Position numbers and translations under genes: made by a program. Shown here one piece after another: positions 1-46,579 of a stretch of 46,579 nucleotides of DNA. The notes under the pieces were generated by a model. It did no database searches. It worked only from the letters and a program-made list of their open reading frames with translations, and was not told the DNA's origin. The stretch is from Xenococcaceae cyanobacterium MO_234.B1 (GTDB lineage Bacteria > Cyanobacteriota > Cyanobacteriia > Cyanobacteriales > Xenococcaceae). Location: the NCBI GenBank assembly GCA_030064915.1, contig JASJEK010000002.1, positions 1 to 46,579 of the forward strand. The letters run 5' to 3'. How positions within the stretch are numbered: the first letter of the stretch is position 1; each line of letters starts with the position of its first letter.

Positions 1-470
1 TAGAGAGAGAATAAATGAGAATTTCTGGCACTTGTTATGATTTCAATTCGCCCATTCTCATGAAGGGTTGCTTCATGAGAATGGACAGGGGTTTTCGCTC
101 CAGAAGGCGCGATCAGCTTCGCTGCCTCGCTTACGCTCCTATCGTCAACAGGATAAATTTTCGGACCATACAGTTAAAGGGTGCTCACTAAAAGCGAGAT
201 TTTCAAGTATTGAGACTGGCTCACGTCTACTCGAGTCTGTAGTACTTTAGTCAGATATTTTGAGGGAACAATTTCAGGGCACCTCGAAAAATTCAAACTA
301 CACGGTTTAGTTTTGTAGTTTTAGCGCGCAGCTTCGCGGATCTCTTCGAGATCGCCCTGGAGCCTCACCAACTACTTTTGACTGCACCCTGTACTTATCT
401 TTAGGTAGTCCCTACAAAACAGTGGAGGTGCTGCCAAAAGGGGCTTGCATCAGCTAAAGTAGAAAATTGT
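1..470. other. Repeat-rich gene-free DNA before the IS1-type remnant
   Basis: No gene is supported here. The stretch holds a perfect hairpin (52-84, listed separately) and two GC-rich tracts of the kind found as dispersed palindromic repeats in cyanobacterial genomes: one around 104-143, and one around 323-360, where a short palindrome (CTCTTCGAGA-like) sits in a longer GC-rich context. A 60-codon open frame at 68-250 reads straight through these repeats and has no recognisable product, so it was not called. Confidence 0.5.
52..84. repeat. Perfect 14-bp inverted repeat with a 5-nt loop
   Basis: CCATTCTCATGAAG at 52-65 is followed by GGTTG and then its exact reverse complement at 71-84. A stem this long with a short loop resembles the subterminal hairpins of IS200/IS605-like elements or a stand-alone palindromic repeat. 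No run of T follows on either strand, so a simple terminator is less likely. Confidence 0.75.
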
Positions 471-554
471 GACTAGCAAGCGATCGCCAATAAATAACTG
501 GATGACAATTCCCTCTTACGACCCCAAACTTATCCATCCACTTTTTCCCCGTGC

Positions 555-1308
555 TTGCTCCGTCCTTACGCGCTCGGAAACCGAGGGCGCGGGCGGTGCG
601 CTTTTTGTCCCTGTCGAGATTGCCCCTACTACTTGGAACCAGAGAATTACATCACCAAAGATGGAACCTACCCAGTCCTCAAGGATGTACAAAGACGACA
701 GAGATTTTACAGCTCATGGAGGAGAGCATCGTTTTTCAGAAATGGCCTATTCATCTTTATTTGGGCATCATGGGAGTTTTCAAGAATATGTCCAGACAGC
801 GAAGATGACCACTTATGGGCTAAGTTGTGACCAAATTGCCGACGTCCTAGAGCGAGACTCAAGAACTATACTCCAATGGCAACAAGCGTTGGGAAAAAAG
901 AGTCAGAGGTTTCACTTAGCCCTATGTACCTTAATTGGCTTAACTCTAACTTTTATTCAAATGGACGAAATTTGGTCGTATTTGAAGCGAAAAAAGCGGC
1001 AGTTATGGGTATTCATCACCCTGGAAGCTGAAACTAAGTTTTGGATTAACTTTGAATTAGGTAGCCGAACTGGACAAACAGCAAATCCCTTGCTTAAGAA
1101 TCTTGTGTCTTTGATGCGGAAGGGTTTTGAGCATTTCTTATTGATCACAACAGACAAGTTGGCTGCCTCCGAAAAGGCGATCGCTAACAATCTCAAGAAA
1201 GTCCACTACGCTTATCTTCAAATCGTTAAGCAACGCCGAAACAAGCGGCTTGTTACGGTTAAAAAGAGAATTGTCCAAGGAAAAGAAGCTAATTTTGGCT
1301 TCAATTGA
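555..1308 (+). pseudogene. IS1-type transposase remnant, frameshifted
   Basis: Two reading frames must be joined to recover the protein. In the frame starting at 555 the translation shows an N-terminal zinc-ribbon-like segment (CPCRDCPYY) followed by KDGTYPVLKDVQRRQRFY, as at the start of IS1-family transposases. Near 714-722 homology moves to the frame that is open to 1308, giving GEHRFSE, then a helix-turn-helix-like stretch (LSCDQIADVLERDSRTI) and the DDE-type core QMDEIWSYLKRKKRQLW. An extra base near TCATGGAGGAGAG explains the shift. The expected second zinc-ribbon cysteine pair is damaged, and the C-terminus ends in FGFN without the usual tail. A GC-rich imperfect hairpin (about 570-590) lies at the 5' end. 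No terminal inverted repeats were found, so the outer limits of the element are unknown. Confidence 0.72.
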
Positions 1309-1828
1309 GGGATAAAGATCGATAAGTATCTCCCCCTGCTTGTCTCAACCCCATCAATTTAAAGTTGACAGACCACTAGGGCGGGTAGTTCTTACAAACT
1401 GATGCATGTGAGACTCTGGTCAATTAATCATCTTCATGGATGTTCCCGTACCGACTGGCATTTTCCCTAAGATTTTCAACTCGGTTAAAGCTAGTCACAG
1501 ACTTATATGCAGATTTTCGGACAAGTCTAATGGTTAAGAAGGGGCAATAGAGCCAAAGAATCAGTGCATAAAAATCTGGGGATTCCCCAATAAGTTAGTA
1601 GAACATAGCAGTTCTTAAACTTATGGAGTACAGATTTTCCCCCTTTAATCTTCAGGAAGAGACTTAATATATCCAGATATTGATACCATAAATTGATTAG
1701 TTTTATTTTCAAGTCTTCTTCGGTGCCCTTTCCCCAGACATAGCCAAGGTAAACAAACCTCACGCTTTCGGAGAATTGCTATATCTTAATTAGACTTGTG
1801 ATGCCCGTGGCATTACTAGGAGCAGTAG
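1309..1828. other. Gene-free spacer before the CHAT/DUF1822 cluster
   Basis: No supported gene. It carries one copy of a short dispersed repeat (1337-1378). A 78-codon frame on the minus strand (1527-1763) has no recognisable product and no good ribosome-binding site and was not called. Just before the next gene are a small palindrome (ATGCC-CGT-GGCAT, 1801-1813) and a good Shine-Dalgarno AGGAG about 6 nt from the ATG at 1829, so the promoter and 5' leader of the CHAT cluster should lie in this spacer. Confidence 0.5.
1337..1378. repeat. Short dispersed repeat, copy A
   Basis: The segment containing TGCTTGTCTCAA and then ATCAATTTAAAGTTGACA recurs in the same orientation at 45744-45783. It differs by a few substitutions and one indel between the two blocks. 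Both copies lie in gene-free DNA beside transposon debris. Confidence 0.65.
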
Positions 1829-3607
1829 ATGAGTGATAAATTTTACACATTTTACGATTTTACCAACAACAATGGTTATCCGCCATTTAAACCTCTAGTG
1901 CAATATCAATTAAAAAAGAGAATAGAAAGGCTGGCTAAGTTACATCCAGAATGGAAGGAGCCGGATTATGTCCAATATTTTGGCGAAATTTTGCTAAATA
2001 AGCCAGAATCGGATTTGGAAAGCCCTTTTGCTCATTGGCATTTCTTGGCTTATCTCGATTTAGACCGCTGTTATTTAATTTGGAGAAATTTTCATCATTT
2101 TCCTTTTTATGCAGCTAAGTCAGAAGACTTTTATGCTCTGACCAATGAAATTTTATGCCAACCACAGAAATTAAAAATATATCTGGCTAAGTATAATCCT
2201 CAAAATGAGAAGAAAGCTTCAGTTAAAACTTACATTCTCAGCATACTGAAAAACTCAATTAGAGAAAACATAGATTTACAATCAGATTGGCATTTGTTGT
2301 GTAATGTAGATGTAAATAGTCTCAGAAAGTTAAATAATTTCGGACAAAAATTGCGAAAAGCTTTAGTAAAATATGGCTTAAGAGAACCCAAAATTTCTCA
2401 GTATATTTTTGCTTGGCAATATTTTGTACCAGTTTATAAAAACAATAGAGTTTATAATTTTGCTCAGAGAAAAAATCAAAGATGGCCAGAACCTGGAAAC
2501 TCGGATTTTGCGGAAGCTGCCAATTATTATAATACCCAAAGATTTCAGCCTGATGCTCCTCTACAAGTATCTTCTGGAAAAGAGCTAACATCAGAAATGC
2601 TCAAAAAATGGATGAATATTTGTATTGAAGCTCTACGACAAGCTGAAGAAATAATTGAAATTTCTCGTGATGCAGATATTTATGAAAGACAAGAAGAACA
2701 GATTGATAATTGGATAGTTTTAGATTTAGATTGTCAAGACGAAGAGTCAGATTCTTTAGAGCAAGTTGAAATAATATTAAGGCAAGAAATAAAGAAAATT
2801 GAAACAAATTTTGACAGAATTAAGAGTAGAATTCCTCAACAATTACGTCGGGCAATTATGCCATTGTGCTATGCTAATCGACTAGCTATTTTAAATCAAG
2901 AACAGTTGGCTAGTTTATTAGGAGTACACCAAGGAACTATTTCCCGTTATATCTCTAAATATATTGAAGTTCCTTTATTGAATAGATTGAGAGATTTACT
3001 TATTAAAAAATTCGATTTTGAACTTTATCTAGATACATTTTTATCAGACAGATTTGCTAATCCTCATAAGGAAAGTCTTCTGGATGGGTTATTACTTGAA
3101 TCTCTTAAAGAGTTGGACAATAAAAAACAATATATTCTGAAATTACGCTATGGTCAGAAAATGACTTTAAAAAAAATCAAGCTAAAAATAAATTCCGAAA
3201 AAAATATTAATGAGGATGACATTAGTGAAATCAAAAACGAGTTAAGAAGATTATTTCAAGAAAAATTCAATAAATGGCAAACTGCATATATTAAATTTTG
3301 GCTAATAAATCATAATAAAAATCTTATTCAAGGGGTTTTGTTAAATGGGTTTAAGCAATTAACTATTCTCAATCAAGAAATTCTTAAGAAGCGATATTGT
3401 CAAAAAATAGATGAAAAAGAAATTATGAATCTTTATCCTAAATGTAGTGTCAGTCAAATTATATATGAAGCAAAGCAGCAATTACAGGAACATCTACTTC
3501 AGTGGATTAAGAATCATTTGGGTATTGATTTAATTTCAAATAATTTACAAGTTAGATCGGTTATTGATGATTGGTTATTAACCGCTTTAATTTATTTAGA
3601 AATATAA
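1829..3607 (+). CDS. Large sigma-70-family-like protein of the CHAT/DUF1822 cluster
   Basis: A 592-residue protein of a cyanobacterial type usually annotated as sigma-70-family RNA polymerase sigma factor. The opening segment is rich in aromatic and basic residues (YDFTNNNGYPPFKPLVQYQ). Around residues 345-395 lies a clear helix-turn-helix (LNQEQLASLLGVHQGTISRY). Two later segments (about 435-470 and 510-560) each look like degenerate sigma region 4 units, with ILKLRYGQKM and ILKKRYCQKI preceding further helices. Start: ATG with AGGAG 6 nt upstream. The next gene begins 27 bp downstream, so it is probably the first gene of an operon with DUF1822, CHAT-CHASE2 and DUF928. Its size is far above a usual ECF sigma factor. 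It may be a sigma-like regulator rather than a true promoter-recognition subunit; core polymerase binding is not shown by the sequence. Confidence 0.72.
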   Translation: MSDKFYTFYDFTNNNGYPPFKPLVQYQLKKRIERLAKLHPEWKEPDYVQYFGEILLNKPESDLESPFAHWHFLAYLDLDRCYLIWRNFHHFPFYAAKSEDFYALTNEILCQPQKLKIYLAKYNPQNEKKASVKTYILSILKNSIRENIDLQSDWHLLCNVDVNSLRKLNNFGQKLRKALVKYGLREPKISQYIFAWQYFVPVYKNNRVYNFAQRKNQRWPEPGNSDFAEAANYYNTQRFQPDAPLQVSSGKELTSEMLKKWMNICIEALRQAEEIIEISRDADIYERQEEQIDNWIVLDLDCQDEESDSLEQVEIILRQEIKKIETNFDRIKSRIPQQLRRAIMPLCYANRLAILNQEQLASLLGVHQGTISRYISKYIEVPLLNRLRDLLIKKFDFELYLDTFLSDRFANPHKESLLDGLLLESLKELDNKKQYILKLRYGQKMTLKKIKLKINSEKNINEDDISEIKNELRRLFQEKFNKWQTAYIKFWLINHNKNLIQGVLLNGFKQLTILNQEILKKRYCQKIDEKEIMNLYPKCSVSQIIYEAKQQLQEHLLQWIKNHLGIDLISNNLQVRSVIDDWLLTALIYLEI

Positions 3608-3634
3608 GTCTAGTTAAAGAGGAAAACATAAAAT

Positions 3635-5107
3635 ATGTTGAGTTTACGTAAACTATCAATTAGTTATCCTAACCAATTATGGTTGAAAATAACCGAGAAA
3701 ATACAACAGAAATCTTGGCTGCGATCGCAATGGTATTCTAATCCTACTAGTCGATGTCAAGCTTACCTAAACGATCTCTGTTGGCAAACTTTCATCCCCT
3801 GGTTAGAAGCTTGGTTAGAAGAAGATAGTAACGAGTCTAATTTAATTGACAAGAAATATCTAGCCAATATTTGGGAATTTGTTAACGGTAGTATTATCAA
3901 CTTAGGTCAAACTAAAATAGTATTAATTCCCAGTGAGACGACTGATATCGAAGAATTTGACATACCTCAAGAGTGGGTTGATATTCCTCAATGGCAAGCA
4001 GATTATTATTTAGCCATTCAAGTAAATTTAGACTTTCCTGACGAAGCTTGGATGCGAGTAATAGGATACGTTAGTTATCAACAATTGAAAGATAAAGGAG
4101 TATATTATAAGAGCGATCGCTCTTACTATATCAGTCAGGAATATTTAGAGGAAGATATCACAGAGATATTATTATCTTACCAACAAGTTGCTCAAACCAA
4201 ACAGGAATTAGTAACTCAAACGGGATTATCTTTAGCAACAGCTAATCAGTTGTTAGATAGATTAGGTAATCCATCAGTGTATTACCCTCGTCTAGCAATT
4301 CCTTTCCCACAATGGGCGATGTTGGTGACTAATCCTCAATGGAGGCAAAAATTATTTGAAAAACGAACTGAATCAGCTAAAGTTTCACTGTTTAGTTCCC
4401 AAGCAGTAAATTTGAGACAATGGTTACAGAAGGTAGTTAGTACAATAGAAGAAGAGGTATTTAGTACAATAGAAGAAGGTTGGCAAACAGTAGAAACTCT
4501 TTTTACTCCCCTTGAACCAATTCCTGTACGCGGATATCAAAATACAGAAGAAACTATTACCAAAGAAGCAATTACTCCCCTAATTCAGCTTCTACAACCC
4601 AATAACCTTGAAAAAGAACGCACTCAAGCTGCTGGAGTACTGGGAAAAATTGGTGGGGGACACCCGGAAGTTATCAAAGCTTTAACGGAATTATTGCATA
4701 CCGCTAAAGAGGAAGAAACTCGTTGGGAAGCTGCTTTAAGCCTAGGAAAGATCGATCCAGGCAATCCTCATGGAGGCGTAAAAAAGGGCAAGCTAATTGA
4801 CTTAGGCATACAACTGGAAGGTCAAAAAATTGTTTTGATTGTAGCTATCATGCCTCAAACTCAGGATAGAGTGGGAGTCTGGATACAATTAAAACCTGCT
4901 AATGAGTTAATTAAGCTGCCTCCTCATCTCAAACTCAGCATAATCTCTCAGGGAAAAACCTATTTAGAAGCAGAAGCTAGAAGCGATAATGAAGGTAAGG
5001 GTAAAGATAAGTGCATTCAACTGCGCTTTACTCCTCCATCAGGAACAAATTTTCAAGTACAGGTAACTCTTGATAATGCCAGCTTTACCGAAAATTTTGA
5101 TGCCTAA
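3635..5107 (+). CDS. DUF1822-family protein with a HEAT-like segment
   Basis: A 490-residue protein with no signal peptide or membrane segment, so probably cytosolic. Residues about 1-270 match the cyanobacterial DUF1822 family as I know it: tryptophan-rich segments such as QADYYLAIQVNLDFPDEAWMR followed at a distance by RLAIPFPQW. Around residues 305-375 there are two helical repeats resembling HEAT/PBS-lyase units (AAGVLGKIGGGHPEVIKALTELL and EAALSLGKIDP). The last roughly 110 residues are beta-rich with a CIQLRF strand and may form a small sandwich domain. It lies between the sigma-like gene (27-bp gap) and the CHAT-CHASE2 gene (25-bp gap). The function of the family is not established. 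From position it could be a partner or substrate of the CHAT protease, or an inhibitor of the sigma-like protein; both are inference. Confidence 0.75.
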   Translation: MLSLRKLSISYPNQLWLKITEKIQQKSWLRSQWYSNPTSRCQAYLNDLCWQTFIPWLEAWLEEDSNESNLIDKKYLANIWEFVNGSIINLGQTKIVLIPSETTDIEEFDIPQEWVDIPQWQADYYLAIQVNLDFPDEAWMRVIGYVSYQQLKDKGVYYKSDRSYYISQEYLEEDITEILLSYQQVAQTKQELVTQTGLSLATANQLLDRLGNPSVYYPRLAIPFPQWAMLVTNPQWRQKLFEKRTESAKVSLFSSQAVNLRQWLQKVVSTIEEEVFSTIEEGWQTVETLFTPLEPIPVRGYQNTEETITKEAITPLIQLLQPNNLEKERTQAAGVLGKIGGGHPEVIKALTELLHTAKEEETRWEAALSLGKIDPGNPHGGVKKGKLIDLGIQLEGQKIVLIVAIMPQTQDRVGVWIQLKPANELIKLPPHLKLSIISQGKTYLEAEARSDNEGKGKDKCIQLRFTPPSGTNFQVQVTLDNASFTENFDA

Positions 5108-5132
5108 TTTTTAATTTTTAAATTATATAGCT

Positions 5133-7535
5133 ATGGGCAGAGTAGCAATTCTCAAAATCGGACATGGAAACTTTCAGCAAGGATTTGAAGTGTCTTTAGA
5201 AATCAAAGAAGATCGAGGTCAATCCTTGGTAGAAATTGAAGGAAAACTACCTGCAAATACAGATATTGAAAATTTATATCAATCTTGGCAACAATCTTTT
5301 TATCGGGTGACGGGAATATATCGAAAAATATATAGAAATGGTGAAAGCTGGGATATTGATGAAAGTATAGCTACGAATATTGCTAACAGCGATTTAGTGA
5401 CAGATTGCTGGCAAAAAGTTCAACGTTTAGAAGCCAATATGCAATCATGGCTACAACCGTCAGCAGATATTAATTGGCAAAAGATCCGCGAAAGGTTAGC
5501 CCAAGAATTAGCTCGTAATTCTCAAGAAATAAGATTAATAATTAAAGCCAGAAAAGAAGAACTATGGAAACTACCTTGGCACCTATGGGATTTATTATCA
5601 GATTATCCCGATGTAGGTATTGGTTACAGTACGAATGAACACTATACACTTCCTTTAATAGAAACAACTCATAATAAAGTTCGCATTCTCGCTGTTTTTG
5701 GAGATAGTAAAAATATCGATTTAACAGAAGATTTACAAGCAATTAATGATTTAAAAAATACCGAACCAGTTTTTTTACACCAGCCTAATTCCAGAGAACT
5801 AATTCAAAAGTTACGAGACAATGAAGGTTGGGATATATTCTTTTTTGCTGGTCATAGCCAGTCAGAAACCAATGCCGGTCGAATTTATCTTAGTGAAAGA
5901 GAAAGTTTAACGAACGATCAGTTTAAAAACGCTCTAACAGAAGCAATTAGTAAAGGCTTAAAAATAGCAATTTTTAACTCTTGTGACGGTTTAAAACTAG
6001 CCCAAAGACTAGCTGATTTGCATATTCCAGTAGTTATTGTCATGCAGGAAATAGTACCAGATCTAGTTGCTCAATCCTTTTTAAAAGAATTTTTAACCGA
6101 ATATAACTCAGGACAGCCTTTATATACTGCTGTTCGTAAGGCACAAGCTAGACTGGAAGAATTTACTGATTACCCTGGTGCAACTTGGTTGCCGTTGATT
6201 TTCCAAAATCCTACTGTAATACCACCCAAATGGAATGACTTTTTGAGTGTAACTTCAGACCAGCTAACACCTCAATCTAGCAAAGTAGTTCCTTTCCAGC
6301 AATCAAAACCTCAATGGTATCGACTTGTTCAAGTAGTTCTCAATAGTTTAGCGATCGCCACTTTAATAATCGGAGTGCGTTGCTTGGGCATACTCCAACC
6401 ATTAGAATTATACGCCTATGATCGCCTGATGCAATTATGCCCTGGGGAAGGAAAGCCAGACCCTCGCATTTTGGTAGTTACCATCGATAACTCTGATATT
6501 AAATATCAAGAACAAGAAGGAATGAAGCATAAAAGTTCCTTAGAATCTTTATCAGATCGAGCTCTTAACAAATTATTAGATGAACTAGAAAAGCTCAATC
6601 CTACTACTATTGGCTTAGATATTTATCGACCAGCCGGTTTTGCTCCTGCTTTATCTAGCCGTCTGCAAGAAGACGAGGGTTTTTTTGTTATCTGTAAGGC
6701 TCATTCTGTTGAAAATAATCAAGACTTTTATGGTACTCCTCCACCTCAAGAAAAAGAAATACCAAAACAACGATGGGGTTTTAGTGACGTTCTTCTGGAT
6801 CAAGATAAAGTAGTCCGTCGCCATCTTTTAAGTATGATTTCTGAATCGACAGACCCCTGTGATACTGAGTATTCCCTAAGCTCATTACTCGCCTTGCATT
6901 ATTTATCTCAGAAACAAGATATGACAGCTAAACTTACCTCTAAAGGAGAATGGCAGCTTAAAAATCTAATTCTTAAGAGATTAAATAATCATAGCAGCGG
7001 ATATCAAAAACTAGATGACCGTGGTTATCAAATACTTCTTAATTACCGTTCCTACTCCTCTCCTAAAACCGTTGCCAATAGTATTTCATTACAAAAAGTA
7101 CTAGAGGAGGGAATTCCTTCTACCCTGGTAAAGAGAGTGCAACAACCAATCATCCTTATCGGTACTATTGCCAGAGGGGAAAAGTATGATGATTTCTTTG
7201 ATACACCTTACGGAGAAGAAATTCCAGGGGTTTTTCTCCAAGCACAAATGGTAAGTCAAATTATTAGTGCAGTTTTAGATGAACGTCCCCTACTGTGGTG
7301 GTGGAGCAATTGGGTTGAAGTGCTTTGGATTTGGGGAGCATCAATGGTAGGAGGGATATTAGTTATTTTTACTACTCATGGATCGTGTCTAGTTCTCAAT
7401 GTAACTGGCAGTTTAATAGGAATATTAGCTATCTGCTTGGTTCTCTTTACTCACGGAGGATGGATACCTCTAATACCTCCAGCATTAGCTTTAGTAATCA
7501 CTACCATAATAACTTATAAAATAATTCGTAATTAA
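5133..7535 (+). CDS. CHAT protease - CHASE2 sensor membrane protein
   Basis: An 800-residue fusion. The N-terminal half holds a CHAT (caspase-fold) peptidase domain at about 110-365. The two expected catalytic residues are visible: His241 in FFFAGHSQ and Cys284 in IFNSCDGL, 43 residues apart, with a late ATWLPLIFQNP strand as in other CHAT proteins. A membrane helix follows at about 398-417, then a CHASE2 domain (about 420-690; YDRLMQLCPG, ILVVTIDNSDI, TIGLDIYRP, IILIGTIARGEKYDDFFDTPYG). Three membrane helices (about 725-800) end the protein. The likely topology is a cytosolic protease and an extracytoplasmic CHASE2 ligand sensor, with the chain ending at the membrane and no histidine kinase or cyclase output. 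The protease is therefore probably the output domain. The intact dyad argues for activity; substrate and ligand are unknown. Confidence 0.88.
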   Translation: MGRVAILKIGHGNFQQGFEVSLEIKEDRGQSLVEIEGKLPANTDIENLYQSWQQSFYRVTGIYRKIYRNGESWDIDESIATNIANSDLVTDCWQKVQRLEANMQSWLQPSADINWQKIRERLAQELARNSQEIRLIIKARKEELWKLPWHLWDLLSDYPDVGIGYSTNEHYTLPLIETTHNKVRILAVFGDSKNIDLTEDLQAINDLKNTEPVFLHQPNSRELIQKLRDNEGWDIFFFAGHSQSETNAGRIYLSERESLTNDQFKNALTEAISKGLKIAIFNSCDGLKLAQRLADLHIPVVIVMQEIVPDLVAQSFLKEFLTEYNSGQPLYTAVRKAQARLEEFTDYPGATWLPLIFQNPTVIPPKWNDFLSVTSDQLTPQSSKVVPFQQSKPQWYRLVQVVLNSLAIATLIIGVRCLGILQPLELYAYDRLMQLCPGEGKPDPRILVVTIDNSDIKYQEQEGMKHKSSLESLSDRALNKLLDELEKLNPTTIGLDIYRPAGFAPALSSRLQEDEGFFVICKAHSVENNQDFYGTPPPQEKEIPKQRWGFSDVLLDQDKVVRRHLLSMISESTDPCDTEYSLSSLLALHYLSQKQDMTAKLTSKGEWQLKNLILKRLNNHSSGYQKLDDRGYQILLNYRSYSSPKTVANSISLQKVLEEGIPSTLVKRVQQPIILIGTIARGEKYDDFFDTPYGEEIPGVFLQAQMVSQIISAVLDERPLLWWWSNWVEVLWIWGASMVGGILVIFTTHGSCLVLNVTGSLIGILAICLVLFTHGGWIPLIPPALALVITTIITYKIIRN

Positions 7536-7599
7536 TCTATAAACTTCTTTATTAGCAATTTTCAATTACTATTTTTTGTTTAGAGAAAGAAAAATAAAA

Positions 7600-8427
7600 A
7601 TGTTTTTACTTAACTCATCTCGACAGAGGATAATGATCGGTTTAACTATTACTTTTAGTTTAAGTATGATAAGTCTGCTCGCTAATACTTCAGGAATAAA
7701 AGCACAATCTCGACAATCAAGTAACAATATTTCTCAAACTAGAAAAGTATCTTTCAATCCACCTCCTGTAACAGATAACGGAGCCCCTGGAGGTCGCAGA
7801 AAAGGGGCAGGAAGCCATAGCTTATGTGAAGTTGCAAACCAAGAAAAAGAGATTACTCCTCTGATTGCTTTAATGCCTAAAATATCTATAGAAACTGAAA
7901 CAAAAAGTAAAACTTATGTATGGGGCAAAACAGCTTTTGACCATCCTACTTTTTGGTTTTATGTTGCCTATCCAGCTAATACTTATGTTGAATTTATTCT
8001 TCAGGATGAAGCGGAAAATGAAATTTATCAAACTACTTTTATCTTAGATAAAATACCTGGTATCGTCAGCTTAACTCTTCCTAAAGATAAGATTACTTTA
8101 GAAACTGGGAAGAGTTATCATTGGTATTTCAATATTATGTGCAATCGAGAGGATACAACTGATGATTTTGTAGAAGGATGGGTAGAAAGAGTAGAATTGA
8201 ATCCAGTTATTAACAATCAGCTAGAGTCAGTTCAACCCTTAGAACGGGTATCTATTTATGCAGAAAATGGGCTTTGGTACGATACTTTAACTAATCTCGA
8301 TCGCCTACGACAAACAGAGTCAGAAAATAAAGCGATCGCTGCTATTTGGACTGATTTATTGCAACAAGTTGGTTTAGAGGAAATTAGTCAAGAGCCTGTT
8401 GTGAAGCGTTACAATTTGGAAAATTAA
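7600..8427 (+). CDS. DUF928-family secreted protein
   Basis: A 275-residue protein from the ATG at 7600. An upstream TTG at 7576 would add eight residues, but the ATG has AGAGAAAG about 10 nt upstream and puts the signal peptide at the start. The peptide is MFLLNSSRQ followed by a hydrophobic core and a probable cleavage site after GIKAQ. The mature part shows the DUF928 pattern: GAPGGRRKGAGS, LIALMP, then TFWFYVAYPANTYVEF, a beta-sandwich-like middle (SYHWYFNIMC) and an alpha-helical tail with WYDTLTNLDRLR. In cyanobacteria this family is often found near CHAT/CHASE2 proteins. It lies 64 bp after the CHAT-CHASE2 gene on the same strand. It may be a periplasmic partner of CHASE2, but that is inference. 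Confidence 0.82.
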   Translation: MFLLNSSRQRIMIGLTITFSLSMISLLANTSGIKAQSRQSSNNISQTRKVSFNPPPVTDNGAPGGRRKGAGSHSLCEVANQEKEITPLIALMPKISIETETKSKTYVWGKTAFDHPTFWFYVAYPANTYVEFILQDEAENEIYQTTFILDKIPGIVSLTLPKDKITLETGKSYHWYFNIMCNREDTTDDFVEGWVERVELNPVINNQLESVQPLERVSIYAENGLWYDTLTNLDRLRQTESENKAIAAIWTDLLQQVGLEEISQEPVVKRYNLEN

Positions 8428-8441
8428 TTAGTTTTATCTCT

Positions 8442-8570
8442 CTACTTTTTCTGAATCATTTTTTTTCTTTGAAGACGTTCTCGACGTTGACTACGAAGAT
8501 CCGCTTCAACCATGGCATTTGAGATGGCTGCTATATAATTCAGGGAGTTGAAGCATTCTGTTTTCAACAA
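8442..8570 (-). pseudogene. C-terminal coding scrap of unknown origin
   Basis: The minus strand carries an open frame of 42 codons ending at a TAG (8442-8444). It contains SLNYIAAISNAMVEADLRSQ and a basic tail rich in Arg and Lys. It opens directly after a TAA with only TTG codons available as starts, so it looks like the end of a longer gene whose front has been lost. The composition suggests a transposase tail, but I do not recognise the family. It may be chance coding. Confidence 0.3.
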
Positions 8571-8587
8571 TTAGACTTTATTGATAA

Positions 8588-8612
8588 TAGTCTCTCATCT
8601 TTTGGGAGACTA
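8588..8612. other. Hairpin between the two convergent ends of the cluster
   Basis: TAGTCTC at 8588-8594 pairs with GAGACTA at 8606-8612 across an 11-nt loop. It lies between the end of the DUF928 gene and the end of the short sigma-like gene, which converge on this region. It could be a weak terminator for either gene; no strong T-run follows. Confidence 0.3.
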
Positions 8613-8757
8613 CTTCCTTCAATCCCCGATAACATCTGCTTTTTGACCTTGGCTGTAACCCCTCCAGCGGACTGGCTAACTCTCGCTCGAATATAAGGTA
8701 GATATTCTGAGAACTATTCCTGTTAGAGAGTGTTTGTAAACTAATATAAAGCCAGCG

Positions 8758-8782
8758 TGTCTCGCTTTAAGTCGGTAGCCCT
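8758..8782. repeat. 25-bp dispersed repeat, copy A
   Basis: TGTCTCGCTTTAAGT followed by CGGTAGCCCT matches 36063-36087 at 23 of 25 positions in the same orientation. It ends 5 bp before the stop codon of the short sigma-like gene. The core TGTCTC...TTTAA(A)GTTG also resembles the 1337/45744 repeat pair. Confidence 0.55.
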
Positions 8783-8787
8783 TTTCT

Positions 8788-9423
8788 TTATATATAGCCT
8801 TGAGATTTACTAAATTCTCGCAATAATGGCTTGCATTTACGCTGATAAAAACTACTTAGGGTTCCCGCTGCTACGCCGTATTCTTCTGCTAACTTTTCCC
8901 AGGCTGTTTCAGGAGGCAATCGTCTTAGAATTAAGACTTGAGAAGTAACTTGAGGATGATTCTCTAAATAAATTCTACGTAACTTATTTTGAGGATCTTC
9001 CCCAGCCCACTTCTCGATCTCTTCTAGTAATGGAGGAATATCCGCTTTGGCAGGTAAATTATCTATTGGATCGATAATTTGATTATTGCGATCAACTTGG
9101 ACAGATACAGTTTGCTGCTTCTTTTTTTTGATTCTAATATAAGCATCTTTGAGTCGCCACTTTAGATAATTGTTAAGCCAAGTCACAACGCTAGCTTTGT
9201 CAGAATCGTAAACTTTACCAGGTTTTCCTTCGCAGATATTCCGACAAAAATAAATCCAAGTTTCTTGCAATGCATCCTCATAATAGGGAGTATTTTCTTG
9301 CCACAATTGACTATTTACTAATCTAATAATTTTCGTCAAATTTTTCTGGCGTTCTTTGCTCCCAGGAGGATATTTACAAGCTTCTTTTACAAGCTGTGAT
9401 AGAGATTGTGATAATTTTTCCAT
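8788..9423 (-). CDS. Short sigma-70-like factor (ECF-type)
   Basis: A 211-residue protein. Residues about 35-105 look like sigma region 2: YYEDALQETWIYFCRN, then WLNNYLKWRLKDAYIRIKKK. Residues about 155-205 look like region 4, with a helix-turn-helix: PPETAWEKLAEEYGVAAGTL followed by FYQRKCKPLLREF. The linker includes NQIIDPIDNLPA, common in cyanobacterial sigma-like proteins of this size. It is encoded opposite to the CHAT/DUF1822 operon and converges with it, with about 360 bp between stop codons. No anti-sigma gene with a membrane domain is adjacent. If the cluster is one system, this is the best candidate for its transcriptional output, but its own promoter and targets cannot be read from the sequence. 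Confidence 0.72.
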   Translation of the reverse strand: MEKLSQSLSQLVKEACKYPPGSKERQKNLTKIIRLVNSQLWQENTPYYEDALQETWIYFCRNICEGKPGKVYDSDKASVVTWLNNYLKWRLKDAYIRIKKKKQQTVSVQVDRNNQIIDPIDNLPAKADIPPLLEEIEKWAGEDPQNKLRRIYLENHPQVTSQVLILRRLPPETAWEKLAEEYGVAAGTLSSFYQRKCKPLLREFSKSQGYI

Positions 9424-9874
9424 CTGTCATTCAAGTTGTTTGTCGATTGACGAAGTTGAAGCAGAGTTCACCTTCTCAAGGCGGAGTACCTTCGACTATG
9501 AGTTTTTGGCTCTTGAGTAATTTATTTATTTCAGCTCCTTTTTGGCTCTATTGTTGGTTTTATTAAAATTTCAGTCCTATAGCTGGCTATTACGCAATTT
9601 GTTACAAAAATAAATATCTGGTAGTGTTGCAGACAGGAGCATGGCTAGTTTCTTCTCAATACTGTTTGCTTAGCGATCGCCAGCAGGGTTTATCTCATAA
9701 ATTTATAAGGGTTTGAGAGTTCTTTTGGGAATCGGTTTGATATTAACGTAACAGTCTTGAGTTTCTTCTCACTCGACTTGACAAGTAGACATTTTGCTTA
9801 ACTTGTCACCCATCCCCTCAAGGTCGGCTTTCAGTCATTAGCAGGGGTTAGCCTACTTCCCATCCCAACAATGA
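9424..9874. other. Spacer between the short sigma-like gene and the sulfatase
   Basis: No gene seen. It must contain the promoter of the minus-strand sigma-like gene near 9424-9550. One inverted repeat is clear: TGACAAGT at 9779-9786 and ACTTGTCA at 9801-9808 (8-bp arms, 14-nt loop), lying downstream of the sulfatase stop codon. A HIP1 site is at about 9673. Confidence 0.45.
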
Positions 9875-11677
9875 TCAGGGATCAAAACGGGTGACTGCCC
9901 AGCCGTCTTTGTTCTTCGGGAGGAATTCCCCCTCATCCCTTCCTACTTCTACGGCGATGATGTCGGTCAACTTCTGATTCATCGCGAGCAATAGTTCTCC
10001 GTTAGCTTTTGGATCCACTGCCAGATTATTCATCTCGTCCGGATCGGCTTCAAGGTCGAACAACTCGACGTCGTTGTACTCAAATAACTCCTCGAGCGTC
10101 TTGGGCAGATTATGTTGCAGCGGCGAGAAGTAACGACTGAAACGATACTGCCCATCGGTTACACTGCGAATCGCACCTCGTTTTTTCAGGTCAGGCTTCA
10201 AACCGAGTTTCGAGACATCCTTCCCGCTGGATATGGCTTCATAAACCTTCTCCATGTATTCGGCATCCTGGTACAACCACATATTGAAGTTGTACAGAGC
10301 AGCGTTCCGTACGGCGTTGGTAGGCGCGGACGCGGGCGACGCTAACAGGCTACTCAGATCCTGTCCTTTCATAGCTGCCGCCTGCTGGTTCACGCGATCA
10401 TGGGTGACGCCAGCCATCCCGAGAATTGTTGGGGTGATATCCAGATGGGATGTCAGCGCCGAGCAGTCTTGACCAGCACTGGCGGAGTACCCCGGATGTC
10501 GGATCCACAGTGGCACGTGGAGCTGCTCCTTATATGCGGTTGCGCCTTTTCCATACATGGAGTGAGCGCCCGCCAGTTCGCCATGATCTGATGTCAAGAT
10601 GACAATAGTATTCTCCATGAGACCTAGGTCGTCGAGTTCCCGCAAAATTCTTTCCACGTGACGATCACAGTCGGCAAGACAGTTCAAATAGTAGTCCTGC
10701 AGGCGCTGCCAGCGCCCATCTTCGTTCGGAAATTGCCCGACCAGCGTGCGGCGAGCGAACTGGAATTCATAGTGCGCTCGCGGGCGGCCCCTTTTGTCCC
10801 AAGCTTCATTGCGGCTCGTGGGCAACGGCATTTTCCAACGTCGCTGATACAAGGTGTGCGCAGGCTCGCGATTGATGTTCATCAAGTGACCAGTATCCTG
10901 AACTGGCTCACTACCGAGGGGGTCGGTGTTGAAAAACATTACATCGTGTGGATTCACAAAGTTGAGCGCGAGAAACCAAGGTTTGCCCTGCTTCTGGAGC
11001 TGTGGCAACCTTGACCGCAGCCAACGTACAGCCGTTGAGGTCGTGAACTCGTCGGTTCTATATCCGCCCATGGTCATGCCGATTATGTCGCCCACGCCGA
11101 CATAATCGGCGAAGCCGTATTGCTGCACGATCTTGTTCAGCTTGTTGAGATTGACGTCGGGAGCCGCCTGGAACTCGGTATCTTCCAGTTCGTCGATCAG
11201 GTGGCATTTGCCGAGATACGCCGCGTGATACCCTGCATCCTGCAGATATTTACCTACCGTCGGAATGTCGGGAGACAGTTCCCTTGACCACGGAAAACCT
11301 AAATTGTCGAACACCCCAGTATGCTGGATGTGCTGGCCCGTATAAATTACCGAGCGTGAGGAGCTACAGACCGAAGTCGCAATCTGATGATTCGTAAAAG
11401 AAATCCCTTCCCGTTGCAAACGCTGGCGTCCCGGCAATGAGTAATCCCCTGGCAGAGTCATCGGATCGAAGTAGCGCTCCTGGTCGGTAAGGATGAACAG
11501 TATGTTGTAAGGCCCACTTCCTAACGCCTCGGCTCCTTTGGCAACACCTTGGGCATCTGTCGCCATCTTAGGCATCCCCGCGAGTGCGCCTGTGCCTAAT
11601 GCCAGGGTGGAGAATCCTGCGGCCTTAAAAAATTCGCGGCGTGACAGGCCTCCCCTGTCTTCATCTCTACAAGTCAT
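9875..11677 (-). CDS. Tat-exported sulfatase-family hydrolase
   Basis: A 600-residue alkaline-phosphatase-superfamily protein. The N-terminus has a twin-arginine signal (SRREFFKAAG) followed by a small hydrophobic stretch, so export in folded form is expected. The sulfatase fold is shown by ILFILTDQERYF, a nucleophile region CSSSR at Cys104, LGKCHL, and TSDHGELAGAHSMYGKG. Cys104 sits where the formylglycine cysteine would be, but the third motif position is Ser instead of the usual Pro or Ala. Whether it is converted to formylglycine is therefore uncertain. The metal-site segment reads TDQ rather than the common TDD. The coding DNA is visibly richer in G+C than its neighbours and I saw no HIP1 octamer in it, which suggests transfer. 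The substrate is unknown; sulfate esters or possibly phosphodiesters are possible. Confidence 0.85.
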   Translation of the reverse strand: MTCRDEDRGGLSRREFFKAAGFSTLALGTGALAGMPKMATDAQGVAKGAEALGSGPYNILFILTDQERYFDPMTLPGDYSLPGRQRLQREGISFTNHQIATSVCSSSRSVIYTGQHIQHTGVFDNLGFPWSRELSPDIPTVGKYLQDAGYHAAYLGKCHLIDELEDTEFQAAPDVNLNKLNKIVQQYGFADYVGVGDIIGMTMGGYRTDEFTTSTAVRWLRSRLPQLQKQGKPWFLALNFVNPHDVMFFNTDPLGSEPVQDTGHLMNINREPAHTLYQRRWKMPLPTSRNEAWDKRGRPRAHYEFQFARRTLVGQFPNEDGRWQRLQDYYLNCLADCDRHVERILRELDDLGLMENTIVILTSDHGELAGAHSMYGKGATAYKEQLHVPLWIRHPGYSASAGQDCSALTSHLDITPTILGMAGVTHDRVNQQAAAMKGQDLSSLLASPASAPTNAVRNAALYNFNMWLYQDAEYMEKVYEAISSGKDVSKLGLKPDLKKRGAIRSVTDGQYRFSRYFSPLQHNLPKTLEELFEYNDVELFDLEADPDEMNNLAVDPKANGELLLAMNQKLTDIIAVEVGRDEGEFLPKNKDGWAVTRFDP

Positions 11678-11944
11678 TTAACCTCATTCAGAACAATATC
11701 AAAAAAGAAAAGATATTCTCTAATTAAATCTTAAATGATCGATATGAGTCATATTTCTTAAGATTAACTTCCCAACTACCAACTTAAGACGGCTTTGTGG
11801 CAGGGGGACATGGGAAGAACAACATTTTTGTAGAAGCCCAGGGGCCAATTCTAAGTTTTTCTGGATTTCAGGCAATTACCGTAGTGTGGTTGGCTGCGCT
11901 GTGGCAACCATTAAGCAGGAGATGGAAACCTTTAGGGGAGAGTG

Positions 11945-13609
11945 TTAAAGAATATAGACGATTAGGGTTGCAGCAATGACTTTAACAATATAGGTGATGG
12001 CATAAGTCCCGGCGTAACCTATTCCAGGAATGGAGCTTTTAGCGTCCTGTACTAGCATTAGCATGGCAGGGGTGTTACTACCACATCCGGCAACAGCACC
12101 AAGTAATAGTGCTTTATTCATTTTTAATAAGCGATCGCCTACTAAATAACCTATTGCTAGGGGCAAAGTCCCGATCGCGATCGCGGAAAGAATCAGGAGC
12201 GGTCCGAAACTGGTAAGTGCTTCCACTACACTCGGCCCTCCCTCGATCCCTACATCCGCCAAGAAAAGTAGTATGCCTAGCTGCTTGAAAACCCAGATTG
12301 CAGCAGGGGGAACTAGCCCGAAGCTGTGCTTGATAGAACGCATATAGCCTACACCCAGACCTACCAGCAGCACGCCACTAGACGTGCCGAGACCAATGCT
12401 GATATCGCCGAGCTGAATCTGGATCAGACCGAGAAGAAAGCCAGCCGAAATTCCTAAGGCAAAGGTAAGCAAGTCGGTAGCATTGATGTCCCGCTCTGCG
12501 TAGCCGATTCTATCGATGAGCTGGTTTAGGTGTACCTCAGTTCCAGTTATTTTTAACAGGTCGCCCCGCATGAGTCTTAGTTCGGGGTCGATCTTCAAGT
12601 TGACACCAGAGCGAGTGTATTGTCCTAACTGACAACCGTAGGCATAGCGCTCCAGTTCCCGTAAAGACTTACCAAAGATATCAGGATTGGTGACAATTAC
12701 CTCGCAAGTCAGCACTTCCTCTCCTAGCAAATCGCGATCGACCACCTCCGGGCCGATCATCTCGCTGAGGTGAGCCTGAGCGAGTCTGTGACCGCCCACA
12801 GATATCAGGTCATCTTTCTCCAGCGTAGTTTCTGGCTCGAAATCCACCAGTATCCCAGTACGTTTAATCTTGTCAATTTGGCAATGAGTGACGGTCTGGA
12901 ACTCTTGCACGGACTTGCCTACTGCATCATCGCTGACTACGCGGTAGGCACGAAGGCTTTGTGCCCAAGGACCCTCTTCGCTGCTGTCATCTGACAGGTT
13001 CATCGCCGACTCAGCCTCTTTGGCACTGGCGGAAAGATGGAACTTGAGGAGTCGGGGTGCCTGCGGCAGTAGTTGCATAGCTATTAAGTAACTCACCAGA
13101 AAGGTTATAGCGTAGGTCACGTTAATAAACTGAACTGCCTGCTCAACCGACAGACCTTCTGGCATCGGGATTTTACCAGTCTCAACTACATCTATAGCTG
13201 CACTGATTCCTGGAGGGTTAACTCCAGCTCCAGTGAATAAACCAGCACCAACTCCCAGGTTGAAGTCGAAAATACTGCTGAAACCCACAGCCAGAGCCAG
13301 CCCAGTCACTACAATAACCACAGTTAAGGTAGCAAACTTGCCTAACTGGGGCAGTGCCACTGCAAAAAATCCTGGCCCAGCTTCATAGGCTACGGCAAAC
13401 AGGAAGACCAAGAAGCCAAAAGCACCTAGCAGAGGCGGTAACTCGAAGCCAAAGTAACCAAAGACTGTTCCCATCAACAGTATTCCAGCCTGGGTTCCAA
13501 GTACGACTGGACCTAGCTTAATTTTGCCCACCCAAAAGCTGAGAGCGAGCAATATAAATGCTAAAAGATGAGGGTTGTTCTTGACGATATCTACTATTTG
13601 GAGTGCCAT
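11945..13609 (-). CDS. AspT-type antiporter (aspartate:alanine exchanger family), copy 1
   Basis: A 554-residue transporter with two membrane halves (about 1-190 and 385-554) separated by a cytosolic part with two RCK_C/TrkA-C-like domains. The first domain is around AYRVVSDDAVGKSVQEF to LISVGG; the second around CEVIVTNPDIFGKSLREL to LLKITG. The halves contain family signatures such as TGAGVNPPGISAA and GAVAGCGSNTPAMLM, and the C-terminal half has DAKSSIPGIGYAGTYAITY. The family exchanges amino acids or dicarboxylates; the substrate here is not readable. It is a paralogue of the 18370-20043 gene. It follows no co-transcribed decarboxylase; the sulfatase lies 267 bp downstream on the same strand. 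The region 11678-11944 holds no gene I can support. Confidence 0.85.
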   Translation of the reverse strand: MALQIVDIVKNNPHLLAFILLALSFWVGKIKLGPVVLGTQAGILLMGTVFGYFGFELPPLLGAFGFLVFLFAVAYEAGPGFFAVALPQLGKFATLTVVIVVTGLALAVGFSSIFDFNLGVGAGLFTGAGVNPPGISAAIDVVETGKIPMPEGLSVEQAVQFINVTYAITFLVSYLIAMQLLPQAPRLLKFHLSASAKEAESAMNLSDDSSEEGPWAQSLRAYRVVSDDAVGKSVQEFQTVTHCQIDKIKRTGILVDFEPETTLEKDDLISVGGHRLAQAHLSEMIGPEVVDRDLLGEEVLTCEVIVTNPDIFGKSLRELERYAYGCQLGQYTRSGVNLKIDPELRLMRGDLLKITGTEVHLNQLIDRIGYAERDINATDLLTFALGISAGFLLGLIQIQLGDISIGLGTSSGVLLVGLGVGYMRSIKHSFGLVPPAAIWVFKQLGILLFLADVGIEGGPSVVEALTSFGPLLILSAIAIGTLPLAIGYLVGDRLLKMNKALLLGAVAGCGSNTPAMLMLVQDAKSSIPGIGYAGTYAITYIVKVIAATLIVYIL

Positions 13610-13729
13610 ACTCTATATCTAGTACTTAATTGAATTATAGTTTAGATATCAAATCTTTACATAACAAGGGATTGAGCCGTTGTATTATGATGTCAAAATA
13701 CCTCTCAATCAATGAACCTCTTTCCCTTC

Positions 13730-13773
13730 CGCTCCTCACTGCGTGGTCTCGGCGGAAGCCGAGGTGGGGAGCG
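13730..13773. repeat. GC-rich nested palindrome
   Basis: Outer arms CGCTCC (13730-13735) and GGAGCG (13768-13773) enclose inner arms CTCGG (13748-13752) and CCGAG (13759-13763). It lies in the spacer between the DUF2808 gene and antiporter 1 and adjoins a HIP1 site. It resembles the dispersed GC-rich palindromes of cyanobacteria. Confidence 0.55.
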
Positions 13774-13798
13774 ATCGCTACTTAAAATTCTTGCTAGC

Positions 13799-14530
13799 CT
13801 AGCCCCTGCCACCAGGTTGTGAAAGGTGAATACGACCAATACCTAAGTACAAACCCTGGCTCTGAGCTCCCACAGGAAAGGCTGTCACCCCAAACTGATA
13901 GATCCCACCATACCTAGGATTGCGCACTCTCAGAGAAATTGTCACAGTGAGGCCCGGTTCTACAGGCTGCTCAAATACAACTTTCAGCCCATTCTTTTCA
14001 GAAGTTTCTCTGTTGACCGAAGCCAGAGGAATTGAGTCGTCCGAATCAAAACTATCGCCGAAGAAGGCACGGGTCTGACTAGGAAAAAAAACAATCTGCT
14101 CTAAATTAGTCTGTTGTATGATAGTAACAGCTTTGAGAGGCTTGCCAGCATCTGAGGGGACTTCAATTGTGAAATAGTAGTTGGCTCGAATCCATGGACT
14201 CCTAAAGCTAGTAGCAGAACGAATCAAGCGTGGCGATCGCTCAAAGAAAGTCTTTTCATTGCCGTCCTCGAAGGCACTGGCAAGCAAGCTGAATAGGGTA
14301 CTGCTCCTAAATCCGGGTTGAATACCATCTTTGACCGAAGACACTTTGACCAAAGACAGACGGGATACGGGTCGACTTTGGAGACGGGGAGATAAATTGC
14401 CCAGGGAAAAAGGAAGTTTGAGGGGCGGATTTGGTATTAATAGCGAAATACCTAAGATTAAAGCTCCAGCATCCAGCAAGTAGGTATGGGCTGAACCCAA
14501 CTTAGTATAGGTTTTAGAAATGTTTTTCAT
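13799..14530 (-). CDS. DUF2808-family secreted protein
   Basis: The ATG at 14530 gives 243 residues. A longer frame to 14620 would translate a dispersed palindromic repeat and is less likely. After a short basic start (MKNISKTYTK) there is a hydrophobic stretch (DAGALILGISLLI) that fits a signal peptide or anchor. The body has the DUF2808 pattern: SPWIRANYYFTIEVP, then AVTIIQQTNLEQIVF, PVEPGLTVTISLRV and PRYGGIYQFGVTAFP. The family is common in cyanobacteria and predicted to be periplasmic or surface-located; its function is unknown. It shares the strand with antiporter 1 but is separated from it by 189 bp containing a palindromic repeat, so co-transcription is uncertain. Confidence 0.8.
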   Translation of the reverse strand: MKNISKTYTKLGSAHTYLLDAGALILGISLLIPNPPLKLPFSLGNLSPRLQSRPVSRLSLVKVSSVKDGIQPGFRSSTLFSLLASAFEDGNEKTFFERSPRLIRSATSFRSPWIRANYYFTIEVPSDAGKPLKAVTIIQQTNLEQIVFFPSQTRAFFGDSFDSDDSIPLASVNRETSEKNGLKVVFEQPVEPGLTVTISLRVRNPRYGGIYQFGVTAFPVGAQSQGLYLGIGRIHLSQPGGRG

Positions 14531-14590
14531 CAAAAATAAGGGTTGGTAAGGGAAAATCTGGATACCCCTGTCGCATTTATGTATGGGGAC

Positions 14591-14631
14591 GTGCCGTATA
14601 AACCCTTGAGGTTTCCTCAAGGGACAGGCAC
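14591..14631. repeat. Dispersed palindromic repeat (PLRFPQ type), copy A
   Basis: The core is a perfect hairpin, CCCTTGAGG-TTT-CCTCAAGGG, at 14603-14623. It is enclosed by GTGCC at 14591-14595 and GGCAC at 14627-14631. The plus-strand translation of such repeats reads PLRFPQGT. A related copy lies inside the intact iscB (27658-27702). Here it sits just upstream of the DUF2808 start and just downstream of the iscB remnant. Confidence 0.7.
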
Positions 14632-14684
14632 TCAGGAGGATTTTACCTTACATAAACAGCAGCCCGATAGGGCTTCTATATTTA

Positions 14685-15536
14685 CTAGAAGCCATAAAGG
14701 TATCCATCTTTCCTATGAACAATGCTGCAATATTTATAATTAATCCCCTGCACCGGTTTAGTAACAGTTTTGATATTAAATGAACCAGTAGAACGGATGG
14801 CAACCTTACCTAGATAAGAACCAATTTTCTTGCCTTTAGTAACAATTGCTTTAACGATATCTCCAGTTTGGAAACCTTTGAATTGTTTGATAATGGCAGA
14901 TTTTCTAACAATTTCTCCTGATTTATTTGTTCTGGTAAATCCAAATTTATCAACATGAATTACTTGTCTGTTTCTATGCCCAGCCCATTTAATTAATAAT
15001 GGCTGTAAGGTCAATATTTCCAGTTTTGGAGTATCAGAAACCATAGCTGTATCTAAGTAGTGGCGTTTGGGCAAACCTTGTACAGATCGATTGAATTTAG
15101 TTTGCGCCCCAGTCCCTGTAATTACTGGCAATCCAGTTTCTTTGAGGGTATTAAATAATTTCCAACGAGTGCTATTTACTGCTGCTGCATCCTTTAGAGG
15201 GCTTTTAGCTTGAGCCAATACTTTTTTTAGAGTAGTAGTTAATACACGATGTTCTAAGCTGGGAGCTAACCACCCTTTTTCTCTGGTTCGATTGAGAAAT
15301 CTCGGTTTTCTGTATCTAGTTTTTCTAGCTCTGCGTCCACGCCTCAAGAAGCGACGGGATTCTAAGCTATCTTTGATTTGTTGCCCCCTATGAGTCAGTT
15401 CTGCTGCCCAAATGAGCTTGCTGTCTTGCAATAGAGCTATTCCTGTCGTGACTGAACCTGGGTCTAGTTTTAGTTGACATTGTTTTATCTCCTGCGAATC
15501 TACCGCTTTTTTTAAGATTATTAAACAATTATACAA
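14685..15536 (-). pseudogene. iscB: iscB remnant lacking HNH and RuvC-II
   Basis: 283 codons closely related to the intact IscB at 27518-28870. Three parts are gone. The N-terminal PLMP domain is cut, and the frame opens only at about LIILKKAV after an in-frame stop. The short PLRFPQ-repeat insert of the intact gene is absent. A stretch equivalent to intact residues about 155-269 is deleted in frame, fusing HRVLTT to LKKVLAQAK (near 15231-15237). That deletion removes the RuvC-II Glu and the entire HNH domain. RuvC-I (LKLDPGSVTTG), the Arg-rich bridge helix, RuvC-III (HYLDTAMV) and the C-terminal domain remain. No omega-RNA-like region is upstream: instead there is a scrap of another gene. 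It cannot form a complete RuvC site. The reading frame is otherwise clean, so expression as an RNA-binding protein cannot be excluded. Confidence 0.85.
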
Positions 15537-15539
15537 TGG

Positions 15540-15645
15540 CTGGACCTCTTGCTAGTTGTACCCCTGCACTGGTACTGGTAGCTACCCCAGTCATTTTAGC
15601 CCCAATTACCTTCAAACCCATTTGTCGTAATAGACGAATGATTAC
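15540..15645 (-). pseudogene. Scrap of the 20051-20303 gene, containing a 61-bp exact duplicate
   Basis: On the minus strand the frame reads VIIRLLRQMGLKVIGAKMTG, then VATSTSAGVQLARGPAIV and a stop. The first 20 residues are identical to part of the broken gene at 20051-20303. The segment 15585-15645 equals 20182-20242 base for base. The second part (VATSTSAG...) is not present in the other copy and may be a different piece of the same ancestral gene joined by a deletion. It is squeezed between the MscS gene and the iscB remnant. Confidence 0.6.
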
Positions 15646-15651
15646 AAACTA

Positions 15652-16977
15652 CTACTGATTGCCGTTCAATTTCTCCCAAGAGGCGATATTGCGGATATGC
15701 AAATCCCTTTGAGGAAAAGGGATTTCGATATTGTGTTCGGCAAACGCCTTCCAAATTGCTTGGTTAACTTCGCTGATGACAATCTTCTGGATTATCGGGT
15801 TGTCTAGCCAAACTGCCAGTTCAAAGTCAATAGTATAGTCGCCAAATCCAATTAAAAAAACCACTGGTTTGGGTTTATCTAAAACATAGGGATGGTCTTG
15901 AGCCACCTTGAGGAGAATTTCCATCACGGCTTCTGGTTCGCTCTTGTAACTGACTCCTACAGGGATTAAACAACGCATAAGGCGATCGCTGCCTGTATAG
16001 GTAGTCACCGAAGAGGTGAAAAACTTTTGATTAGGAACAATTTTCTCGATGTTATTGAAGGTTTGAACTGTCGTGGCGCGAATACTCAAGCGCTTGACCA
16101 CACTAATGTCCCCCTCCACCTCGACAACATCCCCAGGTTTTAAGGCTCCTTCAAAAAAAAGCATAATCCCGCTGATAAAGTTGCCCATAATTTCCTGTAA
16201 GCCAACTCCAATACCCAGAGATAGCCCCCCTGTAATTGCAGCTAAAGTGGCTGTGTTGAAGCCTAAGTTACTCAAAACCATAATAAGGCCTAAACCAATC
16301 AATATATAGCGACTTAAAGTTAAAATAGCTTCTACCTCACCTGGTTCAGCCTTAGTCTGTTGGGTAATTAACCGATAGAGAAGACCTTGAGTAGCCCATA
16401 AAACTCCGACCCAGAAATACAAGCCTACAATCGCCTTAAACAAAGAACCCACGGTAATGGCAGTTTCAAAAAACGATGTCAAAACAATATTGGTAATTGG
16501 TTCGAGATTAGTCAAATAAGACAGGATTTCAGTAATCAGGTACAGAATAAATAAAGGGGCAAATAAGCGGTAATGGTAGGGACGGAAGAAAGATGGGGAA
16601 AAGACAGCGTAGAGGATGCCAATAAACAAGCGGTAGAATAACAGCGTCCAAAACAAAGTTGTCACTTTAGTTAAAAGACCGACAAGCCAGCCCTGAAGGA
16701 GGAGCAACTGGCTGGTAAAGGCGATCGCAATCAGACCTAATAGGGGAAAGTTCAGGTAATAAATGATTACGAGGAAGGGTTGAACAGGGGTTTCTAATAA
16801 GTAAGTGGGAAGTTCCCATCTCTGAATTAGAGATTTCAGCACTTTTGAAAGCAACCAAGCTAGCAGAATCCCTAACAGGATTGCCAGTAATTGAATTTGG
16901 AAACTAGGACGCTCAAAAAAGATCAAAATTTTGGTGAGGAAGTCATACAGGGGAGCGAAATCAGATTCATTAAACAT
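15652..16977 (-). CDS. MscS-family mechanosensitive channel
   Basis: A 441-residue membrane protein. Several hydrophobic helices fill residues about 20-210. The MscS core follows: the pore helix GGLSLGIGVGLQEIMGNFISG, then the beta-domain with LKPGDVVEVEGDISVVKRLSIRATTVQTF and NIEKIVPNQKFFTSSVTTY. The C-terminal alpha/beta domain ends with the family signature EIPFPQRDLHIRN. It should release solutes from the cytosol under membrane tension. Start: ATG at 16977. The minus-strand genes on either side are separated by scraps of other genes, so an operon is unlikely. Confidence 0.92.
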   Translation of the reverse strand: MFNESDFAPLYDFLTKILIFFERPSFQIQLLAILLGILLAWLLSKVLKSLIQRWELPTYLLETPVQPFLVIIYYLNFPLLGLIAIAFTSQLLLLQGWLVGLLTKVTTLFWTLLFYRLFIGILYAVFSPSFFRPYHYRLFAPLFILYLITEILSYLTNLEPITNIVLTSFFETAITVGSLFKAIVGLYFWVGVLWATQGLLYRLITQQTKAEPGEVEAILTLSRYILIGLGLIMVLSNLGFNTATLAAITGGLSLGIGVGLQEIMGNFISGIMLFFEGALKPGDVVEVEGDISVVKRLSIRATTVQTFNNIEKIVPNQKFFTSSVTTYTGSDRLMRCLIPVGVSYKSEPEAVMEILLKVAQDHPYVLDKPKPVVFLIGFGDYTIDFELAVWLDNPIIQKIVISEVNQAIWKAFAEHNIEIPFPQRDLHIRNIASWEKLNGNQ

Positions 16978-17024
16978 GAGTAGCCGTTAAATAGTAATAA
17001 AACGTAGTAGATGACCATAAAAGT

Positions 17025-17117
17025 TTACTTAGCGTCGGTTTGAAGAACTGAAGCAATAGCAATATGACGGTCTAAATCTATATCTACACTGCAAACTCGC
17101 ACCGAGTCGGCAGCCAT
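17025..17117 (-). pseudogene. Short fragment resembling a TnpB-type RuvC-I segment
   Basis: A 30-codon frame, starting at an ATG at 17117, reads VRVCSVDIDLDRHIAIASVL. A Cys-x-x-Asp-x-x-Leu-Asp pattern of this kind resembles the first RuvC strand of some TnpB-related proteins. No other part of such a gene is visible nearby. It is either a transposon scrap or chance coding, and lies between the MscS and solute-binding-protein genes. Confidence 0.25.
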
Positions 17118-17124
17118 TACTGTT

Positions 17125-18336
17125 TTAGTCCCTCCTGTCTTGGAACAGTTGATTCAATTCTAAAGCACCTTCCCTTGGCGTCATCACCCCTTCTAGCACT
17201 AGGTTATAGAAGAGTTCTCCATCTTGTTCCGTAGCTTTTTGAAACTGATAAACAAAATTCAACGGAACTGCTACTGCTGTCTTCGATTGGGCGAACAAGA
17301 CAGCTTGGATAGGGGACAATCTTTCATCAAGTTTTACCTTGCTATTAGCGGGGATCAGCGACTCTGTTTGGATGGCTAATTTCGTTTGCTGTTCTGCATT
17401 AGTCAAGAATCGAGCAAGTTGCAGAGCCAATTGGCTTGTAGCTGAAGAAGATGCCTGATTAAATACTACTGCTCTGGTAAAGAGCAGTGGCCCTGCTGGT
17501 CTATTAGTTGCGCCTGGTAAAGTAGTAACCCCCAGCTTATCTTCCCCTAAAGTCGCTTTTAAATCCGATATCTCTTCAGACTTACAGACATAGTAAGCCA
17601 ATTTTCCTGTAGCAAATGTCTGATGTAGAGTAGACTGATCGCTAGATAAGATCAAATCGGGGTGATTCTTCGCTTGTTGCAGCCATTCTAACCAAGCTGC
17701 CCAGGCTTGAGAATCAAATGTGAAGTCTCCTGTGAAGTCTTCTTTCTCACTGCTGGGTTTTGACTCGAAAATCTGTACTCCCCAGAAGGTATCCAAAAAA
17801 TTAGAAGTCAAAGCAATTTGGCGTTTAGCTTGCACCTCTTTCCTCATTTCTGGCAAAGTTTTTGGTGGTTGCTCAACCTTGGTCTTATTATAGCAAAGAA
17901 CTTGGGTATTCAAGGAAAACGGTAAGCCATAGAGATTATCTTGGACAGTGACCTGAAGAATTGATCTTGGGAAGTAAGTTGATAAATCGAGATTGTAGTC
18001 GTTTAGGGGTAGGAGCACTCCAGCTTTAATCAAGGGTCTCAGACTGAGATAAGAGCTAATCATCAGGTTAGGGCCCAGACTTGATTGCGCCTGTTGTAGG
18101 AATTGCTCGGATATCTCCTCTTCCGGAACGGATTCACTCACGATTTTGACTTTGGGATACAGTTCTCGATAGTCATTCAAGATGAGATTCAAAGTCTCAG
18201 CTTCCTTGCCTTGAAAAGGATGCCAGATTAGAAGGCGACCTTGCAGTCGTGCTTTGGCTTCAGACGGGGTGTTGCTACACCCAGCCAGGAAGAGTGCGAT
18301 CGCCAGCAATAAGATCTTACAAAAAGGCTGATACAT
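17125..18336 (-). CDS. Extracellular solute-binding lipoprotein (ABC type)
   Basis: A 403-residue protein with a lipoprotein signal: a hydrophobic core followed by the lipobox LAGC (Cys20). The mature part fits the type 1 solute-binding (sugar-binding, MalE-like) family: LLIWHPFQGKEAETLNLILNDY near the start, LYGLPFSLNTQVLCYNKT in the middle, and a late lobe with AFATGKLAYYVC-like and LARFLTNAEQQTKLA segments. It should capture a ligand outside the membrane for an ABC importer. No permease or ATPase gene is near, so it is an orphan here. The preceding gene, antiporter 2, ends 33 bp upstream on the same strand, so the two may be co-transcribed. Confidence 0.82.
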   Translation of the reverse strand: MYQPFCKILLLAIALFLAGCSNTPSEAKARLQGRLLIWHPFQGKEAETLNLILNDYRELYPKVKIVSESVPEEEISEQFLQQAQSSLGPNLMISSYLSLRPLIKAGVLLPLNDYNLDLSTYFPRSILQVTVQDNLYGLPFSLNTQVLCYNKTKVEQPPKTLPEMRKEVQAKRQIALTSNFLDTFWGVQIFESKPSSEKEDFTGDFTFDSQAWAAWLEWLQQAKNHPDLILSSDQSTLHQTFATGKLAYYVCKSEEISDLKATLGEDKLGVTTLPGATNRPAGPLLFTRAVVFNQASSSATSQLALQLARFLTNAEQQTKLAIQTESLIPANSKVKLDERLSPIQAVLFAQSKTAVAVPLNFVYQFQKATEQDGELFYNLVLEGVMTPREGALELNQLFQDRRD

Positions 18337-18369
18337 CCTAGTCCCTATCTAGTACTCATTTACCTATAT

Positions 18370-20043
18370 TTACATACGCATAATTAAGCTTCCCGCAATC
18401 GTTAATAATACGTTTGCAAAAGCGTAAGCCCCAGTGTAACCCAAAGCGGGCATGGAGCTTTTAGCTTCTGAGGTGACAATTTTTAACGATGCCCCGCTGG
18501 TCATTGAGCCAGTAATCCCTCCCATCAATAACACTGGAGAAATCCTCAATACATAACGCCCGAAGAGATAGCCGATAATTACTGGAAAACAGGTTACTAA
18601 AATGCCAGAGACCAAGAGTGTCGGACCGACGGATTTTAAGGTTGTTAAGAAGGTCTGACCAGCTTTTAACCCTACTCCAGTCATAAAAATAAGCAACCCC
18701 AATTCTGTAAACAACCAAATTACTCCCGCAGGGACTCGTCCAAAGGTGGGACGAACGGAGCGCAGATAGCCCACAATTAAGCCCACACTCAATAACCCTC
18801 CGGCTGATCCTAACCCTAGAGACAATCCTCCCAGTTTAATAGCAAAAGTTCCTAACAATCCACCGATAGCAATTCCCAGACCCATAGTAATCAAATCCGT
18901 TTCATCGATCTGCCGTTCTAGGTAGCCCAAGCGCTCAGCTAGTTGTTCTAGATTGGCATGGGGACCCGTTAGCCAGAGAACATCGCCGTTAAGGATTCTT
19001 ACATTGGGTTTTAGGGGAATATTGACCCCTAATCGCTTAATTTTGGAGAGTACACAGCCATAATTTTCACTGATAGCTAATTTTCTCAGTTTCAGTCCCC
19101 TTGGTTTCAGTTTGTGAACCACAATTTTGGCACTTTCACTAGGAAGATCTAGTAAGTCATCATCAGCTACTTCTGGTCCAACAGCATCCCAAGCTCCGAC
19201 CAATTGGTCTAAATAGCCCACCAGGGTAACGCGATCGCCTAATTGTAAGGTGGTATCAAGAGTCACTGGAATAAATTCCTCCTCTCGTTTAATCTTGACA
19301 ACCGTGACTTCCCCAGGAACCAGTTCGTAGAGTTTAGATAATCGACGCTCTGTCAAGTCGGCTTTGGTAACGTGGTAAGCTCTGGTGAGAATGGCACGAC
19401 CAGCTTTCTGACTCTCGGCTTCATCAGGGTTAATACTCTGACGTTCTAAGTGAGCTGCTTCTTGAGCTAAATCAACTCCCAATAATTGGGGGAGAAAGCG
19501 AATAATCAAGATTAATCCGATCAATCCAAAGATATAGGTAATTGCATAACCTGTATTTATATTCCCGATAACTTCATCAGCGGTCAAACCTTCTGGAATA
19601 GGAATCTGACCAGCTTGAACGGCTGCTTGAGCTGCTGCTAAGGTAGGGGTGCTAGTCATTCCCCCAGCTAATAGTCCAGCAGGAATCCCTGGTGCAAAAC
19701 CGAACACTTTGGACATTCCTAAAGCAACGGCAAATCCTGTCGCTGCAACCACGATAGCCAGTACTAAATATTTTAATCCTTGGGTGAATAAGACATTGAA
19801 AAATTTCGGACCCGCTTGATAACCGACGGAAGCAATGAACAGAGTGAATCCCAATGATTGAATGGCAGGGGAGATTTCATAGTCAAACTGACCTACAATG
19901 AGTCCTACTAGCAACACCCCTGCTACTGAGCCTACATCAAAGCTTCGGATTTTGACCTGTCCTACTAGATAGCCCAAGCCAATGACCAGAAACAGCAGGC
20001 TAATTTCATTCGTCTGGAGAAAATTATCAAGATATGCAGTCAT
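18370..20043 (-). CDS. AspT-type antiporter, copy 2
   Basis: A 557-residue transporter with the same plan as copy 1: N-terminal membrane half (about 1-190), two RCK_C-like domains (AYHVTKADLTERRL to VTLVGY; then KLRKLAISENYGCVLSK to VLWLTGP), and a C-terminal membrane half (about 385-557). Signatures include AGGMTSTPTLAAAQAA, with the second-half counterpart GSMTSGASLKIVTSEAKSSMPALGYTGAYA. The sequence differs clearly from copy 1, so it is not a recent duplication. A broken gene lies directly upstream (20051-20303) with 7 bp between. Before decay these were probably transcribed together with the Ldh2-type gene. Substrate unknown; amino acids or dicarboxylates are expected from the family. Confidence 0.85.
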   Translation of the reverse strand: MTAYLDNFLQTNEISLLFLVIGLGYLVGQVKIRSFDVGSVAGVLLVGLIVGQFDYEISPAIQSLGFTLFIASVGYQAGPKFFNVLFTQGLKYLVLAIVVAATGFAVALGMSKVFGFAPGIPAGLLAGGMTSTPTLAAAQAAVQAGQIPIPEGLTADEVIGNINTGYAITYIFGLIGLILIIRFLPQLLGVDLAQEAAHLERQSINPDEAESQKAGRAILTRAYHVTKADLTERRLSKLYELVPGEVTVVKIKREEEFIPVTLDTTLQLGDRVTLVGYLDQLVGAWDAVGPEVADDDLLDLPSESAKIVVHKLKPRGLKLRKLAISENYGCVLSKIKRLGVNIPLKPNVRILNGDVLWLTGPHANLEQLAERLGYLERQIDETDLITMGLGIAIGGLLGTFAIKLGGLSLGLGSAGGLLSVGLIVGYLRSVRPTFGRVPAGVIWLFTELGLLIFMTGVGLKAGQTFLTTLKSVGPTLLVSGILVTCFPVIIGYLFGRYVLRISPVLLMGGITGSMTSGASLKIVTSEAKSSMPALGYTGAYAFANVLLTIAGSLIMRM

Positions 20044-20050
20044 TTTTTGC

Positions 20051-20303
20051 TTATTTTTGCTTATTGGAAATAAATATTAAATGTGGTTCACAGATGGAAG
20101 ATGGTAAACCTACATCGACAAAATAAAATATCTGATGGGCACCCGCATCCTTCATTGCTAATATATCTCGATAACGTCCTGCCCCAGTCATTTTAGCCCC
20201 AATTACCTTCAAACCCATTTGTCGTAATAGACGAATGATTACCCTCGCTCCCACCAAGGTTGATTCAAGTCCAGGGTAATAAGTTTTTCCGTCATTTTTT
20301 CCC
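20051..20303 (-). pseudogene. Broken gene between the Ldh2-type gene and antiporter 2
   Basis: On the minus strand an ATG just after the Ldh2 stop starts MTEKLITLDLNQPWWERG and then meets a stop. A second frame, open at the same point, carries VIIRLLRQMGLKVIGAKMTG, then GRYRDILAMKDAGA and FVDVGLPSS, and ends in a low-complexity tail (direct repeat TTTTGCTTA at the 3' end). The two frames look like the start and a middle segment of one gene joined out of frame by a deletion, with the C-terminus lost. The KMTGAGRYRDILAMKDAGA...DVGLPSS pattern recalls P-loop proteins of the DUF1611 type, but I am not sure. Part of it is duplicated at 15585-15645. Confidence 0.55.
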
Positions 20304-20305
20304 CT

Positions 20306-21412
20306 TTATTCAAAATCAAACTGATACTGCCTCAGTCCTAGTTCATTACGCATGGCAATGATATCTTGCTGCAATACCTCATTAATCGGAATACCTGTGT
20401 CTTTTCGCTCTAACCATGCCAGATGTTCTTTCTGTCCACAAGTATAAATGCGTTCTGCACCAGGGACTTTCTGGGAGTTACGCAGCGCACGCAGGATATC
20501 CCCCGTGATTTTTTTGAAGGTTTCGATTTCGGTAAAGGCAGCGATATCAATAGCCATAAAGAAATGACCGAGTTTGTATGGGACACGATTACCTTCAGGG
20601 TCAAATCCGCTCAATTGTTTGAGAAAAGCTCCTTGTTGTAGTGCGGCCGAGAGAATTTCAACTACTGTGGCGTAACCGTAGCCTTTATGTCCTCCTGTTT
20701 CTTCCTTTATCCCGCCGATAGGGACAAGGGCAGCCTCCCCTTGTACTAAAGCCTGAAGGATCTTTTGGGGGTCGGTTATGGTATTACCTTGCCGATCGAT
20801 AACTAGTCCTGGTGGACAGTCTTTTCCTTCTCGGGCATATTGTTCAATTTTGCCACGTTGCATAATCGAGGTAGCGTAGTCATTAGTGAAAGGAAACTCT
20901 TCATCAGTCGGCATCCCGAAAACTAGGGGGTTAGTACCCAGCATATTTTCTACCCCAAAAGTTGGAGCCGTGGATGGACGAGCGTTAGTTCCGGTAAGAC
21001 CAATCATATTTTCTTGGCAAGCCATCAAAGTGTAATAGCCTGCGATTCCGTAATGGGTAGAGTTTCGCGCCACTACCATTCCTAGACCGTACTTTTTAGC
21101 CTTTTCTATAGCCAAGTTCATACAGTAGGTTGAGATTACCATTCCCATACCATGATGACCATCAAGCACCGCAGTTGCTAAGCGATCGCGGACGACTTCA
21201 ATTTGAGTAACCGGCTGTTGGATTTTCTGTTTGACAATACGGTCATAATAAATTGGCTTCAAGCGTCCAATGCCATGAGAATCAATCCCTCTTTTGTCTG
21301 CTTTTATCAGAACATCGGCACAGATTTGAGCGTCTTTTTCAGGGACACCGATGCCTTGGAAAACGTCCCTCATAAATTGTTCCAGGTAATCGCAGGATAG
21401 ATAATGGAGCAT
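20306..21412 (-). CDS. Ldh2-family NAD(P)-dependent dehydrogenase (malate/lactate/ureidoglycolate type)
   Basis: A 368-residue cytosolic enzyme of the malate/L-lactate/ureidoglycolate dehydrogenase family. Visible signatures: ADKRGIDSHGIGRL near the start (family DSHG motif), VVARNSTHYGIAGYY (catalytic His region), MIGLTGTNARPSTAPTFG, and the glycine-rich ETGGHKGYGYATVVEI near the end. Members oxidise 2-hydroxy acids with NAD(P). The exact substrate cannot be assigned; some residues between the domains (SIMQRGKIEQYAREGK) may set specificity. It starts 11 bp after a 57-codon gene on the same strand and has little ribosome-binding signal of its own, so it is probably translated as part of that transcript. 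Confidence 0.88.
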   Translation of the reverse strand: MLHYLSCDYLEQFMRDVFQGIGVPEKDAQICADVLIKADKRGIDSHGIGRLKPIYYDRIVKQKIQQPVTQIEVVRDRLATAVLDGHHGMGMVISTYCMNLAIEKAKKYGLGMVVARNSTHYGIAGYYTLMACQENMIGLTGTNARPSTAPTFGVENMLGTNPLVFGMPTDEEFPFTNDYATSIMQRGKIEQYAREGKDCPPGLVIDRQGNTITDPQKILQALVQGEAALVPIGGIKEETGGHKGYGYATVVEILSAALQQGAFLKQLSGFDPEGNRVPYKLGHFFMAIDIAAFTEIETFKKITGDILRALRNSQKVPGAERIYTCGQKEHLAWLERKDTGIPINEVLQQDIIAMRNELGLRQYQFDFE

Positions 21413-21423
21413 CTTTTTTGAAC

Positions 21424-21597
21424 TTAATCTTCCAAGTCTATATCATAAGTCTGGCAAAGGTTTTGAAGAGTTTTCCTCAGTTGTTGGAGTTTTTGCGTAT
21501 CTTCTGGGATAAGCACGGCATTTTGGTGTTCTAGCTTAATAATCTGTTGTTTAACTCCAGCAATCTTGAATCCTAATGTTGCTGATTTAGTCATCAT
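21424..21597 (-). CDS. 57-residue helical protein upstream of the Ldh2-type gene
   Basis: A short gene with ATG at 21597 (a second ATG is the next codon) and TAA at 21424-21426. GGAGAGGG lies just upstream at a good distance. The protein is mostly helical and coiled-coil-like: after MMTKSATLGF come GVKQQIIKLEHQNAVL and TQKLQQLRKTLQNL, ending in an acidic DIDLED. I do not recognise a family. The good start signal, the coherent frame and the 11-bp gap to the dehydrogenase make it a real gene and probably the first of an operon. Confidence 0.6.
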   Translation of the reverse strand: MMTKSATLGFKIAGVKQQIIKLEHQNAVLIPEDTQKLQQLRKTLQNLCQTYDIDLED

Positions 21598-21735
21598 ATT
21601 CCCTCTCCACCTATTTACCTTTCAAGACAGTTTTATCCCAATACTATGAGAATCTTGTGAGGGGTATAATTCGACTGGACTGTCAAAACAATTCAAAATT
21701 ATCCCCTTACTTCAGGAAGGGGCTTGTATCCGAAA

Positions 21736-21759
21736 TTAAATAATTGCTCAATTATTTAA
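21736..21759. promoter_or_regulatory. AT-rich 11-bp palindrome in a divergent promoter region
   Basis: TTAAATAATTG at 21736-21746 is followed by CT and its exact reverse complement at 21749-21759. A second perfect palindrome, TTTTGAATTCAAAA, lies at 21778-21791. Both are between the divergent starts of the 57-codon gene (21597, minus) and the CPBP gene (21833, plus), so they are candidate operators for a dimeric regulator. Either could also simply be a hairpin in a leader. Confidence 0.45.
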
Positions 21760-21832
21760 AAATCCCTCATGGGCGAATTTTGAATTCAAAAAATGATTAA
21801 GTCTCTCCTAATCTGCCTATCGGCTCTTGTTA

Positions 21833-24304
21833 ATGATTAATTACAAAAATAATTTAATTACTATTGCTTTCTTTATTGTTTTAGCCTTCTTGTTGCTTAC
21901 TAAGTTCATCAAAGCTGAAACCATTTCTAGTTATGAATTGGTTCAAAAAGCGTCATTTAATCAAGTCTCTCATTATCCTGTGAGCCAAAAAATAGATGCT
22001 TCCTTATACCAGCCAACAGGAGAATGGGTAGGACGCTTAATCCTGCCAGAAACCCCTTTATTTGACAATAATCAAGATGGGGTGTGGATAGAACTATATC
22101 ATGCTCCCCCAAAAGCAGAAGCCTTAATTGGACAAAAAGTGCGCCTAGGTTGGAATAAAACTCCTTATACTCAATCTTATGTAAGATCCGTCACCACGGA
22201 TGTTAATATCACTCCAGAAGCTAAGGATTATCAAGCCAAAGGCAATGTGATTCCAACCCGTTTAGATGGACGTTCTCAGGTGGGTCCACTACAGTCTTTA
22301 GCCGGTTCTCGTCCTCAAGATGATGTGATGGTGCGATTAGAATCAGCGGTTTTATCTAGAGACAAGGAAGGAGATCCGCTTATTCTGACTAATCTTGAGC
22401 CTGTGCAAGTTACAGGTATATTTTATGGATTAGTTACAATTTTAGGTCTCCAAGAGCCGATTTCGCCCGACCAAAGACCCCAAAACTGTCCAGGAGAAAA
22501 ACCCTGTCCCAGTGATTATTTTCGAGTGCGTCACTACAATCAAAAAACAGGTAACTTTGATGGTGTGGAAGAAATTGTCAGAATTCCGCAGCAACCCTTA
22601 GATTATCGTGGGCGTTTTATGTCCACTTCCCGTAATTTGGCAGATTCTCCTGCAGGGCAAGCTGGATGGTATATTTATGGGGCAAAGGATAAGCAAGGAA
22701 TCTTTACAGTTCAATCTCTTAAACCAAGGGCTTTATTGCAACTAAAACCTGAACGAGTAATTCTCGATCGAGGAGAGGGTATTGATTATATCAAGAATCA
22801 AAATTGGCAAAATACCCCTCAACGGAAGGGAACTTTTCAATCAGTTCTGATTAATCCTCAGGCATCCTCTCCAGAAAATGCGATTAGTGAATGGCAAGAA
22901 GGGGATAGAGCTCTAGTTATTCATTTGTTTGGGGGTACCGGGGGAGAAAAACCAGATCCCATCTTCGCAGGTTCTGTTCCCGGACATTTTGCCTATGGAT
23001 TAGGAGAAGTGATCCGCGATCGCTTTACCAACGAACTACAATTCGAGATTATCTATCAACAAATCTATGTCCATAACCCCAATGCCATCATATCAGGCTC
23101 TCTTGATTGGGTCGCATACACTGGAGATTTGCAACGGGGATGGTTGGGAAGTCGTCCTATTTCCGATGTGATTGTCAAACTTGATATAGTGAGCGATCCC
23201 ATAGAATTTAACGGGACTACTTTTTATGCTCTCAGGGAACTGCTCAAACAAACTCAGATTTTTTCAGCAAAATATCGTACCGGCAACGGTTCTGGGATGG
23301 CAACAGTAACTCCTGCCACCTCTTGTGTTCAGGATTCAAGTCAAGCCCTCTATATCGCTATTGAACAGATTAAACGTCAAATTTTGGCAACTCCTCAGAT
23401 AGAAGAATGGTTAGAAAATCCTCAAGAGGATGGGGAAAGGGAAAAATTCCAAGCCTTCGTGAACTTAGGAACAGACTTGCGGGATAGTTTAACCCCTAGG
23501 GGGGTCATTCGTCCTGATTGGCAGGAAAATGCCGAATTTATAGCGGGAATTCAGGGGAAACAACTGGTTAGTGAAGTATCATTGCAGAATACTCTATATA
23601 GTTGGAATTCGATGTTACCTCGTCAAGGTCATGACCAGGTAAGTCAAATTTTTCTAGATCATGGTGCCTCCCTGTGGTTTTTAAGAACTAATCAAATAGG
23701 AGGAGAAAATCCCAGTATCGAACCGGTGGCTCCGACCATTATTTTTGGTCAATTTCCCTTGATTGGGCTACTATTTGCCCGTTTAGTGAATTCTTTATTA
23801 GCTCCTGTAACCCTGAAATCTTGCTTAATGGTGGTGGGAGTATTAATAGTTTATGGTGCGATCGCTATTCCTCTCGGTTTTCGCACTGGTTTTCTATCAT
23901 TTACGCCTGATTTACTATTAACTAAGCAAGGGATTCTTGGCAGTTTTAAGCTGTTCTTTTTTCCAGCCTTAGGGGAAGAAATATTAATGAGAGTCTTTTT
24001 GCTTCCCCATCCCACAGAAAGGGTTTTAATCTCTAGTTGGTTAGTTTGGGCAGGAATTAGCTTATTTATTTTTATCGTCTATCATCCTTTAAATGCTCTT
24101 ACTTTCTATCGGGTGGGCTATCCAACTTTTTTGAAACCAGTGTTTCTAACTTTAGCAGGGTTGTTAGGACTTGGTTGTACCATTGCCTATTATTTAACTG
24201 GTTCTCTCTTGATTATCATTTTGATTCATTGGATTGTGGTCGTAGTTTGGCTATTTATTTTAGGAGGGAAACAACACCTAAGCAGGAAGGTGGCAAAAGT
24301 ATAA
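21833..24304 (+). CDS. CPBP-family intramembrane protease with a large N-terminal domain
   Basis: 823 residues from the ATG at 21833; a TTG six bases earlier is also possible. An N-terminal membrane helix (about 10-28) is followed by an extracytoplasmic-looking region of roughly 600 residues with beta-rich repeats (such as GEWVGRLILPETPLF, GVWIELYHAPP, DYRGRFMST, GDRALVIHLFGG). The last 180 residues hold several membrane helices with the CPBP/Abi catalytic pattern: GEEILMR (Glu715, Glu716, Arg720), then VYHPLNAL and a final IHWIVVVVWL. This is a glutamic-type intramembrane peptidase related to Rce1. The long region ahead of it is unusual for the family, which is typically 200-300 residues. 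Function unknown. It may process a membrane or secreted substrate that the front domain binds. Confidence 0.8.
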   Translation: MINYKNNLITIAFFIVLAFLLLTKFIKAETISSYELVQKASFNQVSHYPVSQKIDASLYQPTGEWVGRLILPETPLFDNNQDGVWIELYHAPPKAEALIGQKVRLGWNKTPYTQSYVRSVTTDVNITPEAKDYQAKGNVIPTRLDGRSQVGPLQSLAGSRPQDDVMVRLESAVLSRDKEGDPLILTNLEPVQVTGIFYGLVTILGLQEPISPDQRPQNCPGEKPCPSDYFRVRHYNQKTGNFDGVEEIVRIPQQPLDYRGRFMSTSRNLADSPAGQAGWYIYGAKDKQGIFTVQSLKPRALLQLKPERVILDRGEGIDYIKNQNWQNTPQRKGTFQSVLINPQASSPENAISEWQEGDRALVIHLFGGTGGEKPDPIFAGSVPGHFAYGLGEVIRDRFTNELQFEIIYQQIYVHNPNAIISGSLDWVAYTGDLQRGWLGSRPISDVIVKLDIVSDPIEFNGTTFYALRELLKQTQIFSAKYRTGNGSGMATVTPATSCVQDSSQALYIAIEQIKRQILATPQIEEWLENPQEDGEREKFQAFVNLGTDLRDSLTPRGVIRPDWQENAEFIAGIQGKQLVSEVSLQNTLYSWNSMLPRQGHDQVSQIFLDHGASLWFLRTNQIGGENPSIEPVAPTIIFGQFPLIGLLFARLVNSLLAPVTLKSCLMVVGVLIVYGAIAIPLGFRTGFLSFTPDLLLTKQGILGSFKLFFFPALGEEILMRVFLLPHPTERVLISSWLVWAGISLFIFIVYHPLNALTFYRVGYPTFLKPVFLTLAGLLGLGCTIAYYLTGSLLIIILIHWIVVVVWLFILGGKQHLSRKVAKV

Positions 24305-24439
24305 CCCTTTTTGAAAACTGGTATAGCGGTTCTCGAAAAGCCTGAACTACTCCTCGGTTTGTAAAATTATGAAAACTAGATTGTTTAAGCGTACCTGTTT
24401 TCTTGTATTTTGTAAGCAAGGGATTTTTGGCGATCGCGA

Positions 24440-24580
24440 TCAGCGATTAATTTGGGCTGTTGCAGCGGGGCGCGCACCAGTAGGACATCGGTGGAGATGC
24501 TTGCTGAAGCTGCTAAGAGCAGTATCTCAATGTTGGGCTACACTGTTCCCTACGCCGTTAGCAATACGCTACTGACACCA
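24440..24580 (+). pseudogene. C-terminal remnant of a third AspT-type antiporter
   Basis: In the frame through 24452 the translation reads [20 protein letters not shown] and then [18 protein letters not shown]. This matches the end of the two intact antiporters (GSMTSGASLKIVTSEAKSSMPALGYTGAYAFANVLLT in copy 2). Only this final re-entrant and helix region is left; the front half is missing and the frame is open only briefly. It lies about 95 bp upstream of glutamate decarboxylase on the same strand, where an antiporter gene would be expected in a decarboxylase-exchanger operon. Confidence 0.7.
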
Positions 24581-24674
24581 AGTTCATCTCGCAATCTGGA
24601 ACTTTTTCTAAAAATGCTCTATATCCTTACTTTAATGAAGTTTTGATAACTTTTACTTTAGGAGATTTAACCCC

Positions 24675-26075
24675 ATGCCTCTGTTTGAAAAAGATTTAGT
24701 TCGCGACAATCTCAACGACGACGTTTATGCCTCCACCGATTTGTCGGTCTCGATACCTAAGTACAAGTTTCCTGAGGACGAACACAATCCTCGCCACGCG
24801 TATCAGGTCATCCACGACGAGCTAATGCTGGATGGCAACTCGCGCCAAAACCTGGCAACCTTCTGCCAGACCTGGTTCGAGCCGGAAGTCTACCAACTGA
24901 TGGAGGAATGCGTCGATAAAAACATGATTGACAAGGATGAATATCCCCAATCTGCGGAGCTGGAGGGACGCTGCGTCAATATGTTAGCCGACCTCTGGAA
25001 TGCGCCTGACGCTGCTAACCCCATCGGTTGCTCGACCACAGGATCTAGTGAGGCAGCTATGCTCGGTGGTATGGCAATGAAGTGGCGTTGGCGGGAAAAG
25101 ATGGGTGCTGCTGGCAAGCCTACCGATAAACCGAACATGATCTGCGGACCGGTACAAATTTGCTGGCACAAGTTTGCCCGCTACTGGGATGTGGAGTTAC
25201 GGGAAATCCCAATGGATAAAGACCGTCTGCTAATGACACCAGAGGAAGTCATCAAGCGTTGCGACGAGAACACTATCGGTGTAGTGCCTACCCTCGGCGT
25301 GACCTTCACCTGCGGATATGAGCCAGTGAAAGCCGTCAGCGACGCCCTTGATAAATTGCAACAGGAAAAGGGTTGGGATATCCCAATCCATGTCGATGGA
25401 GCTAGCGGTGGTTTCCTGGCACCGTTCTGTGCCCCCGAGTTGGAATGGGACTTCCGCCTGCCACGGGTCAAGTCGATCAATACCTCTGGTCATAAGTTTG
25501 GTCTGGCACCCCTGGGTGTGGGCTGGGTGGTCTGGCGCGAGAAGTCAGATTTGCCAGAAGATCTGATCTTTAATGTTAACTATCTGGGTGGCGAGATGGC
25601 GGTCTTTGCCCTCAATTTCTCCCGACCTGGTGGCCAGATTGCTTGCCAATATTACAACTTCCTGCGCTTGGGCAAGGAAGGCTACCGTAAGATCCAGACT
25701 GCCTGCTACGAAACAGCCCAGTATTTAGCTGAAGAGATTGGCAAGATGGGGGCATTTGAGATTCTCTATGATGGTGATATGAAAACTGGTATTCCTGCAT
25801 TGAGCTGGAAAATCAAGGATGACTACGATACTAAGGGCTACACCCTCTACGATCTTGCCGACCGACTACGCAGTCGGGGGTGGCAAGTACCAGCTTATTC
25901 CCTACCAGCAAACTGTCAGGACATCGTGATCCAGCGCATTTTGGTGCGCCACGGGGTTAGCAGAGATCTAGCATCGCTGTTGATCGAGGATATCAACCGC
26001 TGTATTGATTACTTCAAGAAACACCCGATCACGAACTCCATAACCCCTGAAGAAGGCACAGGTTACCACCACTAA
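24675..26075 (+). CDS. gadB: Glutamate decarboxylase (PLP-dependent)
   Basis: 466 residues, the same length as Escherichia coli GadB. It converts glutamate to GABA and CO2, consuming a cytosolic proton. The whole group II fold is visible: [41 protein letters not shown] and the PLP-binding SGHKFG with Lys274. The C-terminus ends in ...GYHH. In E. coli GadB, His465 closes the active site at neutral pH, and a His is at position 465 here too, so pH-gated autoinhibition is possible. Start: ATG with GGAG 10 nt upstream. It is followed by a truncated membrane protein and preceded by a piece of an antiporter. The DNA is visibly richer in G+C than the flanks and I saw no HIP1 octamer in it, suggesting transfer. 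Confidence 0.95.
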
Positions 26076-26152
26076 TCTGACGGGAGCGTCCAACGAACTA
26101 AATTCATAATTTGACCTCCTCTCGCACCTAAAGGAGTGAGATTCTGCAATTT

Positions 26153-26533
26153 GTGGGAACCGTCTTGTTCAACGTCAACACATTCGACGCGATGCTCCCA
26201 AATTTGGGCTGGCTTCAGCAAGACTTGCTCATCTGGACTCCCAATGTGTTTGGTTCAATACTGTTCCTGATTTCTGGTTACTTGGCATTCATCGAAACCT
26301 GTCACCTGCATTGGGCGTGGAAACCAGCTAGCATTTCCTGGTGGGTCACGTTCGTTAATTTGCTCGGCTGCGTGGGTTTCATGCTCTCAGCCGTGTTCGC
26401 CTTTGTCCCTCCAAGGGTGCCCAGTTTTGATGCAGTCACGATCTCCGTCACGTTCACACTCATTGGCGCGATCGGTTTCCTGATTGGTTCACTGCTGATG
26501 TTGCCAGAAACTGCTAAAGAAGCAGATAGCTGA
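26153..26533 (+). CDS. Small four-helix membrane protein, probably 5'-truncated
   Basis: 126 residues from the GTG at 26153 with four hydrophobic segments (about 27-46, 58-78, 85-105 and 104-122). Family-like stretches are GTVLFNVNTFDAML, SILFLISGYLAFIETCH and WWVTFVNLLGCVGFMLSA. The arrangement resembles the YrhK-like membrane proteins. The similarity to longer relatives seems to continue upstream in frame (EILQFVGTVLFN), but a stop at 26129 blocks it and only ATT or CTG would serve as earlier starts. An AAGGAG is at 26131-26136. I read this as the C-terminal part of a longer gene, possibly still translated. It follows gadB on the same strand with no terminator visible between. Confidence 0.55.
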   Translation: MGTVLFNVNTFDAMLPNLGWLQQDLLIWTPNVFGSILFLISGYLAFIETCHLHWAWKPASISWWVTFVNLLGCVGFMLSAVFAFVPPRVPSFDAVTISVTFTLIGAIGFLIGSLLMLPETAKEADS

Positions 26534-26574
26534 AGTTTAATAAAGATTAGCTGCTTTACCCGAAATTTTATTTT

Positions 26575-26835
26575 TTAATCTCTGTAAGATTCTCTTCGAT
26601 GCCGACAACTTAAAATAATAATTGTTAACTGTTTATCATTAATTTCATAGCGTACTCGATAATCTCCAATTCTAATTCGATATTCATTCTCAAACCCTTT
26701 AAGTTTTTTAACCCCTGCCGGACGAGGTTCACCTGCAAGTAGTGCAATTTTTTCAACAATACGCTCGTAAATATTCGCTGGTAATTTTCTTAACTGTTTT
26801 TGAACAATTTTAGGGATAATAATCCTGTACTTCAT
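26575..26835 (-). CDS. RelE/ParE-family toxin
   Basis: An 86-residue basic protein with the RelE-type layout: YRIIIPKIVQKQLRKLP, GVKKLKGFENEYRIRIGDYRVRY, then the C-terminal strand TIIILSCRHRRESYR. The Arg-rich GDYRVRY and the RHRRESY end are typical of mRNA-interferase-type members that act at the ribosome. Its antitoxin lies directly upstream with 11 bp between. It is in front of an iscB element and near other transposon debris, as is common for such modules. Confidence 0.87.
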   Translation of the reverse strand: MKYRIIIPKIVQKQLRKLPANIYERIVEKIALLAGEPRPAGVKKLKGFENEYRIRIGDYRVRYEINDKQLTIIILSCRHRRESYRD

Positions 26836-26846
26836 TTTGTTGAGAT

Positions 26847-27074
26847 CTAGTTGCTTATAAATTCGTCAAGAGTTACATAATCTCCAGCTTCATAGTCTCT
26901 TCGCGCTTCTTCTACTTCAGCAATGATTTCAGGACTGTTTTCCCATTCCTCTTCTGCTTCAAAAATCCGATCTTCTAAAATTTCTAGAAGTTTATGCTGA
27001 TCTTCTAAACTAAGGGATTGAATAGCTTGCACTAAAGATTCAAACGGGATTTGTAAGTTAACAGTTGTTGTCAT
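26847..27074 (-). CDS. Antitoxin of the RelE-type pair
   Basis: A 75-residue acidic protein: VQAIQSLSLEDQHKLLEIL followed by a strongly acidic segment (EAEEEWENSPEIIAEVEEAR) and GDYVTLDEFI. This matches short cyanobacterial antitoxins found before RelE-type toxins. It should bind and neutralise the toxin of 26575-26835 and repress their shared promoter. Start: ATG at 27074, with purine-rich GAAAATA in front (reading the minus strand) and a spacer containing a small palindrome at 27126-27142. Confidence 0.8.
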   Translation of the reverse strand: MTTTVNLQIPFESLVQAIQSLSLEDQHKLLEILEDRIFEAEEEWENSPEIIAEVEEARRDYEAGDYVTLDEFISN

Positions 27075-27125
27075 TATTTTCTTCCTCTAGTTTTTTCTTC
27101 AATTCCTCACCTTAACTTCTCACCA

Positions 27126-27142
27126 ATACCAATGAGCGGTAT
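27126..27142. promoter_or_regulatory. Candidate operator upstream of the antitoxin
   Basis: ATACC at 27126-27130 and GGTAT at 27138-27142 form a 5-bp inverted repeat with a 7-nt spacer, about 50 bp upstream of the antitoxin start. Such palindromes often serve as autorepression sites of toxin-antitoxin operons. It is short and could be chance. Confidence 0.3.
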
Positions 27143-27173
27143 AAATATTATAGTAATTGATATAAACATAAGA

Positions 27174-27517
27174 GGCTCCGTCTATGGAATTCTCATCAAT
27201 TCTTCTCGCTGTGCGCAATAATAGCGACGCTAATTACGGGAAGTCATAGGCTCAAACCTCAGAAATTGTCAGCACCCCGCACTCTTATGCGCGAGACTTC
27301 GAGCCTCAAGCCAATAGTTAGCTGACCAGTCTAAGTCGCAACCGACTACGTTATTAGCAAGAGTTAAAGACCTACCTTGAGATGCTTGCCAGTCTCAAGC
27401 TCTAGAACCAAATTGTTAAACAGCTTTACGAGGGGGAACGCAGTGCAATGAGCGAAAGTACCGACTAATAACATTGACGAGGCAAACATTATCTATTTAT
27501 AGAGAACAGACGCAAAA
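27174..27517 (+). ncRNA. Candidate omega-RNA of the adjacent IscB
   Basis: A 340-nt gene-free stretch ends immediately at the iscB start, the position and size known for IscB omega-RNAs. It is rich in stems: CTATG at 27182-27186 with CATAG at 27245-27249; AGTCG-CAAC-CGACT at 27334-27347; CTTGAGA (27376-27382) with TCTCAAG (27393-27399); and a small CGCA/TGCG stem at 27278-27291. If it is an omega-RNA, the guide would be the bases just upstream of about 27174, that is, host DNA flanking the element's left end beside the toxin-antitoxin operon. The 5' end and guide length are inference; no homology search was run. The truncated iscB copy has no such region. Confidence 0.72.
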
Positions 27518-28870
27518 ATGTCTAACTTTGTATTTGTCCTAGATACCAATAAACAACCATTAGAACCCTGCTCGCCAACAATAGCTAAAAAGTTGCTAAA
27601 AGCTGGTAAAGCTGAGGTTTTTAGACAATATCCATTTACAATTATTTTAAAAAAAGCGGTGCGACCGCCTTTGAGGTTTCCTCAAAGGACGCAAGCGCAC
27701 CAAGAAGCAGTAAGACAAAGGGAGGTTAAATCATGCCAACTTAAACTAGACCCAGGTTCAGTCACCACTGGAATAGCAATATTGCAAGACAACAAGCTTA
27801 TTTGGGCTGCTGAATTAACTCATCGCGGTCAACAAATCAAACACAATCTAGAGTCACGTCGTTCTCTCAGGAGAAGTCGTAGAGGTCGCAAAACCAGATA
27901 CAGACAACCCAGATTTCTGAATAGAGCTAAAGATTCGGGATGGTTGCCTCCATCACTAGAACATCGCATTTTAACCACAATGACTTGGGTTAACAGATTA
28001 ATTAAACTATGTCCTATTGATTCCATTGCAATGGAATTAGTCAGGTTTGATACTCAAAAGTTAGATAATCCCGAAATATCAGGAGTTGAATATCAGCAAG
28101 GGACTCTCTACCAATACGAGGTTCGAGAATATCTACTTGAAAAGTTCAGCAGAACTTGTGCTTACTGTGGAGCTAAAGATGTTCCATTAGAAGTCGAGCA
28201 TATCAAGCCCAAATCTAAAGGTGGTAGTAACAGAGTTTCTAACTTAACTATTGCCTGTGTCTCTTGCAACCAAGCCAAATCTAATCTAGATATTAGAGAG
28301 TTTTTAGCTAAAAAGCCATCGGTTCTGAAAAGAATCTTAGCTCAAGCCAAAGCACCATTAAAAAATGCTGCTGCGGTTAACACTACTCGCTGGAAGCTAT
28401 TTAATTCTCTTAAAGAAACTGGTTTACTCTTAACTACTGGTACAGGAGGACAAACTAAGTTCAACCGTAATCAACAAGGGTTGAAAAAATGTCATTATTT
28501 GGATGCTGCCTGTGTTGGAGATACTCAAAAGCTAGAAATATTGCTCCATCAACCATTGCTAATTAAATGTACTGGTCATGGAAACAGACAAGTAATTCAT
28601 GTTGATAAATTCGGGTTCCCCAGAAGAAATAAATCTAATCAATTAGTTAGAAAATCAGCATTAGTTAAATCAGTCAAAGGATTTAAAACTGGAGATATTG
28701 TCAGAGCAGTAGTTACTAAAGGCAAAAAAATAGGTTCTTATCTTGGTAAAGTTGCTGTTCGTTCCAGTGGTTCATTTAATATCAAAACTGTTACCGAAAC
28801 AGTACAGGGTATTAATCACAAATATTGCAGTATTGTCCAGAAAAAAGATGGCTATACTTATGGATTTTAA
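27518..28870 (+). CDS. iscB: IscB RNA-guided nuclease (intact)
   Basis: 450 residues with the full IscB domain order. The PLMP domain is at 1-46 (FVLDTNKQPLEPCSP, AEVFRQYPFTIILKK). RuvC-I has Asp78 in LKLDPGSVTTG. The Arg-rich bridge helix follows (RRSLRRSRRGRKTRYRQPRF). RuvC-II has Glu173 in IAMELVRFD. The HNH domain has CAYCG, His228 in VEHIKPKSKGG, and CVSCN. RuvC-III has His326 and Asp329 in HYLDAAC. All catalytic residues expected for an active nickase/nuclease pair are present. Between PLMP and RuvC-I there is a short insert (PPLRFPQRTQAHQ) that is the translation of a dispersed palindromic repeat. No tnpA accompanies it. Such genes are ancestors or relatives of Cas9 and cut DNA guided by an omega-RNA. 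Confidence 0.93.
   Translation: MSNFVFVLDTNKQPLEPCSPTIAKKLLKAGKAEVFRQYPFTIILKKAVRPPLRFPQRTQAHQEAVRQREVKSCQLKLDPGSVTTGIAILQDNKLIWAAELTHRGQQIKHNLESRRSLRRSRRGRKTRYRQPRFLNRAKDSGWLPPSLEHRILTTMTWVNRLIKLCPIDSIAMELVRFDTQKLDNPEISGVEYQQGTLYQYEVREYLLEKFSRTCAYCGAKDVPLEVEHIKPKSKGGSNRVSNLTIACVSCNQAKSNLDIREFLAKKPSVLKRILAQAKAPLKNAAAVNTTRWKLFNSLKETGLLLTTGTGGQTKFNRNQQGLKKCHYLDAACVGDTQKLEILLHQPLLIKCTGHGNRQVIHVDKFGFPRRNKSNQLVRKSALVKSVKGFKTGDIVRAVVTKGKKIGSYLGKVAVRSSGSFNIKTVTETVQGINHKYCSIVQKKDGYTYGF
27658..27702. repeat. Dispersed palindromic repeat (PLRFPQ type), copy B, inside iscB
   Basis: The core is CCTTTGAGG-TTT-CCTCAAAGG (27669-27689), enclosed by GGTGCG and CGCACC arms. It lies in frame within iscB, between the PLMP and RuvC-I coding parts, and is translated. 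The iscB remnant at 14685-15536 lacks it at the same point, which suggests an insertion. A related copy is at 14591-14631. Confidence 0.72.
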
Positions 28871-28878
28871 TATTTCAC

Positions 28879-28931
28879 GGACAGCTTATTACTGTCCCAC
28901 GATTGTTCCTCCGCGATTTAAAAATGCGCGG
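28879..28931. repeat. Two hairpins after iscB: candidate right end of the element
   Basis: GGACAG (28879-28884) pairs with CTGTCC (28892-28897), and CCGCGATTT (28911-28919) pairs imperfectly with AAATGCGCGG (28922-28931). Hairpins at the 3' side of iscB are typical of the right ends of IS200/IS605-like elements, where they are recognised by TnpA. The next gene starts at 28952. Confidence 0.45.
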
Positions 28932-28951
28932 TTTCCCAAGTACGTATCATC

Positions 28952-30217
28952 ATGAAAACCTATTCTTGTTGGCTTGATACTCTAGAAAATTCTCTTTCTG
29001 CCCCCAAAACCGAACTTCCGGAACAAACAGATTTAACGATCATCGGTGCAGGAATTACCGGACTAACCACTGGGATTTTTACAGCCAAAGCAGGGGTTAA
29101 TGTTACCATCATCGAGAAAAATCAAGTAGGATATGGCGCAAGCACTCGTAATGGTGGTCAAACCCTAGCTGGGTTAAAATTATCTCCCGGTGCTTTACTC
29201 AAACAATACGGAAAAGAGAAAGCAGTAACCTTTTACCGAGAAACATTAAAGGCTATTGATGGATTAGAACAATTCCTCAAAGAGCATAACATTGACTGTG
29301 ATTTTAATCGAGCGGGGGGACTGTGGGCAGCTTGTACTCCTGGACATTATCAGGGGTTCGCTTCAGCACAAACTCTATTAAAAGATGTTTATCAGCACGA
29401 AACCCACTTAATTCCCCCGCAAAATCTGAGAGAAGAACTAGGAACCAACTATTATCATGGGGGATTATTAGATCCTCTTAGTGGAGGACTTAACCCCGCT
29501 AGATACGTACAAGGATTAATGGGAGTTGCCTTAGAATCTGGAGTTAAAATCGTCGAAAAAACGGAAGTTGTAGGCGTTTCTCGTCAAGGAACTGGATTCG
29601 CTGTGGATACTTCCCAAGGAAGGATTGTTACTAATAAAATTGCCGTTGCTACCAATGGTTATACCCCAGATTTCCTGAGAGCAATTCGCCGTCGTATTAT
29701 TCCCATTGGCAGTTATATTATTGCCACAGAACAACTAGATGAAAGTACAGCCAAGGAATTAATTATCAATAACCGTCTGGTATTTGATTCCAAAAAATAT
29801 CTCCATTATTTTCGAGTATACGATCGCCGTTTAATTTTTGGGGGGAGAGCCAGTTATGTAGAAATCGATCCTATTCTCTCGGCAAAACGCATGATTCCAC
29901 AAATGCACGCTATTTTCCCCCAATTGCAAAAGGTAAAAATTGAATATTCTTGGGTAGGATATGTGGGATTTACCTTCGATCAAATGCCCCATCTAGGACA
30001 AATGGGGGATATTTACTACAGTATGGGCTATTGCGGTCATGGAGTAGCTAATGCTTTCCATTTTGGACGTAATTTGGCGGATTTAATCTTAGAAAAACCG
30101 ACTGACTTCCCCTTCCTCAATTTGAAAACCCCTACTATTCCCTTGTACTATAATTACCCTTGGTTTCTACCCATAGCAGGAGCTTGGTACAAACTCAAGG
30201 ATTTTTTGGCTCATTGA
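28952..30217 (+). CDS. FAD-dependent amine/amino-acid oxidase-like enzyme (DAO fold)
   Basis: 421 residues. The FAD-binding Rossmann motif is at about 28-38 (TIIGAGITGLTTG), followed by IIEKNQVGYGASTRNGGQ, as in the glycine oxidase / gamma-glutamylputrescine oxidoreductase (PuuB/OrdL) group. Later signatures are GGLLDPLSGGLNPARYVQGL, VATNGYTPDFLRA, and the C-terminal FAD contact GYCGHGVANAFHFGRNLADLI. It should oxidise the C-N bond of an amine or amino acid and yield hydrogen peroxide. The exact substrate is not readable. A link to GABA or polyamine breakdown near gadB is possible but unproven, since an iscB element and a toxin-antitoxin pair lie between. The start is the ATG at 28952. Confidence 0.87.
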   Translation: MKTYSCWLDTLENSLSAPKTELPEQTDLTIIGAGITGLTTGIFTAKAGVNVTIIEKNQVGYGASTRNGGQTLAGLKLSPGALLKQYGKEKAVTFYRETLKAIDGLEQFLKEHNIDCDFNRAGGLWAACTPGHYQGFASAQTLLKDVYQHETHLIPPQNLREELGTNYYHGGLLDPLSGGLNPARYVQGLMGVALESGVKIVEKTEVVGVSRQGTGFAVDTSQGRIVTNKIAVATNGYTPDFLRAIRRRIIPIGSYIIATEQLDESTAKELIINNRLVFDSKKYLHYFRVYDRRLIFGGRASYVEIDPILSAKRMIPQMHAIFPQLQKVKIEYSWVGYVGFTFDQMPHLGQMGDIYYSMGYCGHGVANAFHFGRNLADLILEKPTDFPFLNLKTPTIPLYYNYPWFLPIAGAWYKLKDFLAH

Positions 30218-30251
30218 GCTATGAACCATTTTGAATCGAAGAAATTAAGAC

Positions 30252-30734
30252 ATGAAGACCCTTAACCAATTAACTAGCGTTAGGGTAACTGTGCTGATTA
30301 GCATTGGCTGTGTGCTGGGGGTAGCTCCTTCCCTCACTGCCCAAGTCCCCTCTACACCAAAGACAGAAAGTAACAACAGAAGTTTAGAGGATTTGTCTGA
30401 TGTCCTAAACCAAATGGCATTTTGGACTTGCCTTCAAGGAGATAAAAAGATTAAAGTTGATGCTCAAAATGAAAGCTTCTTGCAGGAGACGATTGAGGGA
30501 GAAGGATGGAAATGCTCCCAAGCGGAACGGATACCTACTCAGGTCAGTGACGAAATTCAATTTAGTTGTGAACCATTGGGGGGAACTCTCGGAATTGTGA
30601 CAGTTACTTGGCTAGAGGGAGAAGGAGGAAAGGAGCAGATGCAAGCCTGGATGGAGAAAATGGACTCTAAGCCAGACCAGGGATGTCAGATGAGCCAAGT
30701 GGAACCTTATAATATCTGCGTAACTTTTCTATAG
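30252..30734 (+). CDS. Small secreted protein of unknown function, end possibly altered
   Basis: 160 residues. The signal peptide (MKTLNQLTSVRV, hydrophobic core, probable cleavage after LTAQ) is clear. The mature domain has a WTCLQGDKKIKVDAQNE segment, a WKCSQAERIPT segment and later Cys residues (SCEPLGG, QGCQMSQ), so disulfides are possible. I do not recognise a family. The last codons (about NICVTFL) are antisense to the coding scrap of a Y1 transposase at 30712-30829. The natural end may therefore have been replaced by an insertion. It starts 34 bp after the FAD oxidase gene and may be co-transcribed with it. Confidence 0.6.
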   Translation: MKTLNQLTSVRVTVLISIGCVLGVAPSLTAQVPSTPKTESNNRSLEDLSDVLNQMAFWTCLQGDKKIKVDAQNESFLQETIEGEGWKCSQAERIPTQVSDEIQFSCEPLGGTLGIVTVTWLEGEGGKEQMQAWMEKMDSKPDQGCQMSQVEPYNICVTFL

Positions 30735-30829
30735 TAATGTATCCACCGGAAGAAACGAAATAAGTACCAGTCCAAAAAACTCTCTTCTTGTAAGAATTTT
30801 GGACGAAGCTAACTCCCGCGTTCCTTTGG
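30712..30829 (-). pseudogene. IS200/IS605 Y1 transposase (tnpA) scrap
   Basis: On the minus strand the frame carries VSFVQNSYKKRVFWTGTYF, then VSSGGYITIEKLRRYY. This lines up with the end of the intact TnpA in this window (YFKKKVLWNSSYFLASCGG, then VTISTLRKYIE), including the catalytic-Tyr region. No start or HUH motif is present. It fills the gap between the convergent ends of the secreted-protein gene and the ZIP-type gene. GTCCAAAA at about 30769 and TTTTGGAC at about 30796 form an inverted repeat inside it. Confidence 0.6.
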
Positions 30830-32689
30830 TCAATCTAGACTCTTAATCAAAATGATGACGAGAAACCCGAGTAGAGTAGAGATTCCCACAATAGAACCGC
30901 CTTTGGCATAAGCTTCCGGCAACATGGTTTCAGAAATAACTGTCAGCATGGCTCCTGCTGCAATTGACTCTAGTAAAGAAACAATAGATTCTGGGACTTC
31001 AGCAAAAGCGACGCTGCCAACAGCAGCAAGAATTCCTGTAATCAGCATAATGGAAGTCCACATAAGTAAAATTCTTGGAATAGAAAAACCTTGATGCTTC
31101 ATGCCTGCTGAACTAGAAAAAGCTTCTGGGTAATTAGAGATAAATAGTCCTGCTAGTAGAGACGGGCTGATAGGTGCAGAGACAATATGAGCGCCGATGG
31201 TTAAAGCTTCTGGAATCCCGTCCATCAATAAACCTACCCAAATGGCTATGGGTGCCTCTTCATGTTGTTGAACCGCTCCGGAAATAGCAGTGGCAGAAGG
31301 AATTAACTGACCTGCATTCATGTTTTTAAGAGCTTGTTGAACCCAAGCCCCAGCTTTATTGGGTTCAAAATGCTGTCTTTTTTGAAGATACTCGGTAATT
31401 TTGGGTTGTTCTAGGAATCTGCTAACTTCTGTTTCTAAATCCTTTGACTGTTGTAGCATTTCTTCAAAATCTTGCTTTCTGAGAACCCAGACAGCAACAT
31501 CGGTTTTGGCAACAGCAGTAACAGTATGAGGCGCGCCAGTAACAAAGGATAATTCCCCAAGGGCATCACCCCAAGAAAGAATCAGAGGTTTTTTTCTTGG
31601 GGTGTTGGGGTTTAAGACCTCTACTTCTCCTCGAGCAATAATATACAGACGATCCGAAAGCTCTTGAGGCTGAAAGAAAGCATAGCCGTCTTCAAAATGA
31701 CGATAAACTAAGCGATCGGCAATTTCTCTTAAGTCTGCTTCAGGTAAATGCTTAAAAACAGGAAATCGACGAATCTGACGTGCTAAATTGAGAAATTCCT
31801 GAGAATGATTCTCGACGTTGATAGGGGGAGGAATGATTCTCTTCTGTCGCAGACTTATAATCGCCGAAGCAATCCAATCTCTGACTTGTAAAACTGTTAA
31901 TTGATGACGCTGCTGAAGATAACTAGCTACTGACTCACTTTGTAAGAGCTGCTCGGTGGCTTCGACTAATCGAGGAGAGGTTTGTAGTAACTGTTCAAAA
32001 TCAGGACGAGGCAAAATATCTAGTTGTGTCTCTTGGGTTGTAACAGCAACCATTTTGTGGGGACTACCAGTCAAAAAAGCGAATTTGCCGAAAGTGTCAT
32101 TGGTACTAAGAAGGGTAAAACGACTTAATTCTGCTTGAGGATCTAACAATTCTACCTGACCTTTTTCAATGATATAGAGACTTTCGCTAGGATCTTCTTG
32201 ACTATAGACCGTTGCCCCCTTGGGATATCGTGATACTAATAAGGATTTAGCCAGTGCTTGACGCTCTGGCAAAGATAAATTGCGGAATAGGTTAATACGG
32301 CGAAGTCGTGCAATCCTCTGCTGAAATCTTTGAGTTTCCTTTTGGGTCATGTGGACTAGGGTAGTAGAGGGCTTGCGTAAAAAACCCCCAGAATCATTCA
32401 CCATGCGATTGACAAGAGTAAAAAATAAACTGCCGATAATTGAACCAATCACTAATTCCAGCAAATGTCCTTTTTCTCTAGCACTACCCACTAGATCGAT
32501 GACCAAGGCAGCAAGTAAAGCTCCTCCACCAAAAGCAATTAGAAAGGCTAAGATTCGATTACGAGGACTCCAAAATAAAGAAGTCACTGAACCCAAGGGC
32601 ATAGAACAAGCACTGACAATTCCCGCCAGAAAGGCTTTCAAAATAATTGTTTCAGACACGGCAATTTCACTCAGATCGACTTCCCTCAC
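30830..32689 (-). CDS. ZIP-type permease with two cyclic-nucleotide-binding domains inserted
   Basis: 619 residues, GTG start. N-terminal membrane helices (about 15-100, with AGIVSACSMPLGSVTSLF and AFGGGALLAALVIDLV) are followed by a long cytosolic insert with two cNMP-binding domains. Domain 1 (about 130-250) has GQVELLDPQ and FGKFAFLTGSPHKMVAVT. Domain 2 (about 315-435) has GEVEVLNP and GELSFVTGAPHTVTAVA. After it the C-terminal membrane part has DGIPEALTIGAHI and FISNYPEAFSSSAG, in the positions of ZIP helices 4 and 5. The usual metal-ligand His residues there are partly replaced by Asp or Asn, so metal specificity may differ or the transport role may be lost. The cNMP domains lie where ZIP proteins have their variable loop, suggesting gating or regulation by a nucleotide. 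Confidence 0.8.
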   Translation of the reverse strand: MREVDLSEIAVSETIILKAFLAGIVSACSMPLGSVTSLFWSPRNRILAFLIAFGGGALLAALVIDLVGSAREKGHLLELVIGSIIGSLFFTLVNRMVNDSGGFLRKPSTTLVHMTQKETQRFQQRIARLRRINLFRNLSLPERQALAKSLLVSRYPKGATVYSQEDPSESLYIIEKGQVELLDPQAELSRFTLLSTNDTFGKFAFLTGSPHKMVAVTTQETQLDILPRPDFEQLLQTSPRLVEATEQLLQSESVASYLQQRHQLTVLQVRDWIASAIISLRQKRIIPPPINVENHSQEFLNLARQIRRFPVFKHLPEADLREIADRLVYRHFEDGYAFFQPQELSDRLYIIARGEVEVLNPNTPRKKPLILSWGDALGELSFVTGAPHTVTAVAKTDVAVWVLRKQDFEEMLQQSKDLETEVSRFLEQPKITEYLQKRQHFEPNKAGAWVQQALKNMNAGQLIPSATAISGAVQQHEEAPIAIWVGLLMDGIPEALTIGAHIVSAPISPSLLAGLFISNYPEAFSSSAGMKHQGFSIPRILLMWTSIMLITGILAAVGSVAFAEVPESIVSLLESIAAGAMLTVISETMLPEAYAKGGSIVGISTLLGFLVIILIKSLD

Positions 32690-32812
32690 AAGGGTATGAT
32701 TTTAAGATTTAAAGGTTTAGATAGGCATTAGAGTCTTATTAGCAAAAAGTTAAATTTTGTGTACGCTGACCCTGGAAAAGCTTTTCTCTATATTCCCCAG
32801 ATCATAAATTCT

Positions 32813-33313
32813 TTATCCACTACACCAATTTTCGTAGATCCGCTCAGACTCGGTTTTCCCTCCGTTTTCCATAAATTCATCTAGAGGAAATTTGGCTAAT
32901 TCTTCTATTGTTTGAGACGTTAATTTGCTTTTAACTGGATCACAACAATTGGTTTTTGTCAAGATGTCAGTAATAGAAACAATACCAAGTAGTTTGTCTT
33001 TAATAACTGGAGCAATGCGAATTTTGGCTCTAGCAAATAATTTGGCAATATGTTCTACAGCCAGATCGGGATTAACGACAATGCAAGGTTTAGTCATCAC
33101 TTCGCAGACATAAGTTGCTTCAGGGTTCTGAGCGTTAGCAACCACCTGTGAGATATCTGTTTCGGTGATGATGCCATAAGCATCCTGATCAGAAACGCGA
33201 TCGACAATTAAAGCTCGTACCTGATGCTGTTTCATAACTTTAGCGGCTTCAGCAATAGTTGCCAAACTATGTATAGTAACTAGCTTTGTGGTCATAATAT
33301 CTGCTGCTTTCAT
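32813..33313 (-). CDS. CBS-domain-pair protein
   Basis: 166 residues with two CBS motifs: MKAADIMTTKLVTIHSLATI through YGIITETDISQVV, and VCEVMTKPCIVVNPDLAVEH through LGIVSITDILT. Such pairs bind adenine nucleotides and regulate partners. There is no attached enzyme or transporter domain. It lies 124 bp upstream of the ZIP-type permease on the same strand and may share its transcript or act on it. The C-terminal tail (about residues 130-166) holds a small acidic region, EFMENGGKTESERIYENW. Confidence 0.88.
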   Translation of the reverse strand: MKAADIMTTKLVTIHSLATIAEAAKVMKQHQVRALIVDRVSDQDAYGIITETDISQVVANAQNPEATYVCEVMTKPCIVVNPDLAVEHIAKLFARAKIRIAPVIKDKLLGIVSITDILTKTNCCDPVKSKLTSQTIEELAKFPLDEFMENGGKTESERIYENWCSG

Positions 33314-33628
33314 TGATGGTTAGCTCTCCTTTCTGTAAGCCAATAGTACAACAGTTAAACTCCTTATGTGACAAAGATTTAGGGATGCCTTCAAAGTGTT
33401 GCTAGCACAGATTAGGAAATTTCCCATAGGCACTTTGGGCTATCCAAACAACACATTTGCTACACCACCAATATGACGTGCTAAATTGAGAAATTTCTGA
33501 GATACCGACCCAAATTGCTTAACTTGGACTTTACCTAGATTTTTTAAGCTGAAAGAGTGGGATTGAGATAATCTTAAAGATAACTCATAGTTCTTCCCAT
33601 TAACCAAAAGTGAGTACCCAGCCTAATT
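33314..33628. other. Divergent spacer with a 29-bp copy of ZIP-type gene DNA
   Basis: No gene seen. It must contain the promoters of the CBS gene (minus) and polyphosphate kinase (plus). At 33474-33502 there is a 29-bp segment that matches 31776-31804, inside the ZIP-type gene, with one mismatch and in the same orientation. No coding continuation is present, so it looks like a small duplicated scrap or a remnant of a related gene. Confidence 0.5.
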
Positions 33629-35785
33629 ATGTTACCAGATGAGAAATCGAATCCAGAAACCAACTTAAGAGATTCTCAATATTATTTCAATCGTGAATTG
33701 AGTTGGTTGGAGTTCAACTATCGAGTTTTACACGAAGCCTTAGATTCCCGTACTCCTCTATTAGAAAGGTTGAAGTTTACTGCCATTTTTAGCTCTAATC
33801 TTGATGAATTTTTTATGATTCGGGTTTCTACTCTCAAAGGGCAGGTAGAAGCAGGAGTTGCCCAATTGACCCCCGACGGACGTACTCCTCAACAACAGTT
33901 AGAAGAGATCGAACAGCGTCTGCGATCAATGGTAGCTAAACAACACGAGAACTTCGAGCAACAACTACGTCCTCAACTGGCAGCATTAGGGGTTAAGCTA
34001 TTAAACTATGCCGATTTAAATCAGGAACAGAGTCTTTACTGTCAACGCTACTTCGAGAAACAGGTTTTTCCGATTCTCACCCCCTTAGGAGTAGATCCTG
34101 GTCATCCTTTTCCCCATATTTCCAATCTCAGCTTCAATGTGGCAGTGGTAGTTAAGAACCCAAAGACAGAGGAGGAACGGTTTGCTCGGGTCAAAGTCCC
34201 GGATATTCTGCCCCGTTTTATTGAATTACCTCAAGAATTACAGCAATTTGACGAAGGCCAAAAAATTGTGTGGATGGGAATACCTCTAGAACAAGTGATC
34301 GCTCATAATTTGTCTTCACTGTTTCCGGGATTAGAAATTCAAGAATACGGTTTCTTTCGGATCACCAGAGATGCAGATTTTCCCATACAAGATGAGGCGG
34401 ATGATTTACTCTTGGCAATTCAGCAAGAGATTGGGAAACGTTATTTTAAAGGATTTGCGGTACGGCTAGAACTTCAAGCCTCTGCTTCGGCATTGGTACG
34501 GGAGAGTTTGATGGGAGGGTTGAATATAGGAGCAAGTGATGTTTATGAAGTTCAAGGGTTAATGCATTTAGGAGCTCTCATGTCTTTTCTGGCATTGCCT
34601 TTACCAGAATATAAAGATGCTCCTTGGCAACCTGTTGTGCCACCTCGTCTCAGAGCAATTAGTCAGTTAGCCAGAGCCGAAGATTTAGAAAATATAAACG
34701 AAGGAAACGACTTTTTCTCCCTCATTCGGTACGGAGATATATTACTTCATCATCCCTACGAGTCATTCTCAGATTCAGTTGAGCTTTTCATTACCCAAGC
34801 TGCTTTAGATCCAGATGTCTTGGCCATTAAAATGACTTTATACCGTACTTCTGGTGATTCCCCAATTATCAAAGCCCTCATGGCAGCAGCAGCAGCCCGC
34901 AAGCAAGTAGTAGCCCTAGTGGAATTGAAAGCTCGTTTTGATGAAGAAAATAATATTATCTGGGCGAGAAAGTTGGAAGATGCAGGGGTCCACGTGGTTT
35001 ATGGTCTAGTAGGACTGAAAACCCATACTAAAATTTTCTTGGTAGTGCGTCGAGAAGGGGAAGAGATTCGTCGCTACTTCCATATTGGTACGGGTAATTA
35101 TAATTTCTTAACTGCCAAACTTTATACCGATCTGGGACTGTTGAGTTGTCGCGAAGCATTGGGTGCTGACCTGAGCGAGTTATTTAATTTTCTCACTGGT
35201 TATTCTCAACAGCAGACCTATCGTAAATTATTGATCGCTCCGGTTAATTTACGGGAAAGCTTGCTGGCAATGATTCGTCGCGAAATCGAACACTCCCATC
35301 AAGGGCGTTCGGGTAAGATTATTGCCAAAATGAACGCTCTAGTTGACCCAGAAATTATTGCTGCTTTATACGAAGCCTCCCAAGCTGGAGTTCAAATCGA
35401 TTTAGTCATTAGGGGCATTTGCTGTCTGCGTCCTGGTTTGTCAGGAGTAAGCGAGAATATTCGGGTAATTAGTATTGTCGGACGATATCTGGAACATTCC
35501 CGCATCTTCTATTTTCAAAATGATGGAGAGTCAGAAATTTACCTGGGTAGTGCTGATTGGATGCCTCGCAATTTGGATCGTCGGGTCGAGGGAATTACAC
35601 CAGTTGAAGAGCCAAGCCTGGTTAACAAGCTGAAAGAAATTCTCGAGATTCTGCTACAGGATAATCGCTATGCTTGGGAATTACAAGCAGACGGGACTTA
35701 TATTCAACGACATCCCCAAGCAGATGAGTCAGAACGTAGTGCCCAAAATATATTTATGGACATGGCACTACAAACAAAATCCTGA
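33629..35785 (+). CDS. ppk1: Polyphosphate kinase 1
   Basis: 718 residues. It makes and uses polyphosphate by transferring the terminal phosphate of ATP. The N-terminal domain begins with YYFNRELSWLEFNYRVLHEA. The catalytic region has TLYRTSGDSPI, ELKARFDEENNI, and the two His expected for phosphohistidine chemistry: His466 in THTKIFLVV and His485 in YFHIGTGNYN, 19 residues apart as in E. coli (435 and 454). The C-terminal domain ends with SADWMPRNLDRRVE and KEILEILLQDNRYAWELQ. Start: ATG at 33629. No exopolyphosphatase gene is adjacent. The protein length is usual for bacterial Ppk1. Confidence 0.96.
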   Translation: MLPDEKSNPETNLRDSQYYFNRELSWLEFNYRVLHEALDSRTPLLERLKFTAIFSSNLDEFFMIRVSTLKGQVEAGVAQLTPDGRTPQQQLEEIEQRLRSMVAKQHENFEQQLRPQLAALGVKLLNYADLNQEQSLYCQRYFEKQVFPILTPLGVDPGHPFPHISNLSFNVAVVVKNPKTEEERFARVKVPDILPRFIELPQELQQFDEGQKIVWMGIPLEQVIAHNLSSLFPGLEIQEYGFFRITRDADFPIQDEADDLLLAIQQEIGKRYFKGFAVRLELQASASALVRESLMGGLNIGASDVYEVQGLMHLGALMSFLALPLPEYKDAPWQPVVPPRLRAISQLARAEDLENINEGNDFFSLIRYGDILLHHPYESFSDSVELFITQAALDPDVLAIKMTLYRTSGDSPIIKALMAAAAARKQVVALVELKARFDEENNIIWARKLEDAGVHVVYGLVGLKTHTKIFLVVRREGEEIRRYFHIGTGNYNFLTAKLYTDLGLLSCREALGADLSELFNFLTGYSQQQTYRKLLIAPVNLRESLLAMIRREIEHSHQGRSGKIIAKMNALVDPEIIAALYEASQAGVQIDLVIRGICCLRPGLSGVSENIRVISIVGRYLEHSRIFYFQNDGESEIYLGSADWMPRNLDRRVEGITPVEEPSLVNKLKEILEILLQDNRYAWELQADGTYIQRHPQADESERSAQNIFMDMALQTKS

Positions 35786-36108
35786 ATCAATAACCTTATT
35801 GTAAAATAACTATTATTCGAGCTATCTTCTTAAGCCGGGACAGTAGAGGAACTAGAGACCTAGGGAATAGGGACTGGGTAAGAGTTTTCCCAACGGTGCG
35901 CGCCGAGAAGGGGGGAGTATTTTGTTAAGGTCTATTGGCTCAACACCAGAAATTGAATGTAATTCCCCCATTCGGTGCCCTTGGATCGGAAACCTCGGCG
36001 GGAGACAGACAGGGTAGTCGCGAAGCTGACGCACCGCAATCACCAATCACCAATTCCCTTCCTGTCTCGCTTTAAGTTGGTAGACCTATTAGTTATTAGT
36101 TGACTATC
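35786..36108. other. Repeat-bearing spacer between ppk1 and glycerate kinase
   Basis: No gene seen. It holds an imperfect hairpin (about 35898-35975, with CCGAGAAGGGGG-like and CCCCCATTCGG-like arms), degenerate short repeats of the type CACCAATCACCAATTCCC near 36040-36058, and copy B of a 25-bp repeat (36063-36087). Weak inverted repeat CAATAACCTTATTG follows the ppk1 stop and could contribute to termination. Confidence 0.45.
36063..36087. repeat. 25-bp dispersed repeat, copy B
   Basis: TGTCTCGCTTTAAGT followed by TGGTAGACCT; 23 of 25 bases agree with 8758-8782. It lies about 20 bp before the glycerate kinase start. Confidence 0.55.
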
Positions 36109-37455
36109 ATGGATTTAACCCAGTTACGCAAAACTGCTCTTGAGATTTTCTTGGCGGGGGTTCAAGCTGCTGATCCTGAAACTGCTGTCAAAAATTATCT
36201 TACGCGATCGCCTGCTTCTAATAACCTATCCATTACTTTATCCAATGGGAAACAAAGAACTCAAGCTTGGTCAAAGATTCACCTCATTGCTTTTGGTAAG
36301 GCAGCTTGTGCTATGGCAACCGCTGCCCAAGAAATCCTCACCTCCAAGCCGAGTCTCATGGCATCCCCAGGCATTGTGGTGACAAATTATGAAAATGTGA
36401 GAGAGGTTCCCCATTGTCAAGTGTTTGCAGCAGGACATCCTACTCCAGATAGTAATGGTTACCAAGCAGCTCAACACATTGCCCAAAGAGTGGGAGAAGC
36501 TAAATCTGGGGAATTGGTGCTGGTGTTAATTAGTGGCGGTGGTTCGGCGTTAATTCCCTATCCTCCCTCTCCCGTGAGCTTGGCTGATAAAATCACTACA
36601 ACTAAACTCCTATTGGGCTGTGGTGCTACTATTAACCAAGTCAATTGTGTTCGCAAGCATTTGTCTCAACTCAAGGGGGGCGGTTTGACCCGTTTAGCAG
36701 CACCAGCCGAGCTTCATGCCCTGATTTTATCCGATGTGATTGGAGATGCAGTAACTGCGATCGCCAGTGGTCCAACTGTCGCCGATCCCACCACCTTTGA
36801 TGAGGCGATCGAGGTTTTAAACCCTGTGTGGCAGCAAGTTCCAGCAACAGTACGTCAACATTTAGAAGCGGGTAAACGAGGTGAAATTTCGGAAACGCCC
36901 AAGGAAAACGATCCTATTTTTGCCAATACAGACTACACCATCATCGGCAGTAATTCCATTAGTGTTAACGCGCTCATTGCAGCAGCCCAAGAGAAGAGCA
37001 TTAAACCTTGTCTCTACAAAGACCAGCTAACGGGAGAAGCTAGCCAAGTTGCCGAGGATTTAGTAGATTTTGCCCTAAAGCAAGAGCGTACTGCTCCAAT
37101 GGCAATTTTAGCAGGGGGAGAAACCACTGTTACCTTAACTCCAAATCCGGGCATGGGAGGACGAAATCAGGAAATGTCCTTAGCCTTTGCTCTGGCAGCG
37201 AGAGAGAAAGGCTTAAGGGGAGACTGGGTGTTTTTAAGTGGGGGAACCGATGGCAGAGATGGTCCGACAAATGCAGCAGGTGGCATTGTCGATCCAAGAA
37301 CTCTTACGTCCATTCCTCACCCAGAAAATTATTTAGCTAACCATGATGCCTATCACGCTTTACAACAAGGGGATGCTTTATTACAAATAGGAGCAACGGG
37401 AACCAATGTTGCTGATTTACAAGTATTGTTATTGTTGCCAACTTCTGATTCGTGA
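36109..37455 (+). CDS. Glycerate kinase (MOFRL/DUF4147 type)
   Basis: 448 residues from the ATG at 36109; a TTG three codons earlier is possible but the ATG is preferred. It matches the glycerate 2-kinase family (GckA/TtuD-like). Signatures are FGKAACAMATAAQEIL, VTNYENVREVPHCQVFAAGHPTPD, LVLISGGGSALIPYPP, RKHLSQLKGGGL, LILSDVIGDAVTAIASGPTVAD, and a C-terminal MOFRL part with MGGRNQEMSLAFALAA and FLSGGTDGRDGPTNAAGG. It phosphorylates D-glycerate, feeding photorespiratory carbon into central metabolism. An IS200/IS605 element begins directly at its stop codon, so the last few residues (LLLPTSDS) may have been changed by the insertion. Confidence 0.92.
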   Translation: MDLTQLRKTALEIFLAGVQAADPETAVKNYLTRSPASNNLSITLSNGKQRTQAWSKIHLIAFGKAACAMATAAQEILTSKPSLMASPGIVVTNYENVREVPHCQVFAAGHPTPDSNGYQAAQHIAQRVGEAKSGELVLVLISGGGSALIPYPPSPVSLADKITTTKLLLGCGATINQVNCVRKHLSQLKGGGLTRLAAPAELHALILSDVIGDAVTAIASGPTVADPTTFDEAIEVLNPVWQQVPATVRQHLEAGKRGEISETPKENDPIFANTDYTIIGSNSISVNALIAAAQEKSIKPCLYKDQLTGEASQVAEDLVDFALKQERTAPMAILAGGETTVTLTPNPGMGGRNQEMSLAFALAAREKGLRGDWVFLSGGTDGRDGPTNAAGGIVDPRTLTSIPHPENYLANHDAYHALQQGDALLQIGATGTNVADLQVLLLLPTSDS

Positions 37456-37456
37456 C

Positions 37457-38878
37457 TTACCCACGCTGACCTGACGGTACAGACGTGGGCTTCCGAGTAG
37501 CCCAAAATTTATGGACTAGCAGAACTTCCTTCAAGGTACTATTGGTAGTAGATGTTTTGACTACTGGATTCCCTTTACGACGTTTTATAGTTGGGAACAA
37601 GTCCAGCCCAACTCTCTTAAGATTTATCCCTGCGTTGATGTCGCGGTCTATCAAGAGATTTAATTCTTCATCCCAGTACTCTCGGATACTGCAATCAGTA
37701 AAGACAAACTCGTCTTTATAACTGAGCAGTTGAGTAGTGTGAGCAGGATTTACTTCTCTAGCTACAGCACCAGCTTTTTCAGCTTTGTACTTAAGAATAG
37801 AAAAGAATTGACCAAAGGCAGCATCAGCCCAAGATTTGTTTAATCCTGATTTGGCTAACTGTCCATTCTTGAGGTAACGCCCTTGTTCGTCTTTCTTGGG
37901 ATTATTCTTCCGACTCAATCCTTTTAGATTAAGTTTTTCATAGAAGAAGACTGTCTTGCCTGTTTTTAGTAGCGCACAGGCTGTATTGTAAGCATGATCT
38001 TTTCTGGCTCTAGCAATACGTTGATGTATTCTCGCTTCCCGTTGGGCTAATTTCCGTCTAGCTTTACTACCTTTGTTTTTGGAAGCTTTCTTTTGAGAAA
38101 CCTGGGCTAGCTTATTCTGAGACTTACGGAAAGATTTAAGACTGGGCAGTTTATAACCTTCTGATGTAGCCAGGTAATCATCTTCGTGCAGCACCGCATC
38201 CATTCCCATTGAGTTTGACCAAGTAGGAATAATGTCTGAAGAAAATTCAGGGATACTATTGTCCAACAACCTTAGATTTACATACCAACCATCCGCTTTC
38301 TTGATTAGCTGTACTGACTTAAGTATTGCTCCATTGGGGATTGGTCGATGATGACGAACCTTAACTAGCCCAAGCTTAGGTAAAGTCAGATAAAGAAACT
38401 TGCCACCAACAGAGCAGCTATGTAGCGAAGCTCCTTCGATGACCATTGAGCGAAAACGAGCCGTATTTTTAAACCTGGGCTTACCGTTACGTTTACCGTT
38501 TTTGTCGCCAGCTATATACCTGTTAAACGCTAGTTTTACTCTGTTGCACACTTCTTGTAGCGTTTGAGAGGGAACAGAAGTGAAGTCTAGTATTTCTTGG
38601 CTCCAGCCAACAGTCAGTAAGTTTTTCTTGATAACTGGAAGTTGCCGTTTTTGATTGTAGTAATTGGGTTGCTCTTTGAGTTCGCCAAGCTTTATGGTAC
38701 AAGCAATCTGACAAAATTTTCCTTGAGGAATAACCGCATAATCTCGGTTATGCTTCCACCAGTTAAATCTTTCTCCTAGTTGACGGTTATACCAGTACCG
38801 ACAAGTGCGAAGCCAGTTGTTAAGCTCTAGCTTCTGTTCTGTCGTAAGTTTTAATCGGTATTGGTAGTTATAAATCAC
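37457..38878 (-). CDS. tnpB: TnpB-type RNA-guided endonuclease (zinc-ribbon-less form)
   Basis: 473 residues. The RuvC nuclease residues are present: Asp227 in SMGMDAVLHEDD, Glu314 in VFFYEKLNLKGLSR and Asp413 in IDRDINAGIN. The N-terminal wedge-type part (YNYQYRLKLTTEQKLELNNWL) and the Arg/Lys-rich middle helices are also clear. Between RuvC-II and RuvC-III the usual pair of CxxC motifs is missing. Instead the segment reads AHTTQLLSYKDEFVFTDCSIREYWDEE, which I know as a variant of a cyanobacterial TnpB group. It should use a guide RNA made from the 3' end of the gene and element. Its stop codon overlaps the terminal hairpin. Confidence 0.85.
   Translation of the reverse strand: MIYNYQYRLKLTTEQKLELNNWLRTCRYWYNRQLGERFNWWKHNRDYAVIPQGKFCQIACTIKLGELKEQPNYYNQKRQLPVIKKNLLTVGWSQEILDFTSVPSQTLQEVCNRVKLAFNRYIAGDKNGKRNGKPRFKNTARFRSMVIEGASLHSCSVGGKFLYLTLPKLGLVKVRHHRPIPNGAILKSVQLIKKADGWYVNLRLLDNSIPEFSSDIIPTWSNSMGMDAVLHEDDYLATSEGYKLPSLKSFRKSQNKLAQVSQKKASKNKGSKARRKLAQREARIHQRIARARKDHAYNTACALLKTGKTVFFYEKLNLKGLSRKNNPKKDEQGRYLKNGQLAKSGLNKSWADAAFGQFFSILKYKAEKAGAVAREVNPAHTTQLLSYKDEFVFTDCSIREYWDEELNLLIDRDINAGINLKRVGLDLFPTIKRRKGNPVVKTSTTNSTLKEVLLVHKFWATRKPTSVPSGQRG
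37460..37489. repeat. Terminal hairpin, tnpB side
   Basis: CCCACGCTG at 37460-37468 pairs with CAG-A-CGTGGG at 37480-37489, with a single-base bulge and an 11-nt loop. It lies within the last codons of tnpB. Such hairpins are TnpA recognition sites and also part of the reRNA of TnpB. Right end of the element in the tnpB orientation. Confidence 0.7.
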
Positions 38879-38926
38879 AGTTGGCGGAATGATTTAGGCT
38901 ACACTGATTATATCATCAGAAGAGTA

Positions 38927-39421
38927 ATGATTGTGAAAAAAGATTTTGTTGCCCGTGGTCGGTCTGTAACCGATTTAAAAGCACATCTGGTTTTGACTAC
39001 CAAGTATCGGCGCAAAGTTTTTACTTGCCGAATGATTGAACGTCTACACGAAGTTTTTGAAGACTTGCTAGACAAATGGGACTGCAAAATTGTGGAATTT
39101 AATGGTGAAGAAGATCATGTGCATCTATTATTTCAGTATCATCCTGAAATACAGTTGAGCAAACTGGTTAATAGCCTTAAGAGTGTTTCCTCTCGCAAGC
39201 TCAGGCAGGAGTTCTTACCAGAACTAGAACAAGTTTACTTTAAGAAGAAAGTATTATGGAACAGTAGTTATTTTCTCGCTTCATGTGGAGGAGTAACTAT
39301 CTCTACCTTGAGAAAATACATCGAGAATCAAGATTCCCCTATCGCTAGCCTGACACTTGCGATTCATCCCACACTCATTGCTATCGCAATAGAGATGTGG
39401 GGCTTCTCGCGATTAAGCTAA
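38927..39421 (+). CDS. tnpA: Y1 HUH transposase TnpA of the IS200/IS605 element
   Basis: 164 residues from the ATG at 38927, which has AGAAGAG upstream; a longer frame to 38861 would run into the tnpB 5' region. The HUH motif is DHVHLLF (His64, His66) and the catalytic tyrosine is Tyr131 in LRKYIENQ. KAHLVLTTKYRRKVF and YFLASCGG are also typical. It cuts and joins single-stranded transposon ends. About 25 residues after YIENQ are read through the terminal hairpin, giving a hydrophobic tail not usual for the family. Confidence 0.9.
   Translation: MIVKKDFVARGRSVTDLKAHLVLTTKYRRKVFTCRMIERLHEVFEDLLDKWDCKIVEFNGEEDHVHLLFQYHPEIQLSKLVNSLKSVSSRKLRQEFLPELEQVYFKKKVLWNSSYFLASCGGVTISTLRKYIENQDSPIASLTLAIHPTLIAIAIEMWGFSRLS
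39368..39401. repeat. Terminal hairpin, tnpA side
   Basis: CCCACA at 39368-39373 pairs with TGTGGG at 39396-39401, and inside it CTC-ATTGC pairs with GCAAT-A-GAG. It overlaps the end of the tnpA reading frame. Left end of the element in the tnpB orientation. Confidence 0.65.
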
Positions 39422-39507
39422 GATGTCTCCCATGAAGTATCAGTTAGATCAGCGACTCTGGAAAAATTGAAGCAAGCAGGTAGCTAGAGAAGAGTGCAAT
39501 ATCTAAA

Positions 39508-39834
39508 TCAACCAATTTTCTGGCGAATATCTTTAATTGTGACTTGAATACCCAATAAAAATAATCCCACTGCAACTAACCCGAATACTCCAGTACCTAA
39601 TGCAGCAATGCCAATAACAAGGGTTCTTACTGCAACGGTAATTTTAAGCACAAAAATATTATCTGATACTATTGGTTTATCTGCGTAGGTTTCTATAATA
39701 GAGGACATGAGAAAGTAAATAGCGATCGCGATCGCTCCTGAAAAGCTTGAGGCAAAAATACAGCTTAAAAGTGTTACCTTCTTTTTCGGGGAGTCTGTAT
39801 TAGATTTGGTTGCATCGCGTTTTTTCTTACTCAT
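39508..39834 (-). CDS. DUF3082-type small membrane protein
   Basis: 108 residues. A basic N-terminus (MSKKKRDATKSNTDSPKKK) precedes two or three membrane helices: LLSCIFASSFSGAIAIAIYFL and TLVIGIAALGTGVFGLVAVGL. The stretch DKPIVSDNIFVLKITVAVRTLVIG matches the cyanobacterial DUF3082 family as I know it. Function unknown. It is divergent from the TamB-like gene, with a 244-bp spacer that includes a small AGTTCT-CTA-AGAACT palindrome (39923-39937). HIP1 sites lie inside the gene. Confidence 0.72.
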   Translation of the reverse strand: MSKKKRDATKSNTDSPKKKVTLLSCIFASSFSGAIAIAIYFLMSSIIETYADKPIVSDNIFVLKITVAVRTLVIGIAALGTGVFGLVAVGLFLLGIQVTIKDIRQKIG

Positions 39835-40078
39835 AAACTTAATAGATTATTTATATTTAAGGACAGAAGGACATACTAACTTATGGCATTAGTCAAACAC
39901 AAAAGACTGTTTTGAAGAAAAGAGTTCTCTAAGAACTTTGTAAAAGCCAGAATTACTTAATATATGTAAGGTTTCACGAACTCATTTTTTTACACAACTA
40001 ACTGCTTATTTTGGGTTGGTATTTCCGCTTTTTTTATTTCTACTAACTAGATTAACTTGTTAGTGTTATAGACAAGAT

Positions 40079-43000
40079 ATGAATCAATCATCTGATCGCG
40101 GTAAAGAGCAAAAATCTATGTCCCACAAGTATCTATTATCAGATAAGCCTCCCCAAAGACGGCGCAGATGGATAGCGATCGCCATTCTATTTTTACTAAG
40201 TAATCTAGGGGTAGGTGCAGCCATAGTAGGATGGTACTTGATTCAGAAAAAGTTGCTACCTCTAGTAGAAACTGAAACCGAAAAATATCTTCATCGTCCA
40301 GTAACTCTCGGTGAACTAAAGAGTGTCTCCCTTACTTCTGCCCGTATTGGGAAGAGTGAAATTCCTCCTACTCAGGATAACCCCGATCGCGCTGTTGTAG
40401 AAACAGTAAAAGTAAAGTTTAATTTATTACCTTTGCTGTTTAAGAAAACTATACCTCTAGATATTATTCTAATTCAACCTGATATTTATATTGAACAAGA
40501 TCGACAGAGAGTTTGGACACCGACTGATTTTGGGACAGAGGAAAGTGGGGGAGGTGGAATTAAAGTTGATGTAGAGACTATCCAACTTCAACAAGCAGAG
40601 GTTACTTTAGTTGCTCGTCAGTCAGAAAGCAAGGAACTTAATCCTCCTGTGATGGTAACATTTAAGGAAGGAATTGTCCGTTTTGTAGAAAATGGAAAAG
40701 TAATTCAGTTCGACGCCACAGGGAAACTAGATAAGGGGGGAAAACTCGCTCTCCAAGGAGAAGCAGTCGGGAATATTATAGATCTAGATCTAGATGGGAA
40801 AAAATTAGCAGCCAAAGAAATAGAAAATCTGTTAGCTTTACCTCTGGGTCTTGAGGAAGGTAGTATCGATAGCAAAATCGGAGTTAAGCTCAATAGTAAT
40901 CCTATTCCCGAACTAGACGGTACAGCACAGTTAAATGATGTTGTCTTGCAAATTCCTGGGTTAGTAAAACCTTTTAGTAAGAGTAATGGAAAACTGCATT
41001 TTCAGGGTTCAGAAATTACATTAGATAGAGTTAGTGCTTTATTTGGGGAAGTAAAAGGGTTAGCCAATGGCTCTGTTGATATTGCAGGAGCAGGAAACTA
41101 TAATATATCGGCTAAAACTGAACCAATAGATGCTAATAAAGTATTTTCCGCTTTAGAATTGACTCCTACCCCTGTTCCCATACAAGGGGATGTTAAGAGT
41201 GATATTACCTTAACGGGTAATCTAGAAAATCCCATCATTAACATAGCAGCAGTTACTACTACCCCCAGCCGTATCGACAAGCTAGATTTTACCGAAGTAA
41301 AGGGGAATCTGGAATTAATTGGGGATACTCTTTTTGTCCGCAACTTCTCAGGGAAACCGACTCTCGGAGGGATTATTGACGGGAAAGGGACAATACAACT
41401 AGATGAGGGTCAAAATTTATACTTTGATGTCCGTGGTCAAGAGCTTCCTGGGAACAAAATTGCTAGTAAATATGACACTGAATTACCCATTGAGGTAGGT
41501 TTAGTATCGGGACAAGGAACATTATCCCTTCAAGCAACCGATCCCAATAATACTTTTCGCATTATCAACGGAGTCGCTAACTTTCCTCTGGGTAAGGGTA
41601 TAGTTACCATAGAAAATCTCAACTATGGCAATGGTATATGGCGATCGCAAATTCAAGCTACAGATGTAGAGTTTGATAGTCTTCCTTTTGTGAAAGATAC
41701 TACCCCCACCATCGGAAAAGGTTTAGTTAATGGCAGGTTTGAAGCTTCAGGAGAAATAAACGATCCTCAACTCGATACTCTGGTAGTGACAGGAAATGCC
41801 ACCCTAGATACAGTAGGAGGAAAAATCTTGGCTCCTGATATTAAAGTTGCCCAAGGAATTTGGCAAGGAGACTTTACTACTAATAATTTACGACTGCGTA
41901 AACTCTTTCCCGAAATAACTCCAGAATTTAACGACAATATTGGTGGAGAATTTTATCTCACAGGAAAGCTAGCAGGAGATGATACTATTACAGGAAAAGG
42001 AGATTTAAGACTAGCCAACGGTACAGCTAATATATCGGAATTAGTGATAGCTGGTAACGACTGGAAGGCAACTGCGTTAGCTAATAATTTAGAATTAAAA
42101 CAATTAAGCTCCCTTACTCCCGACCAGTTTGCCGGACTGGTTAATGGTAAGTTTAATCTGGCAGGGACAATAGATAATATTACTCCCGAAGGAATTATCG
42201 CTACAGGAGATGGCAGTTTAACTCTTCGGGAGGGGGTATTTACTGCCAAGAATTTAAACATCAAAAACGGTAACTTTACCACTCAGATTATTCCTGAAGG
42301 TGTAGATTTAAGTCTGTTTGCCGATCCCAATTCTGATGATTTTATCCTGGAAGGAAAGTTAAGGGGAGAGTTAACCGCTACAGGAAAGATCGACAAGCTA
42401 GATCCTACAGCTATAGATGCCAAAGGCTATGTCAATTTTAGTCAGGGTATCGATCTTCTAGACCAACCTTTTACTGCTAATGTTTTGTGGAATGGTAGCA
42501 GGTTAGATGTTGTACAAGCTAAGGGTGATGCCTTAAACGCTAGGGGTTATATTGAACTGGCAGCCAACTTCTTTGATGATATCCCTGATAAACTAGCTGC
42601 GGTTAACTACTTTAACTTTAATGTTTCTCAAGCCAACGCGATCGATATTAACAGACTTAAGCTTACCCTACCTAGTTGGGCAGTAAACTTAGACCGTAGC
42701 GGAATTGTTGATTTTACAGGAAAAATCTCTGGTATTCCCTCAGCAATGGACATTGATGGCAATGTTATCCTGCGAAACTTCATCTTAGAGAATCTGACTT
42801 TTAATAACTTACAAGGTAAAGTCAGAGTCGCTCCCAACTTGGGTGTTAATTTAGCACTAACCGACAGTACCAATGAGCAACAAATTGTCTTAAACCTCGA
42901 TCGCAATTTTCTGCCTCAAGCTTTTACTTTCACTCATGACAATATTTTAGTTGAAGGCACAGGAAAACAAGAAATAATCCAGGTAAAAGTCAGTGATTTT

Positions 43001-45640
43001 CCCCTAGAATTTCTTAAAACTATTGCTATCAAAAGCCCAGATCTTGAAATTCCTCCTAATTATGCAGTCCAGCCCCTATCAGGTAAATTATCAGGAGATT
43101 TCACCTCCAACCTCTACAACTTGAATACTTCTGGGAAAAACTTGGTTATTACTTCTCCCATTCTAGGCAAAATCAAAGGAAATCAAATAGTTGGTAACTT
43201 TCAGTATGGAGAAGGCTATCTGGCAGTACAAGATGTCCAGTTTCAGCAGGGAACAAGCAGCTATCAACTCAAAGGTAACTTAGTGCAAAAAAATGGTGAC
43301 ATTGAGATTGATGGTGATTTATCAGTAGAACAAGGACAGATACAAGATGTTTTAGTTGCCCTAGAAATCTTTGAATTGACCGATTTTGGTAAACCTCTTG
43401 GCGATCGCAATTATGCCAAATCCCAAGACCTTTACACCCAGTCTTCTAGTACTTCCAATCCCCTATTCTCTTTGAACCTTCAAGATACAGAAATTTGGCG
43501 ACAACTGCAAAAACTAGCAGAAATGCAAGCTTGGTTGAACAAGAAAGAACAAGAACGACAAAAAGCCCTACAATTACCAGAATTAAGCGATTTAAACGGA
43601 ACTTTTGGCGGGACAGTTGCCCTATCAGGTTCCCTTAAGCAAGGCTTAAATGCAGACTTTCAATTTCAAGGAAAAAAATGGCAATGGGGCAAAACTAAAC
43701 CAGAAGAACCACCAGAAAAGAACTTAATTGCCGAAAAAATTCTCCTTAAAGGAGATTTTAGGAATAATATCTTAACCATACTCCCGATATCCATTAATTT
43801 ACCCCAGCCTCTGCCTGATAATACCGCAGTAATCTCTGAATCTCAACCTACTGAATCTCAACCCAGTACCGAAACAGTATTAAACCCCCAAGTAATTCTA
43901 GCTGGTACGGCAGGGGGAGAAACCCTCCTAGGAAAATTAATTTTAAAAGCAATTCCCATTGCCTTCATTGAAAGATTTGTCCCCCTACCACCAGAAATTG
44001 CTTTTGGAGGAATCATTGATGCAGAAGCAACCATCTCTGGAACCCAAAATAATCCTAATGTTTTAGGGGAAGTAACTATTTCTGATGCCACAATCAATGA
44101 AACTTCGGTCCAATCAACCCAAGGCAGTTTTAACTATAGCAATGCGCGGTTAAATTTCTTTGGTAGCAGTGTAGTAGCAGAAAATGCCGATCCTATAGTT
44201 CTCAAAGCTAGTATTCCCTACGAACTCCCCTTTGCGAATACTAAACCCGAAAGCGATCTTCTCGAAATTTCTCTTGACGTAAAAGATCGCGGACTCACTC
44301 TCCTCAATATTCTGTCTCAAGGAGAAGTAAATTGGATAGATGGACAAGGGGAAATTGTTTTAGACATTTCAGGTAGTTTCGATCAAACCCGTAATCAAAC
44401 CCGTAACCTAGTTACAGAAGGAAAAGCTACTATCAATCAAGGCAAAATTGCATTTAAGAGTCTCCCCAATCAATATTTTACAGAAGTACAAAGTGATATT
44501 AATTTCAACTTTGACCGCATCTCTGTAGAAAGCTTTACTAGTAACTTTAGTGGGGGAGAAATATCCGCCCTAGGAACAATTCCTCTCAATCGAGAAACGC
44601 CCCAAGATAATCCCTTAACTATCAATCTGAATAACCTTATAGTTAATCTCAAAGGACTTTATCTAGGTGAGGTAGCAGGACAAGTTACTATTTTGGGGAC
44701 AGCCCTCGAACCAGATATTACAGGAGATGTTACCCTTTCTAATGGCACAATACTCCTCAGTGACACTACCGCAGTTAATGATGTCAATACAACAGAACCA
44801 ACAGGACTGCCAGCCGTTACAGAATATAAAGATTTTCAACTACGATTAGGAGAGAAAATCTCGATCAATCAACCAGCAATTTTTAATTTTCTTGCCACAG
44901 GTACTCTTAATATAGGGGGGACATTCTTGTCTCCTGTCCCCGAAGGCACAATTACACTGGAAAGAGGTCAAGTTAACTTATTCACAAACCAACTTAATCT
45001 TGCCAGGGAACACAACAACACCGCCCGTTTTACCCGCAAGAATGAACTCGACCCCTTTCTAGATGTGCGGTTAGTAGGTTCAGCTATTGAAACTACCCAA
45101 AATCTTACTCTCAACGACCCCTTATCCACAGAAATTAGAGAGATCCCAGCTTACCAGTTCGGTACTTTAGAAACTGTTCGTATTTCGGCGGAAGTTCGCG
45201 GTTTAGCCAGCCAAATCACCAATAACATCCGACTTACCAGTAGTCCTCCCCGTAGCCAAGGGCAGATATTAGCACTGTTGGGTGGTAACTTTGTCAATAC
45301 CATAGGAAGCAGTGGTTCAACCCTGGGATTAGCATCCGTTCTTTTTGGGAGCTTCAATTCTCAATTTAACGAAGCTCTACCCTTTAGTGAAATTCGTCTT
45401 TTTCCCACTCAAATTACAGAAGATAGCCGAGACCGGGAGCGCATTGATGCCCTAGCAGGAGAAGTCGCTTTTGATCTAACCGATAAATTTTCTTTTTCCG
45501 TTCTCAAAATTTTAAACGTTAATGATATCCCTGCTCAATTTGGTGTCCGTTACCGCTTAAACGATAACTTTGTCTTACGGGGTTCAAGTAATTTTAAAGA
45601 TGATAATAGAACTATCTTGGAATATGACATTAGGTTTTAA
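40079..45640 (+). CDS. TamB/TIC236-like translocation and assembly protein
   Basis: 1853 residues. An N-terminal membrane helix at about 24-50 (RRWIAIAILFLLSNLGVGA) anchors a very long repetitive beta-rich chain, with many strands such as GNLELIGDTLFVRNFSG and GRFEASGEINDPQLD. The C-terminal 400 residues are the TamB domain (former DUF490): TINLNNLIVNLKGLYLGEV, LRLGEKISINQPAIF, VEGTIT-like LERGQVNLF, and the last strands FGVRYRLNDNFVLRGSSNF and LEYDIRF. TamB proteins help outer-membrane protein insertion or lipid traffic between membranes. The cyanobacterial form is related to chloroplast TIC236. There is no adjacent Omp85 gene in this window. ATG at 40079; a second Met at codon 14 is an alternative. 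Confidence 0.92.
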   Translation: MNQSSDRGKEQKSMSHKYLLSDKPPQRRRRWIAIAILFLLSNLGVGAAIVGWYLIQKKLLPLVETETEKYLHRPVTLGELKSVSLTSARIGKSEIPPTQDNPDRAVVETVKVKFNLLPLLFKKTIPLDIILIQPDIYIEQDRQRVWTPTDFGTEESGGGGIKVDVETIQLQQAEVTLVARQSESKELNPPVMVTFKEGIVRFVENGKVIQFDATGKLDKGGKLALQGEAVGNIIDLDLDGKKLAAKEIENLLALPLGLEEGSIDSKIGVKLNSNPIPELDGTAQLNDVVLQIPGLVKPFSKSNGKLHFQGSEITLDRVSALFGEVKGLANGSVDIAGAGNYNISAKTEPIDANKVFSALELTPTPVPIQGDVKSDITLTGNLENPIINIAAVTTTPSRIDKLDFTEVKGNLELIGDTLFVRNFSGKPTLGGIIDGKGTIQLDEGQNLYFDVRGQELPGNKIASKYDTELPIEVGLVSGQGTLSLQATDPNNTFRIINGVANFPLGKGIVTIENLNYGNGIWRSQIQATDVEFDSLPFVKDTTPTIGKGLVNGRFEASGEINDPQLDTLVVTGNATLDTVGGKILAPDIKVAQGIWQGDFTTNNLRLRKLFPEITPEFNDNIGGEFYLTGKLAGDDTITGKGDLRLANGTANISELVIAGNDWKATALANNLELKQLSSLTPDQFAGLVNGKFNLAGTIDNITPEGIIATGDGSLTLREGVFTAKNLNIKNGNFTTQIIPEGVDLSLFADPNSDDFILEGKLRGELTATGKIDKLDPTAIDAKGYVNFSQGIDLLDQPFTANVLWNGSRLDVVQAKGDALNARGYIELAANFFDDIPDKLAAVNYFNFNVSQANAIDINRLKLTLPSWAVNLDRSGIVDFTGKISGIPSAMDIDGNVILRNFILENLTFNNLQGKVRVAPNLGVNLALTDSTNEQQIVLNLDRNFLPQAFTFTHDNILVEGTGKQEIIQVKVSDFPLEFLKTIAIKSPDLEIPPNYAVQPLSGKLSGDFTSNLYNLNTSGKNLVITSPILGKIKGNQIVGNFQYGEGYLAVQDVQFQQGTSSYQLKGNLVQKNGDIEIDGDLSVEQGQIQDVLVALEIFELTDFGKPLGDRNYAKSQDLYTQSSSTSNPLFSLNLQDTEIWRQLQKLAEMQAWLNKKEQERQKALQLPELSDLNGTFGGTVALSGSLKQGLNADFQFQGKKWQWGKTKPEEPPEKNLIAEKILLKGDFRNNILTILPISINLPQPLPDNTAVISESQPTESQPSTETVLNPQVILAGTAGGETLLGKLILKAIPIAFIERFVPLPPEIAFGGIIDAEATISGTQNNPNVLGEVTISDATINETSVQSTQGSFNYSNARLNFFGSSVVAENADPIVLKASIPYELPFANTKPESDLLEISLDVKDRGLTLLNILSQGEVNWIDGQGEIVLDISGSFDQTRNQTRNLVTEGKATINQGKIAFKSLPNQYFTEVQSDINFNFDRISVESFTSNFSGGEISALGTIPLNRETPQDNPLTINLNNLIVNLKGLYLGEVAGQVTILGTALEPDITGDVTLSNGTILLSDTTAVNDVNTTEPTGLPAVTEYKDFQLRLGEKISINQPAIFNFLATGTLNIGGTFLSPVPEGTITLERGQVNLFTNQLNLAREHNNTARFTRKNELDPFLDVRLVGSAIETTQNLTLNDPLSTEIREIPAYQFGTLETVRISAEVRGLASQITNNIRLTSSPPRSQGQILALLGGNFVNTIGSSGSTLGLASVLFGSFNSQFNEALPFSEIRLFPTQITEDSRDRERIDALAGEVAFDLTDKFSFSVLKILNVNDIPAQFGVRYRLNDNFVLRGSSNFKDDNRTILEYDIRF

Positions 45641-45743
45641 GCTGGTCAACATCGAATTTGCTGGTTGAGGCTGAGTAACAGTAATCAGTAATCAGTTATC
45701 ATTTGTCGGCTTTAGTCCAAATATCTTGTTTCCTTGTTCCCCT

Positions 45744-45783
45744 TGCTTGTCTCAATCTATCAATTTAAAGTTGACAAACCATT
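45744..45783. repeat. Short dispersed repeat, copy B
   Basis: Identical to 1337-1348 over TGCTTGTCTCAA and to 1353-1370 over ATCAATTTAAAGTTGACA, with one indel and a few substitutions elsewhere. Same orientation as copy A. Confidence 0.65.
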
Positions 45784-45927
45784 AATATCTGACTGTTGCA
45801 GCAGGATGGTGAAGGTAGCCTACTGTCCTACCTTGAACTGGGTAATTTTTGTATACTCAGATATTGCACCAAGAAAAGTTGATATGAGAACTAAAGGCTG
45901 AAGATATTGTGTAGAGGAAATTACAAG

Positions 45928-45954
45928 TAGTTCTCTTGCTTGGCAAGAGAACTA
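45928..45954. repeat. AGTTCTCTTG palindrome, copy 1
   Basis: TAGTTCTCTTG at 45928-45938 and CAAGAGAACTA at 45944-45954 form an 11-bp perfect stem with a 5-nt loop. A related palindrome with the same outer sequence lies at 46428-46456. The two flank the frameshifted gene 45993-46395. Confidence 0.65.
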
Positions 45955-45992
45955 ATATCAAATAGTAATAAAAAACCAAGAAGCTCAATAAT

Positions 45993-46395
45993 TTAGTCAA
46001 CCCGATGACCAACTTTTTGCTCATCAGAATATAAATCTAACCAACTTTCTTTTAGTCCCTCAATAGCTTGAGTTAATCCATCAATTTGCACTCTTCTCAC
46101 TACAGCTCTCACTCCATCTATGTGTGCTTGACTTCCTGCTTTTCCGTTCAGGTTGAAAACGGGAATACTCATTCTCTGACTTGGTTTTGGGAAAAATGGC
46201 GGTCTGAGCTTTGAGCTGATAATACCAATAACGATGTTTTTGCCCTTTGGCTTGATATCGTGCAACATAACATCCAGGAGGAGCTACCACACCCGAAGCT
46301 TCAAGTTCAGACTTTTGCGCCTGTAATTCAGCAATTGCTGCCTGAATACGTTCGGCTCGTTGCTCACGAGCTAGTTCACTTTCTTTTTTGGGCAT
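45993..46395 (-). pseudogene. Frameshifted transposon-type small gene
   Basis: Two overlapping minus-strand frames must be joined. The first (from 46395) reads SELAREQRAERIQAAIAELQ, then VVAPPGCYVARYQAKGQKHRYWYYQLKAQ to about SENEYSRF. Near 46150-46165 the homology moves to the other frame: GKAGSQAHIDGV, VRRVQIDGLTQAIEGLKESWLDLYS. I know such small proteins as companions of some cyanobacterial insertion elements, but I cannot name the family with confidence. One frameshift is enough to explain the break. It diverges from the start of a transposase-like gene at 46461. Confidence 0.6.
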
Positions 46396-46427
46396 TTTTG
46401 AGTAATAGGTAGGATAAATCTGCTATC

Positions 46428-46456
46428 TTAGTTCTCTTGGTATATTAGAGAACTAA
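46428..46456. promoter_or_regulatory. AGTTCTCT palindrome, copy 2, in a divergent intergenic gap
   Basis: TTAGTTCTCT at 46428-46437 and AGAGAACTAA at 46447-46456 are perfect 10-bp arms with a 9-nt spacer. It lies in the 65-bp gap between the divergent starts at 46395 (minus) and 46461 (plus). It is a candidate operator or transposon end. Its outer arms match the palindrome at 45928-45954. Confidence 0.5.
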
Positions 46457-46460
46457 CTTC

Positions 46461-46579
46461 ATGAATCAGATCTTACCCCGAGCTGAAGAATTACTCTCGA
46501 CGTTGAAACAATTAATGCCCACTCTGTATCAACAAGAAACCTTAGAATCTATCTTAGCTTTGTTCCTTCAAGGACAAGG
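46461..46579 (+). CDS. Start of a transposase-like gene, cut by the window edge
   Basis: 39 codons are visible, beginning MNQILPRAEELLSTLKQLM and continuing with TLYQQETLESILALFLQGQ to the window edge. The pattern (LPxxxxxLxxLxxxLxxYQxxSxxALLxLFLxxxG) is one I associate with the N-termini of cyanobacterial IS4-like transposases, but only the front is present. Context (a transposon-type companion gene and palindromes) supports this. Confidence 0.45.
   Translation, partial: MNQILPRAEELLSTLKQLMPTLYQQETLESILALFLQGQ

Follow-up and report, generated by a model that had tools for sequence, protein, structure and literature searches.

In the genome of Xenococcaceae cyanobacterium MO_234.B1, four adjacent genes coding for a long sigma factor (SIGL), a DUF1822 protein, a CHAT-CHASE2 receptor-protease and a DUF928 protein form one operon that is kept in relatives. 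We propose, as a reading with roughly even prospects of being correct, that this operon is a receptor-protease-sigma module in which CHAT would cut DUF1822, most likely after Arg299, and the sigma factor would be freed. The operon seems to be a copy of a module predicted from genomes in 2021 (Kaur et al. 2021, PMC8195603) and apparently never put to experiment. The window referred to below is the whole stretch of 46,579 nucleotides that was analysed, and its relevant features are as follows.

1585..1606, + strand: piece of a conserved block 5' of SIGL that may act as a promoter or in autoregulation (kept in SIGL-operon relatives)
1829..3607, + strand: SIGL, long sigma-70-family protein, 592 aa, operon gene 1 (Pfam Sigma70_r4, family profile)
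3635..5107, + strand: DUF1822 protein, 490 aa, soluble, with HEAT insert; probable sigma brake (anti-sigma) and putative protease substrate (PF08852, HEAT_2)
4529..4531, + strand: codon of Arg299 of DUF1822, a conserved basic residue in the linker that joins the N-domain to a beta-rich C-domain; putative cut at P-V-R/G-Y (alignment column, codon checked)
5133..7535, + strand: CHAT-CHASE2 receptor-protease, 800 aa (PF12770, PF05226)
5133..5531, + strand: constant domain at the N-terminus (residues 1-133), by description a probable match to the 'EACC2' domain in Kaur et al. 2021 (conserved, alpha+beta model)
5532..6155, + strand: CHAT domain, residues 134-341, with His241 at 5853-5855 and Cys284 at 5982-5984 (Pfam, codons checked)
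6357..7358, + strand: CHASE2 sensor (residues 409-742), flanked by a single membrane segment on its N-terminal side and three on its C-terminal side (Pfam, hydropathy)
7600..8427, + strand: DUF928 protein with signal-like N-terminal segment (PF06051, hydropathy)
8788..9423, - strand: SIGS, short sigma-like gene, assigned together with contig C134 to another module (C134 overlap, relatives' gene order)
8788..8914, - strand: 127-bp stretch identical to the start of C134, with a putative assembly-graph fork mark at 8787/8788 (exact overlap, immediate divergence)

Operon structure and sigma factors

The ORF list, read for the first 14 kb of the window, confirms the coordinates of all five open reading frames described in the initial annotation, and the gaps of 27, 25 and 64 bp reported there hold if DUF928 starts at the ATG at 7600; the longest DUF928 ORF starts at the TTG at 7576. 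The compact five-gene block that was drawn from this arrangement stands for the four operon genes, which belong together, but not for SIGS. The conserved block at 1585..1606 is the sole match to itself in the genome at up to 3 mismatches. A regulon search of the same genome with the SIGL upstream block returned no further matches, and one with the SIGS upstream block gave two extra weak matches, apparently inside genes, and no regulon. Run on the five proteins, PADLOC returned no more than a weak mad1 match.

Both sigma-like genes prove to be true sigma-70 relatives once family profiles are applied. SIGL alone matches Pfam Sigma70_r4 (1.4e-5) and TIGR02937 (5.6e-7, under that model's cut-off, which neither SIGL nor SIGS reaches as a single window protein); its family profile finds solved sigma factors over regions 2 and 4 (best 1l0o, 1.8e-14), and that of SIGS finds RpoE (2.9e-4). 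A SIGL orthologue lies directly before DUF1822 at loci L226-L228.

SIGS had been described as a convergent member of the block, with the protease perhaps releasing one of two sigma-like proteins. Among the contigs of the same genome, however, C134 opens with an exact copy of the final 127 bp of SIGS, diverges at the very next base, and continues with DUF1822 and then CHAT-CHASE2; this overlap aside, SIGS is single-copy in the genome. Relatives of SIGS (75-81% identical) lie directly 5' of their own DUF1822 gene in four near-relative genomes, followed by CHAT-CHASE2 in all three whose contig extends that far, and no convergent SIGS was found after DUF928 among the SIGL-operon relatives examined. 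More 127-bp overlaps were sought at the window ends and none was found. Because the C134 overlap is exact and SIGS adjoins DUF1822 in relatives, the join at 8787/8788 is best read as an assembly fork or a rearrangement, and SIGS is assigned to another copy of this type of module. The five-gene co-occurrence was rejected on the overlap and the relatives' gene orders, and with SIGS outside the SIGL unit each module would therefore have one sigma factor rather than a choice of two. It is highly improbable that the five-gene module is nevertheless real, with two sigma genes acting together and SIGS converging on the operon solely in this lineage: the join does exist in the assembled contig, but that reading has to contend with an exact overlap with the contig that carries the usual partner genes of SIGS, with relatives in which SIGS directly precedes its own DUF1822 gene, and with SIGL-operon relatives in which no SIGS follows DUF928.

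Conservation of the module in cyanobacteria

Of 146 genomes sampled across the phylum, 102 have DUF1822; the genome studied here has five DUF1822 genes. Linkage and order are strongly conserved for sigma-DUF1822-CHAT, as a sigma gene lies directly upstream in 72 of 87 DUF1822 genes and a CHAT gene directly downstream in 53 of 87; SIGL-DUF1822 pairs without a neighbouring CHAT gene are also common. All 51 partners examined contain CHAT, combined with different sensors (33 CHASE2, 10 Peripla_BP_6, 2 nSTAND1 and 2 TPR, with one pentapeptide variant also seen): the CHAT core and its dyad are constant, and the C-terminal sensor is interchangeable. A trypsin-TPR protein that follows sigma-DUF1822 at locus L121 was considered as a CHAT replacement and dropped because it is probably exported; its relatives at L118 and L122 have signal-like N-termini. 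Distances among the sigma, DUF1822 and CHAT proteins are correlated (Mantel r 0.68-0.83), as is also expected from simple joint inheritance.

The receptor-protease and DUF928

CHAT-CHASE2 matches PF12770 (CHAT) at 1.3e-10, above the cut-off, and PF05226 (CHASE2) at 5.3e-56. Hydropathy places a single transmembrane segment at 402-420 and a further three within 728-798, by which CHAT would be cytosolic and CHASE2 outside, in agreement with the extracytoplasmic sensor first assigned. The His241/Cys284 dyad is kept, with both codons checked and both residues invariant in the family (H 56/56, C 55/55), and the combination of a fixed dyad and core with exchangeable sensors fits the earlier suggestion that the protease is the output. 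The N-terminal constant domain, located 5' of CHAT, is conserved across all sensor variants (W52 and W106 in at least 90%) and is alpha+beta in the predicted model.

A sequence search of CHAT-CHASE2 against solved structures gave nothing meaningful. The predicted model of residues 1-375 has separase as its best PDB match, followed by SAVED-CHAT, so that in the model CHAT resembles an Arg-specific protease; separase needs Arg at P1 (PMC4626109). Beside this likeness, an acidic residue, E306, is kept in 51 of 56 sequences. HetF is likewise a CHAT-family membrane protein of cyanobacteria, but CHAT-CHASE2 was ruled out as a HetF, since the NCBIfam HetF profile matches it partially (residues 205-291, 2.7e-6) and scores 26 bits where the cut-off is 1200.

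The DUF928 protein (PF06051, 2.3e-60) has a hydrophobic, signal-like N-terminus by hydropathy and is probably periplasmic. It is a putative accessory that goes with the CHASE2-type receptor, being found near 24 of 36 CHASE2-type loci and near 1 of 17 with other sensors (p=2.6e-5).

DUF1822 and its linker arginine

The DUF1822 protein (PF08852, 6e-83) carries a HEAT insert at residues 314-374 (HEAT_2, 9e-8), and hydropathy finds no hydrophobic segment in it. It shows no sequence match to solved anti-sigma factors, its profile has no meaningful match in the PDB and none in NCBIfam, and a search of viral contigs gave no match; a structure predicted from a two-row alignment was discarded (pLDDT 40).

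The linker is very variable in length and sequence. Its Arg299 column nevertheless holds R in 77 and K in 5 of 86 aligned sequences, the runner-up linker column reaching 66% identity, and this conservation of R/K, lost at four loci in the alignment, exceeds that of shuffled linkers. Arg299, newly found here, is judged from the alignment a good candidate cut site in the probable brake DUF1822, and a conserved basic residue in a variable linker, taken with the likeness of the CHAT model to separase, lends support, short of proof, to the proposal that DUF1822 is the CHAT substrate. The motif occurs just as often where DUF1822 has no CHAT gene next to it (29/33) as where it has one (41/53), and the arginine is invariant in set A2, whose DUF1822 genes mostly have no adjacent CHAT; it may therefore be structural or serve a protease encoded elsewhere.

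Discussion

How might such a module work? A signal outside the inner membrane would be sensed by CHASE2, perhaps with the help of the exported DUF928 protein, and sensing would activate the cytosolic CHAT domain on the same polypeptide. CHAT would then cleave DUF1822, the likeliest site being just after the conserved arginine of the linker (Arg299 here); the cut would end the hold of DUF1822 on the sigma factor of the same operon, and the freed sigma factor would direct transcription. Of the chain from sensor through CHAT and cleaved DUF1822 to released sigma factor that was suggested at the outset, the linkage, the dyad and the linker R/K are consistent with the main line, and the part given to SIGS falls away. 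A broader version is more tentative: a transmembrane receptor-protease of separase/CHAT type with swappable sensors would switch its own sigma factor through a single Arg-specific cut in the DUF1822 linker, several such circuits running in one cell, each with its matched sigma factor.

Another possibility, which we consider rather unlikely, is that the main target of CHAT is CHAT itself or the sigma factor, through autoproteolysis or direct processing triggered by the signal, and that DUF1822 is an uncut scaffold or adaptor. Autopeptidase activation is what Kaur et al. 2021 propose for such proteins, the ECF54 sigma factors, with CHAT neighbours, have been proposed to be proteolytically controlled without an anti-sigma factor (PMC8999054), and the HEAT repeats of DUF1822 here are common in scaffolds. 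In a survey centred on the DUF1822 linker, however, the one basic residue of strong conservation was that of DUF1822, and sigma-DUF1822 pairs without a neighbouring CHAT fit a sigma-brake pair better than a protease scaffold. The same pairs, and the equal conservation of the arginine where CHAT is not adjacent, can be turned against DUF1822 cleavage altogether: the arginine would then be structural, docking the C-domain, DUF1822 would assist the sigma factor as co-activator or specificity partner, and CHAT would regulate something else. We rate this reading lower still, because a linker so variable in length and sequence is typical of an exposed rather than a packed site, and CHAT follows DUF1822 directly at so many loci.

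If the proposed cleavage of DUF1822 is true, a phylum-wide family of unknown function would be a sigma brake, and a caspase-fold protease would join membrane sensing to gene control outside CRISPR. Cyanobacteria would run many parallel receptor-protease-sigma circuits, apparently never examined by experiment. With the conserved arginine in the linker and the invariant Cys/His dyad, what was a prediction from genomes becomes open to a simple cleavage assay.

The novelty first ascribed to the module was overstated. Kaur et al. 2021 (PMC8195603) already describe the neighbourhood, a caspase with a variable sensor (CHASE2 being named) accompanied by ECF sigma and DUF1822 genes, and propose that sensor-triggered protease activation is coupled to the ECF sigma factor. 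The window agrees with it in the caspase-like protease, with intact catalytic residues here, in the variable C-terminal sensors (CHASE2, periplasmic binding, nSTAND1, TPR, pentapeptide) and in the adjoining sigma and DUF1822 genes. A conserved alpha+beta domain also precedes the protease here; by description it may be the EACC2 domain of that paper. In contrast to our reading, the paper labels DUF1822 as a TPR protein and proposes autoproteolysis; its accessible main text makes no mention of DUF928 and names no substrate or cut site.

Among experimentally characterised systems, cleavage in Csx29-Csx30-CASP sigma of type III-E CRISPR relieves sigma inhibition (PMC10028731). It shares with the window a CHAT protease, a sigma factor and an inhibitor (a presumed one here), but what activates Csx29 is Cas7-11 with target RNA, in place of a membrane sensor on the protease polypeptide. 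In CalpL-CalpT-CalpS the protease is fused to a sensor, and its cleavage of an anti-sigma factor releases an ECF sigma factor (PMC11417357); the fusion of sensor to protease and the sigma-release logic, proposed for the window, are alike, whereas CalpL is soluble, has a Lon protease and senses cA4 through SAVED, and the inhibitor is another one. The protease-sigma idea was likewise less new than first thought, since ECF54 sigma factors, with CHAT proteins in their genetic context, had already been predicted to be controlled by proteolysis (PMC8999054); unlike the window, the model listed for them is actinobacterial (Geodermatophilus).

Extent of the operon and the place of SIGS

An ORF reading of the window places five ORFs where the initial annotation had put them, and the gaps of 27, 25 and 64 bp between its four co-directional genes are correct if DUF928 starts at the ATG at 7600. 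Both sigma-like genes are sigma-70 relatives, which becomes clear once family profiles are used: the profile of the long gene, SIGL, reaches 1.8e-14 against a solved sigma factor, and that of the short gene, SIGS, reaches 2.9e-4 against RpoE. The Pfam match to sigma region 4 in SIGL is weak; strong scores are obtained for DUF1822, CHAT, CHASE2 and DUF928. SIGL (1829-3607) contains two helix-turn-helix-like stretches (residues 355-379 and 426-450), the second being its best region 4 match. The predicted CHAT dyad, H241 and C284, is present. The description of the block thus holds for ORFs, gaps, families and dyad, and fails for the membership of SIGS.

The start of C134, another contig of the same assembly, is an exact copy of the last 127 bp of SIGS, and the two sequences part at the very next base; beyond the overlap C134 encodes DUF1822 and then CHAT-CHASE2. 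This overlap aside, SIGS is single-copy in the searched contigs of the genome. Four related genomes have SIGS (75-81% identical) immediately before its own DUF1822 gene, and in the three whose contigs are long enough CHAT-CHASE2 comes next. No convergent SIGS follows DUF928 in the SIGL-operon relatives that have DUF928 (loci L227, L228, L235, L237, L238 and L239). The overlap, the gene order in relatives and the lack of a convergent SIGS together delimit the unit as a four-gene operon, 1829-8427, and place SIGS outside it. Judged by this sequence context, another module copy starts with SIGS and is split across two contigs.

De Bruijn-graph assemblers run with k=127 are expected to leave exact contig-end overlaps of that length at a fork, and we infer that this assembly used that value. 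The overlap with the start of C134 (L023) falls inside the window contig rather than at its end, at the join 8787/8788, and short repeats common to other contigs adjoin this join (8725-8780). The join is a likely assembly fork, so the contig may be chimeric or rearranged there, either through misassembly or because some of the population carries a genuine rearrangement.

Conservation of the module

DUF1822 is present in 102 of 146 genomes sampled across the phylum. The comparison covered 80 DUF1822 loci from this sample, the loci of the genome itself and one locus from another genome. A sigma gene stands directly upstream of 72 of the 87 DUF1822 genes (41 of SIGL type, 31 of SIGS type) and a CHAT gene directly downstream of 53; as loci were picked for holding DUF1822, these figures describe DUF1822 neighbourhoods rather than all sigma or CHAT genes. 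Distances among sigma, DUF1822 and CHAT-core sequences are correlated (Mantel r 0.68-0.83), which shows joint inheritance and gives no indication of mechanism.

Other arrangements also occur. Many genomes carry a conserved SIGL-DUF1822 pair (about 390 and 385 aa; L069-L076 and similar loci) with no adjoining EACC2-type CHAT, and L229-L233 hold stand-alone SIGL-like genes (about 590-600 aa, 46-56% identical to SIGL) with no adjoining DUF1822, the gene lying at a contig end in L229 and L232. In genomes of family f24, from a distant group of the phylum, the N-terminal part of DUF1822 weakly matches proteins roughly 500-1300 aa long (about 40 bits), typically one in each genome. The module is also found on the cyanobacterial plasmids NC_019774.1, NZ_CP016476.1, NZ_CP040276.1 and NC_019765.1, the first three having CHASE2, DUF928 and a CHAT gene nearby.

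The receptor-protease and DUF928

CHAT is found in all 51 CHAT partners, with a variable C-terminal part: CHASE2 in 33, Peripla_BP_6 in 10, nSTAND1 in 2, TPR in 2, and pentapeptide repeats in one. His241 is invariant in 56 aligned sequences and Cys284 in 55. By hydropathy, CHASE2 in the window protein is preceded by one membrane segment and followed by three. When the predicted structure of residues 1-375 (pLDDT 69.6, pTM 0.70) is compared with the PDB, separase and SAVED-CHAT match best, at low TM-scores (0.38-0.50 on query).

Of 36 loci with CHASE2-type receptors, 24 have DUF928 nearby, as against 1 of 17 with other sensors; DUF928 is therefore probably part of the CHASE2 branch, acting outside the inner membrane.

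TPR-CHAT proteins (about 870-990 aa) are encoded near DUF1822 loci L103, L138 and L093, and at L077; several of their genes converge on DUF928 or stand upstream of DUF1822. L078 and L079 encode two proteins of similar size with hydrophobic N-termini.

Proposed mechanism and a candidate cut site

Kaur et al. 2021 (PMC8195603) described proteins that combine a constant N-terminal domain, EACC2, and a caspase domain with a C-terminus that varies and can be CHASE2. Most of these proteins are encoded beside DUF1822 and an ECF sigma gene, and the authors proposed that the sensor triggers the protease, with a transcriptional output. Control by proteolysis has likewise been proposed for ECF54, which has CHAT neighbours (PMC8999054). 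The operon is thus a copy of a known, predicted module. Our additions are the removal of the fifth gene, the counted linkage, the tendency of DUF928 to accompany CHASE2 receptors, and a conserved linker arginine as a testable candidate cut site. The open-licence literature consulted on DUF1822 and DUF928 yielded no experiment on the module; other work may exist.

In the best-supported account, the sensor part would activate CHAT, which would cut DUF1822 and so free the sigma factor. Sensor, CHAT and sigma factor are read from sequence in this account. That DUF1822 acts as an anti-sigma factor and is cleaved is proposed by analogy with Csx29-Csx30-CASP sigma (PMC10028731) and CalpL-CalpT-CalpS (PMC11417357); a sequence search against solved structures gave no recognisable anti-sigma match for DUF1822. 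Linkage counts, dyad and linker arginine lend partial support to this scheme as initially put forward, with SIGS now outside the unit.

The DUF1822 linker, variable in length and sequence, joins the N-terminal region to a beta-rich C-terminal domain. Across 86 aligned sequences, one column of the linker holds R in 77 and K in 5; every other linker column reaches at most 66%. F, A or M predominates at the preceding position and S or G at the following one. The motif is far rarer in shuffled linkers than in real ones.

Candidate cut site in DUF1822
4529-4531, + strand: codon of Arg299, in the conserved linker R/K column

Separase cuts after arginine (PMC4626109), which makes an arginine-specific cut at Arg299 a reasonable hypothesis. 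The arginine is equally conserved in DUF1822 genes without an adjacent CHAT gene, so it may possibly have a structural role instead.

Surroundings of the operon

Conserved upstream blocks, each kept in relatives and with one exact match in the searched contigs of the genome
1585-1606, + strand: block upstream of SIGL
9588-9608, - strand: block upstream of SIGS

An IS1-type transposase ORF (469-1308; PF03400, 2.4e-8) lies just upstream of the operon. G+C is 0.49-0.52 at 10001-14000, compared with 0.31-0.38 in the operon region, and the higher-G+C region includes an ORF (9875-11677) that looks sulfatase-like by eye.
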